NCBI GenBank assembly: GCA_022825135.1
Contig: JAJDYN010000013.1
Location: forward strand, 124,001 to 188,000
Source: Gemmatimonadota bacterium
GTDB lineage: Bacteria; Gemmatimonadota; Gemmatimonadetes; Longimicrobiales; Gaopeijiaceae
Direction of reading: 5' to 3'
DNA: 64,000 nucleotides
Shown here: piece by piece, positions 1 through 64,000 of the stretch
How the letters are laid out: the number at the start of each line of letters is the position of its first letter
Position numbering within the stretch: position 1 is the stretch's first letter
Translations under genes and position numbers: made by a program
Notes under the pieces: model-generated
Databases searched by the model: none
What the model was told of the DNA's origin: nothing
The model's input: only the letters and a program-made list of their open reading frames with translations

Positions 1-2
1 CC

Positions 3-68
3 AGGATCGGCGATCGGGACGTCCAGGGCTCCGACCTCCGGGCCACGGTTCCGGCCCCGAGGGAGTGA
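3..68 (+). CDS. possible C-terminal tail of a gene entering from the left
   Basis: A frame open from the left edge ends at a TGA at 66-68 and codes 21 residues (RIGDRDVQGSDLRATVPAPRE). Cytidylate kinase often precedes rpsA, and the RD-x-Q piece is weakly reminiscent of its C-terminus, but this is too short to identify. The following 229 bases up to rpsA hold no gene I can support. They contain the only A+T-rich patch here (about 90-130), a plausible but unproven place for an rpsA promoter. Confidence 0.2.
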   Translation, partial: RIGDRDVQGSDLRATVPAPRE

Positions 69-297
69 TTGACGCAGTGAACGCCGAACCATACCTTAAA
101 TTGCTGAGAAGTAGTCGCTTGCCCGTACTTCTGCTGGAGGAAGGCAGTGCCCGGTCCCGGCCTCCGGTGAACCGGAAGCCCGGCCTGCCGGATTCTTCCC
201 TCCTCCGACATCTCGTAAACCCTGAACCCGGCCCGCAACATCCGGGGCCGGCCAGAAACGGCGCTCCCTCCCGGGGGTGCGCCAGGGACAACAACTA

Positions 298-2286
298 ATG
301 ACCGACCAGACAGAAGGCACTCACTCCCCTTCACCGGAATCCGTACCCTCCTCCGCCCTCCCCTCCGGCGATGCTCAGGTAACGGATTCCCCAGAGGGTG
401 GAGATTCCGCCGGTACCGCCCGGGTCGAGCCGTCGCCGAGCCAGGCCTTCGGAGACTTCGCGGCGTTCGACGCTCCCGACGAGCTCTTCGCCGATCCGCG
501 TGGTGACACCGGGTTCGGCCTGACGGACGATCCGGGGGGCGGCGACGATCCGTCCATGTCGCGCGACGACTTCGGCACCATGCTCCAGGACTTCCAGTCC
601 GGGATTCAGGAGGTGCGCGAGGGCGAGATCGTGCAGGCGAAGGTGGTGCGGGTAACCGACACGACCGTCATCCTCGAATTCGGCTTCAAGAGCGAGGGCG
701 CGGTCCCGCGCGAGGAATTCCGGGACACCGAGGCCCTCGCGCCCGGCTACGAGGTGGAGGTCCTGCTCGAGAGCCTCGAGGACGACGACGGGGTGGTGGT
801 CCTGTCGAAGAAGAAGGCCGACTTCCTGCGGGTCTGGGAGAAGATCCGCGAAGCCTACGAGAGCGGGTCGCCGATCGAGGGCAAGCTGGTGCGCAAGATC
901 AAGGGCGGCATGACCGTGGATCTCATGGGCGTGGACGCCTTCCTCCCGGGCTCGCAGATCGCCCTGCGCCGGGTGCCCAACATCGAGGACCTGGTTGGCG
1001 ACGTCTACGACTTCAAGATCATCAAGCTGAACAAGAGGCGCCGCAACATCGTGGTATCGCGGCGCGTGATCCTGGAGGCCGAGCGCGGCAAGAAGCGCGA
1101 GACCCTGGTGAAGGAACTGCTGGTGGGGCAGGTGCGGGCCGGGATCATCAAGAACATCACCGATTTCGGCGCCTTCATCGACCTCGGAGGGCTGGACGGG
1201 CTCCTGCACATCACGGACATGTCCTGGGGACGGGTGGGACACCCCTCAGACATGGTGAGCATCGGCCAGGAGCTGGATGTCAAGGTGCTCGACATCGACT
1301 GGAAGCGGGAGCGGATTTCGCTCGGGCTCAAACAGTTGCTTCCCTATCCGTGGACCGACATCGACCTCAAGTACCCGGTCGGCGTGCGCGTACACGGCAA
1401 GGTCGTGTCGATCACGAACTACGGCGCGTTCGTCGAGCTGGAGAAGGGCGTCGAGGGGCTCGTCCACATCTCGGAGATGTCGTGGACGCGCAACATCCGC
1501 CATCCCTCGAAGCTGGTCTCCATCGCCGACGAGATCGAGGCCGTGGTGCTGAAGGTGGATCCGGCGGCCGAGAAGATCTCGCTGGGCATGAAGCAGATCG
1601 AGGAGGATCCCTGGCTGGCGCTCCCGCTCAAGTATCCCACGGGGACGCGGCTGCAGGGGAAAGTGCGCAACCTGACGTCGTTCGGCGCCTTCGTCGAGAT
1701 CGAGCCGGGAATCGACGGGCTGGTTCACGTGTCGGACATGAGCTGGACCAAGCGCGTGGAGCATCCTTCGGAGATCGTCGGCAAGGGCCAGGAGCTGGAG
1801 GTGATGGTTCTCGACGTGGACGGCGAGAACAAGCGCATCTCCCTCGGAATCAAGCAGGTTCTCGACGATCCCTGGCCCTCGCTCTCGGAGCGCTTCGCCC
1901 CGGGCGTGGAGTGCGAGGGCCGCGTCGTGCGGGTGCAGGAGAAGGGGGTCGTGGTCGATCTGGGCGACAACGTGGAGGCGTTCGTTCCCATCTCGCACAG
2001 TCGCGTGCGGGACAACCAGTCGCTCGAGGACTACTACGGGCCAGGGGACGAAGTCGACCTCAGAGTGCTCGAGTCGGATGCCGCCAACCGCAGAATCGTG
2101 GTGGAGGTGACGGCCGAGCCTCGCCGGCGCATTGAGGAGGAGCCCGACGACCAGCCTGTGTCCGGCGCCGAGCCTGTGCCCGGCGATGACGAGGGGGTTG
2201 CGGCCGACTCGGAAGCCGCCCCGGACGCCCCGGAAGCTCCGCCTGCTCCTTCCGCGAACGCGCCCGACGCCGAAGCCGAGGGGTAG
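298..2286 (+). CDS. rpsA: 30S ribosomal protein S1, six S1 domains
   Basis: Protein S1 binds mRNA on the small ribosomal subunit and helps start translation of structured or weakly led messages. The 662-residue product has an acidic, low-complexity N-terminal extension (about 1-105), then six S1 RNA-binding domains at roughly 109-175, 190-258, 277-345, 362-432, 448-518 and 538-605, and a Pro/Ala/acidic tail. Domains 3-5 carry the typical GAF(V/I) strand and HISEMSW-type motifs. Six domains match the long S1 of Proteobacteria (E. coli 557 residues); the extra length is in the disordered ends. I chose ATG 298 over GTG 277 because an AGGGA element lies about ten bases upstream of it. Confidence 0.95.
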   Translation: MTDQTEGTHSPSPESVPSSALPSGDAQVTDSPEGGDSAGTARVEPSPSQAFGDFAAFDAPDELFADPRGDTGFGLTDDPGGGDDPSMSRDDFGTMLQDFQSGIQEVREGEIVQAKVVRVTDTTVILEFGFKSEGAVPREEFRDTEALAPGYEVEVLLESLEDDDGVVVLSKKKADFLRVWEKIREAYESGSPIEGKLVRKIKGGMTVDLMGVDAFLPGSQIALRRVPNIEDLVGDVYDFKIIKLNKRRRNIVVSRRVILEAERGKKRETLVKELLVGQVRAGIIKNITDFGAFIDLGGLDGLLHITDMSWGRVGHPSDMVSIGQELDVKVLDIDWKRERISLGLKQLLPYPWTDIDLKYPVGVRVHGKVVSITNYGAFVELEKGVEGLVHISEMSWTRNIRHPSKLVSIADEIEAVVLKVDPAAEKISLGMKQIEEDPWLALPLKYPTGTRLQGKVRNLTSFGAFVEIEPGIDGLVHVSDMSWTKRVEHPSEIVGKGQELEVMVLDVDGENKRISLGIKQVLDDPWPSLSERFAPGVECEGRVVRVQEKGVVVDLGDNVEAFVPISHSRVRDNQSLEDYYGPGDEVDLRVLESDAANRRIVVEVTAEPRRRIEEEPDDQPVSGAEPVPGDDEGVAADSEAAPDAPEAPPAPSANAPDAEAEG

Positions 2287-2298
2287 TGCCTATCCGTG

Positions 2299-3504
2299 AT
2301 GCCTAGCGCGCTCCGTGTCCGAGTTCAGGCCGTCCTCACGGTCATCGCCGGCTGCGTGCCGGTGGCGACGGGGCCGCCAGCCCCCGCGCCCCCGCCACCG
2401 GAGGCGGAACCCCCACCCCTGACCGCGCCCGAATCCCAGGTCCCCGAGCCCGAGCCGGAGCTCGCGGCTCCCCTGGTGGGGGTCATGCTTCCCATGTCCG
2501 GCTCACCGTTCATGCGGCAGTACTCCGAGCTGATCGAGGAGGGGGTGCGTGCCGCGGTCGCCTCGGCCCCGGAGCGAGACGGTCTGCCGATCGTGCGCGT
2601 CATCGACAGCGGTAGAGGACTCGACGAGGCCAGCCGGGCCCTCGCCGAACTGGAAGCCGCGGGCCTGTCGGCGATCGTGGGGCCGCTGCAGGAAGCCGCA
2701 GTGGCTCGGGTGGCCGAGGGCCGCAGGCGACCGGTGCCGATGATCGCTCCCGCCGCCCGGGAACTGCCCGAGGACCAGGCCGGCGTCTATTCGCTGGCCG
2801 GTCCGGATCCCGGCCCCGCGAGAGCGCTGGGGCGGGCGGCCTGGGAGGAGGGCATCCGGCGCGTTGTGGCGATCGCTCCCTCCACCGCGTATGCGCGTTT
2901 CGAGGTGGAGACCTTCCGCGAGGCGTTCCGCACGGGCGGCGGGGTTCTTGCCGGGGCCTTCTACTATCGGCCGGGGCAGGTCGACTTTCGGGCGGAGGTC
3001 GGGGAGCTGATCCGCATCGATCCGGATGGCGTGCTGCTTCCGCTTCCGTCCCTGCCCGCGATGGACATCCCCCAGGTGGCGGGCCAGGTGCAGCACTACG
3101 GCCTGGACGTTGCGTTGAGCGTCGACGTGCTGGGGACCGCCGGGTGGTCGACACCCGACGTGCTGCGCGATGTCGACGTCAACTTCACCGAGGGCGTGCT
3201 CACGGTGACCGCCCGCCCGCCGGGACGCAGCGAGGCGGCGTACGAGGATTTCGTGCGCGCGTACGAGGCCGTGCACCGCAAGTCCCTGCGCAGCGATGTT
3301 CCCGCGCTCGGGTGGGATATCATGGGCCTGCTCCTGGAAGCGTTCCGCACGGGCGCTCGCAGGCCGGCGGAGGTACGCGCCGCGCTTGAGGAAATCGGCG
3401 GTTTCGAGGGGGCGACCGGAACCCTCGCCATCGAGAACGGGCGCATCACGCGTGTCTATGAGGTTGTCGTGATCCGGGATCGGGAGCTGGTTCGGGTCTA
3501 CTGA
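2299..3504 (+). CDS. lipoprotein with type 1 periplasmic-binding fold (LpoA / penicillin-binding-protein-activator-like)
   Basis: The start of this 401-residue protein is a signal peptide ending in a lipobox (VIAGC), followed by a Pro/Glu-rich linker and a bilobed periplasmic-binding domain from about residue 60. [20 protein letters not shown] begins the first lobe, as in branched-chain amino-acid receptors and the LpoA family. No permease or ATPase lies beside it, which favours a cell-wall or sensory role over transport, but this is inference. Two start codons are adjacent (GTG 2296, ATG 2299); I took the ATG. It lies 12 bases after rpsA and 61 bases before the carboxylase. Confidence 0.75.
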
Positions 3505-3565
3505 TGTCCCGGTGTGCACCCGTCCTCACCCGGGTGACGCCGGTCCTGCCCGAGCCGCCTCTCTC

Positions 3566-5116
3566 GTGAGCACGCGCGAGCGGCTGGAGCGCCTGCGGGG
3601 CCTGCGCCGGGAAGCGGAGCAGGGCGGAGGGGAAGAGCGCCTGGCGGCGCAGCACGCGCGCGGCAAGCTCTCGGCCCGCGAGCGTCTCGACCTGCTCCTG
3701 GATCCCGGGAGCTTTGTGGAGCTGGACCGCTTCGTCACCCATCGCGCGACGGGGTTCGGGCTGGAGGAGCGCAGGGTCCTCGGCGACGGGGTGGTCACCG
3801 GCCACGGACGCATCGACGGGCGCCCGGTCTGCGTCTTCTCCCAGGACTTCACCGTCTTCGGCGGCTCGCTCTCGGAAGCCCACGCCGAAAAGATCGTGAA
3901 GGTGCAGGACCTGGCGCTGAAGACGGGAGCGCCGGTTGTGGGGCTGAACGACTCCGGGGGCGCACGAATCCAGGAGGGCGTGGTGTCGCTGGGCGGCTAC
4001 GCGGACATCTTCCTGCGCAACACCCTGGCCTCGGGCGTGATTCCGCAGATCAGCGTCATCCTGGGGCCCTGCGCGGGCGGGGCCGTGTACTCCCCCGCCA
4101 TCACGGATTTCGTCTACATGGTGCGCGGCACCAGCTTCATGTTCGTCACCGGGCCGGAGGTGGTGCGCACGGTGACCCACGAGGACGTGGACATGGAGAG
4201 CCTGGGAGGCGCCGGCACCCACGCGTCGACTTCGGGGGTGGCGCATTTCGTCGGCGAATCCGAGCCCGAAACCCTGGCTTCCGTGCGCGAGCTCTTCCGC
4301 TACATCCCGCAGAACAACACCGAGCCCGCGCCGCGCCGGCAGACGGAGGATCCAGTGGACCGGGCGGACGAGGCACTCGTGGATGTCGTGCCGTCCAACC
4401 CCAACAGGCCGTACGACATGAAGGAGGTCATCGGGCGCGTCGTGGACGATGGCGTGTTCTACGAGGTGCACGCCCGCTTCGCCCCCAACCTGATCACCGG
4501 CTTCGCCCACCTGGGAGGGCACGCGGTCGGCGTGGTGGCCAACCAGCCAGCGGTGCTCGCGGGGGTGCTGGACATCGATTCGTCGGACAAGGGGGCGCGC
4601 TTCGTGCGCTTCTGCGACGCCTTCAACATCCCGCTGGTCGTGTTCGAGGATGTGCCAGGGTTCCTTCCCGGGGTCGGTCAGGAGCACGGCGGCATCATCC
4701 GCCACGGCGCCAAGCTGCTGTACGCCTTCGCCGAAGCCACGGTGCCCCGGGTCACCGTCATCACCCGCAAGGCGTACGGGGGCGCCTACGACGTGATGAA
4801 CTCACGGCACATCCGCGGAGACCTGAGCCTCGCGTGGCCTACCGCGGAGATCGCGGTGATGGGACCCAGGGGCGCGGTCGAGATCCTCTTCCGCAAGGAG
4901 ATCGCGAAGGCCGACGACCCGGAGGCCGCGCTCGAGGCGCGGATGGAGGAGTACCGCGAGCGGTTCGCGCATCCCTACATCGCCGCGGCTCGCGGTTACG
5001 TCGACGACGTCATCGATCCGCGCGAGACCCGCGCCCGGCTGGCCGGCGCCCTCGACATCCTCGAGAACAAGCGCGACGCCAACCCGTCCCGGAAACACGG
5101 CAACATTCCGCTCTGA
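3566..5116 (+). CDS. pccB: propionyl-CoA (acyl-CoA) carboxylase, carboxyltransferase beta subunit
   Basis: This subunit transfers the carboxyl group from carboxybiotin to propionyl-CoA, giving methylmalonyl-CoA. The 516-residue product shows the tandem crotonase-like carboxyltransferase domains, with a glycine-rich oxyanion segment ([13 protein letters not shown]) in the first half and [19 protein letters not shown] plus a [10 protein letters not shown] segment in the second. The length is normal for PccB. The next three genes supply biotin carboxylase, biotin carrier and methylmalonyl-CoA mutase, which argues for propionyl-CoA as substrate. I prefer GTG 3566 ([10 protein letters not shown]) to GTG 3512, since homology begins there; neither has a convincing ribosome-binding site. 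Confidence 0.9.
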
Positions 5117-5126
5117 GGAGCCGCCG

Positions 5127-6632
5127 GTGCTCGAATCGGTTCTGATCGCCAACCGGGGCGAGATCGCGCTGCGCATCGTGCGCGCCTGCCGGGAGCTGGG
5201 CGTGAGGAGCATCGCCGTGTACTCGGAGGCGGACCGCGGCGCGCCGCACGTGCTTGCGGCCGACGAGGCCCACGAAATCGGGCCCGCGCCCTCCGCCGAG
5301 AGCTACCTTCGCATCGATCGCCTGCTCGAGGTCGCGGCGCGCTCGGGGGCTCGGGCAGTGCACCCGGGATACGGCTTCCTGTCGGAGCGGGCCGTGTTCG
5401 CGCGCGCGGTGCGGGACGCCGGGCTGGTGTTCATCGGCCCGAAGCCCCGGACCATCGCGGCGATGGGCGACAAGGTGCGCGCCCGCAGGCTGATGCGGGC
5501 GGCCGGCACCCCGGTGATTCCGGGTTCACCGGGCCCGGTGCGCGACCCGGACGAGGCCCGCCGACAGGCCCGCGAGATCGGTTTTCCGGTGTTGCTCAAG
5601 GCGGCAGCCGGGGGCGGCGGCAAGGGGATGCGCTTGGTGGAGGGGCCGGCCGGGCTCGAGCGGGCGCTCGCGGCGGCCGGCCGCGAGGCGCAGGCGGCCT
5701 TCGGTGATCCGGCGGTGTATCTGGAGCGATATCTGAACGCGCCCCGGCACATCGAGGTGCAGGTGCTGGGCGACGAGCACGGCAACCTGGTCCACCTGGG
5801 CGAGCGCGAGTGCTCCATCCAGCGGCGGCACCAGAAGCTGGTGGAGGAGTCGCCCTCTCCGGTGGGCACGCCCGGGCTGAGGGCGCGCATGGGCGAGGCG
5901 GCGGTGCGGGCCGCTCGCGCGGTCGGCTATGTCGGCGCGGGCACCGTGGAGTTCCTCTACCTCGACGGCGACTTCCATTTCCTGGAGATGAACACGCGCC
6001 TTCAGGTCGAGCACCCCGTGACCGAGCTGGTGACCGGCATCGACCTGGTCGAGTGGCAGTTGCGGGTGGCGGCCGGGGAGGCGCTCTCCTTCACGCAGGA
6101 GGATGTGCGCCTGGACGGCCACGCCGTCGAGTGCCGCATCACCAGCGAGGACCCCTTTCAGGGCTTCCTGCCCGCGACCGGGCGGGTGGAGGTGCTCGAG
6201 GTTCCGTTGGGCGCGGGGGTGCGCTGGGACGGCGGGATTCGCGCCGGGTTCGAGATCGGCCGCCACTACGACCCGCTGCTGGGCAAGCTGGTCTCATGGG
6301 GGCCCGACCGCGACTCGGCGGTGCGGCGCATGGCGCGCGCGCTCGACGAGCTGGCCATCGTGGGGGTGCCCACCAGCGTGCCCTTCCACCAGCGGGTGAT
6401 GCGGCATGCCGCCTTCCGGCGGGGCGACCTGAGCATCCGCTTCATCGAGGACCATCCCGAGCTTACCGCCGGCGATGTCGATGCGGAGGAGCTGGGGGTG
6501 GTGGCGGCGGCCGCGGCGCTGTTTGCGGACGCCGAGCGGGGCCGGCACCCGGCCCGGAGGCCGCACGCGGACGGGCGTCCGGCGTTCTCGGCCTGGCGCA
6601 GGGCGGGTGCGAAGTGGGCGGTGCTGCCGTGA
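5127..6632 (+). CDS. accC: biotin carboxylase subunit of the acyl-CoA carboxylase
   Basis: It carboxylates the biotin of the carrier protein using ATP and bicarbonate. The 501-residue protein begins with the N-terminal biotin carboxylase domain (LIANRGEIALRIVRACRE), has an ATP-grasp domain with glycine-rich loop KAAAGGGGKGM near residues 156-167 and the MNTRLQVEHPVTE substrate motif from residue 288, and ends after the biotin carboxylase C-terminal domain. There is no fused biotin domain, so it is the free-standing form. A GAGGA element precedes GTG 5127, ten bases after pccB. It overlaps the carrier gene by four bases (GTGA), suggesting coupled translation. Confidence 0.93.
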   Translation: MLESVLIANRGEIALRIVRACRELGVRSIAVYSEADRGAPHVLAADEAHEIGPAPSAESYLRIDRLLEVAARSGARAVHPGYGFLSERAVFARAVRDAGLVFIGPKPRTIAAMGDKVRARRLMRAAGTPVIPGSPGPVRDPDEARRQAREIGFPVLLKAAAGGGGKGMRLVEGPAGLERALAAAGREAQAAFGDPAVYLERYLNAPRHIEVQVLGDEHGNLVHLGERECSIQRRHQKLVEESPSPVGTPGLRARMGEAAVRAARAVGYVGAGTVEFLYLDGDFHFLEMNTRLQVEHPVTELVTGIDLVEWQLRVAAGEALSFTQEDVRLDGHAVECRITSEDPFQGFLPATGRVEVLEVPLGAGVRWDGGIRAGFEIGRHYDPLLGKLVSWGPDRDSAVRRMARALDELAIVGVPTSVPFHQRVMRHAAFRRGDLSIRFIEDHPELTAGDVDAEELGVVAAAAALFADAERGRHPARRPHADGRPAFSAWRRAGAKWAVLP

Positions 6633-7236
6633 GCGGGGCGGGGCGCCGGGGGCCGGGGCAGTCCGTGCGCTACCATGTAGCCGTCGAGGGACGCGTCCTG
6701 CAGGTGGAAGTGGACGGGGGCACCGTGCGCCCGGAGGGTGCCGGCGACGAGGCACGGCTGCTCGACGGAGGGTGTGGTCGCTCGCTCATCCTGTCGATGA
6801 GAGACCGCCCCCACCGCGTCTTCGGCGTGCGGATCGGCCGGGCCGCCTGGGAGATCCATCACCGCGGCCGCACCTTCCGGGTCGAGGTCGCGGATGAGCG
6901 AAGCCGGCGCATGCGCCGGGCGCGGAGCGACGGGACCTCCCACGCCGCCGGCCTCGAGCCCCTGCGCGCTCCCATGCCGGGGCTCGTGCTGCGGGTCGAC
7001 GTCGAGGAAGGTCAGGACGTCCCGGAGGGCCAGGGATTGCTGATCGTGGAAGCGATGAAGATGGAAAACGAGTTGCGCGCACGCGCCGCGGGACGGGTTC
7101 GCCGGGTCCACGTCACAGCCGGGGAATCGGTCGGGCGCGGCGATATCCTGGTCGAGTTCGAGCCGGGCGGAGGCGACAATGGCGCCGGGGACGGTCCGGA
7201 TCGCTCTCCGGGCGATGCGGTCGCGGGAACGCAACC

Positions 7237-7240
<4 letters not shown>
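6629..7240 (+). CDS. biotin carboxyl carrier protein of the acyl-CoA carboxylase
   Basis: A 203-residue protein whose last third is a biotinyl domain with the canonical EAMKMENE motif; the biotinylated lysine is K144. About 110 residues before it form a beta-rich region that probably corresponds to the BT domain joining carboxylase and carboxyltransferase in propionyl-CoA carboxylases; this is inference from position and strand pattern. A Gly/Asp-rich tail follows. The GTG start overlaps the stop of the biotin carboxylase gene, and the stop overlaps the mutase start (ATGA), so the four genes form one tightly coupled operon. An upstream extension of the same frame inside the previous gene is not coding. 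Confidence 0.85.
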
Positions 7241-8808
<1,568 letters not shown>

Positions 8809-8921
8809 GCGCTCCTCCGCCACAACCCGGCCGGGTCCCCTCGAGCGGCTCTCCCCGATTTCCCGTCCTCCGCAAACACGATTAGTTTGGCGGGTCGAAC
8901 CAACCCCGGGATCCATCACCC

Positions 8922-9356
8922 ATGCCTACCTACGACTACCAGTGTAGCGGCTGCGGACAGGCCTTCGAGGTCTTCCAGAGAATGTCGGACGAGCCGGTGT
9001 CCAGCTGCCCCGACTGCGGGGCGTCGGCCCGGCGCAGGATCTCCGGCGGGGCCGGCTTCATCTTCAAGGGCGAAGGCTTCTACATCACCGACCACCGCAG
9101 CAAGGAGTACAGGGACAGGGCGGCGGCCGACGAGGGGAAGGAGCCTGTTGCGGCATCCGGCGCGAAGGCGTCCGGCGAGGGTGCCGGCGAATCCGCGAAG
9201 AAGAGCGAAGCGAAGACGGCGCAGACGTCGCCTTCGGATTCGGGCAGGAATTCCTCGGGAGACGGTCGGGCCGGTTCAGCATCGGGAGGCGGTTCGGGCG
9301 GGTCCCGCTCTGCGAGCGGTGCGGGCGGCCGGGCGACGGCGGGTTCGCAGCAATGA
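8922..9356 (+). CDS. FmdB-family zinc-ribbon protein
   Basis: A 144-residue protein starting MPTYDYQCSGCGQAFEVFQ. Two Cys-x2-Cys knuckles (C8/C11-type pair and CPDCG) form the short zinc ribbon of the FmdB/CxxC_CXXC_SSSS family, followed by the ISGGAGFIFKGEGFYITD segment usual for it. The second half is a long Ala/Gly/Ser/Lys low-complexity tail. The family is widespread and its biochemical role is not settled. It is separated by 113 bases from the mutase and overlaps argS by four bases (ATGA). Confidence 0.85.
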   Translation: MPTYDYQCSGCGQAFEVFQRMSDEPVSSCPDCGASARRRISGGAGFIFKGEGFYITDHRSKEYRDRAAADEGKEPVAASGAKASGEGAGESAKKSEAKTAQTSPSDSGRNSSGDGRAGSASGGGSGGSRSASGAGGRATAGSQQ

Positions 9357-11050
9357 GCCGGCGGGCGCTGCGCGACATCCTCGAACAGGCACTCGCCGGG
9401 ATGGGCGTGACGGGGCACGAAGTCCGGCTGGAGCGTCCGCGCGACCCCGACCACGGCGACATCGCTTCCTCGGTCGCGCTCACCCTCGCCTCGCGGCTCC
9501 GGCGGCCTCCGCGCGCCATCGCGGAAGAGATCGCGGGACGGCTTGAGCTGGACGGCACCGGGATCGCCTCCGTGGAGGTCGCCGGCCCGGGCTTCCTGAA
9601 CTTCCGCCTCTCCGCCTCGCGGGTATCCTCGGTCGTCGTGGAGATTCTCCGCCGCGATGAGCTCTATGGGCGCTGCGGGGATGGGCGAGGAAAGGCCATC
9701 ATGGTGGAGTTCGTCTCCGCCAACCCCACCGGCCCGCTGCACCTGGGCCATGGGCGCCAGGCCGCGCTCGGCGACACGCTGGCCAACCTGCTCGACTGGA
9801 CCGGCTGGGCGGCGTACCGCGAGTACTATTACAACGACGCCGGGCGCCAGATCGAACGCCTGGCGGAAAGCGTCGGCTGCCGCTATCTGAACCACTTCGG
9901 CGTCCAGGCCGACTTCCCGGACGACGGATACCACGGGGCCTACGTCGTCGAGATCGCCGAGCGGCTCGCGCAGGCGGAGGGCGACCGGTGGGTGGATGCC
10001 GAGCCGGAGGAACGGCACGCCGTCTGCCGGCGCTTCGCGGTGCGCGTGCTGCGCGAGGAGCAGGACCGCGATCTCGCCCGCTTCGGCGTGCGCTTCGACC
10101 GCTACTTCCTCGAATCCTCGCTCTACACGGACGGGGCCGTCGACGCGACCATCGCGGCGCTGCGCGAGACCGGGCACGTGTACCTTCGGGACGGCGCCAT
10201 GTGGCTCGCCACCACGGCCTTCGGCGACCAGAAGGACAGGGTGATGGTCAAGAGCGACGGCAGCCCCACCTACTTCCTCCCCGACGTCGCCTATCACATG
10301 AGCAAGTGGCGGCGCGGCTTCCACGAGGTCATCAACGTGCAGGGCTCGGACCATCACGGCACCGTCGACCGGGTGCGCGCCGGACTGCAGGCGCTCGGCC
10401 GGCCGCGGGGATATCCCGAGTACCTCCTCCATCAGATGGTGACCGTGGAGCGCAGCGGGGTGGAGGCGAAGCTCTCCAAGCGTTCAGGAGGCTACACCAC
10501 CCTCCGCGAGCTGGTCGAAGCCGTCGGCGTGGACGTCGCCCGCTACTTCTTCCTGATGCGCAAGCCGGAGGCGCACCTGGTCTTCGATCTTGACGCCGCC
10601 CTCGACCATTCCGACCGCAACCCGGTCTACAAGAGCAAGTACGCGCACGCGCGCATGTGCAGCATCTTCCGCAAGGCGGGGATCGATCCCGACTCCATGA
10701 CGCCGGACCAGCTCACCCCGGAGCGGCTCGACCTGTCCCTGCTGGAGCATCCGCGCGAGCGCGAGCTGATGGGGCGGCTGGGCGAGTTCCCGGACCTGGT
10801 GCGCCGGGCAGCGCGCGCGCGGGCGCCGCACCTGGTGTGCGAATACCTGGAGCACACCTCCGGCATGGTCAACTCGTGGTACCACGCCGGCAATCCCACC
10901 CGCAACCCCGGCCTCGCCGTGCTGGCCGGGGACCCGGCGCTGAGGGCGGCGCGCCTCGCCCTGACCGGGGCCGTGCGCGTGGTGCTGCGCAACGCGCTCA
11001 CCCTGCTGGGCGTGGAGGCTCCGACCCGCATGGCGCGGCGCGAGGACTGA
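9353..11050 (+). CDS. argS: arginyl-tRNA synthetase
   Basis: It charges tRNA-Arg. The 565-residue class I synthetase has an N-terminal Add-1 tRNA-binding domain (about 1-85), the conserved VEFVSANPTGPLHLGHG stretch with the HIGH-type signature HLGH at 130-133, a KMSKS-equivalent KLSKRSG near 373, and a C-terminal DALR anticodon-binding domain (SKYAHARMCSIFRKAG onward). Length and motif order are those of a complete bacterial ArgRS. Its start overlaps the FmdB gene by four bases, and a sugar kinase follows ten bases after its stop. Confidence 0.96.
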   Translation: MSRRALRDILEQALAGMGVTGHEVRLERPRDPDHGDIASSVALTLASRLRRPPRAIAEEIAGRLELDGTGIASVEVAGPGFLNFRLSASRVSSVVVEILRRDELYGRCGDGRGKAIMVEFVSANPTGPLHLGHGRQAALGDTLANLLDWTGWAAYREYYYNDAGRQIERLAESVGCRYLNHFGVQADFPDDGYHGAYVVEIAERLAQAEGDRWVDAEPEERHAVCRRFAVRVLREEQDRDLARFGVRFDRYFLESSLYTDGAVDATIAALRETGHVYLRDGAMWLATTAFGDQKDRVMVKSDGSPTYFLPDVAYHMSKWRRGFHEVINVQGSDHHGTVDRVRAGLQALGRPRGYPEYLLHQMVTVERSGVEAKLSKRSGGYTTLRELVEAVGVDVARYFFLMRKPEAHLVFDLDAALDHSDRNPVYKSKYAHARMCSIFRKAGIDPDSMTPDQLTPERLDLSLLEHPRERELMGRLGEFPDLVRRAARARAPHLVCEYLEHTSGMVNSWYHAGNPTRNPGLAVLAGDPALRAARLALTGAVRVVLRNALTLLGVEAPTRMARRED

Positions 11051-11059
11051 GGGGCGGGC

Positions 11060-11989
11060 GTGTCGACCCTGATTGTGGGAAGCATCGCGCTCGACACGGT
11101 CGAGACCCCGTTCGCGAGGGCCGAGGAGGTGCTCGGGGGGTCGGCCTCGTTCTTCGCGGCGGCGGCGAGCCTCTATCAGCCGGTCCAGGTGGTGGCGGTG
11201 GTCGGCGACGACTTCCCGCTGGCGGAACTGGACTTTCTGCAGGAGCGGGGCGTCGACTTCTCGGGGCTTCAAGTCGCGCGCGGGGAGAGCTTTCGGTGGG
11301 GAGGGACCTACAACGCCGACTTCAGCGCCCGAGAGACCACCTTCACGACCCTCGGCGTCTTCGCCGACTTCAGTCCGGTTATCCCCGCCGCCTTCCGCAA
11401 GGCCCGCATCGTCTCGCTGGGCAACATCCACCCCATTCTCCAGGGAGAGGTGCTGGACCAGGTGGAGAGACCGGAGCTGGTGGTGTGCGACACCATGAAC
11501 TACTGGATCGAGCGGGAGCGGGAAGCGCTCATGTCGCTGCTCGAGCGCATCGATGTCCTGATGGTGAACGACACCGAGATCCATCAGCTCTCCGGCATTG
11601 CCGACCCCGTGCGGGCCGCTCGCTGGGTACGCGAACGCGGGCCGCGACGCGTGATTGTGAAGGAGGGTGCGCGGGGCGCGCGGCTCTTCGACGGAGAGGC
11701 CGCCTTCCGGTGCCCCGCGTATCCTGTGCCCCGGGTGGTGGATCCCACGGGAGCGGGAGACGCCTTCGCCGGGGGTTTCGCGGGACGGCTGGCGGCGCTG
11801 GGAGACTGCACCGGGGACGCGTTGCGGGAGGCGCTGGTGCACGGCTGCGTGCTGGGGTCCTTCGCCGTCGAGTCCTTTTCGCTCGACCGGCTCCGGAACC
11901 CGGAGGCCCGCGAAGTGGACGAGCGCACTCGTGTCCTCGGCGGACGAGCCGCATTCGAACCGTCACCGACGGGAGCAAGCCTTGTCTGA
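11060..11989 (+). CDS. PfkB-family carbohydrate (or nucleoside) kinase
   Basis: A 309-residue ribokinase-fold kinase. Near the N-terminus it has the GGSASFFAAAASLY glycine motif (family: GG-x-N/A-N/F) and near the C-terminus the diagnostic DPTGAGDAFAGGFAGRLA, where GAGD forms the anion hole and supplies the catalytic Asp. The substrate cannot be read from sequence; NTE in the MVNDTEIHQL stretch is a common PfkB metal motif. It starts at GTG 11060 and overlaps purM by eight bases. The context (argS upstream, purM downstream) suggests housekeeping, possibly nucleoside salvage. Confidence 0.83.
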   Translation: MSTLIVGSIALDTVETPFARAEEVLGGSASFFAAAASLYQPVQVVAVVGDDFPLAELDFLQERGVDFSGLQVARGESFRWGGTYNADFSARETTFTTLGVFADFSPVIPAAFRKARIVSLGNIHPILQGEVLDQVERPELVVCDTMNYWIEREREALMSLLERIDVLMVNDTEIHQLSGIADPVRAARWVRERGPRRVIVKEGARGARLFDGEAAFRCPAYPVPRVVDPTGAGDAFAGGFAGRLAALGDCTGDALREALVHGCVLGSFAVESFSLDRLRNPEAREVDERTRVLGGRAAFEPSPTGASLV

Positions 11990-13019
11990 CGATTCCCCGA
12001 GACTGGACTACCGCGCGGCGGGCGTCGACCTGGACGCGGCAGACCGGGCGAAGAAGGCCATCAAATCGCTGGTGGCGAGCACCCACGACCGCCACACCCT
12101 TTCCGGGATGGGCTCGTTCGGGGGGATGTACGCCGTGCCTGGGGGCCTGGACGCGCCGGTGCTGGTGTCGAGCGCGGACGGGGTGGGCACCAAGCTCAAG
12201 GTGGCGTTCCTTTCCGGCCGTCACGACACGGTGGGGGCGGACCTGGTCAACCACTGCGTAAACGACATCCTGGTCCAGGGCGCCCGGCCCCTCTTCTTCA
12301 TGGACTATCTCGCCACCGGAGACATGGACGCCGGTGTGGTGGGCCAGGTGGTCACCGGGGTCGCCCGTGCGTGCCGCGACAACGGCTGTGCGCTGCTGGG
12401 AGGCGAGACGGCGCAGATGCCCGACTTCTACGCCCCGGGCGAGTACGACCTGGCCGGATTCATCGTCGGTATCGCGGAGCGGGACGCCCTGCTCGACGGA
12501 TCGCGCACGGGGGCCGGCGACGTGCTGGTGGCGCTGGCTTCCTCGGGGCTCCACACCAACGGCTACACGCTGGCCCGCCGCATCGTCTTCGATGTCCTGG
12601 GGCTCGACGCGGGGAGCCCGTTCCCCGACTCCGGCGGGACGGTCGCGGACACGCTGCTGGCGGTGCACCGGAGCTATCTGGCGTCGCTCACCCCCGAGCT
12701 CGAACGGGGCGCCGTTCGCGCGCTCGCGCACGTCACCGGCGGGGGCATCCCCGGGAACCTGCCGCGGTCGCTGGGGGCGGGGCTGGGCGCGCGCGTCGAC
12801 ACCTCCAGTTGGCGACCTCCTCCCGTCTTCGGCGCGCTGGCGCGCGCGGGCGGCGTGGCGCGTGAGGAGATGTACCGGGTCTTCAACATGGGCGTGGGCA
12901 TGCTGGTAGTGGTCGCGCCTGCGGAAGCCGACGGCCTCGTCTCCCGCCTGCGGGACCGGGGGGAGGAGGCCTGGATTGCGGGGGAGGTGGTCGCCGGGTC
13001 GGGTGTGGAGATGGGATGA
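11982..13019 (+). CDS. purM: phosphoribosylformylglycinamidine cyclo-ligase
   Basis: PurM closes the imidazole ring of aminoimidazole ribonucleotide in purine synthesis, using ATP. The 345-residue product, normal for the family, begins with DYRAAGVDLDAADRAKKAIK and has SADGVGTKLKVAF, a LLGGETAQMPDFY active-site stretch and GGGIPGNLPR near the end. I place the start at TTG 11982, six bases after GGGAG; a longer upstream reading frame lies wholly inside the kinase gene and lacks homology. The stop overlaps the next gene by four bases (ATGA). Confidence 0.94.
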   Translation: MSDDSPRLDYRAAGVDLDAADRAKKAIKSLVASTHDRHTLSGMGSFGGMYAVPGGLDAPVLVSSADGVGTKLKVAFLSGRHDTVGADLVNHCVNDILVQGARPLFFMDYLATGDMDAGVVGQVVTGVARACRDNGCALLGGETAQMPDFYAPGEYDLAGFIVGIAERDALLDGSRTGAGDVLVALASSGLHTNGYTLARRIVFDVLGLDAGSPFPDSGGTVADTLLAVHRSYLASLTPELERGAVRALAHVTGGGIPGNLPRSLGAGLGARVDTSSWRPPPVFGALARAGGVAREEMYRVFNMGVGMLVVVAPAEADGLVSRLRDRGEEAWIAGEVVAGSGVEMG

Positions 13020-13969
13020 AGGCCGCCGCCGGGCCGGTGCTGGTGCTCGCGCTCACGGTTCTCGCGTCCCCCGCGTGCGCGCAGGCCGCTGCGGAACTCA
13101 CGGCCCGCTGCAGCGACGCGTCCGGTGGAGCCGCGTGGTGCGCAGCCGGTGCCACGGCATACCAGGCGGCCGCATCGGGCATCGGCCTGGCCGCATCGGC
13201 GGGCAGTGACATCCCGGGGACTTCGAGTACCCTGGGGTGGCGGCGTGGATTGGGTCCGCGCATGGCGCTGAGCGCCCGCTTCACGGGTGCCCGCATCCCG
13301 CTTCCCGACCTGGTTGAACCCATTGCCCTCGAACTCCCGGAGCTCCGCTCCACCGTCTCCCATGCCTCGCTGGAGGGCGCGGTCGGGCTGTTCGACGGCT
13401 TCCGCTGGGCGCCGCAGTACGGGGGCTTTCTATCGCTGGATCTGGTCGCTTCCGTCGGCGTACTCGGGCTTCCGCAGGCGCACGGCTTCGAGGGCGACGC
13501 CTACTCGGTCGGAGTCGGTGCCCGCGTCGGCCTGCTCCGCGAGTCCTTCGACGTTCCGGGTGTCTCGGTCTCCGCCGTGAGACGCTTCCTCGGAGATGTC
13601 CGGCTCGGAGCTGCGCGAGCGATCACCGTGCGACTCGAACCGGCGGCAACCTCCTTCCGCGCCCTGATCGGCAAGGAGTTTTCGGTCGCGGGCATCGTTG
13701 CCGGCGCGGGATGGGACCGGTACTCGGGAACCGTAACCATCGACGGCCCCGAATCGGGCCGTCAGCCGCGCAGCGTGACGCTCGACGGCCCCGCATTCGA
13801 TCGTCTGCTCGTGTACATGGGCGTCTCCCGCACCTGGCAGGTGCTTGTGGTGGCGGGCGAGATCGGTTGGGCCGACGGATTCGATGGCGTGCCGGATTCC
13901 TCCGTGCAACCCTTCGACCCGACCGCCGGCAGCGTGTTCGGGTCCCTGAGCCTGCGGATTACCCGATAG
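13016..13969 (+). CDS. exported protein of unknown function
   Basis: I do not recognise this 317-residue protein. Residues 1-25 are a Sec signal peptide with a probable cleavage after ACA-Q (LASPACAQA). The rest has alternating hydrophobic/polar strands, many Gly and aromatic residues and ends in LRITR, which would suit a small outer-membrane beta-barrel; a terminal Phe/Trp is lacking, so this is only a suggestion. Three Cys in the first 60 residues could form a disulphide. It overlaps purM by four bases and precedes ribD by 13 bases, so it is probably co-transcribed with both. Confidence 0.6.
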   Translation: MKAAAGPVLVLALTVLASPACAQAAAELTARCSDASGGAAWCAAGATAYQAAASGIGLAASAGSDIPGTSSTLGWRRGLGPRMALSARFTGARIPLPDLVEPIALELPELRSTVSHASLEGAVGLFDGFRWAPQYGGFLSLDLVASVGVLGLPQAHGFEGDAYSVGVGARVGLLRESFDVPGVSVSAVRRFLGDVRLGAARAITVRLEPAATSFRALIGKEFSVAGIVAGAGWDRYSGTVTIDGPESGRQPRSVTLDGPAFDRLLVYMGVSRTWQVLVVAGEIGWADGFDGVPDSSVQPFDPTAGSVFGSLSLRITR

Positions 13970-13982
13970 CGGAGATGGCCGC

Positions 13983-15119
13983 ATGACCGAGAGCGGGAGT
14001 GGCGGGCTCGACCCGGTGCCGAATGATCGGGTGTCGGAGGCGGATCTGGGCTTCCTGGAGCGAGCCGTCGAGCTCGGACGGCGTGGATGGGGCCGGGTGT
14101 CGCCCAACCCCATGGTCGGGTGCGTCGTGGTGCGGAAGGGCGAGGTGGTGGGAGAGGGATGGCACCGCGAACTGGGCGGGCCGCACGCGGAAGTGCACGC
14201 GCTCGCCAAGGCGGGAGAGAGGGCCCGGGGCGCCACAGCATACACCAGCCTCGAGCCGTGCGCCCACATGGGCCGTACGCCCCCATGCACGGGTGCCCTC
14301 CTCGACGCCGGCGTGGCCCGCGTGGTCTTTGGCGCCGCCGACCCGGGCGCCGGAGCGGGCGGGGCCGCCGTGCTGCGTGCCGGCGGGATCCGCGTCGACG
14401 GGCCTGTCTTCTCCAGCGCCCGGGCCGCGTCGTGCAATCCCGCCTTCTTCCATGTCGCGCGCAACGCGTCGCCGTACGTCGCCCTCAAGCTCGCGCTCAG
14501 CCTGGACGGGCGCATCTCGCGCGCCGGCGAGCAGACCGGCCTCACCGGGCCGCCGGCGCGCGAGCACGTGCACTACCTGCGCGCCGGCTTCGACGCGATC
14601 ATGGTGGGAGCGAACACCATGAAGATCGACGACCCCCGCCTGACGGCTCGCGGGCAGCCCGAGCCCCGCCGCCCGCCCGACCGCATCGTCCTGGACTCCC
14701 GCGCCCGCATGGCTCCGGAAGCCAGGCTCCTGCGGGAGGACGGCGGGGGGCGGGTGCGCATCTTCACGGATGCGGACGCGCCCCCGGACCGGGTCCGCCC
14801 GCTTGAGGAGCGAGGCGCCTCTGTGCATGCCGTTCCCCGCGCGGCGGGCGGTCTCGAGCTGGGCGCGGTGCTGGGTACCTGCTACCGGGAGGGACTCACC
14901 TCCCTCCTCTGCGAAGGGGGTGGGGTCCTCGCATCCTCGCTCCTGCGCGAGGGACGCGTGCAGCGCCTCTACCTGTTCCTGGCCCCGCTCACGCTCGGAC
15001 ACGGCTCGGTCCCGGCCTTCCCGGGGCTCGACGACTCGGCCTGGGAGGGGTGGCGACCCGCCGGGTCGCCGGCCGCGTTCGGGCGCGACCTCCTCTGGGT
15101 GCTGGACAGAGACGGCTGA
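13983..15119 (+). CDS. ribD: bifunctional diaminohydroxyphosphoribosylaminopyrimidine deaminase / reductase
   Basis: RibD performs two consecutive riboflavin steps, deamination and ribose reduction. The 378-residue product has an N-terminal CMP/dCMP deaminase-like zinc domain with HAEVHAL (H68) and the PCAHMGRTPPC stretch (first Cys about 93), followed by an NADPH-dependent reductase domain from about residue 155 (VALKLALSLDGRISR, MVGANTMKIDDPRLTAR, LLCEGGG). Both halves look intact. It is the first riboflavin gene; ribE starts on the last base of its stop codon. I see no FMN riboswitch before it. Confidence 0.95.
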   Translation: MTESGSGGLDPVPNDRVSEADLGFLERAVELGRRGWGRVSPNPMVGCVVVRKGEVVGEGWHRELGGPHAEVHALAKAGERARGATAYTSLEPCAHMGRTPPCTGALLDAGVARVVFGAADPGAGAGGAAVLRAGGIRVDGPVFSSARAASCNPAFFHVARNASPYVALKLALSLDGRISRAGEQTGLTGPPAREHVHYLRAGFDAIMVGANTMKIDDPRLTARGQPEPRRPPDRIVLDSRARMAPEARLLREDGGGRVRIFTDADAPPDRVRPLEERGASVHAVPRAAGGLELGAVLGTCYREGLTSLLCEGGGVLASSLLREGRVQRLYLFLAPLTLGHGSVPAFPGLDDSAWEGWRPAGSPAAFGRDLLWVLDRDG

Positions 15120-15742
15120 TGTTCACCGGGCTGGTGGAGGAAGTCGGAAAGGTCGTGGCGGTGGCGGCCCGCCCGGAGGGCCGGCGGATGACCATACGCG
15201 CCCCGAACATCGCGCCCGACCTCACCGACGGCGCCTCGGTGGCGGTCGACGGGGCGTGCCTGACCGTCGCCGCCCTTGAGGCCGCCAGCTTCGCCGTGGA
15301 CGTTGTGCCCGCCACCCTGGCGCGCACCATCGCCGGCGACTACCAGGCCGGGACGCGCGTCAATCTCGAGCAGGCGCTCCGCCTGGGCGACCGTCTCGGC
15401 GGCCACCTGGTGCAGGGGCACGTCGACGGCGTCGGATCCCTGGTCTCCCGAACCGATCCCGCTCCCCGGGACGGCGCCCGCCTCCTCACCTTCCGCGTCC
15501 CACCCGAAGTGGCCCGCGCCACCATCCTGCACGGCTCCATCACGCTCAACGGGGTCAGCCTGACCATCAGCGAATTGCCCGGCCCCGACCTGGTGCGGAT
15601 CGCGATCGTGCCCTTCACCTGGAAGCACACAAACCTGGCCGCCCTCGCCCCCGGCGCCCCCGTCAACGTCGAAGCGGACCTGATCGGGAAGTACGTGGGT
15701 AAGCTCCTGTCAGTCCACACCCCGGATTCTTCTCAAGGCTGA
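15119..15742 (+). CDS. ribE: riboflavin synthase alpha subunit
   Basis: It converts two 6,7-dimethyl-8-ribityllumazine molecules into riboflavin and a pyrimidine. The 207-residue protein begins with the nearly invariant MFTGLVEEVGKV and contains the two similar lumazine-binding barrels (about 1-97 and 98-195), the second with GHLVQGHVDGVG and GSITLNGVSLTI. ATG 15119 shares its A with the ribD stop codon (TGATG), pointing to translational coupling. A longer frame reaching back to 15050 overlaps ribD and is not needed. Confidence 0.95.
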   Translation: MFTGLVEEVGKVVAVAARPEGRRMTIRAPNIAPDLTDGASVAVDGACLTVAALEAASFAVDVVPATLARTIAGDYQAGTRVNLEQALRLGDRLGGHLVQGHVDGVGSLVSRTDPAPRDGARLLTFRVPPEVARATILHGSITLNGVSLTISELPGPDLVRIAIVPFTWKHTNLAALAPGAPVNVEADLIGKYVGKLLSVHTPDSSQG

Positions 15743-15747
15743 GCCCC

Positions 15748-16947
15748 GTGCCGCACTCCCGCGTGGAAGCTGCCATCCGCGACATACGCGAAGGCAGGAT
15801 GGTCATCGTCGCCGACGACGAGGACCGGGAGAACGAGGGCGACCTGGTGTGCGCGGCCGCCGCCGCCACTCCCGAGGTCGTCAACTTCATGACCAAGCAC
15901 GCGCGCGGCCTCATCTGCGTGGCCCTGACGCGCGAGCGGGCGGCCGAACTCGGTCTTCCGCCCATGACCGAGGACAACACCGACCCCCAGGGCACCGCGT
16001 TCACGGTTTCGGTGGACGCGCACCGCAAGTACGGGGTCACCACCGGCATCAGCGCCTTCGACCGCGCCAAAACCATCGAAGTGCTGATCGATCCCGCGAG
16101 CCGCCCGGGCGACCTGCGCCGTCCCGGCCACGTCTTTCCGCTGCGCGCCGTTCCCGGCGGGGTACTGCGCCGGGTGGGGCAGACCGAGGCCTCCGTGGAC
16201 CTGGCCCGTCTCGCCGGATTCGAGCCCGCCGGCGTCATCTGCGAGATCCTCAGCCAGGACGGCACCATGGCACGCCGTCCCCAGCTGGAACGGTTCGCCC
16301 GGGAGCACGATCTGCTCTTCATCACGGTGGCCGAACTGGTCGCCTATCGGCTGGCGAAGGAGCGGCTGGTGGAGCGGGTGGCCACCGCGCGCCTCCCCAC
16401 CGGCGTCGGCCCCTTCGACGTCATCGGCTTTCGCAGCCCGCTCGACGACCGCGAGCACGTGGCGCTGGTCAAGGGAGAGATCGACGGGCGGGCGGACGTG
16501 CTGGTGCGCATGCACTCGGAGTGCCTGACCGGGGATGTCTTCGGTTCGATCCGGTGCGACTGCGGCCAGCAGCTGCGCGCCGCGATGCGCCAGGTGCAGG
16601 AGGAGGGCAGCGGCGCCATCGTCTATCTGAAGCAGGAGGGCAGGGGGATCGGCCTGCACAACAAGCTGAAGGCCTATCAGCTCCAGGACGACGGCCAGGA
16701 CACCGTAGAAGCCAATCGCAGCCTCGGCTTCGATCCCGATCTGCGCGACTACGGCATCGGCGCGCAGATCCTGCTCGACCTGGGCCTCAGCTCGATTCGC
16801 CTTCTGACCAACAATCCCCGCAAGATCGTCGGCCTGGAGGGATACGGCTTGCGTGTGACCGGAAGGGTGCCGCTCGAGATGGAGCCATCGGACTTCAACG
16901 AGCACTACCTCGACACCAAGCGCGCGAAGCTCGGCCACCTGATTTAG
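15748..16947 (+). CDS. ribBA: bifunctional 3,4-dihydroxy-2-butanone-4-phosphate synthase / GTP cyclohydrolase II
   Basis: Both entry reactions of riboflavin synthesis are on this 399-residue protein. The N-terminal half (about 1-200) is RibB, with VIVADDEDRENEGDLVCAA and the FPLRAVPGGVL stretch; the C-terminal half is RibA, with the zinc-binding LTGDVFGSIRCDCGQQL cluster, YLKQEGRGIGLHNKLKAY and the LLTNNPRKI signature. GTG 15748 lies five bases after ribE. Ribulose-5-phosphate and GTP are the substrates. Confidence 0.96.
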   Translation: MPHSRVEAAIRDIREGRMVIVADDEDRENEGDLVCAAAAATPEVVNFMTKHARGLICVALTRERAAELGLPPMTEDNTDPQGTAFTVSVDAHRKYGVTTGISAFDRAKTIEVLIDPASRPGDLRRPGHVFPLRAVPGGVLRRVGQTEASVDLARLAGFEPAGVICEILSQDGTMARRPQLERFAREHDLLFITVAELVAYRLAKERLVERVATARLPTGVGPFDVIGFRSPLDDREHVALVKGEIDGRADVLVRMHSECLTGDVFGSIRCDCGQQLRAAMRQVQEEGSGAIVYLKQEGRGIGLHNKLKAYQLQDDGQDTVEANRSLGFDPDLRDYGIGAQILLDLGLSSIRLLTNNPRKIVGLEGYGLRVTGRVPLEMEPSDFNEHYLDTKRAKLGHLI

Positions 16948-16952
16948 AGCAG

Positions 16953-17426
16953 ATGACCGGGTCCAACACCTTCAGCGCGTCGCTCGACGGATCCGGCAAG
17001 CGGTTCGCCATCGTGGCGGCCCGCTTCAACCCGGGGATCACCGGCAACCTGCTCTCCGGGGCGCTGGCTCGCCTGGCCGCACACGGCGTTGCGACCGGGG
17101 ACATCGACGTCTACCGGGTGCCGGGCGCCTGGGAGCTTCCGCAGACCGCGGCGCGCCTGGCGAAGCGTGCCGGCCATCACGGCATCCTTGCGCTCGGGTG
17201 CGTCATCCGCGGCGAGACCCCGCACTTCGACTACGTGGCGGGGGAGGCGGCCTACGGGCTGGGCGAGGTTGCGCGCTCGTCGGCGGTCCCCGTCGTGTTC
17301 GGCGTGCTGACCACCGACACGCGCGAGCAGGCCGAGCGCCGCGCCGATCCGGGGGGAATGGACAAGGGTGGAGAGGTGGCGTCGGCCGCGGTCGAGATGG
17401 CGCTGCTGTTCGACGGGCTCGCCTGA
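16953..17426 (+). CDS. ribH: 6,7-dimethyl-8-ribityllumazine synthase
   Basis: RibH condenses the RibD product with the RibB product to lumazine. The 157-residue protein has the usual FAIVAARFN N-terminus, VPGAWELP, LGCVIRGETPHFDYV and the PVVFGVLTTDT strand. ATG 16953 follows the ribBA stop by five bases; an AGAGCAG stretch serves as a modest ribosome-binding site. A much longer reading frame in this phase runs back through ribBA and is not coding. NusB follows after six bases, the common rib-nusB linkage. Confidence 0.95.
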   Translation: MTGSNTFSASLDGSGKRFAIVAARFNPGITGNLLSGALARLAAHGVATGDIDVYRVPGAWELPQTAARLAKRAGHHGILALGCVIRGETPHFDYVAGEAAYGLGEVARSSAVPVVFGVLTTDTREQAERRADPGGMDKGGEVASAAVEMALLFDGLA

Positions 17427-17432
17427 AGGGGC

Positions 17433-17876
17433 ATGGCCTTCGAGGATCGACCCCGCCGCAACCGCACCCGCGCGCGGGCATGGGCGCTCCAGGTGTTCTA
17501 TCGCTGGGAGTCGGCGGAGAGCGGGTCGGTCCTGGATGCCCTTGAGACCACGCTCGCCAACCGGCGGGTGGCGCCCACGTGCCAGGCTCACCTGGCGCGG
17601 GTCGTGCGCGGCTTTGCCAGGCACGAGGAAGAGGTGCGCGCGGCGGTCAGCGAAGCTCTGGACAACTGGCGGATCGAGCGGCTGGCCCGGGTAGACCGTT
17701 GCATCCTGTTCCTCTCGGTTACCGAGATGCTCTTCCTGGACGGCGTGCCGCCCGCGGTCGCGATCCAGGAAGGGGTCCGGCTGGCGCAGCGTTACGGAAG
17801 CGAGCATTCGGACCGCTTCGTCAACGGCGTTCTGGACGCGGTGATGAAGGCGCACGCGGTCGTGGATGAACGCTGA
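17433..17876 (+). CDS. nusB: transcription antitermination factor NusB
   Basis: NusB with NusE (S10) binds boxA RNA and supports antitermination in rRNA operons. The 147-residue all-helical protein has the N-terminal RNRTRARAWALQVFYRWE motif and the C-terminal GVPPAVAIQEGVRLAQRYG and FVNGVLDAV motifs of the family. Length is typical. It is the last gene of the riboflavin cluster. Confidence 0.94.
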   Translation: MAFEDRPRRNRTRARAWALQVFYRWESAESGSVLDALETTLANRRVAPTCQAHLARVVRGFARHEEEVRAAVSEALDNWRIERLARVDRCILFLSVTEMLFLDGVPPAVAIQEGVRLAQRYGSEHSDRFVNGVLDAVMKAHAVVDER

Positions 17877-17900
17877 CCTGCGCGGCCCGTAGACCTGTGC

Positions 17901-17926
17901 CCCCGTCCTTTCTACCTTCGACGGGG
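17901..17926 (+). terminator. hairpin after nusB, possible terminator or leader structure
   Basis: CCCCGTC (17901-17907) pairs perfectly with GACGGGG (17920-17926) around a 12-base pyrimidine-rich loop. No run of T follows, so it is not a classical intrinsic terminator. It lies between nusB and the hibernation factor gene and may end the rib-nusB transcript or structure the next leader. Confidence 0.35.
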
Positions 17927-17964
17927 CCGAAGTCAAACCAACGGGAACCGGGGTTGGAAGAGAC

Positions 17965-18267
17965 ATGAAAGTGAATACCGTCGCTCGCCGCTGCGACGTG
18001 CCCGAATACGTGATCAAACGGGCCGACCGGAAGATCGGAAAGCTGGTCCGTTTCGATCCGCGCCTGACCTCCGCCGAAGTCGTGTTCCGGATTGAGCGCC
18101 ACGTTCACCGAGTGGAGGTCTTCCTTTCCCTCAATGGACACGAGCCGGTGGTCGCCCGTGGGGAGGCGCGTGATTTCCCGACCGCGCTCGACCAGGTGGC
18201 CGATCGCCTGAGCAAGATCCTGCGCCGCGGCCGGACCCAGCAGGTGGAGCACTGGGCCGGGCGGTGA
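17965..18267 (+). CDS. hpf: ribosome hibernation promoting factor / RaiA (short form)
   Basis: A 100-residue protein of the HPF/YfiA fold that binds the decoding site of idle ribosomes. Visible are the basic N-terminal strand, [16 protein letters not shown] helix, [20 protein letters not shown] strands and the [17 protein letters not shown] helix. It is the short form without the C-terminal dimerisation domain, so 100S formation would need another factor. Its stop overlaps metK by four bases (GTGA). Confidence 0.85.
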
Positions 18268-19451
18268 GCACGAGACTCTTCACCTCCGAGTCGGTCACCG
18301 GAGGGCACCCGGACAAGCTCGCCGACCAGATCTCCGACGCCATCCTCGACCACCTCCTGGCGCAGGACCCGCGGGCCCGGGTGGCCTGCGAAACCCTGGT
18401 CTCGACCGACTTCGCCCTGGTCGCGGGCGAGATTTCGACGACGGCCGGCGACCTCGACTACACGCAGATCGTCCGCGAGACCATCCTGGCGGCCGGGTAC
18501 ACCCGCGACGAGTACGGCATCGATGGCCGCCGCTGCCAGGTGGAGTCGAGGATCGACCCGCAGTCACCGGACATCGGGGCTGCCGTGGACGACGGCGGCG
18601 CGGGTGACCAGGGACTCATGTTCGGCTATGCAACCGACGAGACCGACGAGCTGATGCCCGCCCCCATCCTCCTGGCCCACCAGCTCGCCCGGCGCCTCAC
18701 CTCGGTGCGGGAGTCGGGGTCGCTGCCGTGGCTGCGGCCGGACGGCAAGACCCAGGTCACCATGGAGTACGACGGAGACCGTCCCCTGCGCGTGCACACC
18801 GTCGTGGTCAGCGCGCAGCACGACGATGACGCCTCCGACGGGGAGATCCGGGAGGGGATCACCGAGCAGGTCATCGCCCCCGTGTTTGCCGCGTCCGGTT
18901 TCGCGTGGCAGGGGTGCATCCGCCACATCAACCCCTCGGATCGGTTCGTGATCGGCGGTCCCTTCGGGGACGTGGGCCTGACCGGCCGCAAGATCATCGT
19001 CGACACCTACGGGGGCGCTGCCCGCCACGGAGGCGGCGCGTTCAGCGGCAAGGACTCCACCAAGGTCGACCGATCCGGCGCCTACGCCGCGCGCTGGGCG
19101 GCCAGGAACGTGGTCGCCGCCGGGATCGCGCGCCGCTGCGAGATCCAGCTCGCCTACGCAATCGGCCGGGCGCGGCCGGTCTCGGTGGCGGTCGATACCT
19201 TCGGCACCGCCACCTGCGGGACGCCGGACGAGCACATCGCGACTGCCGTACAGGAGGTGTTCGACTTTCGTCCCGCCGCCATCATCGACCGCCTGGGCCT
19301 CCGCCGTCCGGTCTTCACCCCCACCGCCGTCCATGGCCACTTCGGCCGCAAGCCCGAATGCGTGCGGTGGAAGGACGGCACGGGGGTCGCGCTGTTCCGC
19401 TGGGAGCGGACCGACCAGGTCGAAGAGTTGAGGCAGGCGCTGGGGATGTGA
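18264..19451 (+). CDS. metK: S-adenosylmethionine synthetase
   Basis: MetK makes S-adenosylmethionine from methionine and ATP. The 395-residue product has [20 protein letters not shown] at the N-terminus, the [15 protein letters not shown]-binding hexapeptide region, [20 protein letters not shown] (glycine-rich P-loop) and the DxTKVDRS metal segment. All three repeats of the fold are covered. It starts with GTG. The next gene, ahcY, recycles the S-adenosylhomocysteine that methyltransferases release, so the pair forms a methyl-cycle unit. Confidence 0.96.
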
Positions 19452-19593
19452 CCCCGGGGCGGCCGGCTCCACCCGGCGGCCGGCGGCCGGAACTTCACCT
19501 GCAAGCGGGGGTCTAGCAGCCGGTGACCTCCGGCCCGGGCGTCCGGCAGTTCCCGGCGCCCACGCGGAATCGTCCACCGACTGCCAGGCTCGA

Positions 19594-19616
19594 GGGCGCG
19601 TGGCACGCCACGTCCC
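19594..19616 (+). promoter_or_regulatory. hairpin in the ahcY leader region
   Basis: The 216 bases between metK and ahcY hold a stem in which GGG (19594-19596) and GCGTGG (19598-19603) pair with CCACGT and CCC (19608-19616) around a CACG loop, with one bulged C and one G-U pair. It may be a leader structure. I looked for an SAH riboswitch here: a fragment CCAGGCTCG occurs at about 19584, but the CCGAGG-type partner strand is absent, so I do not call one. Confidence 0.3.
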
Positions 19617-19667
19617 GCGCGCGAACCACCCCACATTCCGATTCTCCGGGACGACTGCCCAGCAAGA

Positions 19668-21116
19668 ATGTCTACGCTTACGAAGGCTCGACCGGCCCGG
19701 CCGGCGGTTTCGCGGCCGCCCTTCAAGGTCAAGGATCTGGCCCTCGCCGAGTGGGGCCGGCAGGAGATCGATCTCGCCCGCGGGGAGATGCCGGGGCTGA
19801 TGGCGCTCCGGGAGGAATACGCCGGCGAGAGGCCCCTCGCGGGCGCCCGCATCTCGGGCTCCCTGCACATGACCATCCAGACCGCCGTGCTCATCGAAAC
19901 CCTCGTGGAACTGGGCGCGGACGTGCGCTGGGCATCCTGCAACATCTTCTCCACCCAGGACCACGCCGCGGCCGCGATGGCCGACGCGGGCGTGCCCGTC
20001 TTCGCCTGGAAGGGAGAGACGCTGGAGGAGTACTGGTGGTGCACCTGGATGGCGCTCGCGCACCCCGAGGGCGGCCCCGACCTCATCGTCGACGACGGCG
20101 GGGACGCCACGCTTCTCATCCACCAGGGGGTCGAACGCGAGCTGCAGGCGGAAGCCGGGTTCGCGCGCGCGCCCGGGGCCTCGGAGGAAGAGGAGGAGAT
20201 CGGCCGCCTGCTCGACCGGGTGCTGAAAGAGGATTCGCGCTTCTGGAGGTCGCTCGCGGCGGATGTGAGGGGCGTGAGCGAGGAGACCACCACCGGCGTG
20301 CACCGGCTCTACCGCATGGCCGAGGAAGGCACCCTGCTGTTCCCGGCCATCAACGTCAACGACTCGGTCACCAAATCCAAGTTCGACAACCTGTACGGCT
20401 GCCGCGAGTCGCTGGTCGACGGCATCAAGCGCGCCACCGACATCATGGTGGCGGGCAAGAAGTGCGTCGTGCTGGGCTACGGCGATGTCGGCAAGGGCTG
20501 CGTTCAGGCCTTCGCCGGGCTCGGCGCCACCCTCTACGTCACCGAGATCGACCCCATCAACGCGCTGCAGGCCGCGATGGAGGGCCATCAGGTGGTGACC
20601 ATGGACGAGGCCTGCGCCTTCGGCGACATCTTCGTCACCGCCACGGGCAATGTCTCCGTGATCACCCGCGGGCACATGGACCGCATGAAGGACGGGGCCA
20701 TCGTCTGCAACATCGGCCATTTCGACTCCGAGATCGAAGTGGCCGGGCTGGCGGGCCTGGAGTGGACCGAGATCAAGCCGCAGGTAGACAGGATCACCTG
20801 GCCGGACGGCAGGAGCATCGTCCTTCTCGCGCGCGGCCGCCTCGTCAACCTCGGCTGCGCCACGGGCCACCCGAGCTTCGTCATGAGCACGAGCTTCACC
20901 AACCAGTGCATGGCGCAGATCGACCTCTGGCGGAAGCGCGAGACCGGCGAGTACGCGAAACGGGTCTACACCCTTCCCAAGATCCTGGACGAAAAGGTGG
21001 CGCGACTGCATCTGGACAAACTGGGAGCGCGTCTGACGACGCTCACTCCCGAGCAGGCGGAATACATCGACGTGCCGGTCGGCGGCCCGTACAAGCCCGA
21101 CCACTACCGCTACTGA
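19668..21116 (+). CDS. ahcY: adenosylhomocysteinase
   Basis: The enzyme hydrolyses S-adenosylhomocysteine to adenosine and homocysteine with bound NAD. The 482-residue protein shows [33 protein letters not shown], the [19 protein letters not shown] catalytic-site region, the Rossmann motif [11 protein letters not shown], and the C-terminal KPDHYRY tail that inserts into the partner active site. An internal insert at about 165-205 is usual for the longer bacterial form. ATG 19668 has only a weak AGCAAGA upstream. Confidence 0.96.
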
Positions 21117-21185
21117 GCGCCAACGCGCATTGCTGCTGAGGTCGTCCGGGACGGCCGGCGGGGTAGCGTCCCGCGAGGAGGACCG

Positions 21186-21707
21186 TTGGTCGAGGTCAGG
21201 GTACAGAGCCTGGGGCTTGACCCCTCATCCAACACGCCGGTCGTCATCCTGCGGGAGGTGGAGGGCGAACGGGTGCTGCCGATCTGGATCGGTCCGGGCG
21301 AGGCCAGTTCGATCGCGATGGAGCTGGCCAGCATGAAGTTCAGCCGGCCCCTCACCCACGACCTCATCGTCTCGGTGATCGGCGGGCTCGGCGGCACCCT
21401 CGAGCGGGTGCTCATCACCCGCGTCCTCGACAACACCTTCTACGCCGAGCTGATCGTGCAGCGGGACGGCGACGTCGTCTCCATCGACGCGAGGCCCTCG
21501 GACTCCATCGCGGTCGCCCTCCGGACCGAGGCGCGCATCTTCGCCCAGGAGGATCTCCTCCACAAGACCTCGATCGAGGTGACGGACGAGGAAGGTGCGG
21601 CCTCCGAAGAAGGCGAGGAGGAGGCGCCGCCGGGCATGGACGCGGAGGAGCTCAAGGAACACCTGCGCAAGCTTCATCCCGAGGACTTTGGCCGCTTTAC
21701 GCCCTGA
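21186..21707 (+). CDS. bifunctional nuclease family protein (DUF151)
   Basis: A 173-residue protein of the DUF151/BFN family. It starts VEVRVQSLGLDPSSNTPVVI and has the family core LPIWIGPGEASSIAMELA, followed by RPLTHDL and VDARPSDSIAVALR-type residues (IDARPSDSIAVALRTEA). An acidic linker and a short helix end it. Plant and mycobacterial relatives are nucleases or redox-linked regulators; the role here is unknown. TTG 21186 has a strong GAGGAGGA immediately upstream, which decides the start. It overlaps the next gene by about 20 bases. Confidence 0.83.
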   Translation: MVEVRVQSLGLDPSSNTPVVILREVEGERVLPIWIGPGEASSIAMELASMKFSRPLTHDLIVSVIGGLGGTLERVLITRVLDNTFYAELIVQRDGDVVSIDARPSDSIAVALRTEARIFAQEDLLHKTSIEVTDEEGAASEEGEEEAPPGMDAEELKEHLRKLHPEDFGRFTP

Positions 21708-22908
21708 CTCCCGGGCGCTCCTGCTGGCCGCGTTCCTCACTGCGCCGGGCTTCGGGGCCATTCCTGCCCACGCCGCGACGGCGTCGACCGGTAATGCACG
21801 CCCCCCATCGGCGATGCGTCCGTCGTCGCAGGAAGCCGCCGCAACCGCCTCGACCAGCGAGCAGGCTACCGCGACGCTCCGGGGCAGGGTGCTGCTTGGC
21901 GACGCCGGAGTCGGGTCCGGGCTGGTGACGCTGCACGAAGTGGCGCTCGGGGGAGGAAGCGAAATCGACTCCGTGGTGGTCGCGGACGACGGATCCTTCG
22001 CCTTCGAGCTGCCCCGTGTCCCGGACCCGGAATCGGGAACCGTCTTCTTCGCGTCGACCCTCTACGAGGACATCCTCTACTTCGGCATCCCCGTAAACAG
22101 CGTCATCCAGCTCGACAGCACCTACGTCATCCGTGTGTACGAGACCGAACCCGCCCCGCCGGGCGGCGCGGACTTCACGGTCTCGGTGCGCAACCTCTTC
22201 CTGCAGGACGTGGGCACGGGGTGGAGCGCGGTGGACCTCATCCAGATCCGCAACGACGGCTTCCGGACCCTGATCCCGGCGAATGGCGAGCCGGTGTGGT
22301 CGTATCCGCTGCTGGGCGGCGCACAGGACTTCGAAGTGGGCGAAAGCGACCTTGCCGAGGACGCGGTGCGATTCGCCGACGGACGCATGTACATCGCGGC
22401 TCCGGTGCCGCCCGGCGAGCGCCTTTACGCGGTGCGCTACACGGTCCCGGGCCACCAGTTCGTCGCGCCGCTTCCGGGACTCACCGAGACCATGGAGCTG
22501 CTCGTCCTCGAACCTTCTCCGCCGACCGCCGTCACCGGGCTGCAGCCGCTCCCGCCGATCGAGGTGGAGGAGGGCGTGACCTATCGGCGCTACGCCGCCG
22601 GCGACATCGTCGATGACGCGGTGGGCTTGCTCCTGGCGGAGGAAGAGGAAGGACTTCCGCTGGAATGGATGGCGGTGATCCTGACCGTCGTCCTCGCATG
22701 GCTCGGGCTGTACGCGGTCTACCGCGACCCCGCGGCGGCGACGGCTTCCGCCGCCGATGAGCGGCGCAGGCTGCTTCGCGAAGTAGCCATTCTGGACGAA
22801 GCGTATGCGCGCGAGGGGAAGCTGGGGAGCAAGGCACGCAAGGCCTATCGGCGCAGGCGCGAGCGGCTGCTGGCACGCATTGGGCTCGCCGACGATCCCC
22901 GGGTTTAG
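21688..22908 (+). CDS. membrane-anchored exported protein with beta-sandwich domain
   Basis: Not recognised by name. From TTG 21688 the product has 406 residues: a signal peptide (LLLAAFLTAPGFGAIPAHA), a Ser/Thr/Ala linker, a carboxypeptidase-regulatory-like beta domain (ATLRGRVLLGDAGVGSGLV, then DSVVVADDGSFAFELP), a second beta region, one transmembrane helix (AVILTVVLAWLGLYAVY) and a short basic cytoplasmic helix ending before residue 406. The topology, large outside domain and small inside tail, suits a scaffold or biogenesis factor. The TTG start is chosen because the next upstream frame portion overlaps the DUF151 gene; the spacing to GAGGA is poor, so the start is uncertain. Confidence 0.6.
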   Translation: MAALRPDSRALLLAAFLTAPGFGAIPAHAATASTGNARPPSAMRPSSQEAAATASTSEQATATLRGRVLLGDAGVGSGLVTLHEVALGGGSEIDSVVVADDGSFAFELPRVPDPESGTVFFASTLYEDILYFGIPVNSVIQLDSTYVIRVYETEPAPPGGADFTVSVRNLFLQDVGTGWSAVDLIQIRNDGFRTLIPANGEPVWSYPLLGGAQDFEVGESDLAEDAVRFADGRMYIAAPVPPGERLYAVRYTVPGHQFVAPLPGLTETMELLVLEPSPPTAVTGLQPLPPIEVEEGVTYRRYAAGDIVDDAVGLLLAEEEEGLPLEWMAVILTVVLAWLGLYAVYRDPAAATASAADERRRLLREVAILDEAYAREGKLGSKARKAYRRRRERLLARIGLADDPRV

Positions 22909-22911
22909 AGG

Positions 22912-23655
22912 ATGTCGCTCCTCTCGACGCGCGCCATCCTGCTCAAGGCCCATCCCTTCAGCGAAACCAGCATGATCCTCCGCTTCTTCACGCGCGAGCG
23001 AGGCCTGGTGAGCGTGATGGCGCGGGGCCTGCGCAGGCGCGGAACCCCGCCCGAGATCTTCTCCTCGGGGGTTCTCGTGCTCTACTACCGCAGCAACCGG
23101 GATCTCCAGAACTATCGGGAGTTCTCGGTCATGCACGCGCACCGGGCCCTGGCCGGCGACGTGCGGCGGTTCGCGGGGGCGTCGCTGCTCGCGGACCTGG
23201 TGCTGCACCACGCCGGCGAGGAACCGAGCGCGGCCCTCTTTGCCGGACTCGACGCGTCGCTGGGACGGCTGGCCGAGTCTCCTCCGGAGATGATCGCGGT
23301 CCTCATCCTGTCCAGCGCCTGGGCGTTGGTATCGTTGATGGGGTACGCTCCTGAACTCGCCGTATGCGTGGCGTGCGGGGACCGACTCGACCCCGCCGCC
23401 GTTGGCCGCCTGGACCATGCGGCGGGAGGGGTGCGCTGCCCGCGTTGCGCGGGGCCGGCCTCCGAGGCGCCCCGCATCGGGCCGCGCGCGCGGGAACAGT
23501 TGAGGACGCTTCTCCTGGGAGAACCGGTGGACGGGCTCGACCGCGTCACCCAGCATCTGAGAGTGCTGCGCAACTACGTCCACCATCACATTTCCGGGTC
23601 CCGTCCGCTGCCCTCCTTTCCCTTTCTCGAGAGCGTCGTTGGCGAAGCCGTCTGA
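22912..23655 (+). CDS. recO: DNA repair protein RecO
   Basis: RecO loads RecA on SSB-coated DNA in the RecFOR pathway. The 247-residue product has an N-terminal OB fold ([36 protein letters not shown]), a helical middle and a zinc knuckle with CVACG and CPRCAG (about 153-183). The final [19 protein letters not shown] segment is typical. It follows the membrane-protein gene by three bases and precedes selB by 15. Confidence 0.9.
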
Positions 23656-23670
23656 ACCGCGGGAGAGCCC

Positions 23671-25575
23671 ATGCGCAGGCTGATCCTCGGGACAGCCGGG
23701 CACATCGACCACGGCAAGACCGCTCTCGTCCAGGCGCTCACCGGCGTGGACACCGACCGGCTGGCCGAGGAGAAGCGGCGCGGCATCACCATCGACCTCG
23801 GGTTCGCCGAGCTCCCGGTGAGCGAAGATCTCGCCTTCGGTGTGGTCGACGTGCCGGGCCACGAGTCCTTCATCCGCAACATGCTGGCGGGCGCCACCGG
23901 GATGGACCTGGTGCTGCTGGTAGTGGCGGCGGACGAGGCCACCATGCCGCAGACGCGCGAGCACCTGGCGATCGTGCGCCTGCTCGGGGTCGAGCGGGTG
24001 GTGGTGGCGCTCAGCCGCATCGACCTCGTGGACGAGGAGTGGCTGGAGCTCGCGCTGGACGACGTCAGCGAGCTGCTCGCCGGCACGCCTCACGCGGACG
24101 CGCCCATCGTGCCGACCTCCGCGGTGACCGGGGCGGGGCTGGACGAGCTGCGGGCGGCGCTCGCGCGCGAGGGCGCAAAGGCGCGCGCGCGGCTGGACGA
24201 CGACATCGTGCGCCTGCCGGTGGATCGCGTCTTCACGGTGCGCGGCACCGGAACCGTGGTGACGGGCACGCTCTGGTCGGGGTCGCTGTCCCTCGACCAC
24301 CGCGTGCGGCTCGAACCGGGCGGGCTGGCGGCCCGGGTGCGCGGCCTGCAGGTGCACGGGCGCTCGGTCCGAACGGCGCGCGCCGGGGAACGCACCGCGG
24401 TCGCGCTTGCCGGCGGCCGCGTGGGCAGGGAGGCGGTGGGACGGGGACAGGTGGTGGTCGGCGCCGATCCATGGATGGCCGCCGACCGCGTCACCGCGCG
24501 CATCGAACTGCTTGCCGACACCGCCTGGGGCATCGAGCGCGGCCAGCGGGTCAGGGTGCACCTGGGGACGTCGGAGGTGATGGCCCGCGTCTTCCTGCTC
24601 GACTGCGCCGAGATGGTGGCGGGGGAGGCGGCCTGGGCGCAGTTGCGGCTGGAGGCGCCCCTGGTGGCGAGGGCGCGCGACCACGTGGTCCTGCGCTCCT
24701 ACTCGCCGATGACCACGATCGGCGGCGGCATCGTGGCCGAGCCGTCACCACCGCCGCGGACGCGGCTGCCGGGCAGGGAGGTGAAGCTGCTCCAGGCGAT
24801 TGTGGGGCCGGATCCGGACCGTCGCCGCCGGGCGGTGCTCGAACTGGCGGGATGGGAAGGCGTCCCGGACGACGAACTGCCCATCCGCACGGGCGATCCA
24901 CCAGGGACGCCTGCCTCCGGCGGGGACGAGACGGGCTTCGCGACCGCCCGGGCGCTCTATTCCGGAACCGTGGCCGCCGAGGGCCGCCGTCTGCTCCGCC
25001 GCCAGGTCGCCCGCCACCACCGGGCCCAGCCACTCCGACCCGGCATGCCCCTCGCGGAGGCGCGCGACGCTCTGCCCCGCGGCGCGGGCGCGGAGCTGGC
25101 CGATGCCCTGCTCGCGCACCTGGCCGAAACGGGCGAACTGGAGGTCCACCGCGACCTGGTGCGCGAACCCGGCTTCACGCCCTCCCTCACCGCGGAGCAG
25201 GAAGGCGTGCGGACAGGCCTGGCGGAGCAGTACCGGGCTGCAGGCCTCTCTCCGCCCTCCATCCGCGATCTTCCCGCCGCGCTACGCGACCATCCCGACC
25301 TGTGGCCCATTCTCAAGCTGATGGAACAGGCTGGCGACATCGTCGTGTTGAACGACGATTTCTTCGCCGACGCGGACGCGGTCAGGCAGGGCGCGCGCGA
25401 GGTTCAGGAGCGGCTCGGTGGCCGATCCGGCCTCGGTCCCGCGGACTTCCGCGAGGTTCTCCCCGTCACCCGCCGGCACCTGCTCCCGTTGCTCGCCTGC
25501 TTCGACCGGCTCGGAGTGACGGTTCGACGCGGCAGCGGGAGGGACGTGTCCGACAGCCCGGGCCCGAGCCTGTGA
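23671..25575 (+). CDS. selB: selenocysteine-specific elongation factor SelB
   Basis: SelB is the GTPase that brings selenocysteyl-tRNA to UGA codons marked by a SECIS hairpin. The 634-residue protein has G1 [13 protein letters not shown], switch region [20 protein letters not shown]3 DVPGHE and a G4-like SRID, then EF-Tu-like domains 2 and 3, and about 250 residues of C-terminal winged-helix repeats, the last with [20 protein letters not shown], which bind SECIS in known SelB. The full set of domains argues against a generic translational GTPase. No selA, selD or tRNA-Sec was found in the window. Confidence 0.9.
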
Positions 25576-25670
25576 GCACATGCATCCGACTGGATCCGGG
25601 AGGTGAACGTTTCGGGCCTGTGTGGTGTCCTATTGGGCAGCAACGCACCTCACGGCGGCGGCGGTCGATG

Positions 25671-25700
25671 TTGACAGGGAGGGCAGGAGCCTCCTACCAT
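25671..25700 (+). promoter_or_regulatory. candidate sigma-70-type promoter for the small secreted protein gene
   Basis: TTGACA (25671-25676) and TACCAT (25695-25700) are separated by 18 bases, close to the housekeeping consensus and unusual in this G+C-rich sequence. Transcription would start near 25707 and give a leader of about 86 bases before ATG 25793. Confidence 0.45.
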
Positions 25701-25763
25701 CCCTTGGTGGTGCAGAAACCGGTTTTCCAGGATGCCTGGGAGGGCTATCGTTCCTAAGCTACT

Positions 25764-25781
25764 GCACAGAAAAACCTGTGC
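25764..25781 (+). promoter_or_regulatory. small hairpin directly before the ribosome-binding site
   Basis: GCACAG (25764-25769) pairs with CTGTGC (25776-25781) around an AAAAAC loop. It abuts the GGAGGG ribosome-binding site at 25782-25787, so it could protect the mRNA end or modulate translation of the gene at 25793. Confidence 0.35.
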
Positions 25782-25792
25782 GGAGGGTTGAT

Positions 25793-26239
25793 ATGAGACG
25801 CTTTCTACGCGTCTTGACAGGCCTCCTCCTCATCCCGCTCGCTGGTCTGGACCCTGGCTTGGCCCAGGAAACGGGTGAACGGGGAAGCCAGCAGAATTCC
25901 GGATTCGAGTTGCGTCAGAACTATCCGAATCCGTTCAACCCGGAGACCCGCATCCCCTTCTCGTTGGGTGACGAGTTGTTTTCAGGCGGGGAGCCGGTCG
26001 TCGTGTCGATTCGCATCTACAACGTGCTCCAGCAGCTGGTCGCTTCCCCCACCGCCCTGCAAAACCCGGGGAGCGACGGCTTCCCCGTGTCCGACATGGA
26101 GTACGAAAGACCGGGCGACTACGAAGCCTACTGGGACGGACGCGACCTTGAGGGCAACCAGGTGGCGTCCGGGGTCTATCTCCTGCAGTTGACGGTGAAC
26201 GGCCGCTCGAGCGTCATCAAGATGTTCGTAACCAAGTAG
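25793..26239 (+). CDS. small secreted protein made of a FlgD/sorting-type Ig-like domain
   Basis: The 148-residue product consists of a Sec signal peptide (about 1-25, ending GLAQE) and a single C-terminal-type domain starting with ELRQNYPNPFNPETRIPFSL and ending GVYLLQLTVNGRSSVIKMFV. This YPNPFNP domain normally sits at the end of large secreted proteins as a type IX secretion or FlgD-like Ig module. Here it stands alone. Known: such domains are surface-sorting or assembly modules. Inferred: a free subunit or a remnant. ATG 25793 has GGAGGG six bases upstream and its own candidate promoter, so it looks expressed. Confidence 0.75.
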   Translation: MRRFLRVLTGLLLIPLAGLDPGLAQETGERGSQQNSGFELRQNYPNPFNPETRIPFSLGDELFSGGEPVVVSIRIYNVLQQLVASPTALQNPGSDGFPVSDMEYERPGDYEAYWDGRDLEGNQVASGVYLLQLTVNGRSSVIKMFVTK

Positions 26240-26360
26240 GCTTGCGGCTGGCCGCCGCTTCGTTCCTTCCCTACGATTAGCCCGTTCGCGCCCGATTTCG
26301 CGGGTCGCGGCCGGCCAGCGCCCGAATGACGCGGGCGACCGCTTTCAGGGGAGGAGCCGC

Positions 26361-27632
26361 ATGAAGCCGCTCGACCGTCGCAACTTCATCCGCACCACCG
26401 CAGCCGCCGGTCTTGCCGCGCTTCCCGCCGGAGGGCTGGCGGCCCGCATCGCCGAGGGATCCGAGCCCGCATCGGGCGCATCTCCCCGCGCGCCGTCCGC
26501 GAGGTCGTCCCTCGACGACCCGCTCGGCGTCCGCCCCAGCTTCCCGGTCACCGAGGAGCTCGCGTACCTCAACACGGCCTCCGTCGGGCCCATCCCGATC
26601 CCCGTGCGCGATGCCCTGCACGCGTACGCCGACGGCAAGATGCGGCGACGCGGCGGCGGTTCCGGCCCCTCCCCGCGGCAGCGGGCCGTCTCCGGATTCG
26701 CCGGACTGTTCGGGGCCGACGAGGACGAGATCGCCCTCCTCTACTCCACGACCGACGCGGAGAACATCGTCGCGAGCGCGCTGGACTGGCGCGAGGGCGA
26801 CAACATCGTGGTCGACGAGCTGCACTTCGTCTCCACCTACGTGCTCTACCGTCAGCTGGAGCAGCGGATGGGGGTCGAACTGCGGGTGGTGCCGTCGCGC
26901 GACGGCGTGGTCACCACGAACGACTTTGAGCACCGGACGGACGGACGCACCCGGCTCATCAGCGTGGCGTGGGTCTCCAACCGGAACGGCTTCCGCCACG
27001 ATCTGCCCGCGCTCGCCGAATTGGCGCACGCGCATGGCGCCTACCTCTACGCCGATGCCGTCCAGGCGCTGGGCACCTTCCCGGTGAATCTGCGGGACGA
27101 GGGCGTCGACTTCGCCGGCGCAAACGGCTACAAGTGGCTGCACGCCGACTTCGGCTGCGCGCCCTTCTTCGTCCGCCGAGAACACCTGGAGTGGATGGCG
27201 CCCGACCGCTACGGACATCGGCAGGTGGCCGAGACCCTGCCCGGGCACCGGTACCGCCTGAGAACCAGCGCCGCCAAGTTCGAGTACGGGAGCCTGGCCA
27301 ACGGTCCGGTGGCCGCCATGGGCGCCGCCCTCGACTTCCTCGCCGATGTCGGGCTGGATCGCATCGCCGGGCACACCCACGCCCTGGCGGGCGAGCTGCG
27401 CGCGGGAGCGGAGGCGCTCGGGATGCAACTCTTCACCCCGGCGCGCAATCCGTCGCCCATCGTGAGCTTCCACCACGGCCTCGACCAGGAGACTCTCGCG
27501 AAGGCGCTCGCCGACGAGGGCATCGCCGTCACCTTCCAGGAAGAGGGAAGGCTGCTCCGCGCCGCCGTGGCGATGTTCAACAACCGCGAGGACGTGGACC
27601 GGCTGCTGGGGGTGCTGGCGGGGATGGTGTAG
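26361..27632 (+). CDS. Tat-exported class V PLP-dependent aminotransferase-like protein
   Basis: A 423-residue fold-type I PLP enzyme related to isopenicillin-N epimerase, cysteine desulfurase and selenocysteine lyase. Residues 1-33 carry a Tat signal (DRRNFIRTTAAAGLAALPAG), so the cofactor-bearing protein should be exported folded. Conserved features are YLNTASVGPIP near 65, the LYADAVQALGT Asp for the pyridine nitrogen, and the Schiff-base lysine K258 in NGYKWL. Substrate unknown. It is a paralogue of the gene at 54280-55620. GGGGAGGAG lies nine bases before the ATG. The next gene converges on it from the other strand. Confidence 0.82.
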   Translation: MKPLDRRNFIRTTAAAGLAALPAGGLAARIAEGSEPASGASPRAPSARSSLDDPLGVRPSFPVTEELAYLNTASVGPIPIPVRDALHAYADGKMRRRGGGSGPSPRQRAVSGFAGLFGADEDEIALLYSTTDAENIVASALDWREGDNIVVDELHFVSTYVLYRQLEQRMGVELRVVPSRDGVVTTNDFEHRTDGRTRLISVAWVSNRNGFRHDLPALAELAHAHGAYLYADAVQALGTFPVNLRDEGVDFAGANGYKWLHADFGCAPFFVRREHLEWMAPDRYGHRQVAETLPGHRYRLRTSAAKFEYGSLANGPVAAMGAALDFLADVGLDRIAGHTHALAGELRAGAEALGMQLFTPARNPSPIVSFHHGLDQETLAKALADEGIAVTFQEEGRLLRAAVAMFNNREDVDRLLGVLAGMV

Positions 27633-27657
27633 GGAGGAAGGGCGCCGCCGGCCCTGG

Positions 27658-28722
27658 TCAGTGCTCCAGCAGCGTCTCCACGTGGGCCGCTGCGGCGAGC
27701 GCGGTTCCGTCCAGGTTGTACCCGCCCTCCAGGAGCGACACCAGCCGTCCCTCGCAGCAGCTGTCGGCGTAGTCCATCGCCATGCGGGTCATGCGCCGGA
27801 ACGCGTCGTCGGTGAGGTCGAAGCACCCAAGCAGGTCGTCGCGGCGGCTGTCGAAGCCGGCGGAGACGATCACGAAATCGGGGTCGAAGGCAGCCACCGC
27901 CGGCGAGAGCGCGTTGTCCCAGTAGCGCAGCATGTCCGCGTCGCTGGAGCCGCAGTCCAGGTGGACGTTGATGTTCAGGCCCGTGCCCTCTCCCTCGCCG
28001 GCGAGCGACGGATCGCCGGTCCCGGGATACGCAGCCCAGTCGTGGGAGGAGAAGAAGAGCACGGACGGGTCGTCGTAGAACGCGTTCTGGGTGGCGTTGC
28101 CGTGGTGGTAGTCCCAGTCGATCACCAGCACCTTCTCGTGGCCATGGATCTCCTGCGCGTACTTCGCCGCGATGGCCGCGTTGCTGTAGTAGCAGAAGCC
28201 CTCCTCGGCGCCGGTGTTGTTGGCGTGGTGCCCCGGAGGCCGGATGGCGCAGAAGACGTTGCGCACCCGGCCCTCGGCGACCGCGTCCACGCCGGTGAGC
28301 GCGCCGGAGACAGCGAGCTCGGCGACGCTCGCGCTCACGCCCAGTTCGCGCACCGAATCGACGTGCTCGCCGGTGTGGTGGGCGCGGATGCGGAGCAGGG
28401 GATCGGCGGTGGGCGCGACCGGCACCGTCGCCTCGATGAGGCCGCGCGCCTCCAGCTCGGCCCGCATGCGCACCAGCCGCTCGGGGATCTCGGGCGGTCG
28501 GCCGCCGTCCGGCCGGATGAGCACGTGGTCGAGGTAGCGCGGATCGTAGATAAGGGCGGTTCCGGCGGCCTGCGGAGACCCGCCGGACATCGCCCCGTCA
28601 CCCACCGGAGAAGGCTCGGTACGCGGGTGGAAGAGGGCGTCCCGCGCCGGAAGCGCGGTGGTCAGGGCGGGCAGAGCGCCAAGTGCGGCGGCCGAGGATT
28701 TCACGAAGCTGCGTCTGTCCAT
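27658..28722 (-). CDS. Tat-exported histone-deacetylase-like (acetylpolyamine/AcuC-type) amidohydrolase
   Basis: A 354-residue arginase-deacetylase-fold protein with all catalytic landmarks: IRPPGHHA (His pair), DWDYHHGNATQ (zinc Asp and His), SAGFD (second zinc Asp) and LEGGYNL (catalytic Tyr). Residues 1-25 form a Tat signal (MDRRSFVKSSAAALGALPA). Family members remove acetyl groups from lysine, polyamines or small amides; cytoplasmic location is usual. Export implies an extracytoplasmic substrate such as an acetylated polyamine, amide or peptide, which is inference. It converges with the aminotransferase gene, 25 bases apart. Confidence 0.85.
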   Translation of the reverse strand: MDRRSFVKSSAAALGALPALTTALPARDALFHPRTEPSPVGDGAMSGGSPQAAGTALIYDPRYLDHVLIRPDGGRPPEIPERLVRMRAELEARGLIEATVPVAPTADPLLRIRAHHTGEHVDSVRELGVSASVAELAVSGALTGVDAVAEGRVRNVFCAIRPPGHHANNTGAEEGFCYYSNAAIAAKYAQEIHGHEKVLVIDWDYHHGNATQNAFYDDPSVLFFSSHDWAAYPGTGDPSLAGEGEGTGLNINVHLDCGSSDADMLRYWDNALSPAVAAFDPDFVIVSAGFDSRRDDLLGCFDLTDDAFRRMTRMAMDYADSCCEGRLVSLLEGGYNLDGTALAAAAHVETLLEH

Positions 28723-28808
28723 GACAACCCTCGCCGGTCAACGGGATCACTTGTTCTCAGGCGGGCATAATACTCATGGTGTCTCAGCCGTTCCAGCCGG
28801 AGAAGGCC

Positions 28809-29207
28809 ATGAAGTCCAGAGCCAGGTCAGCCTACCGATTCGCCCTCTGCGCGGCGGTCGCGACGCCATTCCTCCTGCTATGGGTCATCGGTGCCGTGGG
28901 TCTGATCGGGGTTGAAGGCGACCCGTTCGACCGCATCTACGGCGGCGTGATCGCGGTTGGGATCGTCGGCGCCATGATCGCCCGTTTCCGCGCACGCGGC
29001 ATGGCGCGCGCGCTGTTCGCGGCGGCGCTCGCGCAGGCGCTGGTGGTCGTAGTCGCCCTGGCCATCGGCAAGCAGCACTCCCCGGTCAGCTCGGTGGTGG
29101 AGATCCTGGGTCTGAACGGCTTCTTCGTGGTGCTCTGGCTGGTGTCGGCCCGGCTGTTCATCCGCGCCGCGCGCGCGCAGGAAGCCGAAGGGGTTCAGCC
29201 GGGATGA
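28809..29207 (+). CDS. small integral membrane protein, unknown function
   Basis: I do not recognise this 132-residue protein. It has four predicted membrane helices (around 10-32, 40-57, 64-84 and 96-117) with a basic N-terminus, and a short charged tail. ATG 28809 is preferred to GTG 28776 because GGAG stands eight bases before it. It is divergent to the deacetylase gene, and its stop overlaps the next gene by four bases (ATGA), so it heads a short operon. Confidence 0.6.
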   Translation: MKSRARSAYRFALCAAVATPFLLLWVIGAVGLIGVEGDPFDRIYGGVIAVGIVGAMIARFRARGMARALFAAALAQALVVVVALAIGKQHSPVSSVVEILGLNGFFVVLWLVSARLFIRAARAQEAEGVQPG

Positions 29208-30379
29208 GGCCAGGCCGAACGTTCGCCGCGCGCGTCGGCGTCGACCGTCCGGTGCGGCCGACCGTCGCCCGGTCCGGGCCTTCGGCGGTCTTGCCGGTCG
29301 TCCTCGCGGTGTGCGGCCTGGCCTCCGCCTGCTCCCTCGAAAGGCCCAGTGTGGAGCATCCTGTTCCCGACAGCCTGGCCAGCGCATTCAATCCCGGCCT
29401 GGTCGTCGGCGCAGGGGATGCGCCCGCCCCGGCGAGTCCCGAGCTCGAGGTCGACTCGCTCATGGTGATGTTTGGAGCGCGCGACCTCCCGGAGGCCGAA
29501 GTCATCGGGAGAATCAGGGTGGCGAAGCGATGGGGCGAGGAGATCTTCGTCCTCGATGACCAGCTGACCACGGTGCATGTGCTGAACCTCCGGACGCGGT
29601 CCCACGTGCGCGTCGGGAGGCCGGGGCAGGGTCCGGGAGAACTGGCCATACCGCTGGGCCTGGCGCTGTCCGGGGACCGCATGTACGTGGCGGACGAACG
29701 GCAGGCCATCCGTGTGTTCGCCCGCGCCGAGGGAGAGTGGTCGTGGGCGCGGGATATTCCGGTCCCGTTTCTCCCCCTGGATGTCTGCTCCATGGACGAC
29801 GGCCTGTACGTGCTGGCCGTGGGCGAAGAGACGTCCGCCGTCATTCATCGCCTCGAGAGGGACCAGGTGGCTGCGTCGTTCGGCGTCCCGTACCGTTGGG
29901 ACGACACGTTCATTCGCTACACGGCGGCCGAGGGACGCCTCGCCTGCCTGCCGGAAGTCGATGGCGTCGCCTGGGTGCCGACGCGCCTGAATGAAATCCA
30001 CCTGTACGGAAGCGATGGCGCGCTGCGCTGGATCGCCCGGCTGCCGAACCACAGGCCGATGGGCATCGTGGAGGATCCTGAAACGGGTTCCGTATCCCTG
30101 GGGCTGACCCCCGGAGTGACGGAAATGCACATGCTGCACGCGGTGGCGCCGTTCGCCTCGAATCTCCTGGTTCAGTTGAGCCTGTACGATCGGGACGCCG
30201 TAGAAGCGGATGCGCCGAAGGCGATACAAAGCTATCTGCTCGACGTGACTTCGGGCGCGGTTCGCGAAATCGAGTCTCCGCATCGCGGTCTGATTGAGTT
30301 GGCCGAAGGACAGATGGCCCGGTTCGCGAACCATCCCTGGCCGAGGGTGGAGGTCTTCGCCGTCTCGGAGGCCAGATGA
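29204..30379 (+). CDS. lipoprotein with beta-propeller repeats (6-bladed propeller type)
   Basis: A 391-residue protein with an N-terminal basic stretch, a hydrophobic segment and a lipobox (GLASAC, Cys 43). The mature part has NHL-like blades: EIFVLDDQLTTVHVLNLRT, then a VGRPGQGPGEL hinge, and RMYVADERQAIRVFAR. The GxxGxGPGEF/L hinge is the hallmark of the propeller family abundant in Gemmatimonadota and Bacteroidota. Ligand unknown. It overlaps the membrane-protein and amidohydrolase genes by four bases on each side. A second member lies at 35266-36564. Confidence 0.72.
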   Translation: MRPGRTFAARVGVDRPVRPTVARSGPSAVLPVVLAVCGLASACSLERPSVEHPVPDSLASAFNPGLVVGAGDAPAPASPELEVDSLMVMFGARDLPEAEVIGRIRVAKRWGEEIFVLDDQLTTVHVLNLRTRSHVRVGRPGQGPGELAIPLGLALSGDRMYVADERQAIRVFARAEGEWSWARDIPVPFLPLDVCSMDDGLYVLAVGEETSAVIHRLERDQVAASFGVPYRWDDTFIRYTAAEGRLACLPEVDGVAWVPTRLNEIHLYGSDGALRWIARLPNHRPMGIVEDPETGSVSLGLTPGVTEMHMLHAVAPFASNLLVQLSLYDRDAVEADAPKAIQSYLLDVTSGAVREIESPHRGLIELAEGQMARFANHPWPRVEVFAVSEAR

Positions 30380-31854
30380 CAACGGAGCACGCCATGATCA
30401 AGCGAGCGGGCGTCATCCCGATCCTCGTCGCTCTCGCGTCGGCCGGCGGGCTCGCGGCCCAGACCGGACCGGGCATGCAGAACACCGCGCCGACCCGGAC
30501 CATTTTCGCGGGCGCGACCGTGATCGACGGAACCGGAACCGGGCCCCGGACCGGCATGGCCATCGTCGTGGAGGGCGAAGCGATTACGACCGTCATCCCG
30601 GTGGGGGATCTGGACGGAGAAGCACGCGAGGGCGCCGAGGTGATCGATGCGGGCGAGTGGTTCGCCATCCCCGGTCTCGTCGAGTCGCATACTCACGTGG
30701 CCACGATGGCAAACCGCGCGCGGGCGGAGTTCATCCTCAACCGGCAGCTGTATGCGGGCATCACGACCGCGCGGGACATGGCGGGTGACGTGCGCTCCCT
30801 CATGGATCTGCAGCGCGCCTCCCTGGTCAAGGAGATCGACGCGCCCGACCTGTACTTCTCGGCCCTCATGGCGGGGCCGGAGTTCTTCACCGATCCGCGC
30901 ACGGTCTCGTCGGCGGCGGGCGAGACGCCCGGCGAGGTGTCGTGGATGCAGGCCGTCACGGAGGAGACCGATCTGGCGCAGGCCGTGGCGCTGGCGCGGG
31001 GCACCTGGGCCACCGGCATCAAGACCTATGCGGCGATCGACGGGGATCTGCTGGCCGCCATCGCGGCCGAAGCCGGCAGCCAGGGAATCCCCGTGTGGTC
31101 GCATACGCACGTCGGCCCGGCACGGGCGCTCGAAGTGGCCGGGACGGGCGTGCGCTCGATGTCGCACGTGTGCAGTGTCGGCAGCGCGGCGATTCCCGAC
31201 GACATCTTTCGCGAGGGACAGGAGGGGCGGCGCACGGGATTCGTCGACGTCGACCTGAACCATCCGGCGGTGGATTCGGTGTTTGCGCTCATGCGGCGGA
31301 ACGGCACGGTGCTCGACGCGACCATACGGGTCGTCGTCCAGGTCGGGCTGAGGCGCATGGCGGCGATCGACACGGTCAACGCGTCCCGCCCGGGTGAGGC
31401 GGCGGACAGCGCGCGGGCGGGGCCCCCGCAGCCCCCCATCGACCGGCGCCGCCGCGGGGTGCGTGCCGGGTGCGAGACGGCCGACGCGATCGCGCTCACC
31501 CGCCGGGCGTGGGAAGCGGGCGTCATGGTCGCAACCGGGACGGACGGCATGACTCCGCCCACCTCCGACTTCCCGGCCCTCTTCGACGAAATCCGCCACC
31601 TGCACGACGACGTCGGCATGCCCATGCTGGACGTGCTCAAGGCGGCCAGCCACCACGGCGCGGTCGCACTGGGGCTGGAAGACTCCATCGGAACGATCGA
31701 GCCCGGCAAGCACGCCGACATCGTCTTCCTGCGGGAGGACCCGCTGGCCGGGCCCGGGAGCCTGCGCTCGGTGGAACTCACGGTGAAGCGCGGCACGCCG
31801 TACTACCGGAGAGACTTCGTGCTCGGAGCGCCGCGGAGACCACGCGGACGATGA
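30376..31854 (+). CDS. exported metal-dependent amidohydrolase
   Basis: A 492-residue amidohydrolase-superfamily protein with a signal peptide ([17 protein letters not shown]). It has the small beta domain ([13 protein letters not shown]), the first metal motif H105-x-H107 in [11 protein letters not shown], later HTH and H residues, [11 protein letters not shown] with the metal Asp, and the terminal [12 protein letters not shown]. Imidazolonepropionase- and prolidase-like members have this layout; the substrate is not deducible. ATG 30376 has CGGAGG upstream; ATG 30394 is an alternative that would give a cleaner signal peptide. The stop overlaps the regulator gene (ATGA). Confidence 0.82.
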
Positions 31855-33356
31855 CGCCCGCGTCACACCCACTCGAGCTCCTCCGCGAGGTCAGCAACAT
31901 CCTGGACCAGACGGCGGACCTGGGCTCATCGGTGCGGCCCATCCTCGGCGCTCTCTCGCGACACATGGAGTTCGAGTGCGCGACCCTTACGGTTCTCAAC
32001 CGCCGGACGTCCGAGATCCTTCTCCACGAGGCGGTGGGCCTCACGGACGACCAGCGGGAGCGCGCCCGCTACCGGCTCGGCGAGGGCATCACGGGACGGG
32101 TCGTCGAGACCGGCGTCCCTGTCGTCATCCCGTCCGTTACCGCGGAACCGCGCTTTCTCAGCCGGGCCCGTCCGCTGGAGGAGCGCAACGAGACCGGCTT
32201 CGTGTGCGTCCCGGTGCGCGAGGGCAACGAGACGATCGGGGCGTTGAGCGCCGAACGTCCATCGCGGGACGCGACCTCGTTCGACGACGACATCCTGGTC
32301 CTCTCGGTGCTGTCGTCCCTCATCGCCCACGCCGTGCGCCTCCGGCAGTTCGCCGAGGAGGAGAAGGCGCTGGTCGCCGAGAATCGGCGCCTTCGGCGGG
32401 AGCTGGCCGACCGGTACAGGCCCGACAACATCGTCGGCAACTCGCGGGAGATGACCCCGGTGTTCGAGATGATCGGCCAGGTCGCGGGGAGCGACGCCAC
32501 CGTGCTGATCCGCGGGGAGAGCGGTACCGGCAAGGAGCTGATCGCCCAGGCCGTGCACTACGGGAGCCGGCGGTCCGAGGGGCCCTTCGTCCGCGTGAAT
32601 TGCGCGGCGCTCCCAGAGGGGCTCGTCGAAAGCGAGCTGTTCGGGCATGAGCGCGGCGCGTTCACGGGCGCGCTGCGGCAGCGGGTGGGCCGCTTCGAGC
32701 GGGCCGCGGGCGGGACGATCTTCCTCGACGAGATCGGCGATCTGCCGCCTTCCGTGCAGATCCGCCTCCTGCGCGTGCTGCAGGAGCGCGAGTTCGAACG
32801 GGTGGGCGGCAACAGGATGCTCAAGACCGATGTCCGGATCGTCGCCGCAACGAACCGGGATCTCGAGGCGGACATCGAGGACGGCCGCTTCCGCACGGAC
32901 CTCTACTATCGGCTGAACGTCTTTCCGATCCACGTTCCGCCGCTGCGCGACCGCCGGACCGACATCATCCTGCTCGCGGACCACTTCGTCGACAAGTACA
33001 ACAGGAGGCACACGCGCGAGATCGTCCGCCTGTCCACCCCGGCGATCGATCTCCTCATGGCCTACCACTGGCCCGGGAACGTGCGCGAGCTGGAGAACGC
33101 CATCGAGCGGGCCGTGCTGCTGGCCGACGGCGACGTGATCCACGCGCGCCTCCTCCCGCCGAGCCTCCAGATGGCTACCCCGGGGGACAAGCGTTCGGGG
33201 CCGCTGAAGGTGCAACTGGATGCGCTCGAGAAGGAGCTGATCGTCGACGCGCTCAAGGTGAGCCGCGGCAATCGCGCCGCGGCGGCCCGCCAGCTCGGCA
33301 TCACGGAGCGGGTGATGGGGCTCCGCGTCGCCAAGTACGGCCTCGCCGGAAGCTGA
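31851..33356 (+). CDS. sigma-54-dependent transcriptional activator, GAF-AAA+-Fis (NifA type)
   Basis: A 501-residue enhancer-binding protein. An N-terminal GAF domain (about 10-165) should sense a ligand or P-II. The AAA+ domain follows, with Walker A GESGTGKE near 221, the sigma-54 contact loop GAFTGA at 269-274, Walker [13 protein letters not shown] and VAATNRDLE. The C-terminal Fis helix-turn-helix is [20 protein letters not shown], very close to the NifA C-terminus. No receiver domain, so it is not NtrC. The next genes are amtB and P-II behind a sigma-54 promoter, so it very likely controls ammonium uptake. A longer frame upstream overlaps the amidohydrolase and is not coding. Confidence 0.9.
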
Positions 33357-33362
33357 CCTCCC

Positions 33363-33386
33363 GCGACCTACATTTCTGTAGGTCGC
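33363..33386 (+). promoter_or_regulatory. palindrome 1, candidate upstream activator site
   Basis: A perfect inverted repeat: GCGACCTACA (33363-33372), TTTC, TGTAGGTCGC (33377-33386). It begins six bases after the activator gene. The inner core CCTAC-N6-GTAGG recurs in palindrome 2, which argues for a protein-binding site; the long arms could also form a terminator stem for the activator gene, though no T-run follows. Confidence 0.6.
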
Positions 33387-33393
33387 CGCACAA

Positions 33394-33411
33394 TCCTACC
33401 GAAATGTAGGA
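33394..33411 (+). promoter_or_regulatory. palindrome 2, candidate upstream activator site
   Basis: TCCTAC (33394-33399), six bases, GTAGGA (33406-33411). Same CCTAC-N6-GTAGG core as palindrome 1, centres 28 bases apart, and about 120 bases before the expected start of amtB transcription, a usual distance for sigma-54 enhancers. Confidence 0.58.
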
Positions 33412-33500
33412 ACCACCATCTTCGGCCGCACTCCAATCCAGCTGCCGGTTGTCTCGCAAGAGGTTACACGGCAACGGGTTGGGTACCCTGCGCCTCCCCC

Positions 33501-33514
33501 GGCACGTCGCTTGC
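33501..33514 (+). promoter_or_regulatory. sigma-54 (-24/-12) promoter of amtB-glnK
   Basis: GGCACG-TCGC-TTGC: the invariant GG (33501-33502) and GC (33513-33514) are ten bases apart, and 11 of the 12 usual consensus positions of TGGCACG-N4-TTGC fit, only the leading T being C. Transcription would start near 33526, about 83 bases before ATG 33609. Confidence 0.75.
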
Positions 33515-33608
33515 CCATGCACCGCCCCAGTGCCGGTCGCGGACCGAGCAGCCCGTGGACCGAAGCGACGCACACCCCACGCCGCACCGACTCCCCGGGA
33601 GGTGAACC

Positions 33609-34913
33609 ATGCGGTTCCTCATGACGCTCGCACCGTCAATCACGCTCCTCGCCACCTTTCCCGACTCGGCTGCCGCGCAAACAGCCTCGGCGGCCGACGC
33701 GCTTTTCGCGGTCAACAACACCTGGATGATGGTGGCGACCTTCCTCGTCTTCGTCATGCACCTGGGGTTCGCCACCCTCGAGGCCGGACTGACCCAGTCG
33801 AAGAACACCGTGAACATCCTCTTCAAGAACATGGGGATCATCGCCATCGGGCTCCTCACCTACACCCTCGTGGGGTTCAACCTGATGTATCCCGAGGAGT
33901 TCGCGCTCGGCGGCTTCCTCGGCTTCACGGGCATGGGCATCGGGACGGATGCCGCCGGGGTGACGGCCGAATACAACCCGGGCTACACCTACTGGACGGA
34001 CTTCCTCTTCCAGGCGATGTTCGCCGCCACGGCCGCGACGATCGTGTCGGGTGCGGTGGCCGAGCGGGTGAAGCTCGGTTCGTTCCTCCTCTTCGCGACC
34101 GTCTACGTCATGTTCGTCTATCCCGTGATCGGGTCGTGGAAGTGGGGCGGGGGCTGGCTGGACGGCCTGGGGTTCTACGATTTCGCCGGCTCGACGATCG
34201 TCCACTCCGTGGGCGGCTGGGCGGCGCTGGCGGGCGTGATCTTCCTCGGCCCGCGGCTCGGCAAATACGTGAACGGCGAGATCAGGCCGATCCTGGGCCA
34301 CAACCTCCCGCTCGCCGTCATGGGGATGTTCCTCCTCTGGCTGGGGTGGTTCGGCTTCAACGGTGGTTCGGTGCTGAGCGCCGACCCGGGATTGGTCTCG
34401 TACGTGCTCGTCACCACCTCGCTCGCGGCCGCCGCCGGCATCGTCGGGGCGATGGCGACGACCTGGGTGGTCCATCGGCATCCGGACGCCTCGATGGTCC
34501 TGAACGGGGCGCTCGCCGGACTCGTGGGAGTCACGGCCGGCGCGGACGTGGTGAGTGTTACGGCCGCGGTCATCATCGGCTTGGCGGCGGGGGTGATCGT
34601 CGTCATCTCCGTCGAGACCTTCGACCGCGCGAAGCTCGACGATCCGGTGGGAGCGATTTCCGTGCACCTGACCTGCGGCGTCTGGGGGACGCTGGCCGTG
34701 GGGATATTCAGCGCGGACCACAGCCTCCTCACCCAGCTGGTGGGCGTGGTGGCCTGCGGCGCCGTCGCCTTCCCGGCGGCCGCGCTCATCTTCCTCCTCC
34801 TCAGGAGCACCATCGGTCTCCGGGTGAGCCCGGAGGAGGAACGGCGGGGTCTGGACCTCGCGGAGCACAACATGGAGGCCTACCCGGACTACACGATCTT
34901 CACGGCTCGCTGA
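33609..34913 (+). CDS. amtB: ammonium transporter AmtB
   Basis: A 434-residue channel for ammonium uptake in the inner membrane. A cleavable signal peptide (ending SAAAQ) precedes eleven predicted helices. Family motifs are visible: NTWMMVATFLVFVMHLGFA, EAGLTQSKNT, TIVSGAVAERVKL, DFAGSTIVHSVGGWAAL with the pore His, and GWFGFNGGS. A short cytoplasmic tail follows for P-II docking. The P-II gene lies 25 bases downstream and the promoter upstream is of sigma-54 type, so expression should rise under nitrogen limitation. Confidence 0.95.
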   Translation: MRFLMTLAPSITLLATFPDSAAAQTASAADALFAVNNTWMMVATFLVFVMHLGFATLEAGLTQSKNTVNILFKNMGIIAIGLLTYTLVGFNLMYPEEFALGGFLGFTGMGIGTDAAGVTAEYNPGYTYWTDFLFQAMFAATAATIVSGAVAERVKLGSFLLFATVYVMFVYPVIGSWKWGGGWLDGLGFYDFAGSTIVHSVGGWAALAGVIFLGPRLGKYVNGEIRPILGHNLPLAVMGMFLLWLGWFGFNGGSVLSADPGLVSYVLVTTSLAAAAGIVGAMATTWVVHRHPDASMVLNGALAGLVGVTAGADVVSVTAAVIIGLAAGVIVVISVETFDRAKLDDPVGAISVHLTCGVWGTLAVGIFSADHSLLTQLVGVVACGAVAFPAAALIFLLLRSTIGLRVSPEEERRGLDLAEHNMEAYPDYTIFTAR

Positions 34914-34941
34914 GACCACCCACACCAGACGGGAGTGCATG

Positions 34942-35283
34942 ATGAAACTCGTGATTGCATACGTTCAGCCCGATCGGCTGCACAGCGTGAAGGATGCTCT
35001 GGCGGAAGTGGAGGTGAACCGGATGTCGGTGACCAACGCCCTCGGCTGCGGGCAGCAGGGAGGGTTCACGGAGACCTACCGGGGAGCGGACTTCGAGGTG
35101 AGGCTCCGCAGGAAGGTGCGCTTCGAGATCGCCGTAAACGACAATTTCCTGGAGCGGACCAGGGAGGCGATCATCAGGGGCGCGCGCACGGGAAACATCG
35201 GCGACGGTGTGATCTTCGTGCTTGAGCTCGCGGAGTGCTACCGCATCCGGACGGGCGAGGATGGCTCACCCGCGATCGGCTGA
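34942..35283 (+). CDS. glnK: P-II family nitrogen regulatory protein with Phe at position 51
   Basis: A 113-residue P-II protein (KLVIAYVQPDRLHSVKDAL), probably a trimer that plugs AmtB and reports 2-oxoglutarate and ATP/ADP. The T-loop reads ETYRGADFEVRL: Tyr46 is present, but Tyr51, the uridylylation site, is Phe. The B-loop (TGNIGDGVIFV) and C-terminal region are normal. I chose the second of two adjacent ATGs, since GGGAG is six bases from it and numbering then matches the family. The gene ends overlapping the 3' end of the convergent propeller gene by 18 bases. Confidence 0.9.
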   Translation: MKLVIAYVQPDRLHSVKDALAEVEVNRMSVTNALGCGQQGGFTETYRGADFEVRLRRKVRFEIAVNDNFLERTREAIIRGARTGNIGDGVIFVLELAECYRIRTGEDGSPAIG

Positions 35284-36564
35284 GGTCTTGTTGATCCGGT
35301 ACATGCGAACGTACTGAACGTCCAGCTCGTCGGTCCAGACGCCGAGAACGTAGTCGTCGCCAATCTCCATGTAGGGCGCCTGGTACTGGATGAAGGCGCG
35401 TACGAGCCCGGGGGGCAGCGAAACGCTGCCGAGCCAGGCGCCGTCGGGGGCGAGGACCTCGAGGGGCGGGGGTTCGGCGCCGGCCACGTAGTAGGGCTGG
35501 AGCCAGAGATGCCCGGTTTCGTCCACGTGGACGGCGCGGAGAACAGGGAGATCCGGTGCCCGCAGGCGTCCCCGCCACATCCGCTGCAACCCCGCGATCC
35601 GTTCCGGCTCGACTTGGTCCGGATCCGGGAAGACGATCTCCACGATGCCGTCCAGGTGGACTTCGAAGAGGGCGTTGGTCGCCTCGCGGGGAGCCACTTC
35701 GCGGCGGAAAACGGCCGTGGTCGCGCCATCGCGAGGTGAGATCAGCCGCACCGACCAGGCCTCCGTGTCGATCACAGCGAGACGCCCGCGCGCAGCACCG
35801 TACTCCGGCCCTTTGGAGAAGACATAGGTTTCGTGCGAATAGCGCCCTTCCTCGCGGGCCTCCACATATGCTTCCCCGCCCGGAAGCACGATCAGCGACC
35901 CCACGGCGCCGTCCACAAGGTCGAGCGACGCCAGGCGCTCCGGGGGCCATCGTACGACGCCGTTGGGTATCCTTTCGCCGTAGTCGATGAAGCGCACGAC
36001 GAGCAGGCCGTCCACGACGCCCACCGCCTTGTCGGCCGAAGTGCCTCTGCCGGTGGCTTCGCCCTCGGAGATGGCCACCCGATAGGTTCGCGCCAGGCGG
36101 CCCTGCGGGTCGAAGAGCTGGGCGCGCAGCAGCGCTCCGTCGTAGGTCACCAGAGAATCGCCGGCCGTGGTACCGACGAAGTCGAGACTCCTGAATTCGC
36201 CTGGTCCCTCTCCGTCCCGACCCGCCCGCCACTGGAAGTTCCCCGCTGCGTCGTAGCTGCGCAGCTCCGAGGCGGCGCGTTCCGCCACCACGATGTCGCC
36301 AGTGCTCAGACGCACGGCCGCGACCACATCGGTGAACTGGTATTCGGATGTGCCGGTGATGGTGCCGATTTCGAGGAGAGGCTCGGGCTCGACGATCCAG
36401 CCTTCACCGGGCCCCCACAGCGGCTCGATGGCCGTAGCGATGGGAATGCCGGCCGAGTCGGTGTGTATGGTGTGTACAGGAAGGGTGGCGGAGTCGCACC
36501 CGGCGGCGGCCACGAAGATCGCCACCGCGGCCAGGCCGGCCGCAATTGATTCACGAAACTTCAT
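35266..36564 (-). CDS. lipoprotein with beta-propeller repeats (6-bladed propeller type)
   Basis: A 432-residue lipoprotein with a lipobox (VAAAGC) at about 16-21. Blades are visible as DIVVAERAASELRSYDAAG, then the family hinge GRDGEGPGEF, SLVTYDGALLRAQLFDPQG and later repeats. The GxxGxGPGEF hinge is shared with the lipoprotein at 29204-30379. Ligand and partners unknown. Starting at the second Met gives a GGGGG ribosome-binding element six bases upstream. The 186 bases up to the divergent SDR gene must contain both promoters; none is obvious. Confidence 0.72.
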   Translation of the reverse strand: MKFRESIAAGLAAVAIFVAAAGCDSATLPVHTIHTDSAGIPIATAIEPLWGPGEGWIVEPEPLLEIGTITGTSEYQFTDVVAAVRLSTGDIVVAERAASELRSYDAAGNFQWRAGRDGEGPGEFRSLDFVGTTAGDSLVTYDGALLRAQLFDPQGRLARTYRVAISEGEATGRGTSADKAVGVVDGLLVVRFIDYGERIPNGVVRWPPERLASLDLVDGAVGSLIVLPGGEAYVEAREEGRYSHETYVFSKGPEYGAARGRLAVIDTEAWSVRLISPRDGATTAVFRREVAPREATNALFEVHLDGIVEIVFPDPDQVEPERIAGLQRMWRGRLRAPDLPVLRAVHVDETGHLWLQPYYVAGAEPPPLEVLAPDGAWLGSVSLPPGLVRAFIQYQAPYMEIGDDYVLGVWTDELDVQYVRMYRINKTSADRG

Positions 36565-36756
36565 GCCCATCCCCCGTCAAGTCGTTGTCACGCCTCGTCG
36601 CGCGGACCTTGGATCGGCGACGCTTGGCACGATGGGTCCGCGTGTCCTGCATGGGCAAGCGGTGGAGGACGCCAAAGCCTGTTGCACTCCGTGACGCGCT
36701 ATCTTCTCTGCGATGGGCCATGGTCCATCGTGGCACCCACATCGAAGGAGGCGGCA

Positions 36757-37764
36757 GTGCCGGACCTTCCACTCCAGGACCATGTGGCCGTCGTCGCCGG
36801 CGCGACGCGCGGTGCCGGACGCGGCATCGCCCGCATGCTGGGCGCGGCGGGCGCCACCGTCTACTGCACGGGCCGCAGCGTCCAGGGCCGCCCCGCCACT
36901 CCCGGGCGCCCGGAGACGCTCGAGGAAACGGCGGAGCTGGTTGCGGCGGAAGGTGGGCGTGGCATCGCCGTCCGCGCCGACCACACGGTCGAGTCGGAGG
37001 TCGAGCAACTCTTCGCGCGCATCCGCGCCGAAGCGGGTCGGCTCGACATCCTGGTCAACGACATCTGGGGCGGCGACGCGCTCACCGAGTGGGGAACACC
37101 CTTCTGGGAACTTTCCACCGCCAAAGGGCTGGAGCTGCTCGAGCGGGCTGTCCACACGCACATCATCACCAGCCGCCACGGCGTGCCGCTGATGGTCGAA
37201 CGCGACGCCGGGCTCATCGTCGAGGTCACGGACGGCGACACCTTCGGCTACCGCGGAAACCTCTTCTACGACCTCGCGAAGAACGCGGTGATCCGGCTTG
37301 CCTACGCCATGGCCGGCGACCTCCACGCGCACAACGTGACGGCGCTTGCGGTCACCCCCGGATTCCTGCGCTCGGAGGCGGTGCTCGACCACTTCGGCGT
37401 CACCGAGTCCAACTGGCGCGAGGCCATCGGGAAGGACGAGTACTTCGCGGAGTCCGAGACACCTTGCTTCGTCGGCCGCGCGATCGCGGCGCTCGCCGCC
37501 GACCCCGACGTCGCCGGAAAGAGCGGCGGGCTCTACTCCAGCTGGGCGCTGGCGAAGGAGTACGGCTTCACCGACGTCGATGGCCGCCGGCCGGACTGGG
37601 GCAGCTTCTTCCTGCGCAAGGTGCAGGGCATCGTCGGCCGGGACGCTCCGCCGGACGAGATGGACATCTTCGTCGTTCGCAGCCGGCTCTACCAGGCGGA
37701 ACTCGACCCGTCCGCCGCCGGGGAGGCCGAGCGCCTCCGCGCCTGGCTCGAGCGGCACGGTTGA
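36757..37764 (+). CDS. short-chain dehydrogenase/reductase
   Basis: A 335-residue NAD(P)-dependent oxidoreductase. The Rossmann motif is GATRGAGRGI (15-24), the NDIWGGD segment replaces the usual NNAG, and the catalytic pair is Y171 and K175 in YDLAK, with a Ser/Thr expected in the VTDGDTF stretch. It is about 80 residues longer than classical SDRs, with a C-terminal extension. Substrate unknown. GTG 36757 has AAGGAGG eight bases upstream, which decides the start against a start 25 codons earlier. Confidence 0.82.
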   Translation: MPDLPLQDHVAVVAGATRGAGRGIARMLGAAGATVYCTGRSVQGRPATPGRPETLEETAELVAAEGGRGIAVRADHTVESEVEQLFARIRAEAGRLDILVNDIWGGDALTEWGTPFWELSTAKGLELLERAVHTHIITSRHGVPLMVERDAGLIVEVTDGDTFGYRGNLFYDLAKNAVIRLAYAMAGDLHAHNVTALAVTPGFLRSEAVLDHFGVTESNWREAIGKDEYFAESETPCFVGRAIAALAADPDVAGKSGGLYSSWALAKEYGFTDVDGRRPDWGSFFLRKVQGIVGRDAPPDEMDIFVVRSRLYQAELDPSAAGEAERLRAWLERHG

Positions 37765-37770
37765 GCCCGA

Positions 37771-39030
37771 TCAGGCCTCCCTCACCCACCTCATCAGTTC
37801 GCGCAGCGTGGGCCGCTTCCCCTGCATGAGGATCCCGACGCGGTAGATCCTGCCCGCCACCCACGACGTGCCCACCACCGCGGCGGCCATCAGGACGAGC
37901 GACAGCCCCGTCATCCACCAGGGCACCGCTCCCTCCAGCGCCCGCGGGAACATCATGATCGGGCTGAAGAACGGGAAGAGCGCCACCCAGTCCATCCACG
38001 GCATCGAGCCTCCCCCGAGGGTGGACGACTGCAGGATCAGGGGGATGACGAGGAGCATGATCACCGGGAACTGCGCCTGGCCGGCTTCCTCCTCGGTGGC
38101 GCACATGGCCCCGACCGCGGCGAACAGGGACGCGTAGAGGAAGTAGCCCAGAAGGAAGAAGACGGCGAGGAGCAACAGGACATCCGGTCCTGGCAGCACC
38201 TGCGCGAAGAGCTCGAGATCGGCGCTCGGAATCCGGGCCGCGATCATCGGTGCCGCGACGAGAAGCAGAATGCCGACGCACGCCGCCCAGATCCCCATCT
38301 GGGTCAACCCCATCGACCCCACACCGAGCACCTTGCCCAGCAGGAGCCGCCCCGGAGTAACCGACGAGATCACCACCTCCACCACCCGGTTCCGCTTCTC
38401 GTCGAGGACGGAGCGGAGCACGAAGGCTCCGTACAGCAGCATCGCCATGTACAGAAAGAAGGCTCCCCCGAAGCCGAAGGCCATCCCCGACATCCGGGCC
38501 GCCTCGGCCTCCGCCGGGTCCTCCCCTTCGACCACCGACTCGAATTCCAGCCGTCCGCCTTCGATGAGCGAACGCAGGCCTTCCCCGGTGCTTGTCGTGG
38601 CCAGATAGTGCTCCAGCGCGACATCGTTCACCGCCGACTCGAAGAGGGCCACGCGCGTGCTGCCGGGCGAGTCCTTGCCATGGTAGGCGAACACCCCCTC
38701 CGACAGCGTCAGATCGTCGAGCACCAGGTAGGCTTCCAGCTCGTCGTCGACGACCTGACGATCCAGCTCCTCCAGGCTGACCTCCCCGCCCATTGCCTCG
38801 ACGTCGTAGCCCAGTCCGTCGAGCCGCTCGGCCACCTCCTCGCCGATGGTGCCCGTGAAGTCCACGAGGGCCAGCTCCCGGTCGGAGTCCGCGGCCTGGA
38901 CCGCGATGAAGATGTTGAGCCCCATCAGCCCCATGATCAGGAGCGGCAGGGCGATGGTGCCGATGATGAATCCCCTTGTCTTGACCCGCTCCAGGTACTC
39001 CCGCCGCAGCACGACCCAGACCTGCCTCAC
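37771..39030 (-). CDS. ABC transporter permease, NatB-like (ABC-2 type)
   Basis: A 419-residue membrane protein. One helix near the N-terminus (GFIIGTIALPLLIMGLMGL) is followed by a large extracytoplasmic domain of about 130 residues, and then five or six helices including AFFLYMAMLLYGAFVLRSVL with the DEKRNRVVEVVISSV cytoplasmic motif characteristic of NatB/YhaP-type permeases. It is probably a sodium or small-molecule exporter, but the substrate cannot be read. GTG start overlaps the ATPase stop by four bases; GGGAGG stands seven bases upstream. The reading frame continues upstream into the ATPase gene but is not coding there. Confidence 0.82.
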   Translation of the reverse strand: MRQVWVVLRREYLERVKTRGFIIGTIALPLLIMGLMGLNIFIAVQAADSDRELALVDFTGTIGEEVAERLDGLGYDVEAMGGEVSLEELDRQVVDDELEAYLVLDDLTLSEGVFAYHGKDSPGSTRVALFESAVNDVALEHYLATTSTGEGLRSLIEGGRLEFESVVEGEDPAEAEAARMSGMAFGFGGAFFLYMAMLLYGAFVLRSVLDEKRNRVVEVVISSVTPGRLLLGKVLGVGSMGLTQMGIWAACVGILLLVAAPMIAARIPSADLELFAQVLPGPDVLLLLAVFFLLGYFLYASLFAAVGAMCATEEEAGQAQFPVIMLLVIPLILQSSTLGGGSMPWMDWVALFPFFSPIMMFPRALEGAVPWWMTGLSLVLMAAAVVGTSWVAGRIYRVGILMQGKRPTLRELMRWVREA

Positions 39031-39965
39031 CGTGCACCTCCCGTCGGCCGAATCGCCGGTTCGGCCGATTCCTCCCCCGCGTGGCGCACGAAGATCTCGT
39101 GCAGCCGGGGCTCCAGCACCTCGAAGCGGCGCAGGTTCACTCCTTCGCGCAGGGCGGCGCCGAGCAGCTCCTCGTGCGAGATGCGGTTGGGCGGGATGTG
39201 CCAGGCGCCGTTCACTTGCTCGCAATCGACGACGCCGACCCGGTGGAGCCAGCCGGCGTCGCCTTCGAATTCGACGGCCATCGCGCCGGTCCGCTCCCGC
39301 CGCTTGAGCTCCCCGAGGTCGCCGTCGAGCACCTTGCGGGACCTGGAGATCATGCAGACGCGCTCGCACAGCCGTTCCGCCTGCTCCATGAGGTGGGTGG
39401 AGAAGAGGATCGTCTTGCCGCGCGCCTTCTCCTCGCGGACGATCGACTCCAGCACGTCCTGGTTGATCGGGTCGAGCCCGCTGAAGGGCTCGTCGAGGAT
39501 GAGGAGGTCCGGGTCGTGGAGGATCGTCCCGATGAACTGAACCTTCTGCTGCATCCCCTTCGAGAGGTCCTGCACCTTCTTCGCCGCCCAGTCGTCGAGA
39601 CCCAGCCGATCCAGCCATTGCGCCGCCCGCCGCTGCGCATCGCTGCGTGCCAGGCCCCTGAGCTCACCGAGGAAGACGAGCTGCTCGATCACCTTCATCT
39701 TCGGATAGACGCCCCGTTCCTCGGGGAGATACCCTACCCGGCCCCGGCGCTTCATGTCGGGTGGGCCGCCGAGCAGTTCGACGGAGCCCTCGTCCGGCAG
39801 GAGGATGGCCATGATCATGCGGATCGTGGTCGTCTTGCCCGATCCGTTCGGGCCCAGCAACCCGAGGATCGTGCCCCGGGGGATGTCGAGATCGAAGTCG
39901 GAAACCGCGGTGTGCGCCCCGAACGACTTGGTGACGCCCGACAGCCGGACTGCTGTTTCGTTCAC
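39027..39965 (-). CDS. ABC transporter ATP-binding protein, NatA-like
   Basis: A 312-residue ATPase partner of the permease. Walker A GPNGSGKTTT, signature LSKGMQQKV, Walker B LLILDEPFSGLD and the switch His in FSTHLMEQAE are all intact. About 80 residues after the core form the C-terminal domain found in ABC-2 exporters (DUF4162-like, EVLEPRLHEIFV). Together with the permease it makes a two-gene exporter. The 155 bases upstream, before the end of the TOPRIM gene, show no further gene. Confidence 0.88.
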   Translation of the reverse strand: MNETAVRLSGVTKSFGAHTAVSDFDLDIPRGTILGLLGPNGSGKTTTIRMIMAILLPDEGSVELLGGPPDMKRRGRVGYLPEERGVYPKMKVIEQLVFLGELRGLARSDAQRRAAQWLDRLGLDDWAAKKVQDLSKGMQQKVQFIGTILHDPDLLILDEPFSGLDPINQDVLESIVREEKARGKTILFSTHLMEQAERLCERVCMISRSRKVLDGDLGELKRRERTGAMAVEFEGDAGWLHRVGVVDCEQVNGAWHIPPNRISHEELLGAALREGVNLRRFEVLEPRLHEIFVRHAGEESAEPAIRPTGGAR

Positions 39966-40120
39966 GTATCGGCTCTCTGCTGGGGGTGAGGTGATTCGAC
40001 ACGGCTGTCGCGCGCATTCACGCGGTTATCGGGAGCCGTGGCGCGGAGCCGGAGCCTCGCCGCCCGCGCGACCGTGCGCTTGAGCTTAGCTGCGACCAAG
40101 CGATCGCAGGGTGAGTCTAG

Positions 40121-40777
40121 TCAGCCGGGTTGTGGCGCGTCCCCCACGATTTCAAATACGCGGCGGAACCAGGCAAGAAAACGTAGCGCCGTCTCGCTGT
40201 CACCTCGAAAATAGCGTTTCTTGACCGCGACTCCGTAGGGTCGCCCGGGCTCTTCCTGCCAAGCCAGCCAGGTATGGAGCAGTGCCTTTTTGGCGTCGTC
40301 TTCGCGAAACCGCGCCCCTAGGACCCTCGCCTGCGATGTCGATTCTTCGGCATGGCGAATCAGGGAATCCTCCTCCTCGATGAGTTCCCTTAGGAAGTCC
40401 TCTAGTGCCCCTGTTCTCCGATTGTCAGGCATCACCCAAACCCCTACACGAGTGCCGTATTCGTCTGACTCACCCACGAATCCTTCAGCCGGAGTCTGGT
40501 TTGGGGCGTCAACTCCAGCTCGGTGGAGCCGTTCCGCCACGGCTCTCCATCGACCATCCAAATCATCGTTGGCGTCGAGCACGAAGCCAAGAGAGTTGCT
40601 GGTGCCCGCCGGTATGGCGGTTCTTATGCTCCGAAGCACACCGTCCTTGCCGCCCGCATCCCGAAACTCAGGCAGGTCTCTCGGTTCGAATTGGTGCCGC
40701 AACAGGAGCTGTCCGATCGTGTGTTCGTCGTCCGGGCCCTCGACGAACAGGAGAGGTGGTGTCTTGGGATGGGCCAT
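40121..40777 (-). CDS. TOPRIM-fold protein, DUF3226-like, partner of an ATPase
   Basis: A 218-residue protein with TOPRIM landmarks: LLFVEGPDDEHT with Glu13 after the first strand, and FVLDANDDLDGRW with Asp68 and Asp71/72 as the DxD-type metal site. GVWVMPDNRRTGALEDFL is typical of the DUF3226 family. TOPRIM domains cleave or rejoin nucleic acid in OLD, GajA and related nucleases. Its ATG shares one base with the stop of the ATPase gene (TGATG), so the two are translationally coupled and probably work as one complex. The region is less G+C-rich than its neighbours, which hints at transfer. The function is inferred, likely anti-phage. Confidence 0.72.
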   Translation of the reverse strand: MAHPKTPPLLFVEGPDDEHTIGQLLLRHQFEPRDLPEFRDAGGKDGVLRSIRTAIPAGTSNSLGFVLDANDDLDGRWRAVAERLHRAGVDAPNQTPAEGFVGESDEYGTRVGVWVMPDNRRTGALEDFLRELIEEEDSLIRHAEESTSQARVLGARFREDDAKKALLHTWLAWQEEPGRPYGVAVKKRYFRGDSETALRFLAWFRRVFEIVGDAPQPG

Positions 40778-41868
40778 CAGCGAAGTTCAATACTCAGGTC
40801 GGCGGCAGCGAGAATGTCGTCAGAATCGAAGGCCACACTCCGTTTGAGATTGCGTTCGGTCTTCTGGATCGACACGAAGTCGCTAAGATCTGGCCGAGTT
40901 CTCAGGACCGACGCAAGGCCAGAAATGCAGTCGAAACTGTGGCTCGTCGCAAAGACCTGGATTGATGACCTCAGAGCCGTCTCGATAACGAGCTTCCACA
41001 TTTCTTCCATCGCGGTCCAGTGTAGGCCGGTATCGATTTCGTCGATGAGAAGGAACCCACCCGCCGTCTGGACCAAGGATAGCGACAGAGCCAGCAATCG
41101 CCGCATCCCATCGCCGTAGCTACCGATCGGAACGCGGGGGGCACCAGACCGAAAGCCTAACACGATGCCTGGCAATCCCCTTGCTCCCCGTGTTGGTTCG
41201 CCGGTCAAGAAATGAATCGTTGCGAGGTCCGCTTGGAGGATTTGCATGGCTTCAATGACGTCGGATTCCCGCCCGTCGATGAGAACCCGGTCCCACACTT
41301 CCGCCATGGCATGTGCTTCCAGAGATTCGGCGGTCACGAACTGAGATGGGGGAGATGCTCGCGATGACCGAAGCGCTGCTCGCCGCATGGCTTGGGCATG
41401 CCAGTGGAGTGACCCGTCCTCGGCAAGCGGGAGGGCGATATCCTTGTTGGCACTCCGCCGAATCCGCAAGGCAAGGAGTTGGAGTGTGCCGGTTTCCATC
41501 TCAAAGAGATCTCTCGTCTGTTCCTCCTTCACGTCCGCGATGTCCAGTTGAACATGCCCAAGCCCATCATCGGACGAGATGCTGAGCGTAGTTCCGGTGT
41601 CAAATCGATGCCCGTGGAATTGGTGTTTCAGGTGATACCGAACGGCTCGGAAGCCATCATCGTCACGTGTGACGTGTGTTTCACCCCGCCGGCTGGCCGC
41701 TTGGATCAGGACACGTGGATCTCCTTGAGAGACCAGCAGATGGACGGCCTCGAGAATCGAAGTTTTTCCGCAGTTGTTTGGGCCGACCAACAGGTTCACC
41801 CTGGCCAGATCTCGAAGCTCGTAAGCCCGGAAGCTCCGGTAGTTCTCAAGTCTGAGGGTGCGAATCAT
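40777..41868 (-). CDS. AAA/ABC-type ATPase (AAA_15/AAA_21), AriA/OLD-like
   Basis: A 363-residue SMC/ABC-like ATPase: RLENYRSFRAYELRDLARVN, Walker A GPNNCGKTS at 29-37, signature-like SYGDGMRRLLALSLSL, Walker B FLLIDEIDTGLH (about 272-283) and H-loop TSHS at 308-311. There is no attached TOPRIM or nuclease domain; that function is in the next gene. ATPase plus TOPRIM as separate genes is the layout of the PARIS system (AriA/AriB), while OLD and GajA fuse them. ATG 41868 is used because homology begins at MIRTLRLENY; a TTG 18 codons upstream is possible. It is divergent to the oxidoreductase gene. Confidence 0.8.
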   Translation of the reverse strand: MIRTLRLENYRSFRAYELRDLARVNLLVGPNNCGKTSILEAVHLLVSQGDPRVLIQAASRRGETHVTRDDDGFRAVRYHLKHQFHGHRFDTGTTLSISSDDGLGHVQLDIADVKEEQTRDLFEMETGTLQLLALRIRRSANKDIALPLAEDGSLHWHAQAMRRAALRSSRASPPSQFVTAESLEAHAMAEVWDRVLIDGRESDVIEAMQILQADLATIHFLTGEPTRGARGLPGIVLGFRSGAPRVPIGSYGDGMRRLLALSLSLVQTAGGFLLIDEIDTGLHWTAMEEMWKLVIETALRSSIQVFATSHSFDCISGLASVLRTRPDLSDFVSIQKTERNLKRSVAFDSDDILAAADLSIELR

Positions 41869-42074
41869 CCGCGGTGGCTCCCGTGCCCACTGAGGCGAAG
41901 TTGGCGGTTCCCGTGCATCCAAGCGTTCTCGAAGGTGGCACCACAGCTAGCGGCTGGCTAGTGCGAGAGGGGTTCCTCGTTACCTTTGCTGACCGGATCG
42001 GCGTTTGCTTAAGTTGTCGGACGTCAGTGTTGGCGAGGAGCGCTTCTTCACGGACTTCCACACGCGTTCTCATC

Positions 42075-43496
42075 ATGGTCGAAACAGGAAAATCGAGGCC
42101 CGTTCCCGGATCGAAACCCGAGCCTCGTGCCCGCAGCCGCCGGGATTTCGTCAAGTCCGCCGTAGCCGGGTCCGCGCTCGTCGCGGGGCTTCCGACCGCG
42201 CTTTCCGGGGAAGGAGGGCGCGGCGTCCGCCGGACGCTGTCCCGGAAGCGGGTCCGGGACCGTCAGGTCGCCCCCTCCGACCGCGTCGGCCTGGCCGTCA
42301 TCGGCGCGGGTGGCATGGGCATGGCCGACGTGGACACGGCGCTGCGCATCCCGGGCGTCGAACTTGTGGCGGCGTGCGACATCTTCGACGGCCGCCTCGA
42401 CGCCGCCCGCGAGCGCCACGGCGACATCTTCACCACGCGCGACTACAGGGAAGTCCTTGCCCGCGACGACATCGACGCGGTCATAGTGGGCACGCCTGAT
42501 CACTGGCATCAGCCCATCTCCATCGAAGCGCTCAGGGCAGGGAAGGCGGTCTACTGCGAGAAGCCGATGGTGCACGACATCGCCGAAGGCCACGATCTGA
42601 TCCGCGCCCAGGAGGAATCGGGACGCGTATTCCAGGTGGGCAGCCAGGGGATGAGTTCGCTCGGCAACGAGAAGGCGAAGGAGCTGTACGAGGAGGGCGC
42701 GATCGGGGAGCTGAACTACGCCGAGGGCTTCTGGGCGCGCAACGATCCCATCGGCGCGTGGCAGTACCCGATACCGGCCGACGCTTCGCAGGAGACCGTC
42801 GACTGGGAGCGCTTCCTGGGGCCGGCCCCGGATCGTCCCTACGACCCTCTGCGGGTCTTCCGCTGGCGCAATTATCGCGACTACGGCACCGGCGTCGCCG
42901 GCGACCTTTTCGTGCACCTGTTCTCCAGCCTGCATTTCGTCGTGAGCTCGCGCGGTCCGACACGCATCCAGGCCGCGGGAGGGCTGCGCTACTGGAAGGA
43001 CGGGCGGGAGGTGCCGGACGTGCTCCTCGGCGTCTTCGACTATCCGGAGACGGACGCGCATCCCGGGTTCAATCTGTCGCTGCGCGTCAACTTCGTGGAT
43101 GGCACCTCGGGCAGCACCTTCCTGCGGCTGGTGGGGAGCGAGGGCGCCATGGACGTGACCTGGACCGACGTGGTGCTGCGCAAGAACGTCGCGGTCGATC
43201 CCATGGACGCCTTCTCGCAGGAGAAGATGGCCGAAGCGGCTGCCGGCGAGGGTGGTCTCCCCGCGCGCGTGCGCATGCTTCCGCCCGCGGAGGCCCGCTA
43301 CGAAGTCGAGCGCGGCTACCGGGGCGCGCACGTCGATCACTTCTTCAACTTCTTCCAGGCGATCCGCGGGGGCCCGCCGGTCGTTGAGGATGCCGTCTTC
43401 GGCCTGCGCGCGGCGGCTCCGGCACTGGCGTGCAACCTCAGCTATTTCGAGGACCGGATCGTCCGCTGGGATCCCGACGCGATGAGGCTTGCCTGA
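42075..43496 (+). CDS. Tat-exported Gfo/Idh/MocA-family oxidoreductase
   Basis: A 473-residue NAD(P)-dependent sugar oxidoreductase-like protein. A Tat signal lies at about 20-45 (SRRDFVKSAVAGSALVAG). The Rossmann motif is VGLAVIGAGGMGMADVDTAL, followed by VGTPDHWHQPISIEALRAGK and the family EKP motif (VYCEKPM). The C-terminal alpha/beta domain is complete. Exported members of this family in Gemmatimonadota and Planctomycetota are thought to act on sugars with a pre-bound cofactor. ATG 42075 lacks a clear ribosome-binding site. It shares its final base with the start of the next gene. Confidence 0.83.
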   Translation: MVETGKSRPVPGSKPEPRARSRRDFVKSAVAGSALVAGLPTALSGEGGRGVRRTLSRKRVRDRQVAPSDRVGLAVIGAGGMGMADVDTALRIPGVELVAACDIFDGRLDAARERHGDIFTTRDYREVLARDDIDAVIVGTPDHWHQPISIEALRAGKAVYCEKPMVHDIAEGHDLIRAQEESGRVFQVGSQGMSSLGNEKAKELYEEGAIGELNYAEGFWARNDPIGAWQYPIPADASQETVDWERFLGPAPDRPYDPLRVFRWRNYRDYGTGVAGDLFVHLFSSLHFVVSSRGPTRIQAAGGLRYWKDGREVPDVLLGVFDYPETDAHPGFNLSLRVNFVDGTSGSTFLRLVGSEGAMDVTWTDVVLRKNVAVDPMDAFSQEKMAEAAAGEGGLPARVRMLPPAEARYEVERGYRGAHVDHFFNFFQAIRGGPPVVEDAVFGLRAAAPALACNLSYFEDRIVRWDPDAMRLA

Positions 43497-46400
43497 TGAG
43501 CGGTCCCTCGGCGATCCGCGCCGCGGTCCGTCGGTCCAGCCTCGAATCGGTGACGGAGACGGCCCGGGCCCCGAACCGCCGCCGCCCGCGCGTCTTTCCC
43601 CTGGCAGCCGTACTGTGTCTGGTCGTCAACTGCGGGGACGAGGTGCCCGCGGTGGTGGCTCCCCCCTCGCCGCCCGGGCTGGTCGCAACCACCGTCACCC
43701 TCGAGCCCTCGTCGGTGACGCTCGACGCGCTGGGCGACACGATTCGACTCGCCGCCACGGTCCTCAACCAGAACGGTGACGAGATGACCGGGGTGCCGAT
43801 CGGGTACACGTCCACCGACGCGTCGGTGGTTCGGGTGGACGGTTTCGGCCTGGTGACGGCGGTGGGCAACGGGAGCGCGGTGGTGACGGCCGCGAGCGGC
43901 GCCGCAACGGGGGTCGCGACCGTGACCGTCGAGCAGATGGTGGCGCAGGTGCGGGTGTCGCCCGAATCGGCCACGCTGATTTCCATCGGGGACACGTTGC
44001 GGCTCAGGGCCGAGGCGCTCGACTCGCAGGGCCGGGGAGTGCCGGGAACGCACGTGTTCAAGTGGTCGAGCAACGATTCGGTGGCCGCGGTGGACGATGA
44101 CGGCCTGGTGACGGCGGTGAGGAACGGGAGCGCCGTGGTGGCGGCCACGGTCGGGACGGTGTCCGGCGAGGCGACGGTGAACGTGGAACAGGTCGTGGCG
44201 GAGGTGCGGCTGTTGCCCGGCTGGGTGACGCTCTTCTCCATCGGCACCACGGTCCAGCTCGACGCCAGGGCGCTGGACGCGAACGGGACGGAGGTGCCGG
44301 ACACCGAATTCGAGTGGTCGAACGACCGCGGGGCGGCGCGCGTGAGCGCCTCGGGCCTGGTGACCGCGGTACGCGAAGGGACGGGGGTGGTGACGGCCAC
44401 GGCCGCATCGGTCTCGGGGAGCGCGGCGGTGACGGTGAGCCTGCTCGAGGGCTCCGCCAGGGACCGCGCGATCCTGGAAGCGGTCTACGATGCGACCGAA
44501 GGCCGCTTCTGGAGGAACAACCGAAACTGGCTCAGCGACGCGCCGCTGGGGGAGTGGTATGGTGTCGACACCGACGCCGAGGGACGGGTCACGGGGATCG
44601 ACCTGATCGCCAACAATCTCGAGGGCCACATCCCGCCGGAACTCGGCCGGCTCGATGAGCTCCGGGAACTCCGACTCGACGCGGCGACGGTCCCCCAGAC
44701 CTGGTGCTACAGGCCGTCCAGTCCTCCCGAGTCGGGCGCGCGCAACGGAAGCGACATCGGCTGGTCCGGATCCGCCCGGGAAGGCGGAAGACTGCATTGG
44801 CTCTCGTGGGCGAGGCGCACCGGCGCGGGCCGCGAGCACGGAGCGGGCCTCGTGACCGATATCCCGATGGGCGCGCCGCTCAACTCCGGGACGGGCCTGT
44901 GGAACGGTGGCAACCGGTTGGCGGGACCCATTCCGCCGGAACTCGGCGAACTGGCCAACCTCGAGACGCTCTCCCTCGATTCGAACGAGCTTTCCGGGAC
45001 GATCCCGCCCGAGCTGGGAAGGCTCGCAAACCTGAGGACACTGTCGCTCTCGCGAAACCGGCTCACCGGCACGCTCCCGCCCGAGCTGGGCAACCTGATC
45101 CGGCTCGAGAGCCTGAACCTCGCGGTGAGCTACGATCTCACGCTGACGCCGCCGCGTCCGCGGTACGTGCTCTCGGGACGGCTGCCGCCGCAACTCGGCA
45201 ACCTGGTCAACCTGAAGGAGCTGGATCTCAGGGGCCACAAGTTCACGGGCGCGGTCCCGTCGGCACTCGGCAGGCTCGCGCAGCTCGAATACCTGTCGTT
45301 GACCTGCAACTCGCTCGATGGCCCGATTCCCTCGGTACTCCGACAGCTCCGCCGGCTGCGTCACCTGGATCTGTCCGGCAACCGGTTCGAAGGAGGCATC
45401 CCCGCGTGGCTGGACGACCTGGGCGACCTGGAATTCCTCGATCTCGCCAGCAACTACTTCCTGACCGGGCCGATACCGACGAGCGTCACGCGGATGACCG
45501 GGTTGGTCCGGCTGAGCCTCGGGACCAACCGGCTCTTCGGCCCGATTCCGCCCCGACTCGGCCGCCTGACGAACCTGGAGTCCCTGGCGGTGGGCAACAA
45601 CCTGTTGACCGGCGCGCTTCCGCCCCACCTCGGGAGTCTGCCGAACCTGGAGTTCCTCTCCGTGTTCAGCAACCCGGGTCTCACCGGCGCGCTTCCCCGC
45701 GAAATCATGCAGGCCCCGCTGGGAGACTTCAATTGGCAGGGCACCGGCCTGTGCGCCCCGCGGGATCGCGTATTCCAGTCCTGGCTGGCGAGTATCCTCA
45801 ACCACCAGGGAGGGCCCGGCTGCACCCTCCCGCCGCGCCAGATCTTCACCGCGTTCTTCGAGGCGACCGGCGGCGCGGACTGGACCAACAACGCGAACTG
45901 GCTCAGGGATGCACCCGTGGCTTCGTGGTTCGGCGTGACCGTGGAGGACAGTCTGCTCACGGCGCTGGAGCTTCCGGACAACGGGCTGGCGGGCACGCTC
46001 CCCCCCGCGGTGGGCGATTTCCTGGACCTGAAGCGTCTGGACCTCGGGGGCAACGCGCTGACGAGCCGTCTGCCCCCGGACCTCGGAAATCTGACGGAAC
46101 TCGAAGCCCTCAACCTCTCCGGCAACAGGTTTTCGGGACCGGTTCCGCGCGATCTCGCGATGATCGGCGGGCTGGAGCGCCTGGACCTGTCCAACAACGA
46201 ACTGGCAGGCGCGCTCCCGGGCATCCTGACCGGCCTGAGCGCGCTTTCCGACTTCAACTGGCATGCGAGCGGCGCCTGCGCCCCCGAGGTGGCATGGTTC
46301 CAGACCTGGCTCGAATCGGTGGAGACCCGCTCCGGGCCGACCTGCCGCGGGATCTTCTCGGTGTCGGTTGCGGAAGCACACCTGTCGCAGGCCACCCAGG

Positions 46401-47827
46401 GCGTCGGCGGCGCGGTTCCGCTGATCGCCGGGCGACCCGGGCTCGTGCGCGTGCTGGCTACCGCGGACCGGGCCAACGACTTCAAGCCGAGCGCCCGAGC
46501 CGCGTTCGTCGTGGATGGCCGGGAGGCCCACGCGGCCGAGATGGCGCTCGCGTCGGCCCGCGGCCTTGCCGAGAACCTTCCGGGGCGGCCGGACCAATGG
46601 TATCAGGCGGCGATTCCGGCCGCGGCGCTGCGTCCCGGCGTCGAGATGGCCCTGCGGATCGACCCCGACAGCACCATGCCCAGAGCAACGCTGGATGAAG
46701 TGCGGCTTCCCCTCGACGTGCGCGAGATGCCGCCGCTGGAGCTCACGATCGTGCCCGTGGTTACCGGATCCAGCGCGGATGCGGATGTGCGGGAGTGGAT
46801 CCAGGACGCCGGCGCTGCGCCGATAAAGTTCATGCGGGCGGTACTGCCGGTCGGCGAACTCGATCTCACCGTTCGCGAGCCACTCCGCATCGCTTCGGCT
46901 CCGGATGCCTCCAGCGGCGCCGAATGGATCGTCATCCTCGAGGACATCGAGCTGGTCCGCAAAACCGAGGGCGGCAGCGGATACTGGTATGGCGTAGTGA
47001 ATCGCGACGGAGACGAGGGCATCAGGGGGATCGCCCTGGTGGAGGGCCGGGTGGCCCTCGGCGTTCCCGATGCCGAGGTCTTCGCGCACGAGCTGGGTCA
47101 CAGCATGAGCCTCATGCACTCGCCCTGCGGGAACCCCTGGCAGATCGATCCCGACTATCCCTATCCGGACGGCAGTATCGGCGTCCTCGGCTACGACGCC
47201 CGATCCGAGGAGCTGGTGGACTCCTCGACGCACGACCTCATGTCCTACTGCCATCCGCAATGGATCAGCGACTACAACTTCAAGAAGGCGTTCGAGTACC
47301 GGCTCCGGACGGAGACCCGCTCGGACGCCGTGGCCGCCCGGGACGAACCCCGGGGCAGCCGGCTGCTGCTGCGGGGTCACGTGAGCGCGGAGGGCGAGCT
47401 TCACCTGGATCCGGCGTTCGCGATCAACGCGCCGGCGCAGCTTCCCTCGGGCTCCGGTCCTTATCGCGTCGAGGGCTTTTCCACAGATGACGCCCGGGCG
47501 TTCGCGCTGGACTTTGACATGGAGATGGTCTCGGAGGGCGGCGGCAGCTTCTTCTTTCTCGTCCCGTTCGCGGAGGAGCGCATCGCCTCGCTGGAGCGCA
47601 TCGTGCTGTCCGGGCCCGAGGGTTCGACGGCGCTCGATCGTGAGACGCGCGTGTCGCCGGTGGCCATCGTGATGGACCCGGCGACCGGGCGCATCCGGTC
47701 CATCCTGCGGGGCGAAGCCGCCGAAGCGGCCGGTGCGACGGTGGCGGCGGATGCGCGCTCCGGGGCGGTGCCTCGCGAGCGCGTGCTGGTGAGCCACGGA
47801 TTGCCGGGACCGGGTCCTGGACGATGA
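43496..47827 (+). CDS. very large surface protein: Big2 repeats, leucine-rich repeats and a zinc metalloprotease-like domain
   Basis: A 1443-residue secreted protein. After a hydrophobic N-terminal segment (LAAVLCLVVNCG) come three bacterial Ig-like Big2 domains (about 67-145, 147-230, 231-315), each ending in a SGxATVTVEQ-type strand. Two blocks of plant-type leucine-rich repeats (LSGTIPPELGRLANLRTL pattern) follow, each introduced by a WxxNxNWL-type cap with WYGV or WFGV. The last third holds HELGHSMSLMHSPCG from H1198, the HExxHxxxxxH zinc motif, and a Met-turn-like DLMSYC. An adhesive protease is the best reading. It starts at ATG 43496 and overlaps the next gene region slightly. Confidence 0.8.
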   Translation: MSGPSAIRAAVRRSSLESVTETARAPNRRRPRVFPLAAVLCLVVNCGDEVPAVVAPPSPPGLVATTVTLEPSSVTLDALGDTIRLAATVLNQNGDEMTGVPIGYTSTDASVVRVDGFGLVTAVGNGSAVVTAASGAATGVATVTVEQMVAQVRVSPESATLISIGDTLRLRAEALDSQGRGVPGTHVFKWSSNDSVAAVDDDGLVTAVRNGSAVVAATVGTVSGEATVNVEQVVAEVRLLPGWVTLFSIGTTVQLDARALDANGTEVPDTEFEWSNDRGAARVSASGLVTAVREGTGVVTATAASVSGSAAVTVSLLEGSARDRAILEAVYDATEGRFWRNNRNWLSDAPLGEWYGVDTDAEGRVTGIDLIANNLEGHIPPELGRLDELRELRLDAATVPQTWCYRPSSPPESGARNGSDIGWSGSAREGGRLHWLSWARRTGAGREHGAGLVTDIPMGAPLNSGTGLWNGGNRLAGPIPPELGELANLETLSLDSNELSGTIPPELGRLANLRTLSLSRNRLTGTLPPELGNLIRLESLNLAVSYDLTLTPPRPRYVLSGRLPPQLGNLVNLKELDLRGHKFTGAVPSALGRLAQLEYLSLTCNSLDGPIPSVLRQLRRLRHLDLSGNRFEGGIPAWLDDLGDLEFLDLASNYFLTGPIPTSVTRMTGLVRLSLGTNRLFGPIPPRLGRLTNLESLAVGNNLLTGALPPHLGSLPNLEFLSVFSNPGLTGALPREIMQAPLGDFNWQGTGLCAPRDRVFQSWLASILNHQGGPGCTLPPRQIFTAFFEATGGADWTNNANWLRDAPVASWFGVTVEDSLLTALELPDNGLAGTLPPAVGDFLDLKRLDLGGNALTSRLPPDLGNLTELEALNLSGNRFSGPVPRDLAMIGGLERLDLSNNELAGALPGILTGLSALSDFNWHASGACAPEVAWFQTWLESVETRSGPTCRGIFSVSVAEAHLSQATQGVGGAVPLIAGRPGLVRVLATADRANDFKPSARAAFVVDGREAHAAEMALASARGLAENLPGRPDQWYQAAIPAAALRPGVEMALRIDPDSTMPRATLDEVRLPLDVREMPPLELTIVPVVTGSSADADVREWIQDAGAAPIKFMRAVLPVGELDLTVREPLRIASAPDASSGAEWIVILEDIELVRKTEGGSGYWYGVVNRDGDEGIRGIALVEGRVALGVPDAEVFAHELGHSMSLMHSPCGNPWQIDPDYPYPDGSIGVLGYDARSEELVDSSTHDLMSYCHPQWISDYNFKKAFEYRLRTETRSDAVAARDEPRGSRLLLRGHVSAEGELHLDPAFAINAPAQLPSGSGPYRVEGFSTDDARAFALDFDMEMVSEGGGSFFFLVPFAEERIASLERIVLSGPEGSTALDRETRVSPVAIVMDPATGRIRSILRGEAAEAAGATVAADARSGAVPRERVLVSHGLPGPGPGR

Positions 47828-47853
47828 AGCAAGGTTTGGCAGTCGGAGGAACG

Positions 47854-49182
47854 ATGGAGTTGCGAATCACCGGGTTGCTGGCCGCGGTGCTGTTCGCGTC
47901 GTGTGCAGACAGCGCCGACGCCCCACGGCAGACCACACCCGAGGCCGAAAGGGACGCGGCGGCCACGGCACCGGCCGCACCACCCAACACCCTCACCGAT
48001 GCGGAGCGCGCCGCCGGTTGGCGCCTCCTCTTCGACGGCGAGACCACGGACGGCTGGCGCGGCTACAACCGCGAGTCCTTCCCCGACACGGGTTGGGGAG
48101 TGATGGACGGCATGCTTGTGGTCGGCGCGACCGCGGTGGATCCGGACGTCCCCGTGGGCGGCGACATCGTCACCACCGAATCCTTCTCGGACTTCGACCT
48201 CAGGTTCGAGTTCATGCTCTCGGAGGTGGCCAACAGCGGCGTCCTCTACCGCGTGATCGAGGAGGAGGGAGCCGAGATCTGGTTCAACGCGCCCGAATAC
48301 CAGGTGCTCGATGACACCGCGTACATCGAGATGGGCACGATGGACATGCACACGCATCTCACCGGCGACAACTACGACCTGCATGCCGCGGGCGAGAAGA
48401 CGCTGCACGGCCCCGGCGAGTGGAACGAGGGCCGCATCCGCATCGCGAACAACCATGTGGAGCACTGGCTGAACGGCGTGAAAACGGTGGAGTACGAGCT
48501 TGGCTCGGGGGAATGGGAGGCACTGGTCGCCGCCAGCAAGTTCGCGCCCAATCCGCGCTACGGGCGTGCGGCGTCGGGTCCCATCGGGCTCCAGGACCAC
48601 GGGCGCAACGTCTTCTACCGGAACATCAGGATCCTGCCGCTGGGGCCCGTCTCGCTCTTCAACGGCGAGAACCTCGACGGCTGGCGCGTGCACGGAACCG
48701 AACTCTGGTACGTCGAGAACGGGGAGCTGGTATGTGAGAGCGGTCCTGACGCTGAATACGGTTATCTGACGACAGAACGGTTATTTGGAGACTTCGACCT
48801 GACGGTCGACTTCAAGCAGGAAGCGGACGGCAACAGCGGCGTTTTCTTCCGTTCCAGCGTGGAGGGCACGGTCGTGACCGGCTGGCAGGCCGAGGTGGCG
48901 CCGCCGGGGCTCTTCACCGGTGGGATCTACGAGTCCTACGGGCGCGGCTGGCTGGTGCAGCCCGATCCGGCGCTCGACGCTGCGCTCAGGATGGGCGACT
49001 GGAACACGCTGCGGGTCCGGGCGGTGGGCGACCGGGTCACGACCTGGCTGAACGGGACGCGCATGGTGGATTTCGAGGATGCGAACATCGGCGAGGCCGA
49101 GGGCTCGATCGCGCTCCAGATCCACGATGGCGGCGGGATCAAGGTTCGCTGGCGCAATCTCCGGATCGTGGATCTCGGGTGA
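47854..49182 (+). CDS. lipoprotein with two DUF1080 (3-keto-disaccharide hydrolase-type) domains
   Basis: A 442-residue protein with a lipobox (LFASC) and two tandem jelly-roll domains of the DUF1080 family: GWRLLFDGETTDGWRGYN begins the first and SLFNGENLDGWRVHG the second. Both have the FDLRFEF or FDLTVDF strand and a NSGV(L/F) loop typical of this LamG-like fold, which includes glucoside 3-keto-hydrolases. ATG 47854 is preferred to ATG 47824 because GGAGG precedes it by five bases and the signal peptide then starts properly. Proximity to the exported Gfo/Idh oxidoreductase suggests work on keto-sugars. Confidence 0.82.
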   Translation: MELRITGLLAAVLFASCADSADAPRQTTPEAERDAAATAPAAPPNTLTDAERAAGWRLLFDGETTDGWRGYNRESFPDTGWGVMDGMLVVGATAVDPDVPVGGDIVTTESFSDFDLRFEFMLSEVANSGVLYRVIEEEGAEIWFNAPEYQVLDDTAYIEMGTMDMHTHLTGDNYDLHAAGEKTLHGPGEWNEGRIRIANNHVEHWLNGVKTVEYELGSGEWEALVAASKFAPNPRYGRAASGPIGLQDHGRNVFYRNIRILPLGPVSLFNGENLDGWRVHGTELWYVENGELVCESGPDAEYGYLTTERLFGDFDLTVDFKQEADGNSGVFFRSSVEGTVVTGWQAEVAPPGLFTGGIYESYGRGWLVQPDPALDAALRMGDWNTLRVRAVGDRVTTWLNGTRMVDFEDANIGEAEGSIALQIHDGGGIKVRWRNLRIVDLG

Positions 49183-49216
49183 AACGTATCGGCTCCCTTG
49201 CGGGTGAGCGGGGATC

Positions 49217-49846
49217 ATGAGCGTTGTCTTGAAAGCCGTCCTCTTCGACCTGCTATCGGCGCTGCTCGACTCGTGGTCGCTCTGGGACGACATCGCGGGG
49301 AGCGAGGAGCGAGGCCGTCGTTGGCGCTTCGAATACCTGCGGCTCACGTACGGGACCGGGGCCTACCTGCCGTACCTTGACCTGGTTGCACAGTCCGCGG
49401 CCGCCGTGGGTCTGCCGCGCGCGCTTGCGGGTGAACTCGAAGCGCGCTGGGACGAACTGGCCCCGTGGCCGGGCGCGGGCGCGGCGTTGCAGCGAATCGC
49501 ACGGGAACTGCCGATCGGCGTAGCGACCAACTGCTCGCAGGTGCTGGGTGTGCGCGCGGCGGGGCTGCTCGGAGCCCCCTTTCACTCGGTCGTCACGGCC
49601 GAGTCGGCTGGGTTCTACAAGCCCGACCCGCGCATGTACCATGCGGGGGTGGAGGCGCTCGGCGTCCCCGCGGACGAGGTGTTGTTCGTGGCGGGCTCGC
49701 CGCGCGACATCCGGGGCGCGGTTTCGGCGGGCCTCGAGGTCGTGTGGCACAATCCGGCGGGGCTGGACGGAGGCGGCGCGGAACGGCTCGCCGTTGCGGT
49801 GATCGATGATCTGGGAAGACTGGCGGACGTGATCGAGTCGCTCTGA
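49217..49846 (+). CDS. haloacid dehalogenase-like hydrolase
   Basis: A 209-residue HAD-superfamily protein. Motif I is LFDLLSALLDS: the nucleophile Asp is present, but the Asp two residues later, used by phosphatases, is Leu, and the usual Gly-Thr is Ser-Ala. Motif II is VATNCS, motif III Lys lies in FYKPDPRMY, and motif IV is FVAGSPRDIRGA. The pattern is nearer to L-2-haloacid dehalogenases than to phosphatases. Substrate unknown. Confidence 0.75.
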   Translation: MSVVLKAVLFDLLSALLDSWSLWDDIAGSEERGRRWRFEYLRLTYGTGAYLPYLDLVAQSAAAVGLPRALAGELEARWDELAPWPGAGAALQRIARELPIGVATNCSQVLGVRAAGLLGAPFHSVVTAESAGFYKPDPRMYHAGVEALGVPADEVLFVAGSPRDIRGAVSAGLEVVWHNPAGLDGGGAERLAVAVIDDLGRLADVIESL

Positions 49847-49900
49847 ATCATGCTGCCCCTGGCGTATCCCGAGGACGTTCTGCCCGCGGGCTCCACATGT

Positions 49901-49922
49901 TAGCTTGGTCTAGCTTGGCTAG
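49901..49922 (+). promoter_or_regulatory. repeat-operator upstream of the Phd/PIN toxin-antitoxin pair
   Basis: Two 10-base direct repeats, TAGCTTGGTC (49901-49910) and TAGCTTGGCT (49911-49920); the second is also inside the perfect palindrome CTAGC-TTG-GCTAG (49910-49922). This lies 28 bases before the antitoxin ATG, where such modules are autorepressed. Confidence 0.5.
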
Positions 49923-49949
49923 CCCTCACCTCCGATTGATGGAAGCCCA

Positions 49950-50201
49950 ATGAAGGTCAACATGCACGAGGCGAAGTCACAGCTGTCACGACTCGCCAGA
50001 CGGGCGTGGCAGGGAGAGGACATCGTGATCTGCAAGTCGGGACAGCCGTGGCTGCGGCTGATTCCGTATCGGGAACGGCTCGAGCGCCGGCAGCCGGGTG
50101 GGCTGGAGGACCAGATCCGCATCGGCGCCGACTTCGACGCGGACGATGAAGGGATCATCGCGGGCTTCGAGAACTACACGCTCTTTCCCGGCATGGAGTG
50201 A
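49950..50201 (+). CDS. Phd/YefM-family antitoxin
   Basis: An 83-residue antitoxin with the N-terminal Phd/YefM DNA-binding fold (MKVNMHEAKSQLSRLARRA, then GEDIVICKSGQPWLRLIPY). The C-terminal acidic region (about 55-83) should wrap the toxin. It sits three bases before a PIN-domain toxin gene and behind a repeat operator, as expected for an autoregulated operon. Confidence 0.85.
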   Translation: MKVNMHEAKSQLSRLARRAWQGEDIVICKSGQPWLRLIPYRERLERRQPGGLEDQIRIGADFDADDEGIIAGFENYTLFPGME

Positions 50202-50203
50202 CG

Positions 50204-50581
50204 ATGCGCCTGCTCCTGGACACGCATACATTCCTCTGGTGGCTGTCGGACTGGAGACAAATCGACGAGACCACCCGCGACGCCATCGCCGATCCCGGGA
50301 ACGAGGTCTTCGTCAGCGGGGTGTCGGGCTGGGAAATAGCGATCAGGAAGGCCAGCGGCCGGCTCGTCGCGCCGGACGACCTGAGCGCAAGGGTCGAGGA
50401 AAAGCACTTCGAGCACCTGCCGCTGACCTTCGAGCACACGGAGAGGGCGGCGGCCCTGCCGATGCATCATCGCGACCCGTTCGACCGGATGCTCGTCGCG
50501 CAGGCCCAGGCGGAGGGGCTTGTCCTCGTCACAGGAGACGAGCGCATACGCCTGTATGACGTCCAGACGATGGCGGTCTGA
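50204..50581 (+). CDS. PIN-domain toxin (VapC family)
   Basis: A 125-residue PIN ribonuclease. MRLLLDTHTFLWWLSD has the first acidic residue (Asp6), VSGWEIAIRKASGRL the conserved Glu, and RDPFDRMLVAQA plus TGDERI the remaining acidic cluster. Known VapC toxins cut tRNA or rRNA. A GTG at 50198 overlapping the antitoxin stop is an alternative start; ATG 50204 fits the family N-terminus. The module ends four bases before a convergent gene. Confidence 0.85.
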   Translation: MRLLLDTHTFLWWLSDWRQIDETTRDAIADPGNEVFVSGVSGWEIAIRKASGRLVAPDDLSARVEEKHFEHLPLTFEHTERAAALPMHHRDPFDRMLVAQAQAEGLVLVTGDERIRLYDVQTMAV

Positions 50582-50584
50582 CCC

Positions 50585-51562
50585 TTACACCAGCACCTGT
50601 CTGTTCCGCTGCACCACGCGGCCGTCGACCGCGATGGTCGGCTCCCACATGAGCAGGTCGTAGTGCGTGGGGGCAACGATCTCCCCTCCGAGGGTGTGGC
50701 TGGTGCCGATGCCGATGTGGATCGTGCCCATCACGCCTTCGTCCTCGAGCATCTCCCCGGTGAGGCGCGCGTTCGGGTTCAAGCCCACGCCCAGCTCCGC
50801 GACGTTGAAGCAGTGCCGGTCGCCGAACGACTCCAGGTGCCCGCGCAGGAAGTCGGCCTGCGCGCCGCCGGTCATCTCCACGATGTATCCCGCGCGCACC
50901 GCGCATGCGATGGGCTCTTCCAGGATACCGATGCCGAGATAGGGCACCGAGGCGTCGGCGATGATGGTGCCCTCGGCGGATCCCGTGACCGGCACCACGT
51001 TGACCTCGATGTCGGGGACCGGCGCCAGTTGCCCTGGATCGGGGATGTTGGTCAGCACGTTGGCGACCCGGCCCTCGATGCCGAAGCGGAGGTCGGTGCC
51101 GCGCGGGGAAGTGAGGCGCACCGACCGGCCCTCCGTGAACGCCGCGCCAAGGCGGCGGCAGACATCGGCCTGCGCCTCGAAGTCGGTCTCGAGGAGGGCG
51201 GGGCTGGTCATGATCGCGTCGGTGTAGGCGGTCATCATGCACACCCGCGCCCCCGCTTCGAGGGCCGCCCGCATCGCGCGCGTGTGGGTGATGGAGATGT
51301 GGACGGGGGAGAAGATCACGGCCGCCTCGGTCATGGCGCGCGCGACCGGGGGCGGCGGCTCCTGGCCGTCCTGGTCCCGCACCGGGATGACGGAGACGGT
51401 GACGTCGGCTCCGGCCGCGCGCGCGGCCCCGGCGACGGCATCCGCGTAGCGCCGCATGGTCGGGTCGGTCACCACCAGCACCGCCTCGCCGGGGCGGACG
51501 CGCCCGTTCACGCGCACCAGCCGCTGCGCGCCGGGGGAGAGGTCCACGCCCGCCTCAGACAT
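50585..51562 (-). CDS. M29-family (AmpS-like) aminopeptidase-type protein
   Basis: A 325-residue protein resembling the thermophilic aminopeptidase M29 family, which also includes 2,5-dihydroxypyridine dioxygenase NicX. The N-terminal domain contains VRPGEAVLVVTDPTMRRYAD, and the metal domain has the EMTGG-type region, a HCFNVAELGVGLNPNARLTG stretch and GTIHIGIGTSHTLGG with the family His/Glu ligands. Peptidase or ring-opening activity cannot be distinguished here. The start was moved to 51562, where homology begins; it overlaps the symporter stop by eight bases. Confidence 0.75.
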   Translation of the reverse strand: MSEAGVDLSPGAQRLVRVNGRVRPGEAVLVVTDPTMRRYADAVAGAARAAGADVTVSVIPVRDQDGQEPPPPVARAMTEAAVIFSPVHISITHTRAMRAALEAGARVCMMTAYTDAIMTSPALLETDFEAQADVCRRLGAAFTEGRSVRLTSPRGTDLRFGIEGRVANVLTNIPDPGQLAPVPDIEVNVVPVTGSAEGTIIADASVPYLGIGILEEPIACAVRAGYIVEMTGGAQADFLRGHLESFGDRHCFNVAELGVGLNPNARLTGEMLEDEGVMGTIHIGIGTSHTLGGEIVAPTHYDLLMWEPTIAVDGRVVQRNRQVLV

Positions 51563-52793
51563 TCCCGCCTCCGCCACGTCCCCTCCCGAAGAACTCATCG
51601 AATCGGCCATCGAAGATGATCGCGGTGTAGCCGTCTCCCGTACAGTTGGTCGCAGTGCGCAGCATATCGGGGATGCCTCCGGAGAGGGCGATCCAGCTCG
51701 CGATGAACTCGCCCTGAGCCGGGCCATCGAGCCCCAGAATGCTGGCGAAGAGGGTCGCGCTCCAGAGCGCCGTGCCCATTCCGGCGGGCAGCCCCGGGGC
51801 GGCAATGGTGAAGAGGACGACGGCCGGCCAGGCGGCCAGCATCATCATCCAGCTGAGTTCCAGGCCGAAGACGTGACTCACGACGAAGGGCCCGTACGCG
51901 ACGTAGGCGAGCGCGCTGGCGTCGAGGTTCACGACCGCGCCGAACGGCAGCACGAAGTCGGCCACCTCGTCGCGGACGCCGACCCCCTTGGCGTTGGCGA
52001 GGTTGACGGGGAGCGTCGCCAGCGACGAGCACGTCCCCGCGGCGAACACCGCCGTCGGCACGTAGTAGCCGCTCAGGACGGGCCCCACCGGCCGCCGCCC
52101 GACCCTGCGCACCAGCACGAAGGTGTAGAAGGCCCACCAGACGAGCATGAGCGCGCCCGTGTAGGCCGTCATGGTGAGGTAGTGCGAGAGGCCCAGCCTC
52201 GCGCCGAAGCGCACGCCCAGGGTGATGCCGAAGGCGAGGATGAGCGGCAGCATCACGTAGGCGAGCCCGCTCCCCGCGCTCTCGATGGCGTCGGCGATGC
52301 GCTTGAGCCCCCGGTAGGTGGGCTCGTGACGGGCGCCCAGGAGCCCGAGCAGGACGCCCGCGAGAATCGCCAGGAGCGGCCACGAGGCGCCGCCCGCCCC
52401 GAGGCTCTCAAGCATCGTCGCGGCTTCGGTCCACACACCCCGGCCGCCCGTCGTCAGGGGAATGCGGAAGATGGCCGCGGAGGTCACGAGGGCGATGAGC
52501 CCGGCGACCGTCGACGTGAACACGTACCAGAGGACCACCGCTCCCGCGAAGCGCCCGGCCAGCCCGCGCCGCACCAGGGTGGCGATGGCCGGGCTGAGGG
52601 CCGCGAGGATCAGGAGCGGCACGATGGCCACGACCCACGCGATCAGCGTGGCGGTGGCGTCGGCCACGGGCGCGAGGGGAACAGGGAAGACGCCACCCGC
52701 GGCCAGGCCGGCTACCAGGGCCAGGACCGTCCACACGTAGGTTGGGATCCTGCGGGTTGCCGGCAGCCTGGCCTCCTCGGGGTCGGGTGGCAC
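51555..52793 (-). CDS. dicarboxylate/amino acid:cation symporter (DAACS family)
   Basis: A 412-residue membrane carrier of the glutamate transporter fold. Visible are hydrophobic helices from about 15, a GTCSSLATLPVNLANAKGVG segment (the serine-rich HP1-like hairpin) and the later PFGAVVNLDASALAYV and FIASWIALSGGIPDML segments around the substrate and ion site. It should import dicarboxylates or acidic amino acids with Na+ or H+. It is co-oriented and overlapping with the M29-like gene, so import and breakdown of the same kind of peptide or amino acid may be joined; this is inference. Confidence 0.83.
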   Translation of the reverse strand: MPPDPEEARLPATRRIPTYVWTVLALVAGLAAGGVFPVPLAPVADATATLIAWVVAIVPLLILAALSPAIATLVRRGLAGRFAGAVVLWYVFTSTVAGLIALVTSAAIFRIPLTTGGRGVWTEAATMLESLGAGGASWPLLAILAGVLLGLLGARHEPTYRGLKRIADAIESAGSGLAYVMLPLILAFGITLGVRFGARLGLSHYLTMTAYTGALMLVWWAFYTFVLVRRVGRRPVGPVLSGYYVPTAVFAAGTCSSLATLPVNLANAKGVGVRDEVADFVLPFGAVVNLDASALAYVAYGPFVVSHVFGLELSWMMMLAAWPAVVLFTIAAPGLPAGMGTALWSATLFASILGLDGPAQGEFIASWIALSGGIPDMLRTATNCTGDGYTAIIFDGRFDEFFGRGRGGGGNV

Positions 52794-52850
52794 ATATCAT
52801 AGCCAGAGGGAGCGATGTTTGACAGTTTCCGGTGTTCATCCCCGGATTCT

Positions 52851-52908
52851 TTCATTTGGACGGACTATCTTACTTCATTTGGACGAACTCATATCCTTCG
52901 TTTGGACG
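52851..52908 (+). repeat. left iteron array, three TTCRTTTGGACG units with 23-base period
   Basis: The 12-base core occurs at 52851, 52874 and 52897 (TTCATTTGGACG twice, TTCGTTTGGACG once), exactly 23 bases apart and in the same orientation. The third unit ends directly before ATG 52909 of the ATPase gene. Regular spacing of about two helical turns suggests protein binding on one face of the DNA. Confidence 0.85.
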
Positions 52909-54159
52909 ATGATCGACACCACCCTGTATCCCCGTTTCGTCGAGCCGCATCTGCTCGAAGCGCTCGCCGACTCGCCGGCCGTCCTGGTCCACGGGCCCCG
53001 CCAGTGCGGGAAGACCACGTTGGCTCGGATCGTGGGCGCGTCGCGCGGATACAGCTACGTCACTCTTGACGACGACGTGGTGCGCGCCGCCGCCGAGGAG
53101 GATCCGCTGGGGTTCGCCGCCGGCCTCCCCGCGCGCGTCATTCTGGACGAGGTGCAGCGAGCGCCTTCGCTGTTCACCGCCCTCAAGATGGAGATCGACC
53201 GGCGGCGCACCCCCGGACGATTCCTGCTCACCGGCTCCACGCACGTGCTCCTGGTGCCGAAACTCCCGGAGTCGCTGGCTGGTCGGCTTCAGACGCTCCG
53301 GCTCCATCCGCTGGCGCAATGCGAGTTGGACCAGCGTGACTCCGATTTCCTGGACGGCCTCTTTGCGGCCCGGTTCGCGATCGGACACACCGCCCGGCTC
53401 GGCGACCGTCTTCCCGCTCGCATTGTCGCGGGCGGGTACCCGGCGGCGCTCACCCGTCCGCCGGGACGTAGGAGGGCCAACTGGTACAACGATCACGTCG
53501 ATGCCCTGGTGCAGCACGATGTGCGCGACCTGGCGAGCATCCGGAAGCTCGAGATCCTGCCGCGGCTGCTCGCCGGCGCTGCCGGCCAGACCGCGAGGAT
53601 GTTCAACGCGAGTGATCTGGCCGCGCCTTTCGAGGTGAGTCGGCCCACGATACGCGACTACACGACGCTGCTTGAGCGGGTCTTTCTTCTGGAGCGCGTT
53701 CCGGCCTGGCACAGCAACCGCTTGAGGCGGCTCATCAAGCGGCCGAAGCTGCACCTGTGCGATACGGGAATCGCCGCCGCGCTTCTCGGTCTGGACGGTC
53801 CGGCTCTGGCCTACGACCGCAGCCTGTTCGGCCGGCTTCTCGAGACCTTTGTGTTCCAGGAACTTCGGCGGCAGGCCAGCTGGAACGATGCGCGCATGTC
53901 TTTCCACCACTTCCGTGACAAGGACGGGGCGGAGGTCGACATCGTCATCGAGCGTGGCGCTACCGGGGTCGCGGGCGTCGAGGTGAAGGCGTCGGGGACG
54001 GTGCGGGCAGGGGACTTTCGCGGTCTCCGAAAGCTACGCAAGGCGCTGCCCGAACGATTCGCCTGCGGGGTGGTTCTGTACGATGGGGAAGCCACGGTGC
54101 CTTTTGGCGACCGGTTGTTTGCGGTGCCGTTGCGGCGGCTGCTGGGAGAGGCGGATTAG
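52909..54159 (+). CDS. ATP-binding protein, AAA_14 / DUF4143 family
   Basis: A 416-residue ATPase of unknown role. It starts YPRFVEPHLLEALADSPAVL, has Walker A VHGPRQCGKTTLA, Walker B VILDEVQRAP, sensor FLLTGSTHVLL, then the DUF4143 nuclease-like C-terminus with FVFQELRRQASW, FRDKDGAEVDIVIERG and VEVKAS, resembling the D-ExK core of PD-(D/E)xK enzymes. The family is frequent in mobile and accessory regions. No ribosome-binding site precedes ATG 52909; a GGGAG stands before an out-of-frame ATG at 52815. Two iteron arrays flank the gene. Confidence 0.85.
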   Translation: MIDTTLYPRFVEPHLLEALADSPAVLVHGPRQCGKTTLARIVGASRGYSYVTLDDDVVRAAAEEDPLGFAAGLPARVILDEVQRAPSLFTALKMEIDRRRTPGRFLLTGSTHVLLVPKLPESLAGRLQTLRLHPLAQCELDQRDSDFLDGLFAARFAIGHTARLGDRLPARIVAGGYPAALTRPPGRRRANWYNDHVDALVQHDVRDLASIRKLEILPRLLAGAAGQTARMFNASDLAAPFEVSRPTIRDYTTLLERVFLLERVPAWHSNRLRRLIKRPKLHLCDTGIAAALLGLDGPALAYDRSLFGRLLETFVFQELRRQASWNDARMSFHHFRDKDGAEVDIVIERGATGVAGVEVKASGTVRAGDFRGLRKLRKALPERFACGVVLYDGEATVPFGDRLFAVPLRRLLGEAD

Positions 54160-54191
54160 GCTATCGGTCGTGTTGAATGCCGCCTGGTATT

Positions 54192-54249
54192 TTCGTTTGG
54201 ATGGACCGCAACCTTTCATTTGGCCGACGTATTTCTTTCATTTCGTCGA
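54192..54249 (+). repeat. right iteron array, three related units with 23-base period
   Basis: TTCGTTTGGATG (54192), TTCATTTGGCCG (54215) and TTCATTTCGTCG (54238) lie exactly 23 bases apart, in the same orientation as the left array and 32 bases after the ATPase stop. The units match the left core at 9-11 of 12 positions. The two arrays are offset by 1341 bases. Confidence 0.8.
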
Positions 54250-54279
54250 TCCCAGTTGTGTCTTCGATTCCCGCGGCGT

Positions 54280-55620
54280 TCACGCGCACCGTGCCGCAAT
54301 CGCATCGATCGCGGCGTCGATCTCGTCGCGCGTGTTGAAGAAGTGGATCGACAGTCGGAAGTCGCGCGGCTGCCGCACCGGCGAGGCGAGGATGCCGTCG
54401 TCGTCCCGCAGGTGGTTGTAGAGTTCGGTGGCGTCGCACCCCTCCGGGAGTGCGAGCACGAACACGCCCGACCGGTCCGGCCGCGTGCGCGGCGACGACA
54501 CGCCGAGCCCGTCCGTCCGGTCGACCGCTTCGATCGCGTGGTCGACCAGCGACCGGATCCGCTCCTCGATCCTCTCCAGGCCGATGTCCTCCATCCACTC
54601 GACAGCGCGCGCGAAGCCGGCGAAGTCCGCCAGCGCGCGGGTGCCGAATTCGTAGCGGGCGGCGCTGGGGAGCAGCGTGTACGCCCCCTCGTAGTCCATG
54701 GTCGCGTGGCTGTGGGAGCCCGCCCAGCTGAGCTGCACGTCGTCGAGCGCTTCCCGGCGCACGAAGAGCGCGCCCGTCCCCTTGGGTCCCAGCAGCCACT
54801 TGTGGCCGCAGGTGGAATAGCAGTCGCAGCCGAGTGCGCGAAAGTCCGTTGGGACGCAGCCGGGGCCCTGGGCGCCGTCGAGGTGGTAGCGCACCCCCCG
54901 GCCGCGGAGCAGCGCGCCCAGTTCGGCGGATTCGTCGGTGCGCACCGTGCGTCCGTTGTTCCGGGACACGTGGCTGATGCTCACCATGCGCGTGCGGGCG
55001 GAGAGCTGGCCGCGGACCTCGTCGATGAGCCCCGTTCCCGTGCTCAGGTCGATTTCGCGGATCACGATCCGGAACCGGTCCCGCAGGACGTACCAGGGGA
55101 TGACGTTGGCGGGATGTTCCGTGTTGGAAATCACGACCTCGTCCCCCGCCCGCCAGTTCAGGCTCCAGGCGACGATGGAGATGCCCTCGGAGGTCGAGTG
55201 CGTGAGGGCAACCTCATCACCCGCCGCACCGAAGACGCGCCCGAGTTGTGCCCGCAGGTCGGGTTCGATGCGGGCCATGTCCGTCGCGATCCCGGGAGCG
55301 GCCGGGCTCTCGTTCTGGAAGGCGAGGCGTTCCCTGACGTGATCGATGACCGCCTGGGGCGAAGGCCCGATCCCGCCCGTCTGGAAATAGAGGCTGCCGG
55401 TCGAGGCGGGGATCTCGGCACGGGCGCGGGCTACCCAGGCCTCCTGGGGCGCAAAGGAGCCGGCTGTCGCGGGGACCCCGCCATCCGTCGTGCCGATCCC
55501 GGGCTCGGTGCCCGCGCCATCTCTCCCGCCCAGGAGCGCGAACTGCCCTACCGGCACCACCGGAGCAAGGGCCAGCGCGCCCGCCGACCGGCGAAGAAAG
55601 CTGCGTCGGCTGGTGTTCAT
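54280..55620 (-). CDS. Tat-exported class V PLP-dependent aminotransferase-like protein
   Basis: A 446-residue paralogue of the gene at 26361-27632. Its Tat signal is TSRRSFLRRSAGALALAPVV (about 3-22). Conserved are YFQTGGIGPSP, the DGAQGPG Asp and the lysine K274 in CGHKWLLGPKGTGALF, which should hold PLP. It lies between the right iteron array and the Doc toxin gene. Substrate unknown; cysteine desulfurase, epimerase or lyase are all possible within class V. Confidence 0.8.
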   Translation of the reverse strand: MNTSRRSFLRRSAGALALAPVVPVGQFALLGGRDGAGTEPGIGTTDGGVPATAGSFAPQEAWVARARAEIPASTGSLYFQTGGIGPSPQAVIDHVRERLAFQNESPAAPGIATDMARIEPDLRAQLGRVFGAAGDEVALTHSTSEGISIVAWSLNWRAGDEVVISNTEHPANVIPWYVLRDRFRIVIREIDLSTGTGLIDEVRGQLSARTRMVSISHVSRNNGRTVRTDESAELGALLRGRGVRYHLDGAQGPGCVPTDFRALGCDCYSTCGHKWLLGPKGTGALFVRREALDDVQLSWAGSHSHATMDYEGAYTLLPSAARYEFGTRALADFAGFARAVEWMEDIGLERIEERIRSLVDHAIEAVDRTDGLGVSSPRTRPDRSGVFVLALPEGCDATELYNHLRDDDGILASPVRQPRDFRLSIHFFNTRDEIDAAIDAIAARCA

Positions 55621-55645
55621 GGCTTTCCACTCCCGGTCATGTTCG

Positions 55646-56050
55646 TCAAGTGTCCGCTCGGAGGCGGGTTCGTGGCCGGATCCAGTCCGCGATCGCTTCC
55701 TCGTTCAGCTTCCCGGATGCCACGGCCACCATCATCTCGACGACCTCGCGGTCATCTGCGACGAGGTCGAATCCATTGAGGCCAAGGAAGACAGCCGCGG
55801 CCAGAAACGAAATCCGCTTGTTTCCATCGCGAAACGGATGGCTGGTGCTAATTCCGAAGACATAGTCGGCCGCGAGACGCGGGAAATCCGACCTTTCCTC
55901 GTACGTCCATCTCTGCTTCGCTCGAGCCAGCGCCGATTCCAGCGCGTTCTCGTCCCGGATGCCGAGCAGGCCTCCGTGTTCGCGAAGCTGGTCGAGATGG
56001 ACAGCCTCGAGCACAAGGCGGGGAACCCAGCGTGGTTCCGGCGGTGTCAC
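55646..56050 (-). CDS. doc: Doc/Fic-type toxin (death-on-curing family)
   Basis: A 134-residue Fic-fold toxin with the active-site motif HPFRDGNKRISFLA (family HxFx(D/E)GNKR). LRDENALESAL-type residues precede it. Known Doc phosphorylates EF-Tu and stops translation. GTG start overlaps the antitoxin stop by four bases. Its partner here is an AbrB-like protein, not Phd. Confidence 0.87.
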   Translation of the reverse strand: MTPPEPRWVPRLVLEAVHLDQLREHGGLLGIRDENALESALARAKQRWTYEERSDFPRLAADYVFGISTSHPFRDGNKRISFLAAAVFLGLNGFDLVADDREVVEMMVAVASGKLNEEAIADWIRPRTRLRADT

Positions 56051-56274
56051 TTCGCGAGTTCTCTAAGGGCTCTCCGGTACCGTTTCTGAGCGGCGGCGGC
56101 GATGGCCAGCGCCTCCTCAACGTCTGCGTCGTACGGGCTGAGCAGGATCCCGTCGGGCGTCTCGACGGCAAGCACTTCGTCGCCGGCCGCGAGGCGAAGG
56201 CGTTCCGCCATGTCCTTCGGCAGGGTAGCCCCGACCGACCCACCCATGCGCCGCAGTTTCACACTTCGAACCAT
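56047..56274 (-). CDS. AbrB/MazE-type antitoxin
   Basis: A 75-residue swapped-hairpin DNA-binding protein: VRSVKLRRMGGSVGATLPKD is the AbrB/SpoVT core, followed by a C-terminal helix region (DADVEEALAIAAAAQKRYRRAL) to cover the toxin. ATG 56274 has GGAGG six bases upstream. It precedes and overlaps the Doc toxin gene, so the two form one module with an operator upstream. Confidence 0.82.
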   Translation of the reverse strand: MVRSVKLRRMGGSVGATLPKDMAERLRLAAGDEVLAVETPDGILLSPYDADVEEALAIAAAAQKRYRRALRELAK

Positions 56275-56288
56275 TGAACCTCCTCGTG

Positions 56289-56306
56289 GTAGCACTGCAA
56301 TGCTAC
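56289..56306 (-). promoter_or_regulatory. palindromic operator of the AbrB-Doc module
   Basis: GTAGCA (56289-56294) and TGCTAC (56301-56306) form a perfect inverted repeat with six bases between, ending 15 bases before the antitoxin ATG. The antitoxin probably binds here for autorepression. Confidence 0.5.
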
Positions 56307-56348
56307 TCAGTTCGGAGGAATACGACAAGCGGCAGGTGGCCTAACCCT

Positions 56349-56732
56349 TCACCCTCCGGAATCGGCCACGATCTCGATCACTCTTCCGTCGTCGTGCCAA
56401 AGACCCTGGTCGGCGCAGCCGTCATTCCAGGGTTCGAACCTCAGCTCGGGGCCATACCATAGCCAACTCCCTCGCACGGTAAGGGTCCGCCGCTCGACAG
56501 TCCGCTGATCCCTATGGTCCGCCGTCACGGCATACTCCTCGTCGAACATTTGCAGCTCGGAGCCATGAACCGTGTAGGACGCGCCGGTATCATGGTCCCG
56601 TACGGGTCGTGGAAGGGGACTCCTCGTTCCCATCTCGTTCGTCGCGTGCGCTCCCCCGGGCGATGATGCCCAAAACATGCAGGATAATCCAGATATCATA
56701 CAGGACACCACACAAGATGGCGGGATGAACAT
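56349..56732 (-). CDS. doubtful small hypothetical protein
   Basis: A 127-residue frame whose last 80 residues look protein-like (SYTVHGSELQMFDEEYAV, WLWYGPELRFEPW), but whose N-terminus (MFIPPSCVVSCMISG) reads over the CATACAGGA repeats. It may be the end of a decayed gene, now without its original start. I do not recognise it. A further upstream extension of the frame is only the complement of the M49-like pseudogene. Confidence 0.3.
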   Translation of the reverse strand: MFIPPSCVVSCMISGLSCMFWASSPGGAHATNEMGTRSPLPRPVRDHDTGASYTVHGSELQMFDEEYAVTADHRDQRTVERRTLTVRGSWLWYGPELRFEPWNDGCADQGLWHDDGRVIEIVADSGG

Positions 56733-56738
56733 ACAGGA
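56676..56738 (+). repeat. three CAT(A/G)CAGGA repeats
   Basis: CATGCAGGA at 56676, CATACAGGA at 56697 and CATACAGGA at 56730 lie 21 and 33 bases apart, in an A+T-richer patch between the hypothetical gene and the M49-like pseudogene. They may be protein-binding sites of a lost regulator. Confidence 0.4.
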
Positions 56739-57477
56739 TCTCGTGGACGGGTACGCGTCTTTCGGCTGGAGGCCGATCTCTCCCACCTGTCGGAGAACGA
56801 CCGGGAGGTGGTGCGCCTGCTGATCGAAGCCGCCCGGCCCATGGACGACGTCTTCTGGATGCAGGCGTACGGTGACAAGGAGCAGGCGCTCGCGCTGGCG
56901 CAGGGCGACGAGGCCGCGCGCCGCTACATCGAGATCAACTACGGGCCCTGGGACCGGCTGCGCGCCGACGCTCCCTTCATCGCCGGGATCGGGGCCAAAC
57001 CGGCGGGCGCGAACTTCTATCCCGCCGACATGACGGCGGGCCGATGTGGTCGGCCTGCACATGGTGACAGAGCTCCTGGAGCGGGGCGAAATCGCGGAAC
57101 CCTCGGTCGAGCAGCACTACGTGACCTTCCTGGCGGGGATCTTCCGCTCGGTGCGCTTCGGCGCCGCGAGCGCACACGGCCGCGCCAACATGGTGCGCTT
57201 CAACTACTTCCTCGAGCGGGGCGCCTTCAGCCGCGAGGAGGACACCGGCAAGTACCGCGTCGACTTCGCGGGGATGCGCGAGGCGGTGAGCGGCCTGAGC
57301 GAACTGATCCTCACGCTCCAGGGTGACGGGGACTACGAGGGGGTCGCTCGGCTCATGGAGGAGAGGGGATTCGTGCCCGCCGAGCTCCAGGCCGACCTCG
57401 ACCGGCTGGATTCAGCCGGAATCCCGCGCGACATCGTCTTCCAGCAGGGGTTGAGCGTGCTGTTCGGGGGAGGGTAG
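56739..57477 (+). pseudogene. internally deleted Zn-dependent hydrolase (dipeptidyl-peptidase III / M49-like)
   Basis: The N-terminal end of an M49-like hydrolase is recognisable (VFRLEADLSHLSENDREVVR, then the RPMDDVFWMQAYGDKEQALA and NYGPWDRLRADAPFIAGIG stretches, with GAKPAGANFYPADMT). At about 57037 the frame changes and the text jumps to the C-terminal part (VVGLHMVTELLERGEIAEPS, then SVRFGAASAHGRANMVRFNY and LQADLDRLDSAGIPRDIVFQ). Everything between, including the HExxGH zinc site, is missing. An out-of-frame internal deletion explains it, so this is a pseudogene. The true start is not visible. Confidence 0.7.
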
Positions 57478-57501
57478 GGCGCGGCAGGCTCCTGGCGTTT
57501 A

Positions 57502-57553
57502 TAGCAAGTTTAGCGATATTGTCTTCCCACGATAAACTCGCTAATACCGGTAT
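57502..57553 (+). promoter_or_regulatory. A+T-rich inverted repeat and palindrome before the broken ATPase
   Basis: ATAGCAAGTTTAGCG (57502-57516) and CGATAAACTCGCTAA (57530-57544) form an inverted repeat matching at 12 of 15 positions. It is followed by the perfect palindrome ATACCGGTAT (57544-57553), seven bases before the ATG at 57560. In this G+C-rich region the block stands out and looks like a kept promoter-operator. Confidence 0.5.
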
Positions 57554-57556
57554 AAC

Positions 57557-58114
57557 TTGATGTTGGCTCCGGGACTGCGGTTGGCGATGATCCGGCTGGC
57601 GAGGGAATCCCGCGGACGAGAGTTCGCCAGGCGCGCGCTTCGTGGCCTGGCGGGTTTCGTCGGCGCTCTCAAGGTGAAGTATCAGGACATCGAGGTTGGG
57701 CTCGACTTCGATCCCGAGCCGGGACTCGCTGACAACGGTGATCCGGAGCTCGACCTGCAAGCGCTTCTCGAGTCCGTCGGCGAGGCCTGCGCCAGTGCCG
57801 GGACGGGCTTGGCGATGTTCGTCGACGAACTCCAGTATGTACCCGAAGGCGACCTGGCGGCGTTGATCGTCGCGCTACACCGTACCGCGCAGCGGCAACT
57901 GCCCGTCACGCTCGTGGGAGCGGGACTGCCACAGCTCCGGGGCCGTATGGGCCGGGCCAAGTCCTATGCCGAGAGGCTATTCGACTTTCCGGAGGTGGGA
58001 CCGCTCCCGCCCGAGGCCGCGACCGTCGCAATCACCAAGCCCGCTGCAGATCTAAGCGTCGAGTTCCAGTTCATGCGCCGAATCATGCCGGGCAGCGGCT
58101 GGGAGCTACGGTAG
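57557..58114 (+). pseudogene. truncated ATP-binding protein (AAA family)
   Basis: The 185-codon fragment contains the middle of an AAA-type ATPase: ALKVKYQDIEVGLDFDPEPG, Walker B-like GLAMFVDELQYVPEGDLAAL and QLPVTLVGAGLPQLRG with GRAKSYAERLFDFPEVG. The Walker A part that should precede it is gone; the text starts almost at once after the leader. The last ten residues after DLSVEFQ do not continue the family, so the 3' part is lost too. It is therefore a doubly truncated remnant with an apparently intact leader. Confidence 0.68.
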
Positions 58115-58150
58115 GGCTTTCCGTTCTCCGCCTCCCTCGCCGTCACGAGC

Positions 58151-60988
58151 TCACCGGCCCCGGAACGCCTCCCACAACCGGTCGTGCTTGTTCGCCCGGG
58201 GGTCCACCTCGAGACCGCCGACCCACATGCGCTCGATCCGGGTCAGCGACTGCAGCGGGGACCCGTCCGTGACGAGCAGATCCGCGCGCTTTCCGGGCTC
58301 GATGCTTCCCATGAGGTCGCCCAGACCCAGCGCCTCCGCCGGGCCCAGGGTCACGGCGCGCAGGGCGGCATCCTCCGGAAGCCCGAAGCCCACCGAGAGC
58401 GCCGCGTGGTAGGGTAGGTTGCGGACGTCGGCGTCGCTGGCCGTCGAGAACGAGACCGCGACGCCCGCTGCGTGCAGGAGCCCGGCGTTGCGGTAGCCCG
58501 AGGTGACGGCCACGTCCCGGTCGGCGGGCGCCTGGAGGGTGCCCGTGAGGATGACGGGGATGCTGCGGGCGGCCAGGCCGGAGGCCACGCGATACGCCTC
58601 CCGTCCGCCCAGAACCACGGCGTCGATGGTCGGAAACGCGTCCAGGAAGACGAACAGGGTGCGGATCTCCCAGGCCGTGTCCACCGAGAAGAAGACCGGC
58701 CTGTCTCCGCCGAGCGCCGGCTGCAGCGCCTCGAGCAGGACGGCCTCTCCGCCCCAGGTGTTGGCCTCGAAGGGCGCGGTCGGGTCGTCGGAGGTCGCCG
58801 GATTCATTCCGTATGCGACGGCGCGCTCGAAGAGGTCGACGAGGCCTTCCATGGCGCTGCTGTCGAGTTCCGGTTCCTCGTCGTCGTCGCCCTCGGGACC
58901 CGCCGGCAGATCGACGATCAGGGACGCCTCCGGAGCCACGGCCACCTTCTCGAAGGTGTCTCCGCCGTTGAGCTGGATGACCGATCCCGTGCCCCGAACC
59001 ACACCGCCGCCCTGGGCGGTCTGAACCGTGGTGATGCCGTTGGCGCGCGCCACGTTCAGGCTGGGGTAGTAGGGGTTCACCGCCGCGAGCGCCCGGATGT
59101 GCGGGTTGTAGTCCCCGATCTCGGCGATGTCGGTAGCCTGGCCGACGGCGCCGAACTCGAGCAGTCCGAGCGTCGTGAACGGGTCGGTCATGCCCGGGTA
59201 GACGTGTCGTCCTGCCACCTCTACGCGAGCGGCATCGGCGGGAATCGCGACCTGCGACCGGGTGCCCACCGCCTCGATGGTCCCGCCCCGGATGAGCACC
59301 ACCCCGTCCTGGATCGTCCCGCCCGCCACCGTGTGCACCGTCCCGCCCACGAGAGCCGTGGCGGCTTCCTGCGCGGCTGCCGGTCGCGGGGGCGGGTCTC
59401 CGTCCATCCCGTTTGCACGCGGCGTCCCGGGCGCCATCCCGGTTCCGGAGTCGCCGGAGGTCGAAGCCCGCGGCGCGCCCGCGTCGCCGGAATCCGGGCC
59501 GTCGCCCGGAGTTGAGGTCCGGGGCGTTGCCGGGGCGGCGACGACATCCGTGACCGCTCGCACGGGCTCGCCCCGCGTCCCCTCCTCGTCATCCACATCG
59601 TAGTAGACGATTCCGTCCACGATCGTCTTCTCGACGCGGCTGAACGAATCGAAGGGCGATCCGTCGAGCAGCACGACATCGCCTTCCTTGCCTTCCTCCA
59701 GGCTTCCGACCCGGTCGTCCAGATACATCATCCTTGCCGGAAACAGCGTCAGCATCTGCAGCGCTTCGAGCTCGCTCACGCCTCCGTACTTCACCGGCTT
59801 CACGATCTCGCGGTGCATGAACGGCTGGAGCGAGGGGATGTCGGAGTTGATGGCGGTGAGCACTCCGTGCTGGTGCATGATGGCGGCGTTGTGGGGGATC
59901 GACTCGAACGCCTCGAGCTTGTACTGCCACCAGTCGGAGAACGTCGAACCGGCGGCCCCGTGCTCGGCCATCTCGGTCGCGACCCGGTATCCCTCCATGA
60001 CGTGCGTGAACACGTCGATCCGGAACCCGAACCGCTCCGCGAGGCGGATGAGCATCAGGATTTCGTCCGCGCGGTAGGAGTGCGCGTGGATGCGGATGCG
60101 TCCCTCCATGATGTCGACCAGCGCCTCGAGCCGGAGATCCCGGCGCGGGGGAACGGGAAAGGCGCCCGGGTTCGCGCGGAACTCGTCCCACTCGGCCCGG
60201 TACGCCTGCGCGGCCGTGAACGCCTCGACGTAGATCGCCTCGACGCCCGCGCGACTCATCGGGAACCGGGAATTGGCGCTTGGCGGAGCAGCCTTTCGGG
60301 TCACGTTTTCTCCGAGCGCGAACTTCACGAACCTCGGGGCGCCGGGGATCAGCAGCTGCTCCGTGGCGTCCATCCCCCAGCGCATCTTGATCACGGCGCT
60401 CTGGCCGCCGATCGGGTTCGAGCTGCCGTGCATGATGCGGGCGGTCGTCACCCCGCCCGACAGGGCCCGGTAGATGCCGAAGTCCTCGGTCGTGAGCGCG
60501 TCCAGTACCCGCACCTCGGGGACGATGGGGGCGGTACCCTCGTTGCCGGCGATGAGCGCCGTGTGAGAGTGCTCGTCGACGATGCCCGGCATCGCGGTGA
60601 GGCCCGTCCCGTCGATGACGCGCACGCCGTCGGGGGCCGTGAGGCCGGCTCCGATCTGCTCGATGATCCCGTCCCGGATCAGAATCGAGACGCCCTCGAG
60701 CACCGGGCCGGCCGCCGTGTGCAGGGCCTCGAGACCCTGCACGAACAGGTCGCCGGTGGGGTGGCTGCCCGCGTCGGCAGGGAGCTGCACGTCCCACTCC
60801 TGCGCCGCGGCCGGGGTCCCCGGGAAGCAGCTGATCGCCGCAATCGCCAGACCCGCGCGCAGCATATTTCGGATAGTCATCGTGTGCCGGATACTCATGG
60901 TGTGCGGGATAGTCGTCGTGTGCCGGATATTCATAGTGTGCCGGATATTCATAGTGTGCCGCATAATCATAGTGTGCCGCATATTCAT
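58151..60988 (-). CDS. large exported amidohydrolase-like protein, two domains, repeat-coded N-terminus
   Basis: The 945-residue protein begins with about seven hexapeptide repeats of the form M-x-(I/M)-R-H-T, then a signal peptide (MLRAGLAIAAISCFPGTPAAAQ). Two amidohydrolase-like halves follow. The first (about 75-480) has the metal motif HSH in GIVDEHSHTALIA; the second (about 560-940) has PGMTDPFTTLG where HxH is expected, and so lacks it. Such double proteins are common in Gemmatimonadota and Bacteroidota. GGGAGG stands eight bases upstream of ATG 60988, so translation does begin at the repeats. The start overlaps the previous gene by four bases. Confidence 0.8.
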   Translation of the reverse strand: MNMRHTMIMRHTMNIRHTMNIRHTTTIPHTMSIRHTMTIRNMLRAGLAIAAISCFPGTPAAAQEWDVQLPADAGSHPTGDLFVQGLEALHTAAGPVLEGVSILIRDGIIEQIGAGLTAPDGVRVIDGTGLTAMPGIVDEHSHTALIAGNEGTAPIVPEVRVLDALTTEDFGIYRALSGGVTTARIMHGSSNPIGGQSAVIKMRWGMDATEQLLIPGAPRFVKFALGENVTRKAAPPSANSRFPMSRAGVEAIYVEAFTAAQAYRAEWDEFRANPGAFPVPPRRDLRLEALVDIMEGRIRIHAHSYRADEILMLIRLAERFGFRIDVFTHVMEGYRVATEMAEHGAAGSTFSDWWQYKLEAFESIPHNAAIMHQHGVLTAINSDIPSLQPFMHREIVKPVKYGGVSELEALQMLTLFPARMMYLDDRVGSLEEGKEGDVVLLDGSPFDSFSRVEKTIVDGIVYYDVDDEEGTRGEPVRAVTDVVAAPATPRTSTPGDGPDSGDAGAPRASTSGDSGTGMAPGTPRANGMDGDPPPRPAAAQEAATALVGGTVHTVAGGTIQDGVVLIRGGTIEAVGTRSQVAIPADAARVEVAGRHVYPGMTDPFTTLGLLEFGAVGQATDIAEIGDYNPHIRALAAVNPYYPSLNVARANGITTVQTAQGGGVVRGTGSVIQLNGGDTFEKVAVAPEASLIVDLPAGPEGDDDEEPELDSSAMEGLVDLFERAVAYGMNPATSDDPTAPFEANTWGGEAVLLEALQPALGGDRPVFFSVDTAWEIRTLFVFLDAFPTIDAVVLGGREAYRVASGLAARSIPVILTGTLQAPADRDVAVTSGYRNAGLLHAAGVAVSFSTASDADVRNLPYHAALSVGFGLPEDAALRAVTLGPAEALGLGDLMGSIEPGKRADLLVTDGSPLQSLTRIERMWVGGLEVDPRANKHDRLWEAFRGR
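60878..60988 (-). repeat. 18-base minisatellite, six copies, inside the 5' end of the amidohydrolase gene
   Basis: The motif GTGTGC recurs at 60882, 60900, 60918, 60936, 60954 and 60972 (+ strand), exactly 18 bases apart, in units such as ATAGTGTGCCGGATATTC. On the coding strand each unit encodes six residues such as MNIRHT. The period is a multiple of three, so copy-number changes would keep the frame. Confidence 0.9.
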
Positions 60989-62622
60989 CGCGCACCTCCC
61001 GGAGCCCGTCGGGCCGTCATCTGGAAGTCTCCCATGGGGCTCGATCCCGAACCGTTCATGCGATCGCCCTCGACATCGGCCTCGAACGACAGCTCCATCG
61101 ACTGGCCACCGGCCGCGACGACCAGGCGGAACGAGATCTCGCTGCCCGAAACCCGTCCGCCGCGCACCTGCGCGTCACCGAACATGTCCGCGGCCGCGGT
61201 GCCGGAGAACTCGCTTCCTTCCTGTTCGAGCTCCATCTCCATCGGCACGGTCATCCCCTGCGCGGTCACCTCCACTTCCCAGGAGCCCGACACGTTGACC
61301 GTGGGAGCCTCGCCGCCCCCGGCGCCGGCACCGGGCCCGACCTCGTACCTGCCCTCGACGAAGGTGTAGGCGACCTCGCTCCCCTCCTCGAGCAACGGGC
61401 CGGTCGCGAGGATGAACGTCGCCGGCCGCCCTTCGTCGACCTGGATGAGGGACGGCACGCCCAGAATCTCGGCGGGCGCGGTGGTCAGCGCCGCGACCGC
61501 CGCGTTCCGGGACAGCCCGTATTCGACGGCCTTGCGGGCCCCCTCGATCGGATCCGCGTCGCCCCCTCCGCTCGTCAGCGCGAACTGCACGCCGGCGGCC
61601 TCGAGCGCGGCGGCGTTGGCGTACACCGCCTCGAGCTCGCGCTTCTCGCGGAAGGCCGCGGGCTCGAGGTCCTCCTCGCTCTCCGGATCCCATTCGTCCG
61701 GTTCGGGGAAGTCGGTGTCGATGAGGACGGGAACGCCTCGCTCGGCGAGTTGCTCCGCGACCTGCCAAGCCTCGTCACCCCCCACGATGACAGGACGGAG
61801 GCCGATCTCGTCGGCCAGCCCGAGCACCCGGCGGATATCCTCCGAGTCCGCGGCCCGGAAGAACACGGGCGTCCCGCGCGCGGCGACGTCGCGGAGCACC
61901 TCGTAGTCCGGATCCCAGTCCGGCATCGTCATGCCGGCGCGGCCGTTCGCGAAGGCGCTCTCGAGGGTGGCCTGGCGCTCGGCATCCAGAAACGCCTGCC
62001 GGATGGTGGCCATCACGCCGAGGAGCGTCGAGGGGTACACGCCCTGCGCCGTCTGGAAGCTCATGGAGAGCCCGGCGTCGGGGCGGGCGATCAGCTCGCG
62101 GGATGTCTCCGCGTCGACGCGATTCAGCAGGACGGCGCTCCGGCCCGGGGCGATTCCGTCGCCGGCATGCACCGCCGCGGCCACGATCCCGCGCCTTCGC
62201 TGTTCGTCCTGCGCGCCTCCGGTCGCCGTCACGTAGTCGGCGACGCGCCGGTGCGGGGTGACGCGCTGGGCGATGCGCGTGGGCGCCCAGGACGGCGGCC
62301 CATCGTCGGGGGCTTCGGGGAACTCGAACTCGCCCACCCCGTCGCCGTCGACGAGGCCCGGGTAGAGGAAGAGGGAATCCCCTTCCAGCCGCTCCGCGTC
62401 CGCGGGAATCGCGACCCCGACGCCCATCGCCTCGATGAGCCCTCCTCGAACGATGACGGTGACGCCCGCCGCTTCCTGAAGTCCGGGTGCGACGACCGTC
62501 ACGCCCTCGATGGCGTAGGCTGCGGGGGGCGGGACGCTCCTGTGCTGGGCCATGAGCGGCGCGACGAACAACAGCGATCCCGCAAGGGCGACCGCGGCGG
62601 TGCGAGCTGGCGTTTTCCTCAT
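60985..62622 (-). CDS. exported amidohydrolase-like protein without the HxH metal motif
   Basis: A 545-residue exported protein (signal peptide AAVALAGSLLFVAPLMAQ). The beta part is AIEGVTVVAPGLQEAAGVTV and the TIM-barrel entry reads FLYPGLVDGDGVGEFEFPEA: where active members have PGLVDxHxH, both His are absent. A barrel follows to about 440, then a lipocalin-like beta domain (SGSWEVEVTAQGMTVPMEME). It is probably a non-catalytic relative or one with unusual chemistry, and may pair with the next gene, whose start it overlaps. Its start was placed at ATG 62622, where the signal peptide begins. Confidence 0.75.
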   Translation of the reverse strand: MRKTPARTAAVALAGSLLFVAPLMAQHRSVPPPAAYAIEGVTVVAPGLQEAAGVTVIVRGGLIEAMGVGVAIPADAERLEGDSLFLYPGLVDGDGVGEFEFPEAPDDGPPSWAPTRIAQRVTPHRRVADYVTATGGAQDEQRRRGIVAAAVHAGDGIAPGRSAVLLNRVDAETSRELIARPDAGLSMSFQTAQGVYPSTLLGVMATIRQAFLDAERQATLESAFANGRAGMTMPDWDPDYEVLRDVAARGTPVFFRAADSEDIRRVLGLADEIGLRPVIVGGDEAWQVAEQLAERGVPVLIDTDFPEPDEWDPESEEDLEPAAFREKRELEAVYANAAALEAAGVQFALTSGGGDADPIEGARKAVEYGLSRNAAVAALTTAPAEILGVPSLIQVDEGRPATFILATGPLLEEGSEVAYTFVEGRYEVGPGAGAGGGEAPTVNVSGSWEVEVTAQGMTVPMEMELEQEGSEFSGTAAADMFGDAQVRGGRVSGSEISFRLVVAAGGQSMELSFEADVEGDRMNGSGSSPMGDFQMTARRAPGGAR

Positions 62623-62836
62623 TCCGGGTGGCTCTCCCCTGGCTCGTCCGAGTGTCTCTCTGCTACCTGGCATGGCGAACCCTACCACCCCTTCGGCGCG
62701 GGGTGCAAGGTGGTGCGCGGACCGAGGGTCCGGCGTTTGATTTCGTGCACGCGGACCCCGAGATTGCCCCCAATCGCCCGGCGCCACGCAGGCCCGATGC
62801 CTCGCGCGACTCGCAGCACACCAAGGAGATCCGCAG

Positions 62837-64000
62837 ATGACCGCCCGCCGCCACTTCCGAACCGCCCCCGCGTTCTTCGCCCCCGCGCTCTTCGCCCTCG
62901 CGATCGCCCTCGTCGTGCCGGCGCCGTCAGCGGCACAGCAACCCGGCGGACTCCTCGACATGGACACCTACATGGAGATGGAGTCGGTGGGCAGCCCCCG
63001 CATCTCTCCGGACGGCAGTCACATCCTCTTCACGCGCGGGAGCGTGGACAAGATGAACGACCGGAACAGGAGCGAGCTGATGATCATGGATCTGTCGACC
63101 CGGCGGATCAGCGAGCTCGAGACCGGCAGCTTCGAGGTGTCGTCGCCGATCTGGTCGCCGGACGGCGGCAGGATCGCCTTCCTGTCCGACAAGAGCGGGA
63201 CCAGCCAGATCCACGTGATGTGGCTCGACACGCGCGAGACCAAGCAGCTCACCAACCTCGACCGGGGCCCCGGCGGTATCCGCTGGTCGCCCGACGGGGC
63301 GCAGATCTCGTTCACGACCTTCATCCCCGAGACCGGGTCCCCGCTGCCGATCACGATGCCGAGCTTCCCGCCGGGCGCCAACCTGGCCAGGCCGGCGGTG
63401 GTCGAGGACCGCATCGCGTGGCAGCGCGACGGGACCGGCTACACGCGCAGGGGCAACACGCAGATCTTCATCGTCGACGCGGATCTGGGGGGCACACCGC
63501 GCCAGATCACCTTCGGCGACACTTCGCACGGCAACCCGCGCTGGGCGCCGGACGGCACGAAGCTCTACTTCAGCGGCGACCTCATCCCCGAGGAGGGATA
63601 CGAGCGCGGCAACTCCGAGGTCCACGCCATCGACCTCGCCACCCTGGAGATCACCACGCTCACCGACCGGCTGGGACCCGACAACGGCCCCGTCGTGTCG
63701 CCCGACGGCAGCATGATCGCCTACACCGGCTACGACCAGAACGAGAACTACAGCAACCTCTCGAACATCTACCTGATGAACGCCGACGGCTCCGGCAGCC
63801 GGATGATTGCCGGCAACCTCAAGAACTCCCCGAGCGGCGTTGCCTGGGCGCCGGACGGGTCCGGCCTCTACTACACGCTCGGCGAGGAGGGCTCGTCGAA
63901 CCTCCACTTCGTGTCCACCGGCGGCGACATCGAGAAGGTCACGGACGGCGTCCACTACATCACGGGCGTCTCCATCGCGAAGAACGGCCGCGCGGCGGCC
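62837..64000 (+). CDS. S9-family peptidase (acylaminoacyl/dipeptidyl-peptidase type), N-terminal part
   Basis: The gene runs off the right edge; 388 codons are visible. A signal peptide (about 1-34, ending SAAQQ) precedes a TolB/PD40-like beta-propeller: SPRISPDGSHILFTRG, SPIWSPDGGRIAFLSD, GIRWSPDGAQISFT and NPRWAPDGTKLYFSGD are consecutive blades. The alpha/beta-hydrolase domain with the catalytic Ser lies beyond the window. AAGGAG eight bases upstream supports ATG 62837. Confidence 0.85.
   Translation, partial: MTARRHFRTAPAFFAPALFALAIALVVPAPSAAQQPGGLLDMDTYMEMESVGSPRISPDGSHILFTRGSVDKMNDRNRSELMIMDLSTRRISELETGSFEVSSPIWSPDGGRIAFLSDKSGTSQIHVMWLDTRETKQLTNLDRGPGGIRWSPDGAQISFTTFIPETGSPLPITMPSFPPGANLARPAVVEDRIAWQRDGTGYTRRGNTQIFIVDADLGGTPRQITFGDTSHGNPRWAPDGTKLYFSGDLIPEEGYERGNSEVHAIDLATLEITTLTDRLGPDNGPVVSPDGSMIAYTGYDQNENYSNLSNIYLMNADGSGSRMIAGNLKNSPSGVAWAPDGSGLYYTLGEEGSSNLHFVSTGGDIEKVTDGVHYITGVSIAKNGRAAA

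Follow-up and report, generated by a model that had tools for sequence, protein, structure and literature searches.

The AAA_14-DUF4143 ATPase gene in the window (the whole 64-kb stretch of DNA analysed here) is accompanied by six 13-bp repeat units in one orientation, three before the gene and three after it. Comparison with relatives makes it near certain that the arrays belong to the ATPase gene, and the upstream array is probably an operator at which the encoded protein would bind and repress its own gene.

Repeat units at the window locus

The three upstream units occupy positions 52850..52862 (TTTCATTTGGACG), 52873..52885 (CTTCATTTGGACG) and 52896..52908 (CTTCGTTTGGACG) of the plus strand, and the last of them abuts the ATG directly. 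The downstream units were located on the same strand at 54191..54203 (TTTCGTTTGGATG), 54214..54226 (TTTCATTTGGCCG) and 54236..54248 (TTTCATTTCGTCG), the third following 22 bp after the second. The spacing is 23 and 23 bp upstream and 23 and 22 bp downstream, with spacers of 9–10 bp, and a repeat search grouped five of the six copies at spacings of 23, 1318, 23 and 22. All six units given in the preliminary description were present, and their common orientation was borne out; the description placed the start of the third downstream unit one base too late, and for this reason the period of exactly 23 claimed for both arrays holds upstream only, the last downstream spacing being 22.

A weight matrix was built from 100 seed units found upstream of 46 relatives outside Gemmatimonadota (phylum by record title). 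When both strands of the 64 kb were scanned with this matrix, the top six sites were the six units, with scores of 22.3 to 11.7, and the next score was 10.5. Downstream unit 2 was the best site in the window and upstream unit 1 the second best. The earlier judgement that the arrays are unlikely to have arisen by chance is supported, since a matrix derived from relatives alone places the six units on top. Tandem Repeats Finder (minimum score 30) detected the upstream array with a score of 74 and did not detect the downstream array. The exact 12-mer TTCRTTTGGACG occurred at three sites in the genome, all in the upstream array; with up to one mismatch it occurred at 16 sites, compared to eight for a reversed control pattern, and the two arrays account for 5 of the 16. 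None of the 24 inverted pairs found in 52001–55500 pairs the two arrays, as terminal inverted repeats of a transposon or insertion sequence would.

Two toxin-antitoxin-like pairs flank the area of the arrays and the gene. One consists of a PIN-domain gene after a small gene without a Pfam match (49950–50581), and the other of a MazE-like gene and its Fic/DOC-domain partner (55646–56328). Elsewhere in the window, an 18-bp tandem repeat of 6.6 copies was observed at 60870–60988, at the start of a long minus-strand ORF with repeated RHT-like residues; the true start codon of this ORF may lie further downstream.

Domains of the ATPase protein

The ATPase gene (52909..54159, plus strand, with the stop codon ending at 54159) encodes a protein of 416 aa. 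According to Pfam analysis, the protein contains AAA_14 (PF13173; residues 22–139; 80.7 bits against a cut-off of 27) and DUF4143 (PF13635; residues 203–362; 156.6 bits against a cut-off of 28.1). The PADLOC PDC-S01 model PDLC04790 matched residues 5–413 (E value, 7.5e-161). With both Pfam cut-offs passed and the PADLOC model matched along nearly all of the protein, the protein is a member of the AAA_14-DUF4143 family; PDC-S01 itself is a candidate defence system, predicted from sequence.

The AAA domain (52972..53325, plus strand; residues 22–139) carries Walker A at G29..K35 and Walker B at D80 and E81. A winged helix-turn-helix (53554..53757, plus strand; residues 216–283) was predicted at the start of DUF4143, with helices at residues 216–226, 234–241 and 245–257 and a two-strand wing carrying several Arg/Lys. 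In the AlphaFold model, which has a mean pLDDT of 94.8, the block containing this fold has a pLDDT of 86–98. It is followed by a PD-(D/E)XK-like nuclease core (53818..54045, plus strand; residues 304–379), modelled as helix 304–323 and strands 330–337, 342–349 and 353–360, in which E312, E342, D344, E358 and K360 are invariant or nearly so among 76 aligned sequences. An alpha-beta-beta-beta core with an acidic residue and ExK is the PD-(D/E)XK arrangement, and this part of the protein is a predicted nuclease; the superfamily assignment is that given in the accessible part of PMC12988326. Both the Walker and the nuclease residues are intact in the window protein. The solved folds closest to the model are the archaeal ATPases 2qen and 2fna, followed by NLR and CED-4, and the model is also near the Avs5 ATPases. 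A sequence search of solved structures returned 58 sequences up to E 1, each aligned at the AAA part only, and Pfam analysis of the window protein revealed no homology to plasmid initiators.

Conservation of the arrays with the gene

When genome contigs were scanned for relatives of the window gene, at least 71 loci were obtained. The window cluster comprised 70 genes at 50% identity, 69 of them with a usable start and some loci present twice, and at least two units were found upstream of 66 of the 69. Successive units were 22 or 23 bp apart in 131 of 135 intervals, and the start of the last detected unit lay 13–15 bp upstream of the ATG in 48 of 65 genes and 35–38 bp upstream of it in the other 17. 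Groups named in the record titles of the relatives include Gemmatimonadota, Proteobacteria, Nitrospirae, Omnitrophota, Planctomycetota, Acidobacteria, Fibrobacteria, Bipolaricaulota, Fermentibacteria, Bacteroidetes, Lentisphaeria, Myxococcota and Caldilineaceae, and two named Acidithiobacillus strains (L066 and L074) are among the relatives. Two records titled Gammaproteobacteria (L033 and L073) carry the window locus with a protein 92% identical; these titles are probably wrong.

The upstream DNA of 47 of 48 members outside Gemmatimonadota (second copies of loci left out) was closer to that of Gemmatimonadota of the same cluster than to that of Gemmatimonadota of other clusters. An earlier ranking of upstream similarity, which included second copies of loci, placed 36 of 63 window-cluster rows in the top 10%. 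Strict non-redundancy at 70% left seven window-type genes; all seven had an offset of 22, 23 or 44–46, and six scored above all 40 shuffles. The upstream array lies directly before the gene's own start and is conserved with the gene, as is expected of an operator.

A strict two-unit pattern, which does not detect degenerate arrays like the one in G008, matched in 10 of 59 genomes (own genome included), at one locus per genome, and its reversed control matched in none of the 59. The match was at the window locus in nine of the ten genomes, two of these lacking the gene. The single locus per genome, together with the empty reversed control, therefore favours a dedicated binder. The preliminary description had tied the sites to the gene family and named two observations that would speak against such a tie. 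A lack of arrays beside close homologues did not appear, and arrays common at unrelated loci were absent from the 59 genomes, the cases of arrays without the gene being one orphan together with those alleles of the window locus, described below, that lack the gene. The orphan, a two-unit array in another genus of the family with no DUF4143 gene in the 3 kb examined (L209, G027:C8:66978), is perhaps the scar of a lost gene.

Phages were considered as a reservoir of the arrays and rejected. Seventeen viral contigs matched the two-unit pattern, and in the stretches examined a DUF4143 gene was present in L216 only. L210, L212, L215, L217 and L218 have one recurrent sequence in common, and several of the matches look low-complexity. 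In L216, a window-type array of two pattern units, with a third seen by eye, precedes the DUF4143 gene.

Promoter-like features of the upstream array

An A stands at the third position in 45 of 65 proximal units compared to 13 of 131 other units, giving TACAAT, TACACT or TACGAT in the proximal unit. The place of upstream unit 3 is often occupied by TTACAATTGGCCG in relatives, which would be -10-like. One unit further upstream, at a distance of 23 bp (6 + 17), corresponds to the distance between -35 and -10 hexamers, and a -35-like hexamer occurs in relatives at the place of upstream unit 2, suggesting a promoter role. In the window subfamily, the -10-like hexamer ends 6–8 bp before the ATG; transcription would therefore start at or beside the A of the ATG, and the mRNA would thus be leaderless. 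Judging from position, the units in relatives probably double as the -35/-10 elements of a leaderless promoter. Upstream unit 3, the proximal unit of the window itself, is degenerate and makes a poor -10.

Downstream array and gene-less alleles

The two arrays are not equivalent. The upstream array is widely conserved, and the downstream array was found in the window's Gemmatimonadota group only: among 65 genes, at least two downstream units were present in 18 (some being one locus fetched twice), one unit in a single gene, and none in 46. All genes with downstream arrays are from Gemmatimonadota or from genomes placed in the window's genus, and a comparison of their flanks put them at several genomic places.

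The neighbouring aminotransferase was present in each of the 11 genomes that were examined from the genus, and the ATPase gene stood beside it in seven. In the gene-less genomes G002, G005, G006 and G008 (completeness of 87, 92, 67 and 99%, respectively), the best full-length relatives were 39–46% identical, and a partial relative in G008 was 49% identical. By eye, the gene-less locus keeps three units in G005 (L186), one to two in G008 (L193) and three plus three in G002 (L194), directly beside the start of the symporter gene; no units were seen by eye at the gene-less locus of G006. The flank DNA of G005 was closest to that of gene-bearing G009 (93%), that of G002 to gene-bearing G003 and G010 (95%), and that of G008 to gene-bearing G007 (91%), in a flank tree that mixes in non-homologous flank and serves for nearest neighbours by identity only.

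A segment upstream of the symporter (ATCATAGC and its neighbours) is present in the gene-bearing alleles and in array-less G006. Because this segment is missing in G002, G005 and G008, these alleles are most simply read as deletion derivatives, with the right edge at the first downstream unit. The left junction is common to G002 and G008, so at least two events are likely, and not necessarily three. The earlier suggestion that the gene had inserted into one older array was not supported, as the gene-less alleles that keep units lack the shared flank segment and look like deletions.

Repeats of other subfamilies and plasmid relatives

The window's own genome has 15 DUF4143 matches, 14 of them over the cut-off, and G034 has 34. 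Three DUF4143 genes of G034 (L132, L140 and L156) lie close together at about 1483000–1487000 of G034:C1. A direct-repeat score of at least 9 was reached by 97 of 159 DUF4143 genes with enough upstream DNA and by 42 of 150 controls, taken from DNA upstream of other ORFs; the offset was 22 or 23 in 67 of these 97 genes and in 5 of the 42 controls. Outside the window cluster, 24 of 90 genes had inverted repeats above 20 shuffles, compared to 6 of 100 controls. A further 35 genes, each with fewer than two matrix matches, were taken from genomes assigned to other phyla, and 22 of them had a direct or inverted repeat that exceeded 20 shuffles. Of these 35, at least three had been in the first set already (window-type L231 and L241, and L262). 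Among 92 genes with less than 55% identity to the window protein (non-redundant at 70%), a direct or inverted repeat beat 40 shuffles in 41, compared to 12 of 120 controls (Fisher p = 9e-9), and the other 51 had no such repeat.

Examples include TTTCTCGTAATAA, the array of another DUF4143 subfamily, the direct repeat TTTCTCGTATTA at 22 bp near the start of L106, TTGCAAA-type direct repeats at 23 or 46 bp in a cluster of 18 genes (six among those listed), and inverted repeats near the start of L104, L109, L111 and L112 (own genome) and L121 (G034). These data suggest that other DUF4143 subfamilies often own a site, direct or inverted, in the corresponding position. Tracking of the operator across phyla outside the window cluster was weak, with 7 of 35 genes in the top 10% where 3.5 were expected (L085 and L262 in this list are the same region).

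By tblastn, relatives of the window protein were found in 396 plasmid records. Twelve regions among the 20 matches listed were analysed, all from Alphaproteobacteria and with 46–49% identity. In 10 of the 12, direct repeats scored best at an offset of 22 or 44 (a chance of about 2 in 47 per region; binomial p = 1e-12), and in five of the 12 no more than 1 of 100 shuffles scored as high. An annotated plasmid relative is that of Tateyamaria omphalii (L290, WP_076630584.1). A clear four-unit array was observed in Caulobacter sp. FWC26 plasmid p2 (L289) before a two-piece DUF4143 match with no annotated gene, where the DUF4143 gene may be interrupted.

In plasmid and other relatives, the unit sequence drifts along with the protein. 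When genes were grouped by their helix string, with units read by eye and no row obtained for L289, helix SSVTAQKY went with TTTAAAATGGACG-like units (three genes), SHKTGQRY with TTCCAATTA-like units (three genes), NHVTTQKY-like helices with TTTCAWTTGGYCR-like units (four genes) and NRLTAGKY-like helices with ATAACGATTGGACG (three genes). Helix DDKTARRY went with TTCCG-type units in two genes, one from a Rhizobium plasmid and one from Gemmatimonadota. L014 and L024, which belong to the same 50%-identity cluster, have the helix QSTLKRY instead of SRPTIRDY; they lack window-type units, and another repeat, GGTTGATTTTCA, was seen by eye. Partial Mantel analysis of 53 genes gave 0.096 for the helix (11 of 1000 permutations as high), 0.049 for AAA (125 of 1000) and 0.164 for the nuclease segment (0 of 1000), which favours the C-terminal part and does not single out the recognition helix.

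Proposed mechanism and alternatives

We propose that the upstream array is the operator of the ATPase gene itself. Units 22–23 bp apart would lie about two helical turns apart on the same helix face, and the AAA_14-DUF4143 protein would read them, most likely via the winged helix that the model places at the start of DUF4143, and oligomerise along the array in an ATP-dependent manner. In the window subfamily, two neighbouring units would also form the promoter, with TTTCAA/TTGCAA as -35 and the TACAAT of the last unit as -10, 17–18 bp apart; bound protein would cover this region and repress the gene, and the nuclease may have a stand-by, defence-like role. Self-binding through the winged helix with repression is the likeliest mechanism and, in our judgement, a probable one, in which we infer the binder, the repression and the role of ATP. 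Of the options raised earlier, binding sites for the ATPase itself appears the best supported. Plain promoter autorepression has no place for the downstream array or for the units kept after gene loss, which argues against it. A more far-reaching and rather unlikely reading is that, across the family, the ATPase-nuclease assembles on promoter addresses private to each subfamily, which act as both switch and leash for a resting STAND-like nuclease, with duplicated addresses around the gene, such as those of the window's Gemmatimonadota group, biasing its loss by deletion and orphan arrays as scars.

The closest solved folds include STAND proteins, in which the winged helix is regulatory and is not known to read DNA; this counts against self-binding. 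It would suit a different regulator, encoded by the host, that recognises the array and governs the ATPase gene, and HTH genes do adjoin some plasmid copies. However, HTH neighbours are listed for just three of the 12 plasmid regions (two of the 12 being unannotated), the unit follows the gene through many phyla and, in drifted form, onto plasmids, the two-unit pattern occurs at one locus per genome where found, and different repeats accompany the other DUF4143 genes of the same genome. A host regulator in place of the ATPase is therefore unlikely. It is a less probable idea still that the ATPase-nuclease moves or excises its own gene at the arrays as a small mobile unit, with the promoter position secondary. 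The intact PD-(D/E)XK residues, the relatives in plasmid records, the several genomic places of the gene between arrays in Gemmatimonadota, and the gene-less alleles with units kept and a deletion edge at the first downstream unit would all fit. Nevertheless, none of the 65 genes that lies outside the window's Gemmatimonadota group has two or more downstream units, the gene-less alleles resemble deletions rather than clean excisions, and several other subfamilies have inverted repeats near the start codon in the upstream regions scanned.

The array might also be a stand-by platform on which a defence nuclease is parked inactive and limits itself, to be freed or mis-targeted on infection, with repression as a by-product. 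The PADLOC match and the fold near NLR, CED-4 and Avs5 ATPases are in line with this, as is the accessible part of PMC12988326, where PDC-S01, an ATPase fused to PD-(D/E)XK, ranks as the fourth most common defence across prokaryotes (9,986 archaeal and 29,494 bacterial systems). PDC-S01 has candidate defence status only, though, and the sequence gives no sign of inhibition on the array, so we consider this highly improbable. The regularity of the direct repeats could point to an RNA element or a CRISPR-like array. In CRISPR arrays, the repeats measure about 23 nt or more and are separated by longer, unique spacers, whereas the units here are 13 bp with 9–10-bp spacers, and the last upstream unit ends at the start codon. 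The RNA element was dropped, as Rfam gave no match up to E 1 in 52600–54400, and action of the repeats as RNA or as a CRISPR-like array is extremely improbable. The balance remains with self-binding and repression by the ATPase.

The AAA_14-DUF4143 proteins form a very common yet little-studied ATPase-nuclease family, for which the array is a first DNA handle. With a DNA site that is short and specific to the gene, the family can be tested at once as a self-regulating DNA binder, and the differing sites of the subfamilies provide built-in specificity controls. The site further allows the silencing of the gene to be considered apart from the action of the nuclease once let loose.

Comparison with known systems

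Plasmid iterons, such as those of RepE and pSC101 RepA, are direct repeats about two helical turns apart, and related initiators of this type use both direct and inverted sites and autorepress. In contrast, the window protein is an AAA/STAND-type ATPase with a nuclease domain and without initiator homology, and its sites lie directly before the gene's own start. STAND/NLR ATPases such as CED-4, plant NLRs and Avs5 are signal-sensing oligomers. The archaeal ATPases SSO1545 (2fna) and PABY2304 (2qen) share 17–18% identity with the window protein.

A literature search, subscription papers and preprints apart, found no account of DUF4143-linked repeats. The accessible parts of PMC12988326 and PMC13356809 describe the abundance and origin of PDC-S01 rather than its sites, and in that of PMC4406477 DUF4143 appears as a table entry for the Thermus plasmid gene TT_P0211. 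The kind of operator proposed here is known; its owner and family-wide spread are without description in the literature searched. According to the accessible part of PMC12255303, RptR is the repressor of a restriction-modification/DarTG2 defence island, and its promoter contains three direct repeats, two of which overlap a -10 box. The likeness is that a regulator from the same locus binds repeats, represses its own promoter and is conserved with its site. RptR differs in being a small dedicated homodimer regulator that uses 9-bp imperfect repeats with a 6-bp palindrome (PMC12255303, accessible part), whereas at the window locus the likely binder would be the ATPase-nuclease itself, with a spacing of 22/23 bp. 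RptR is the nearest described logic found for the arrays of the ATPase gene.
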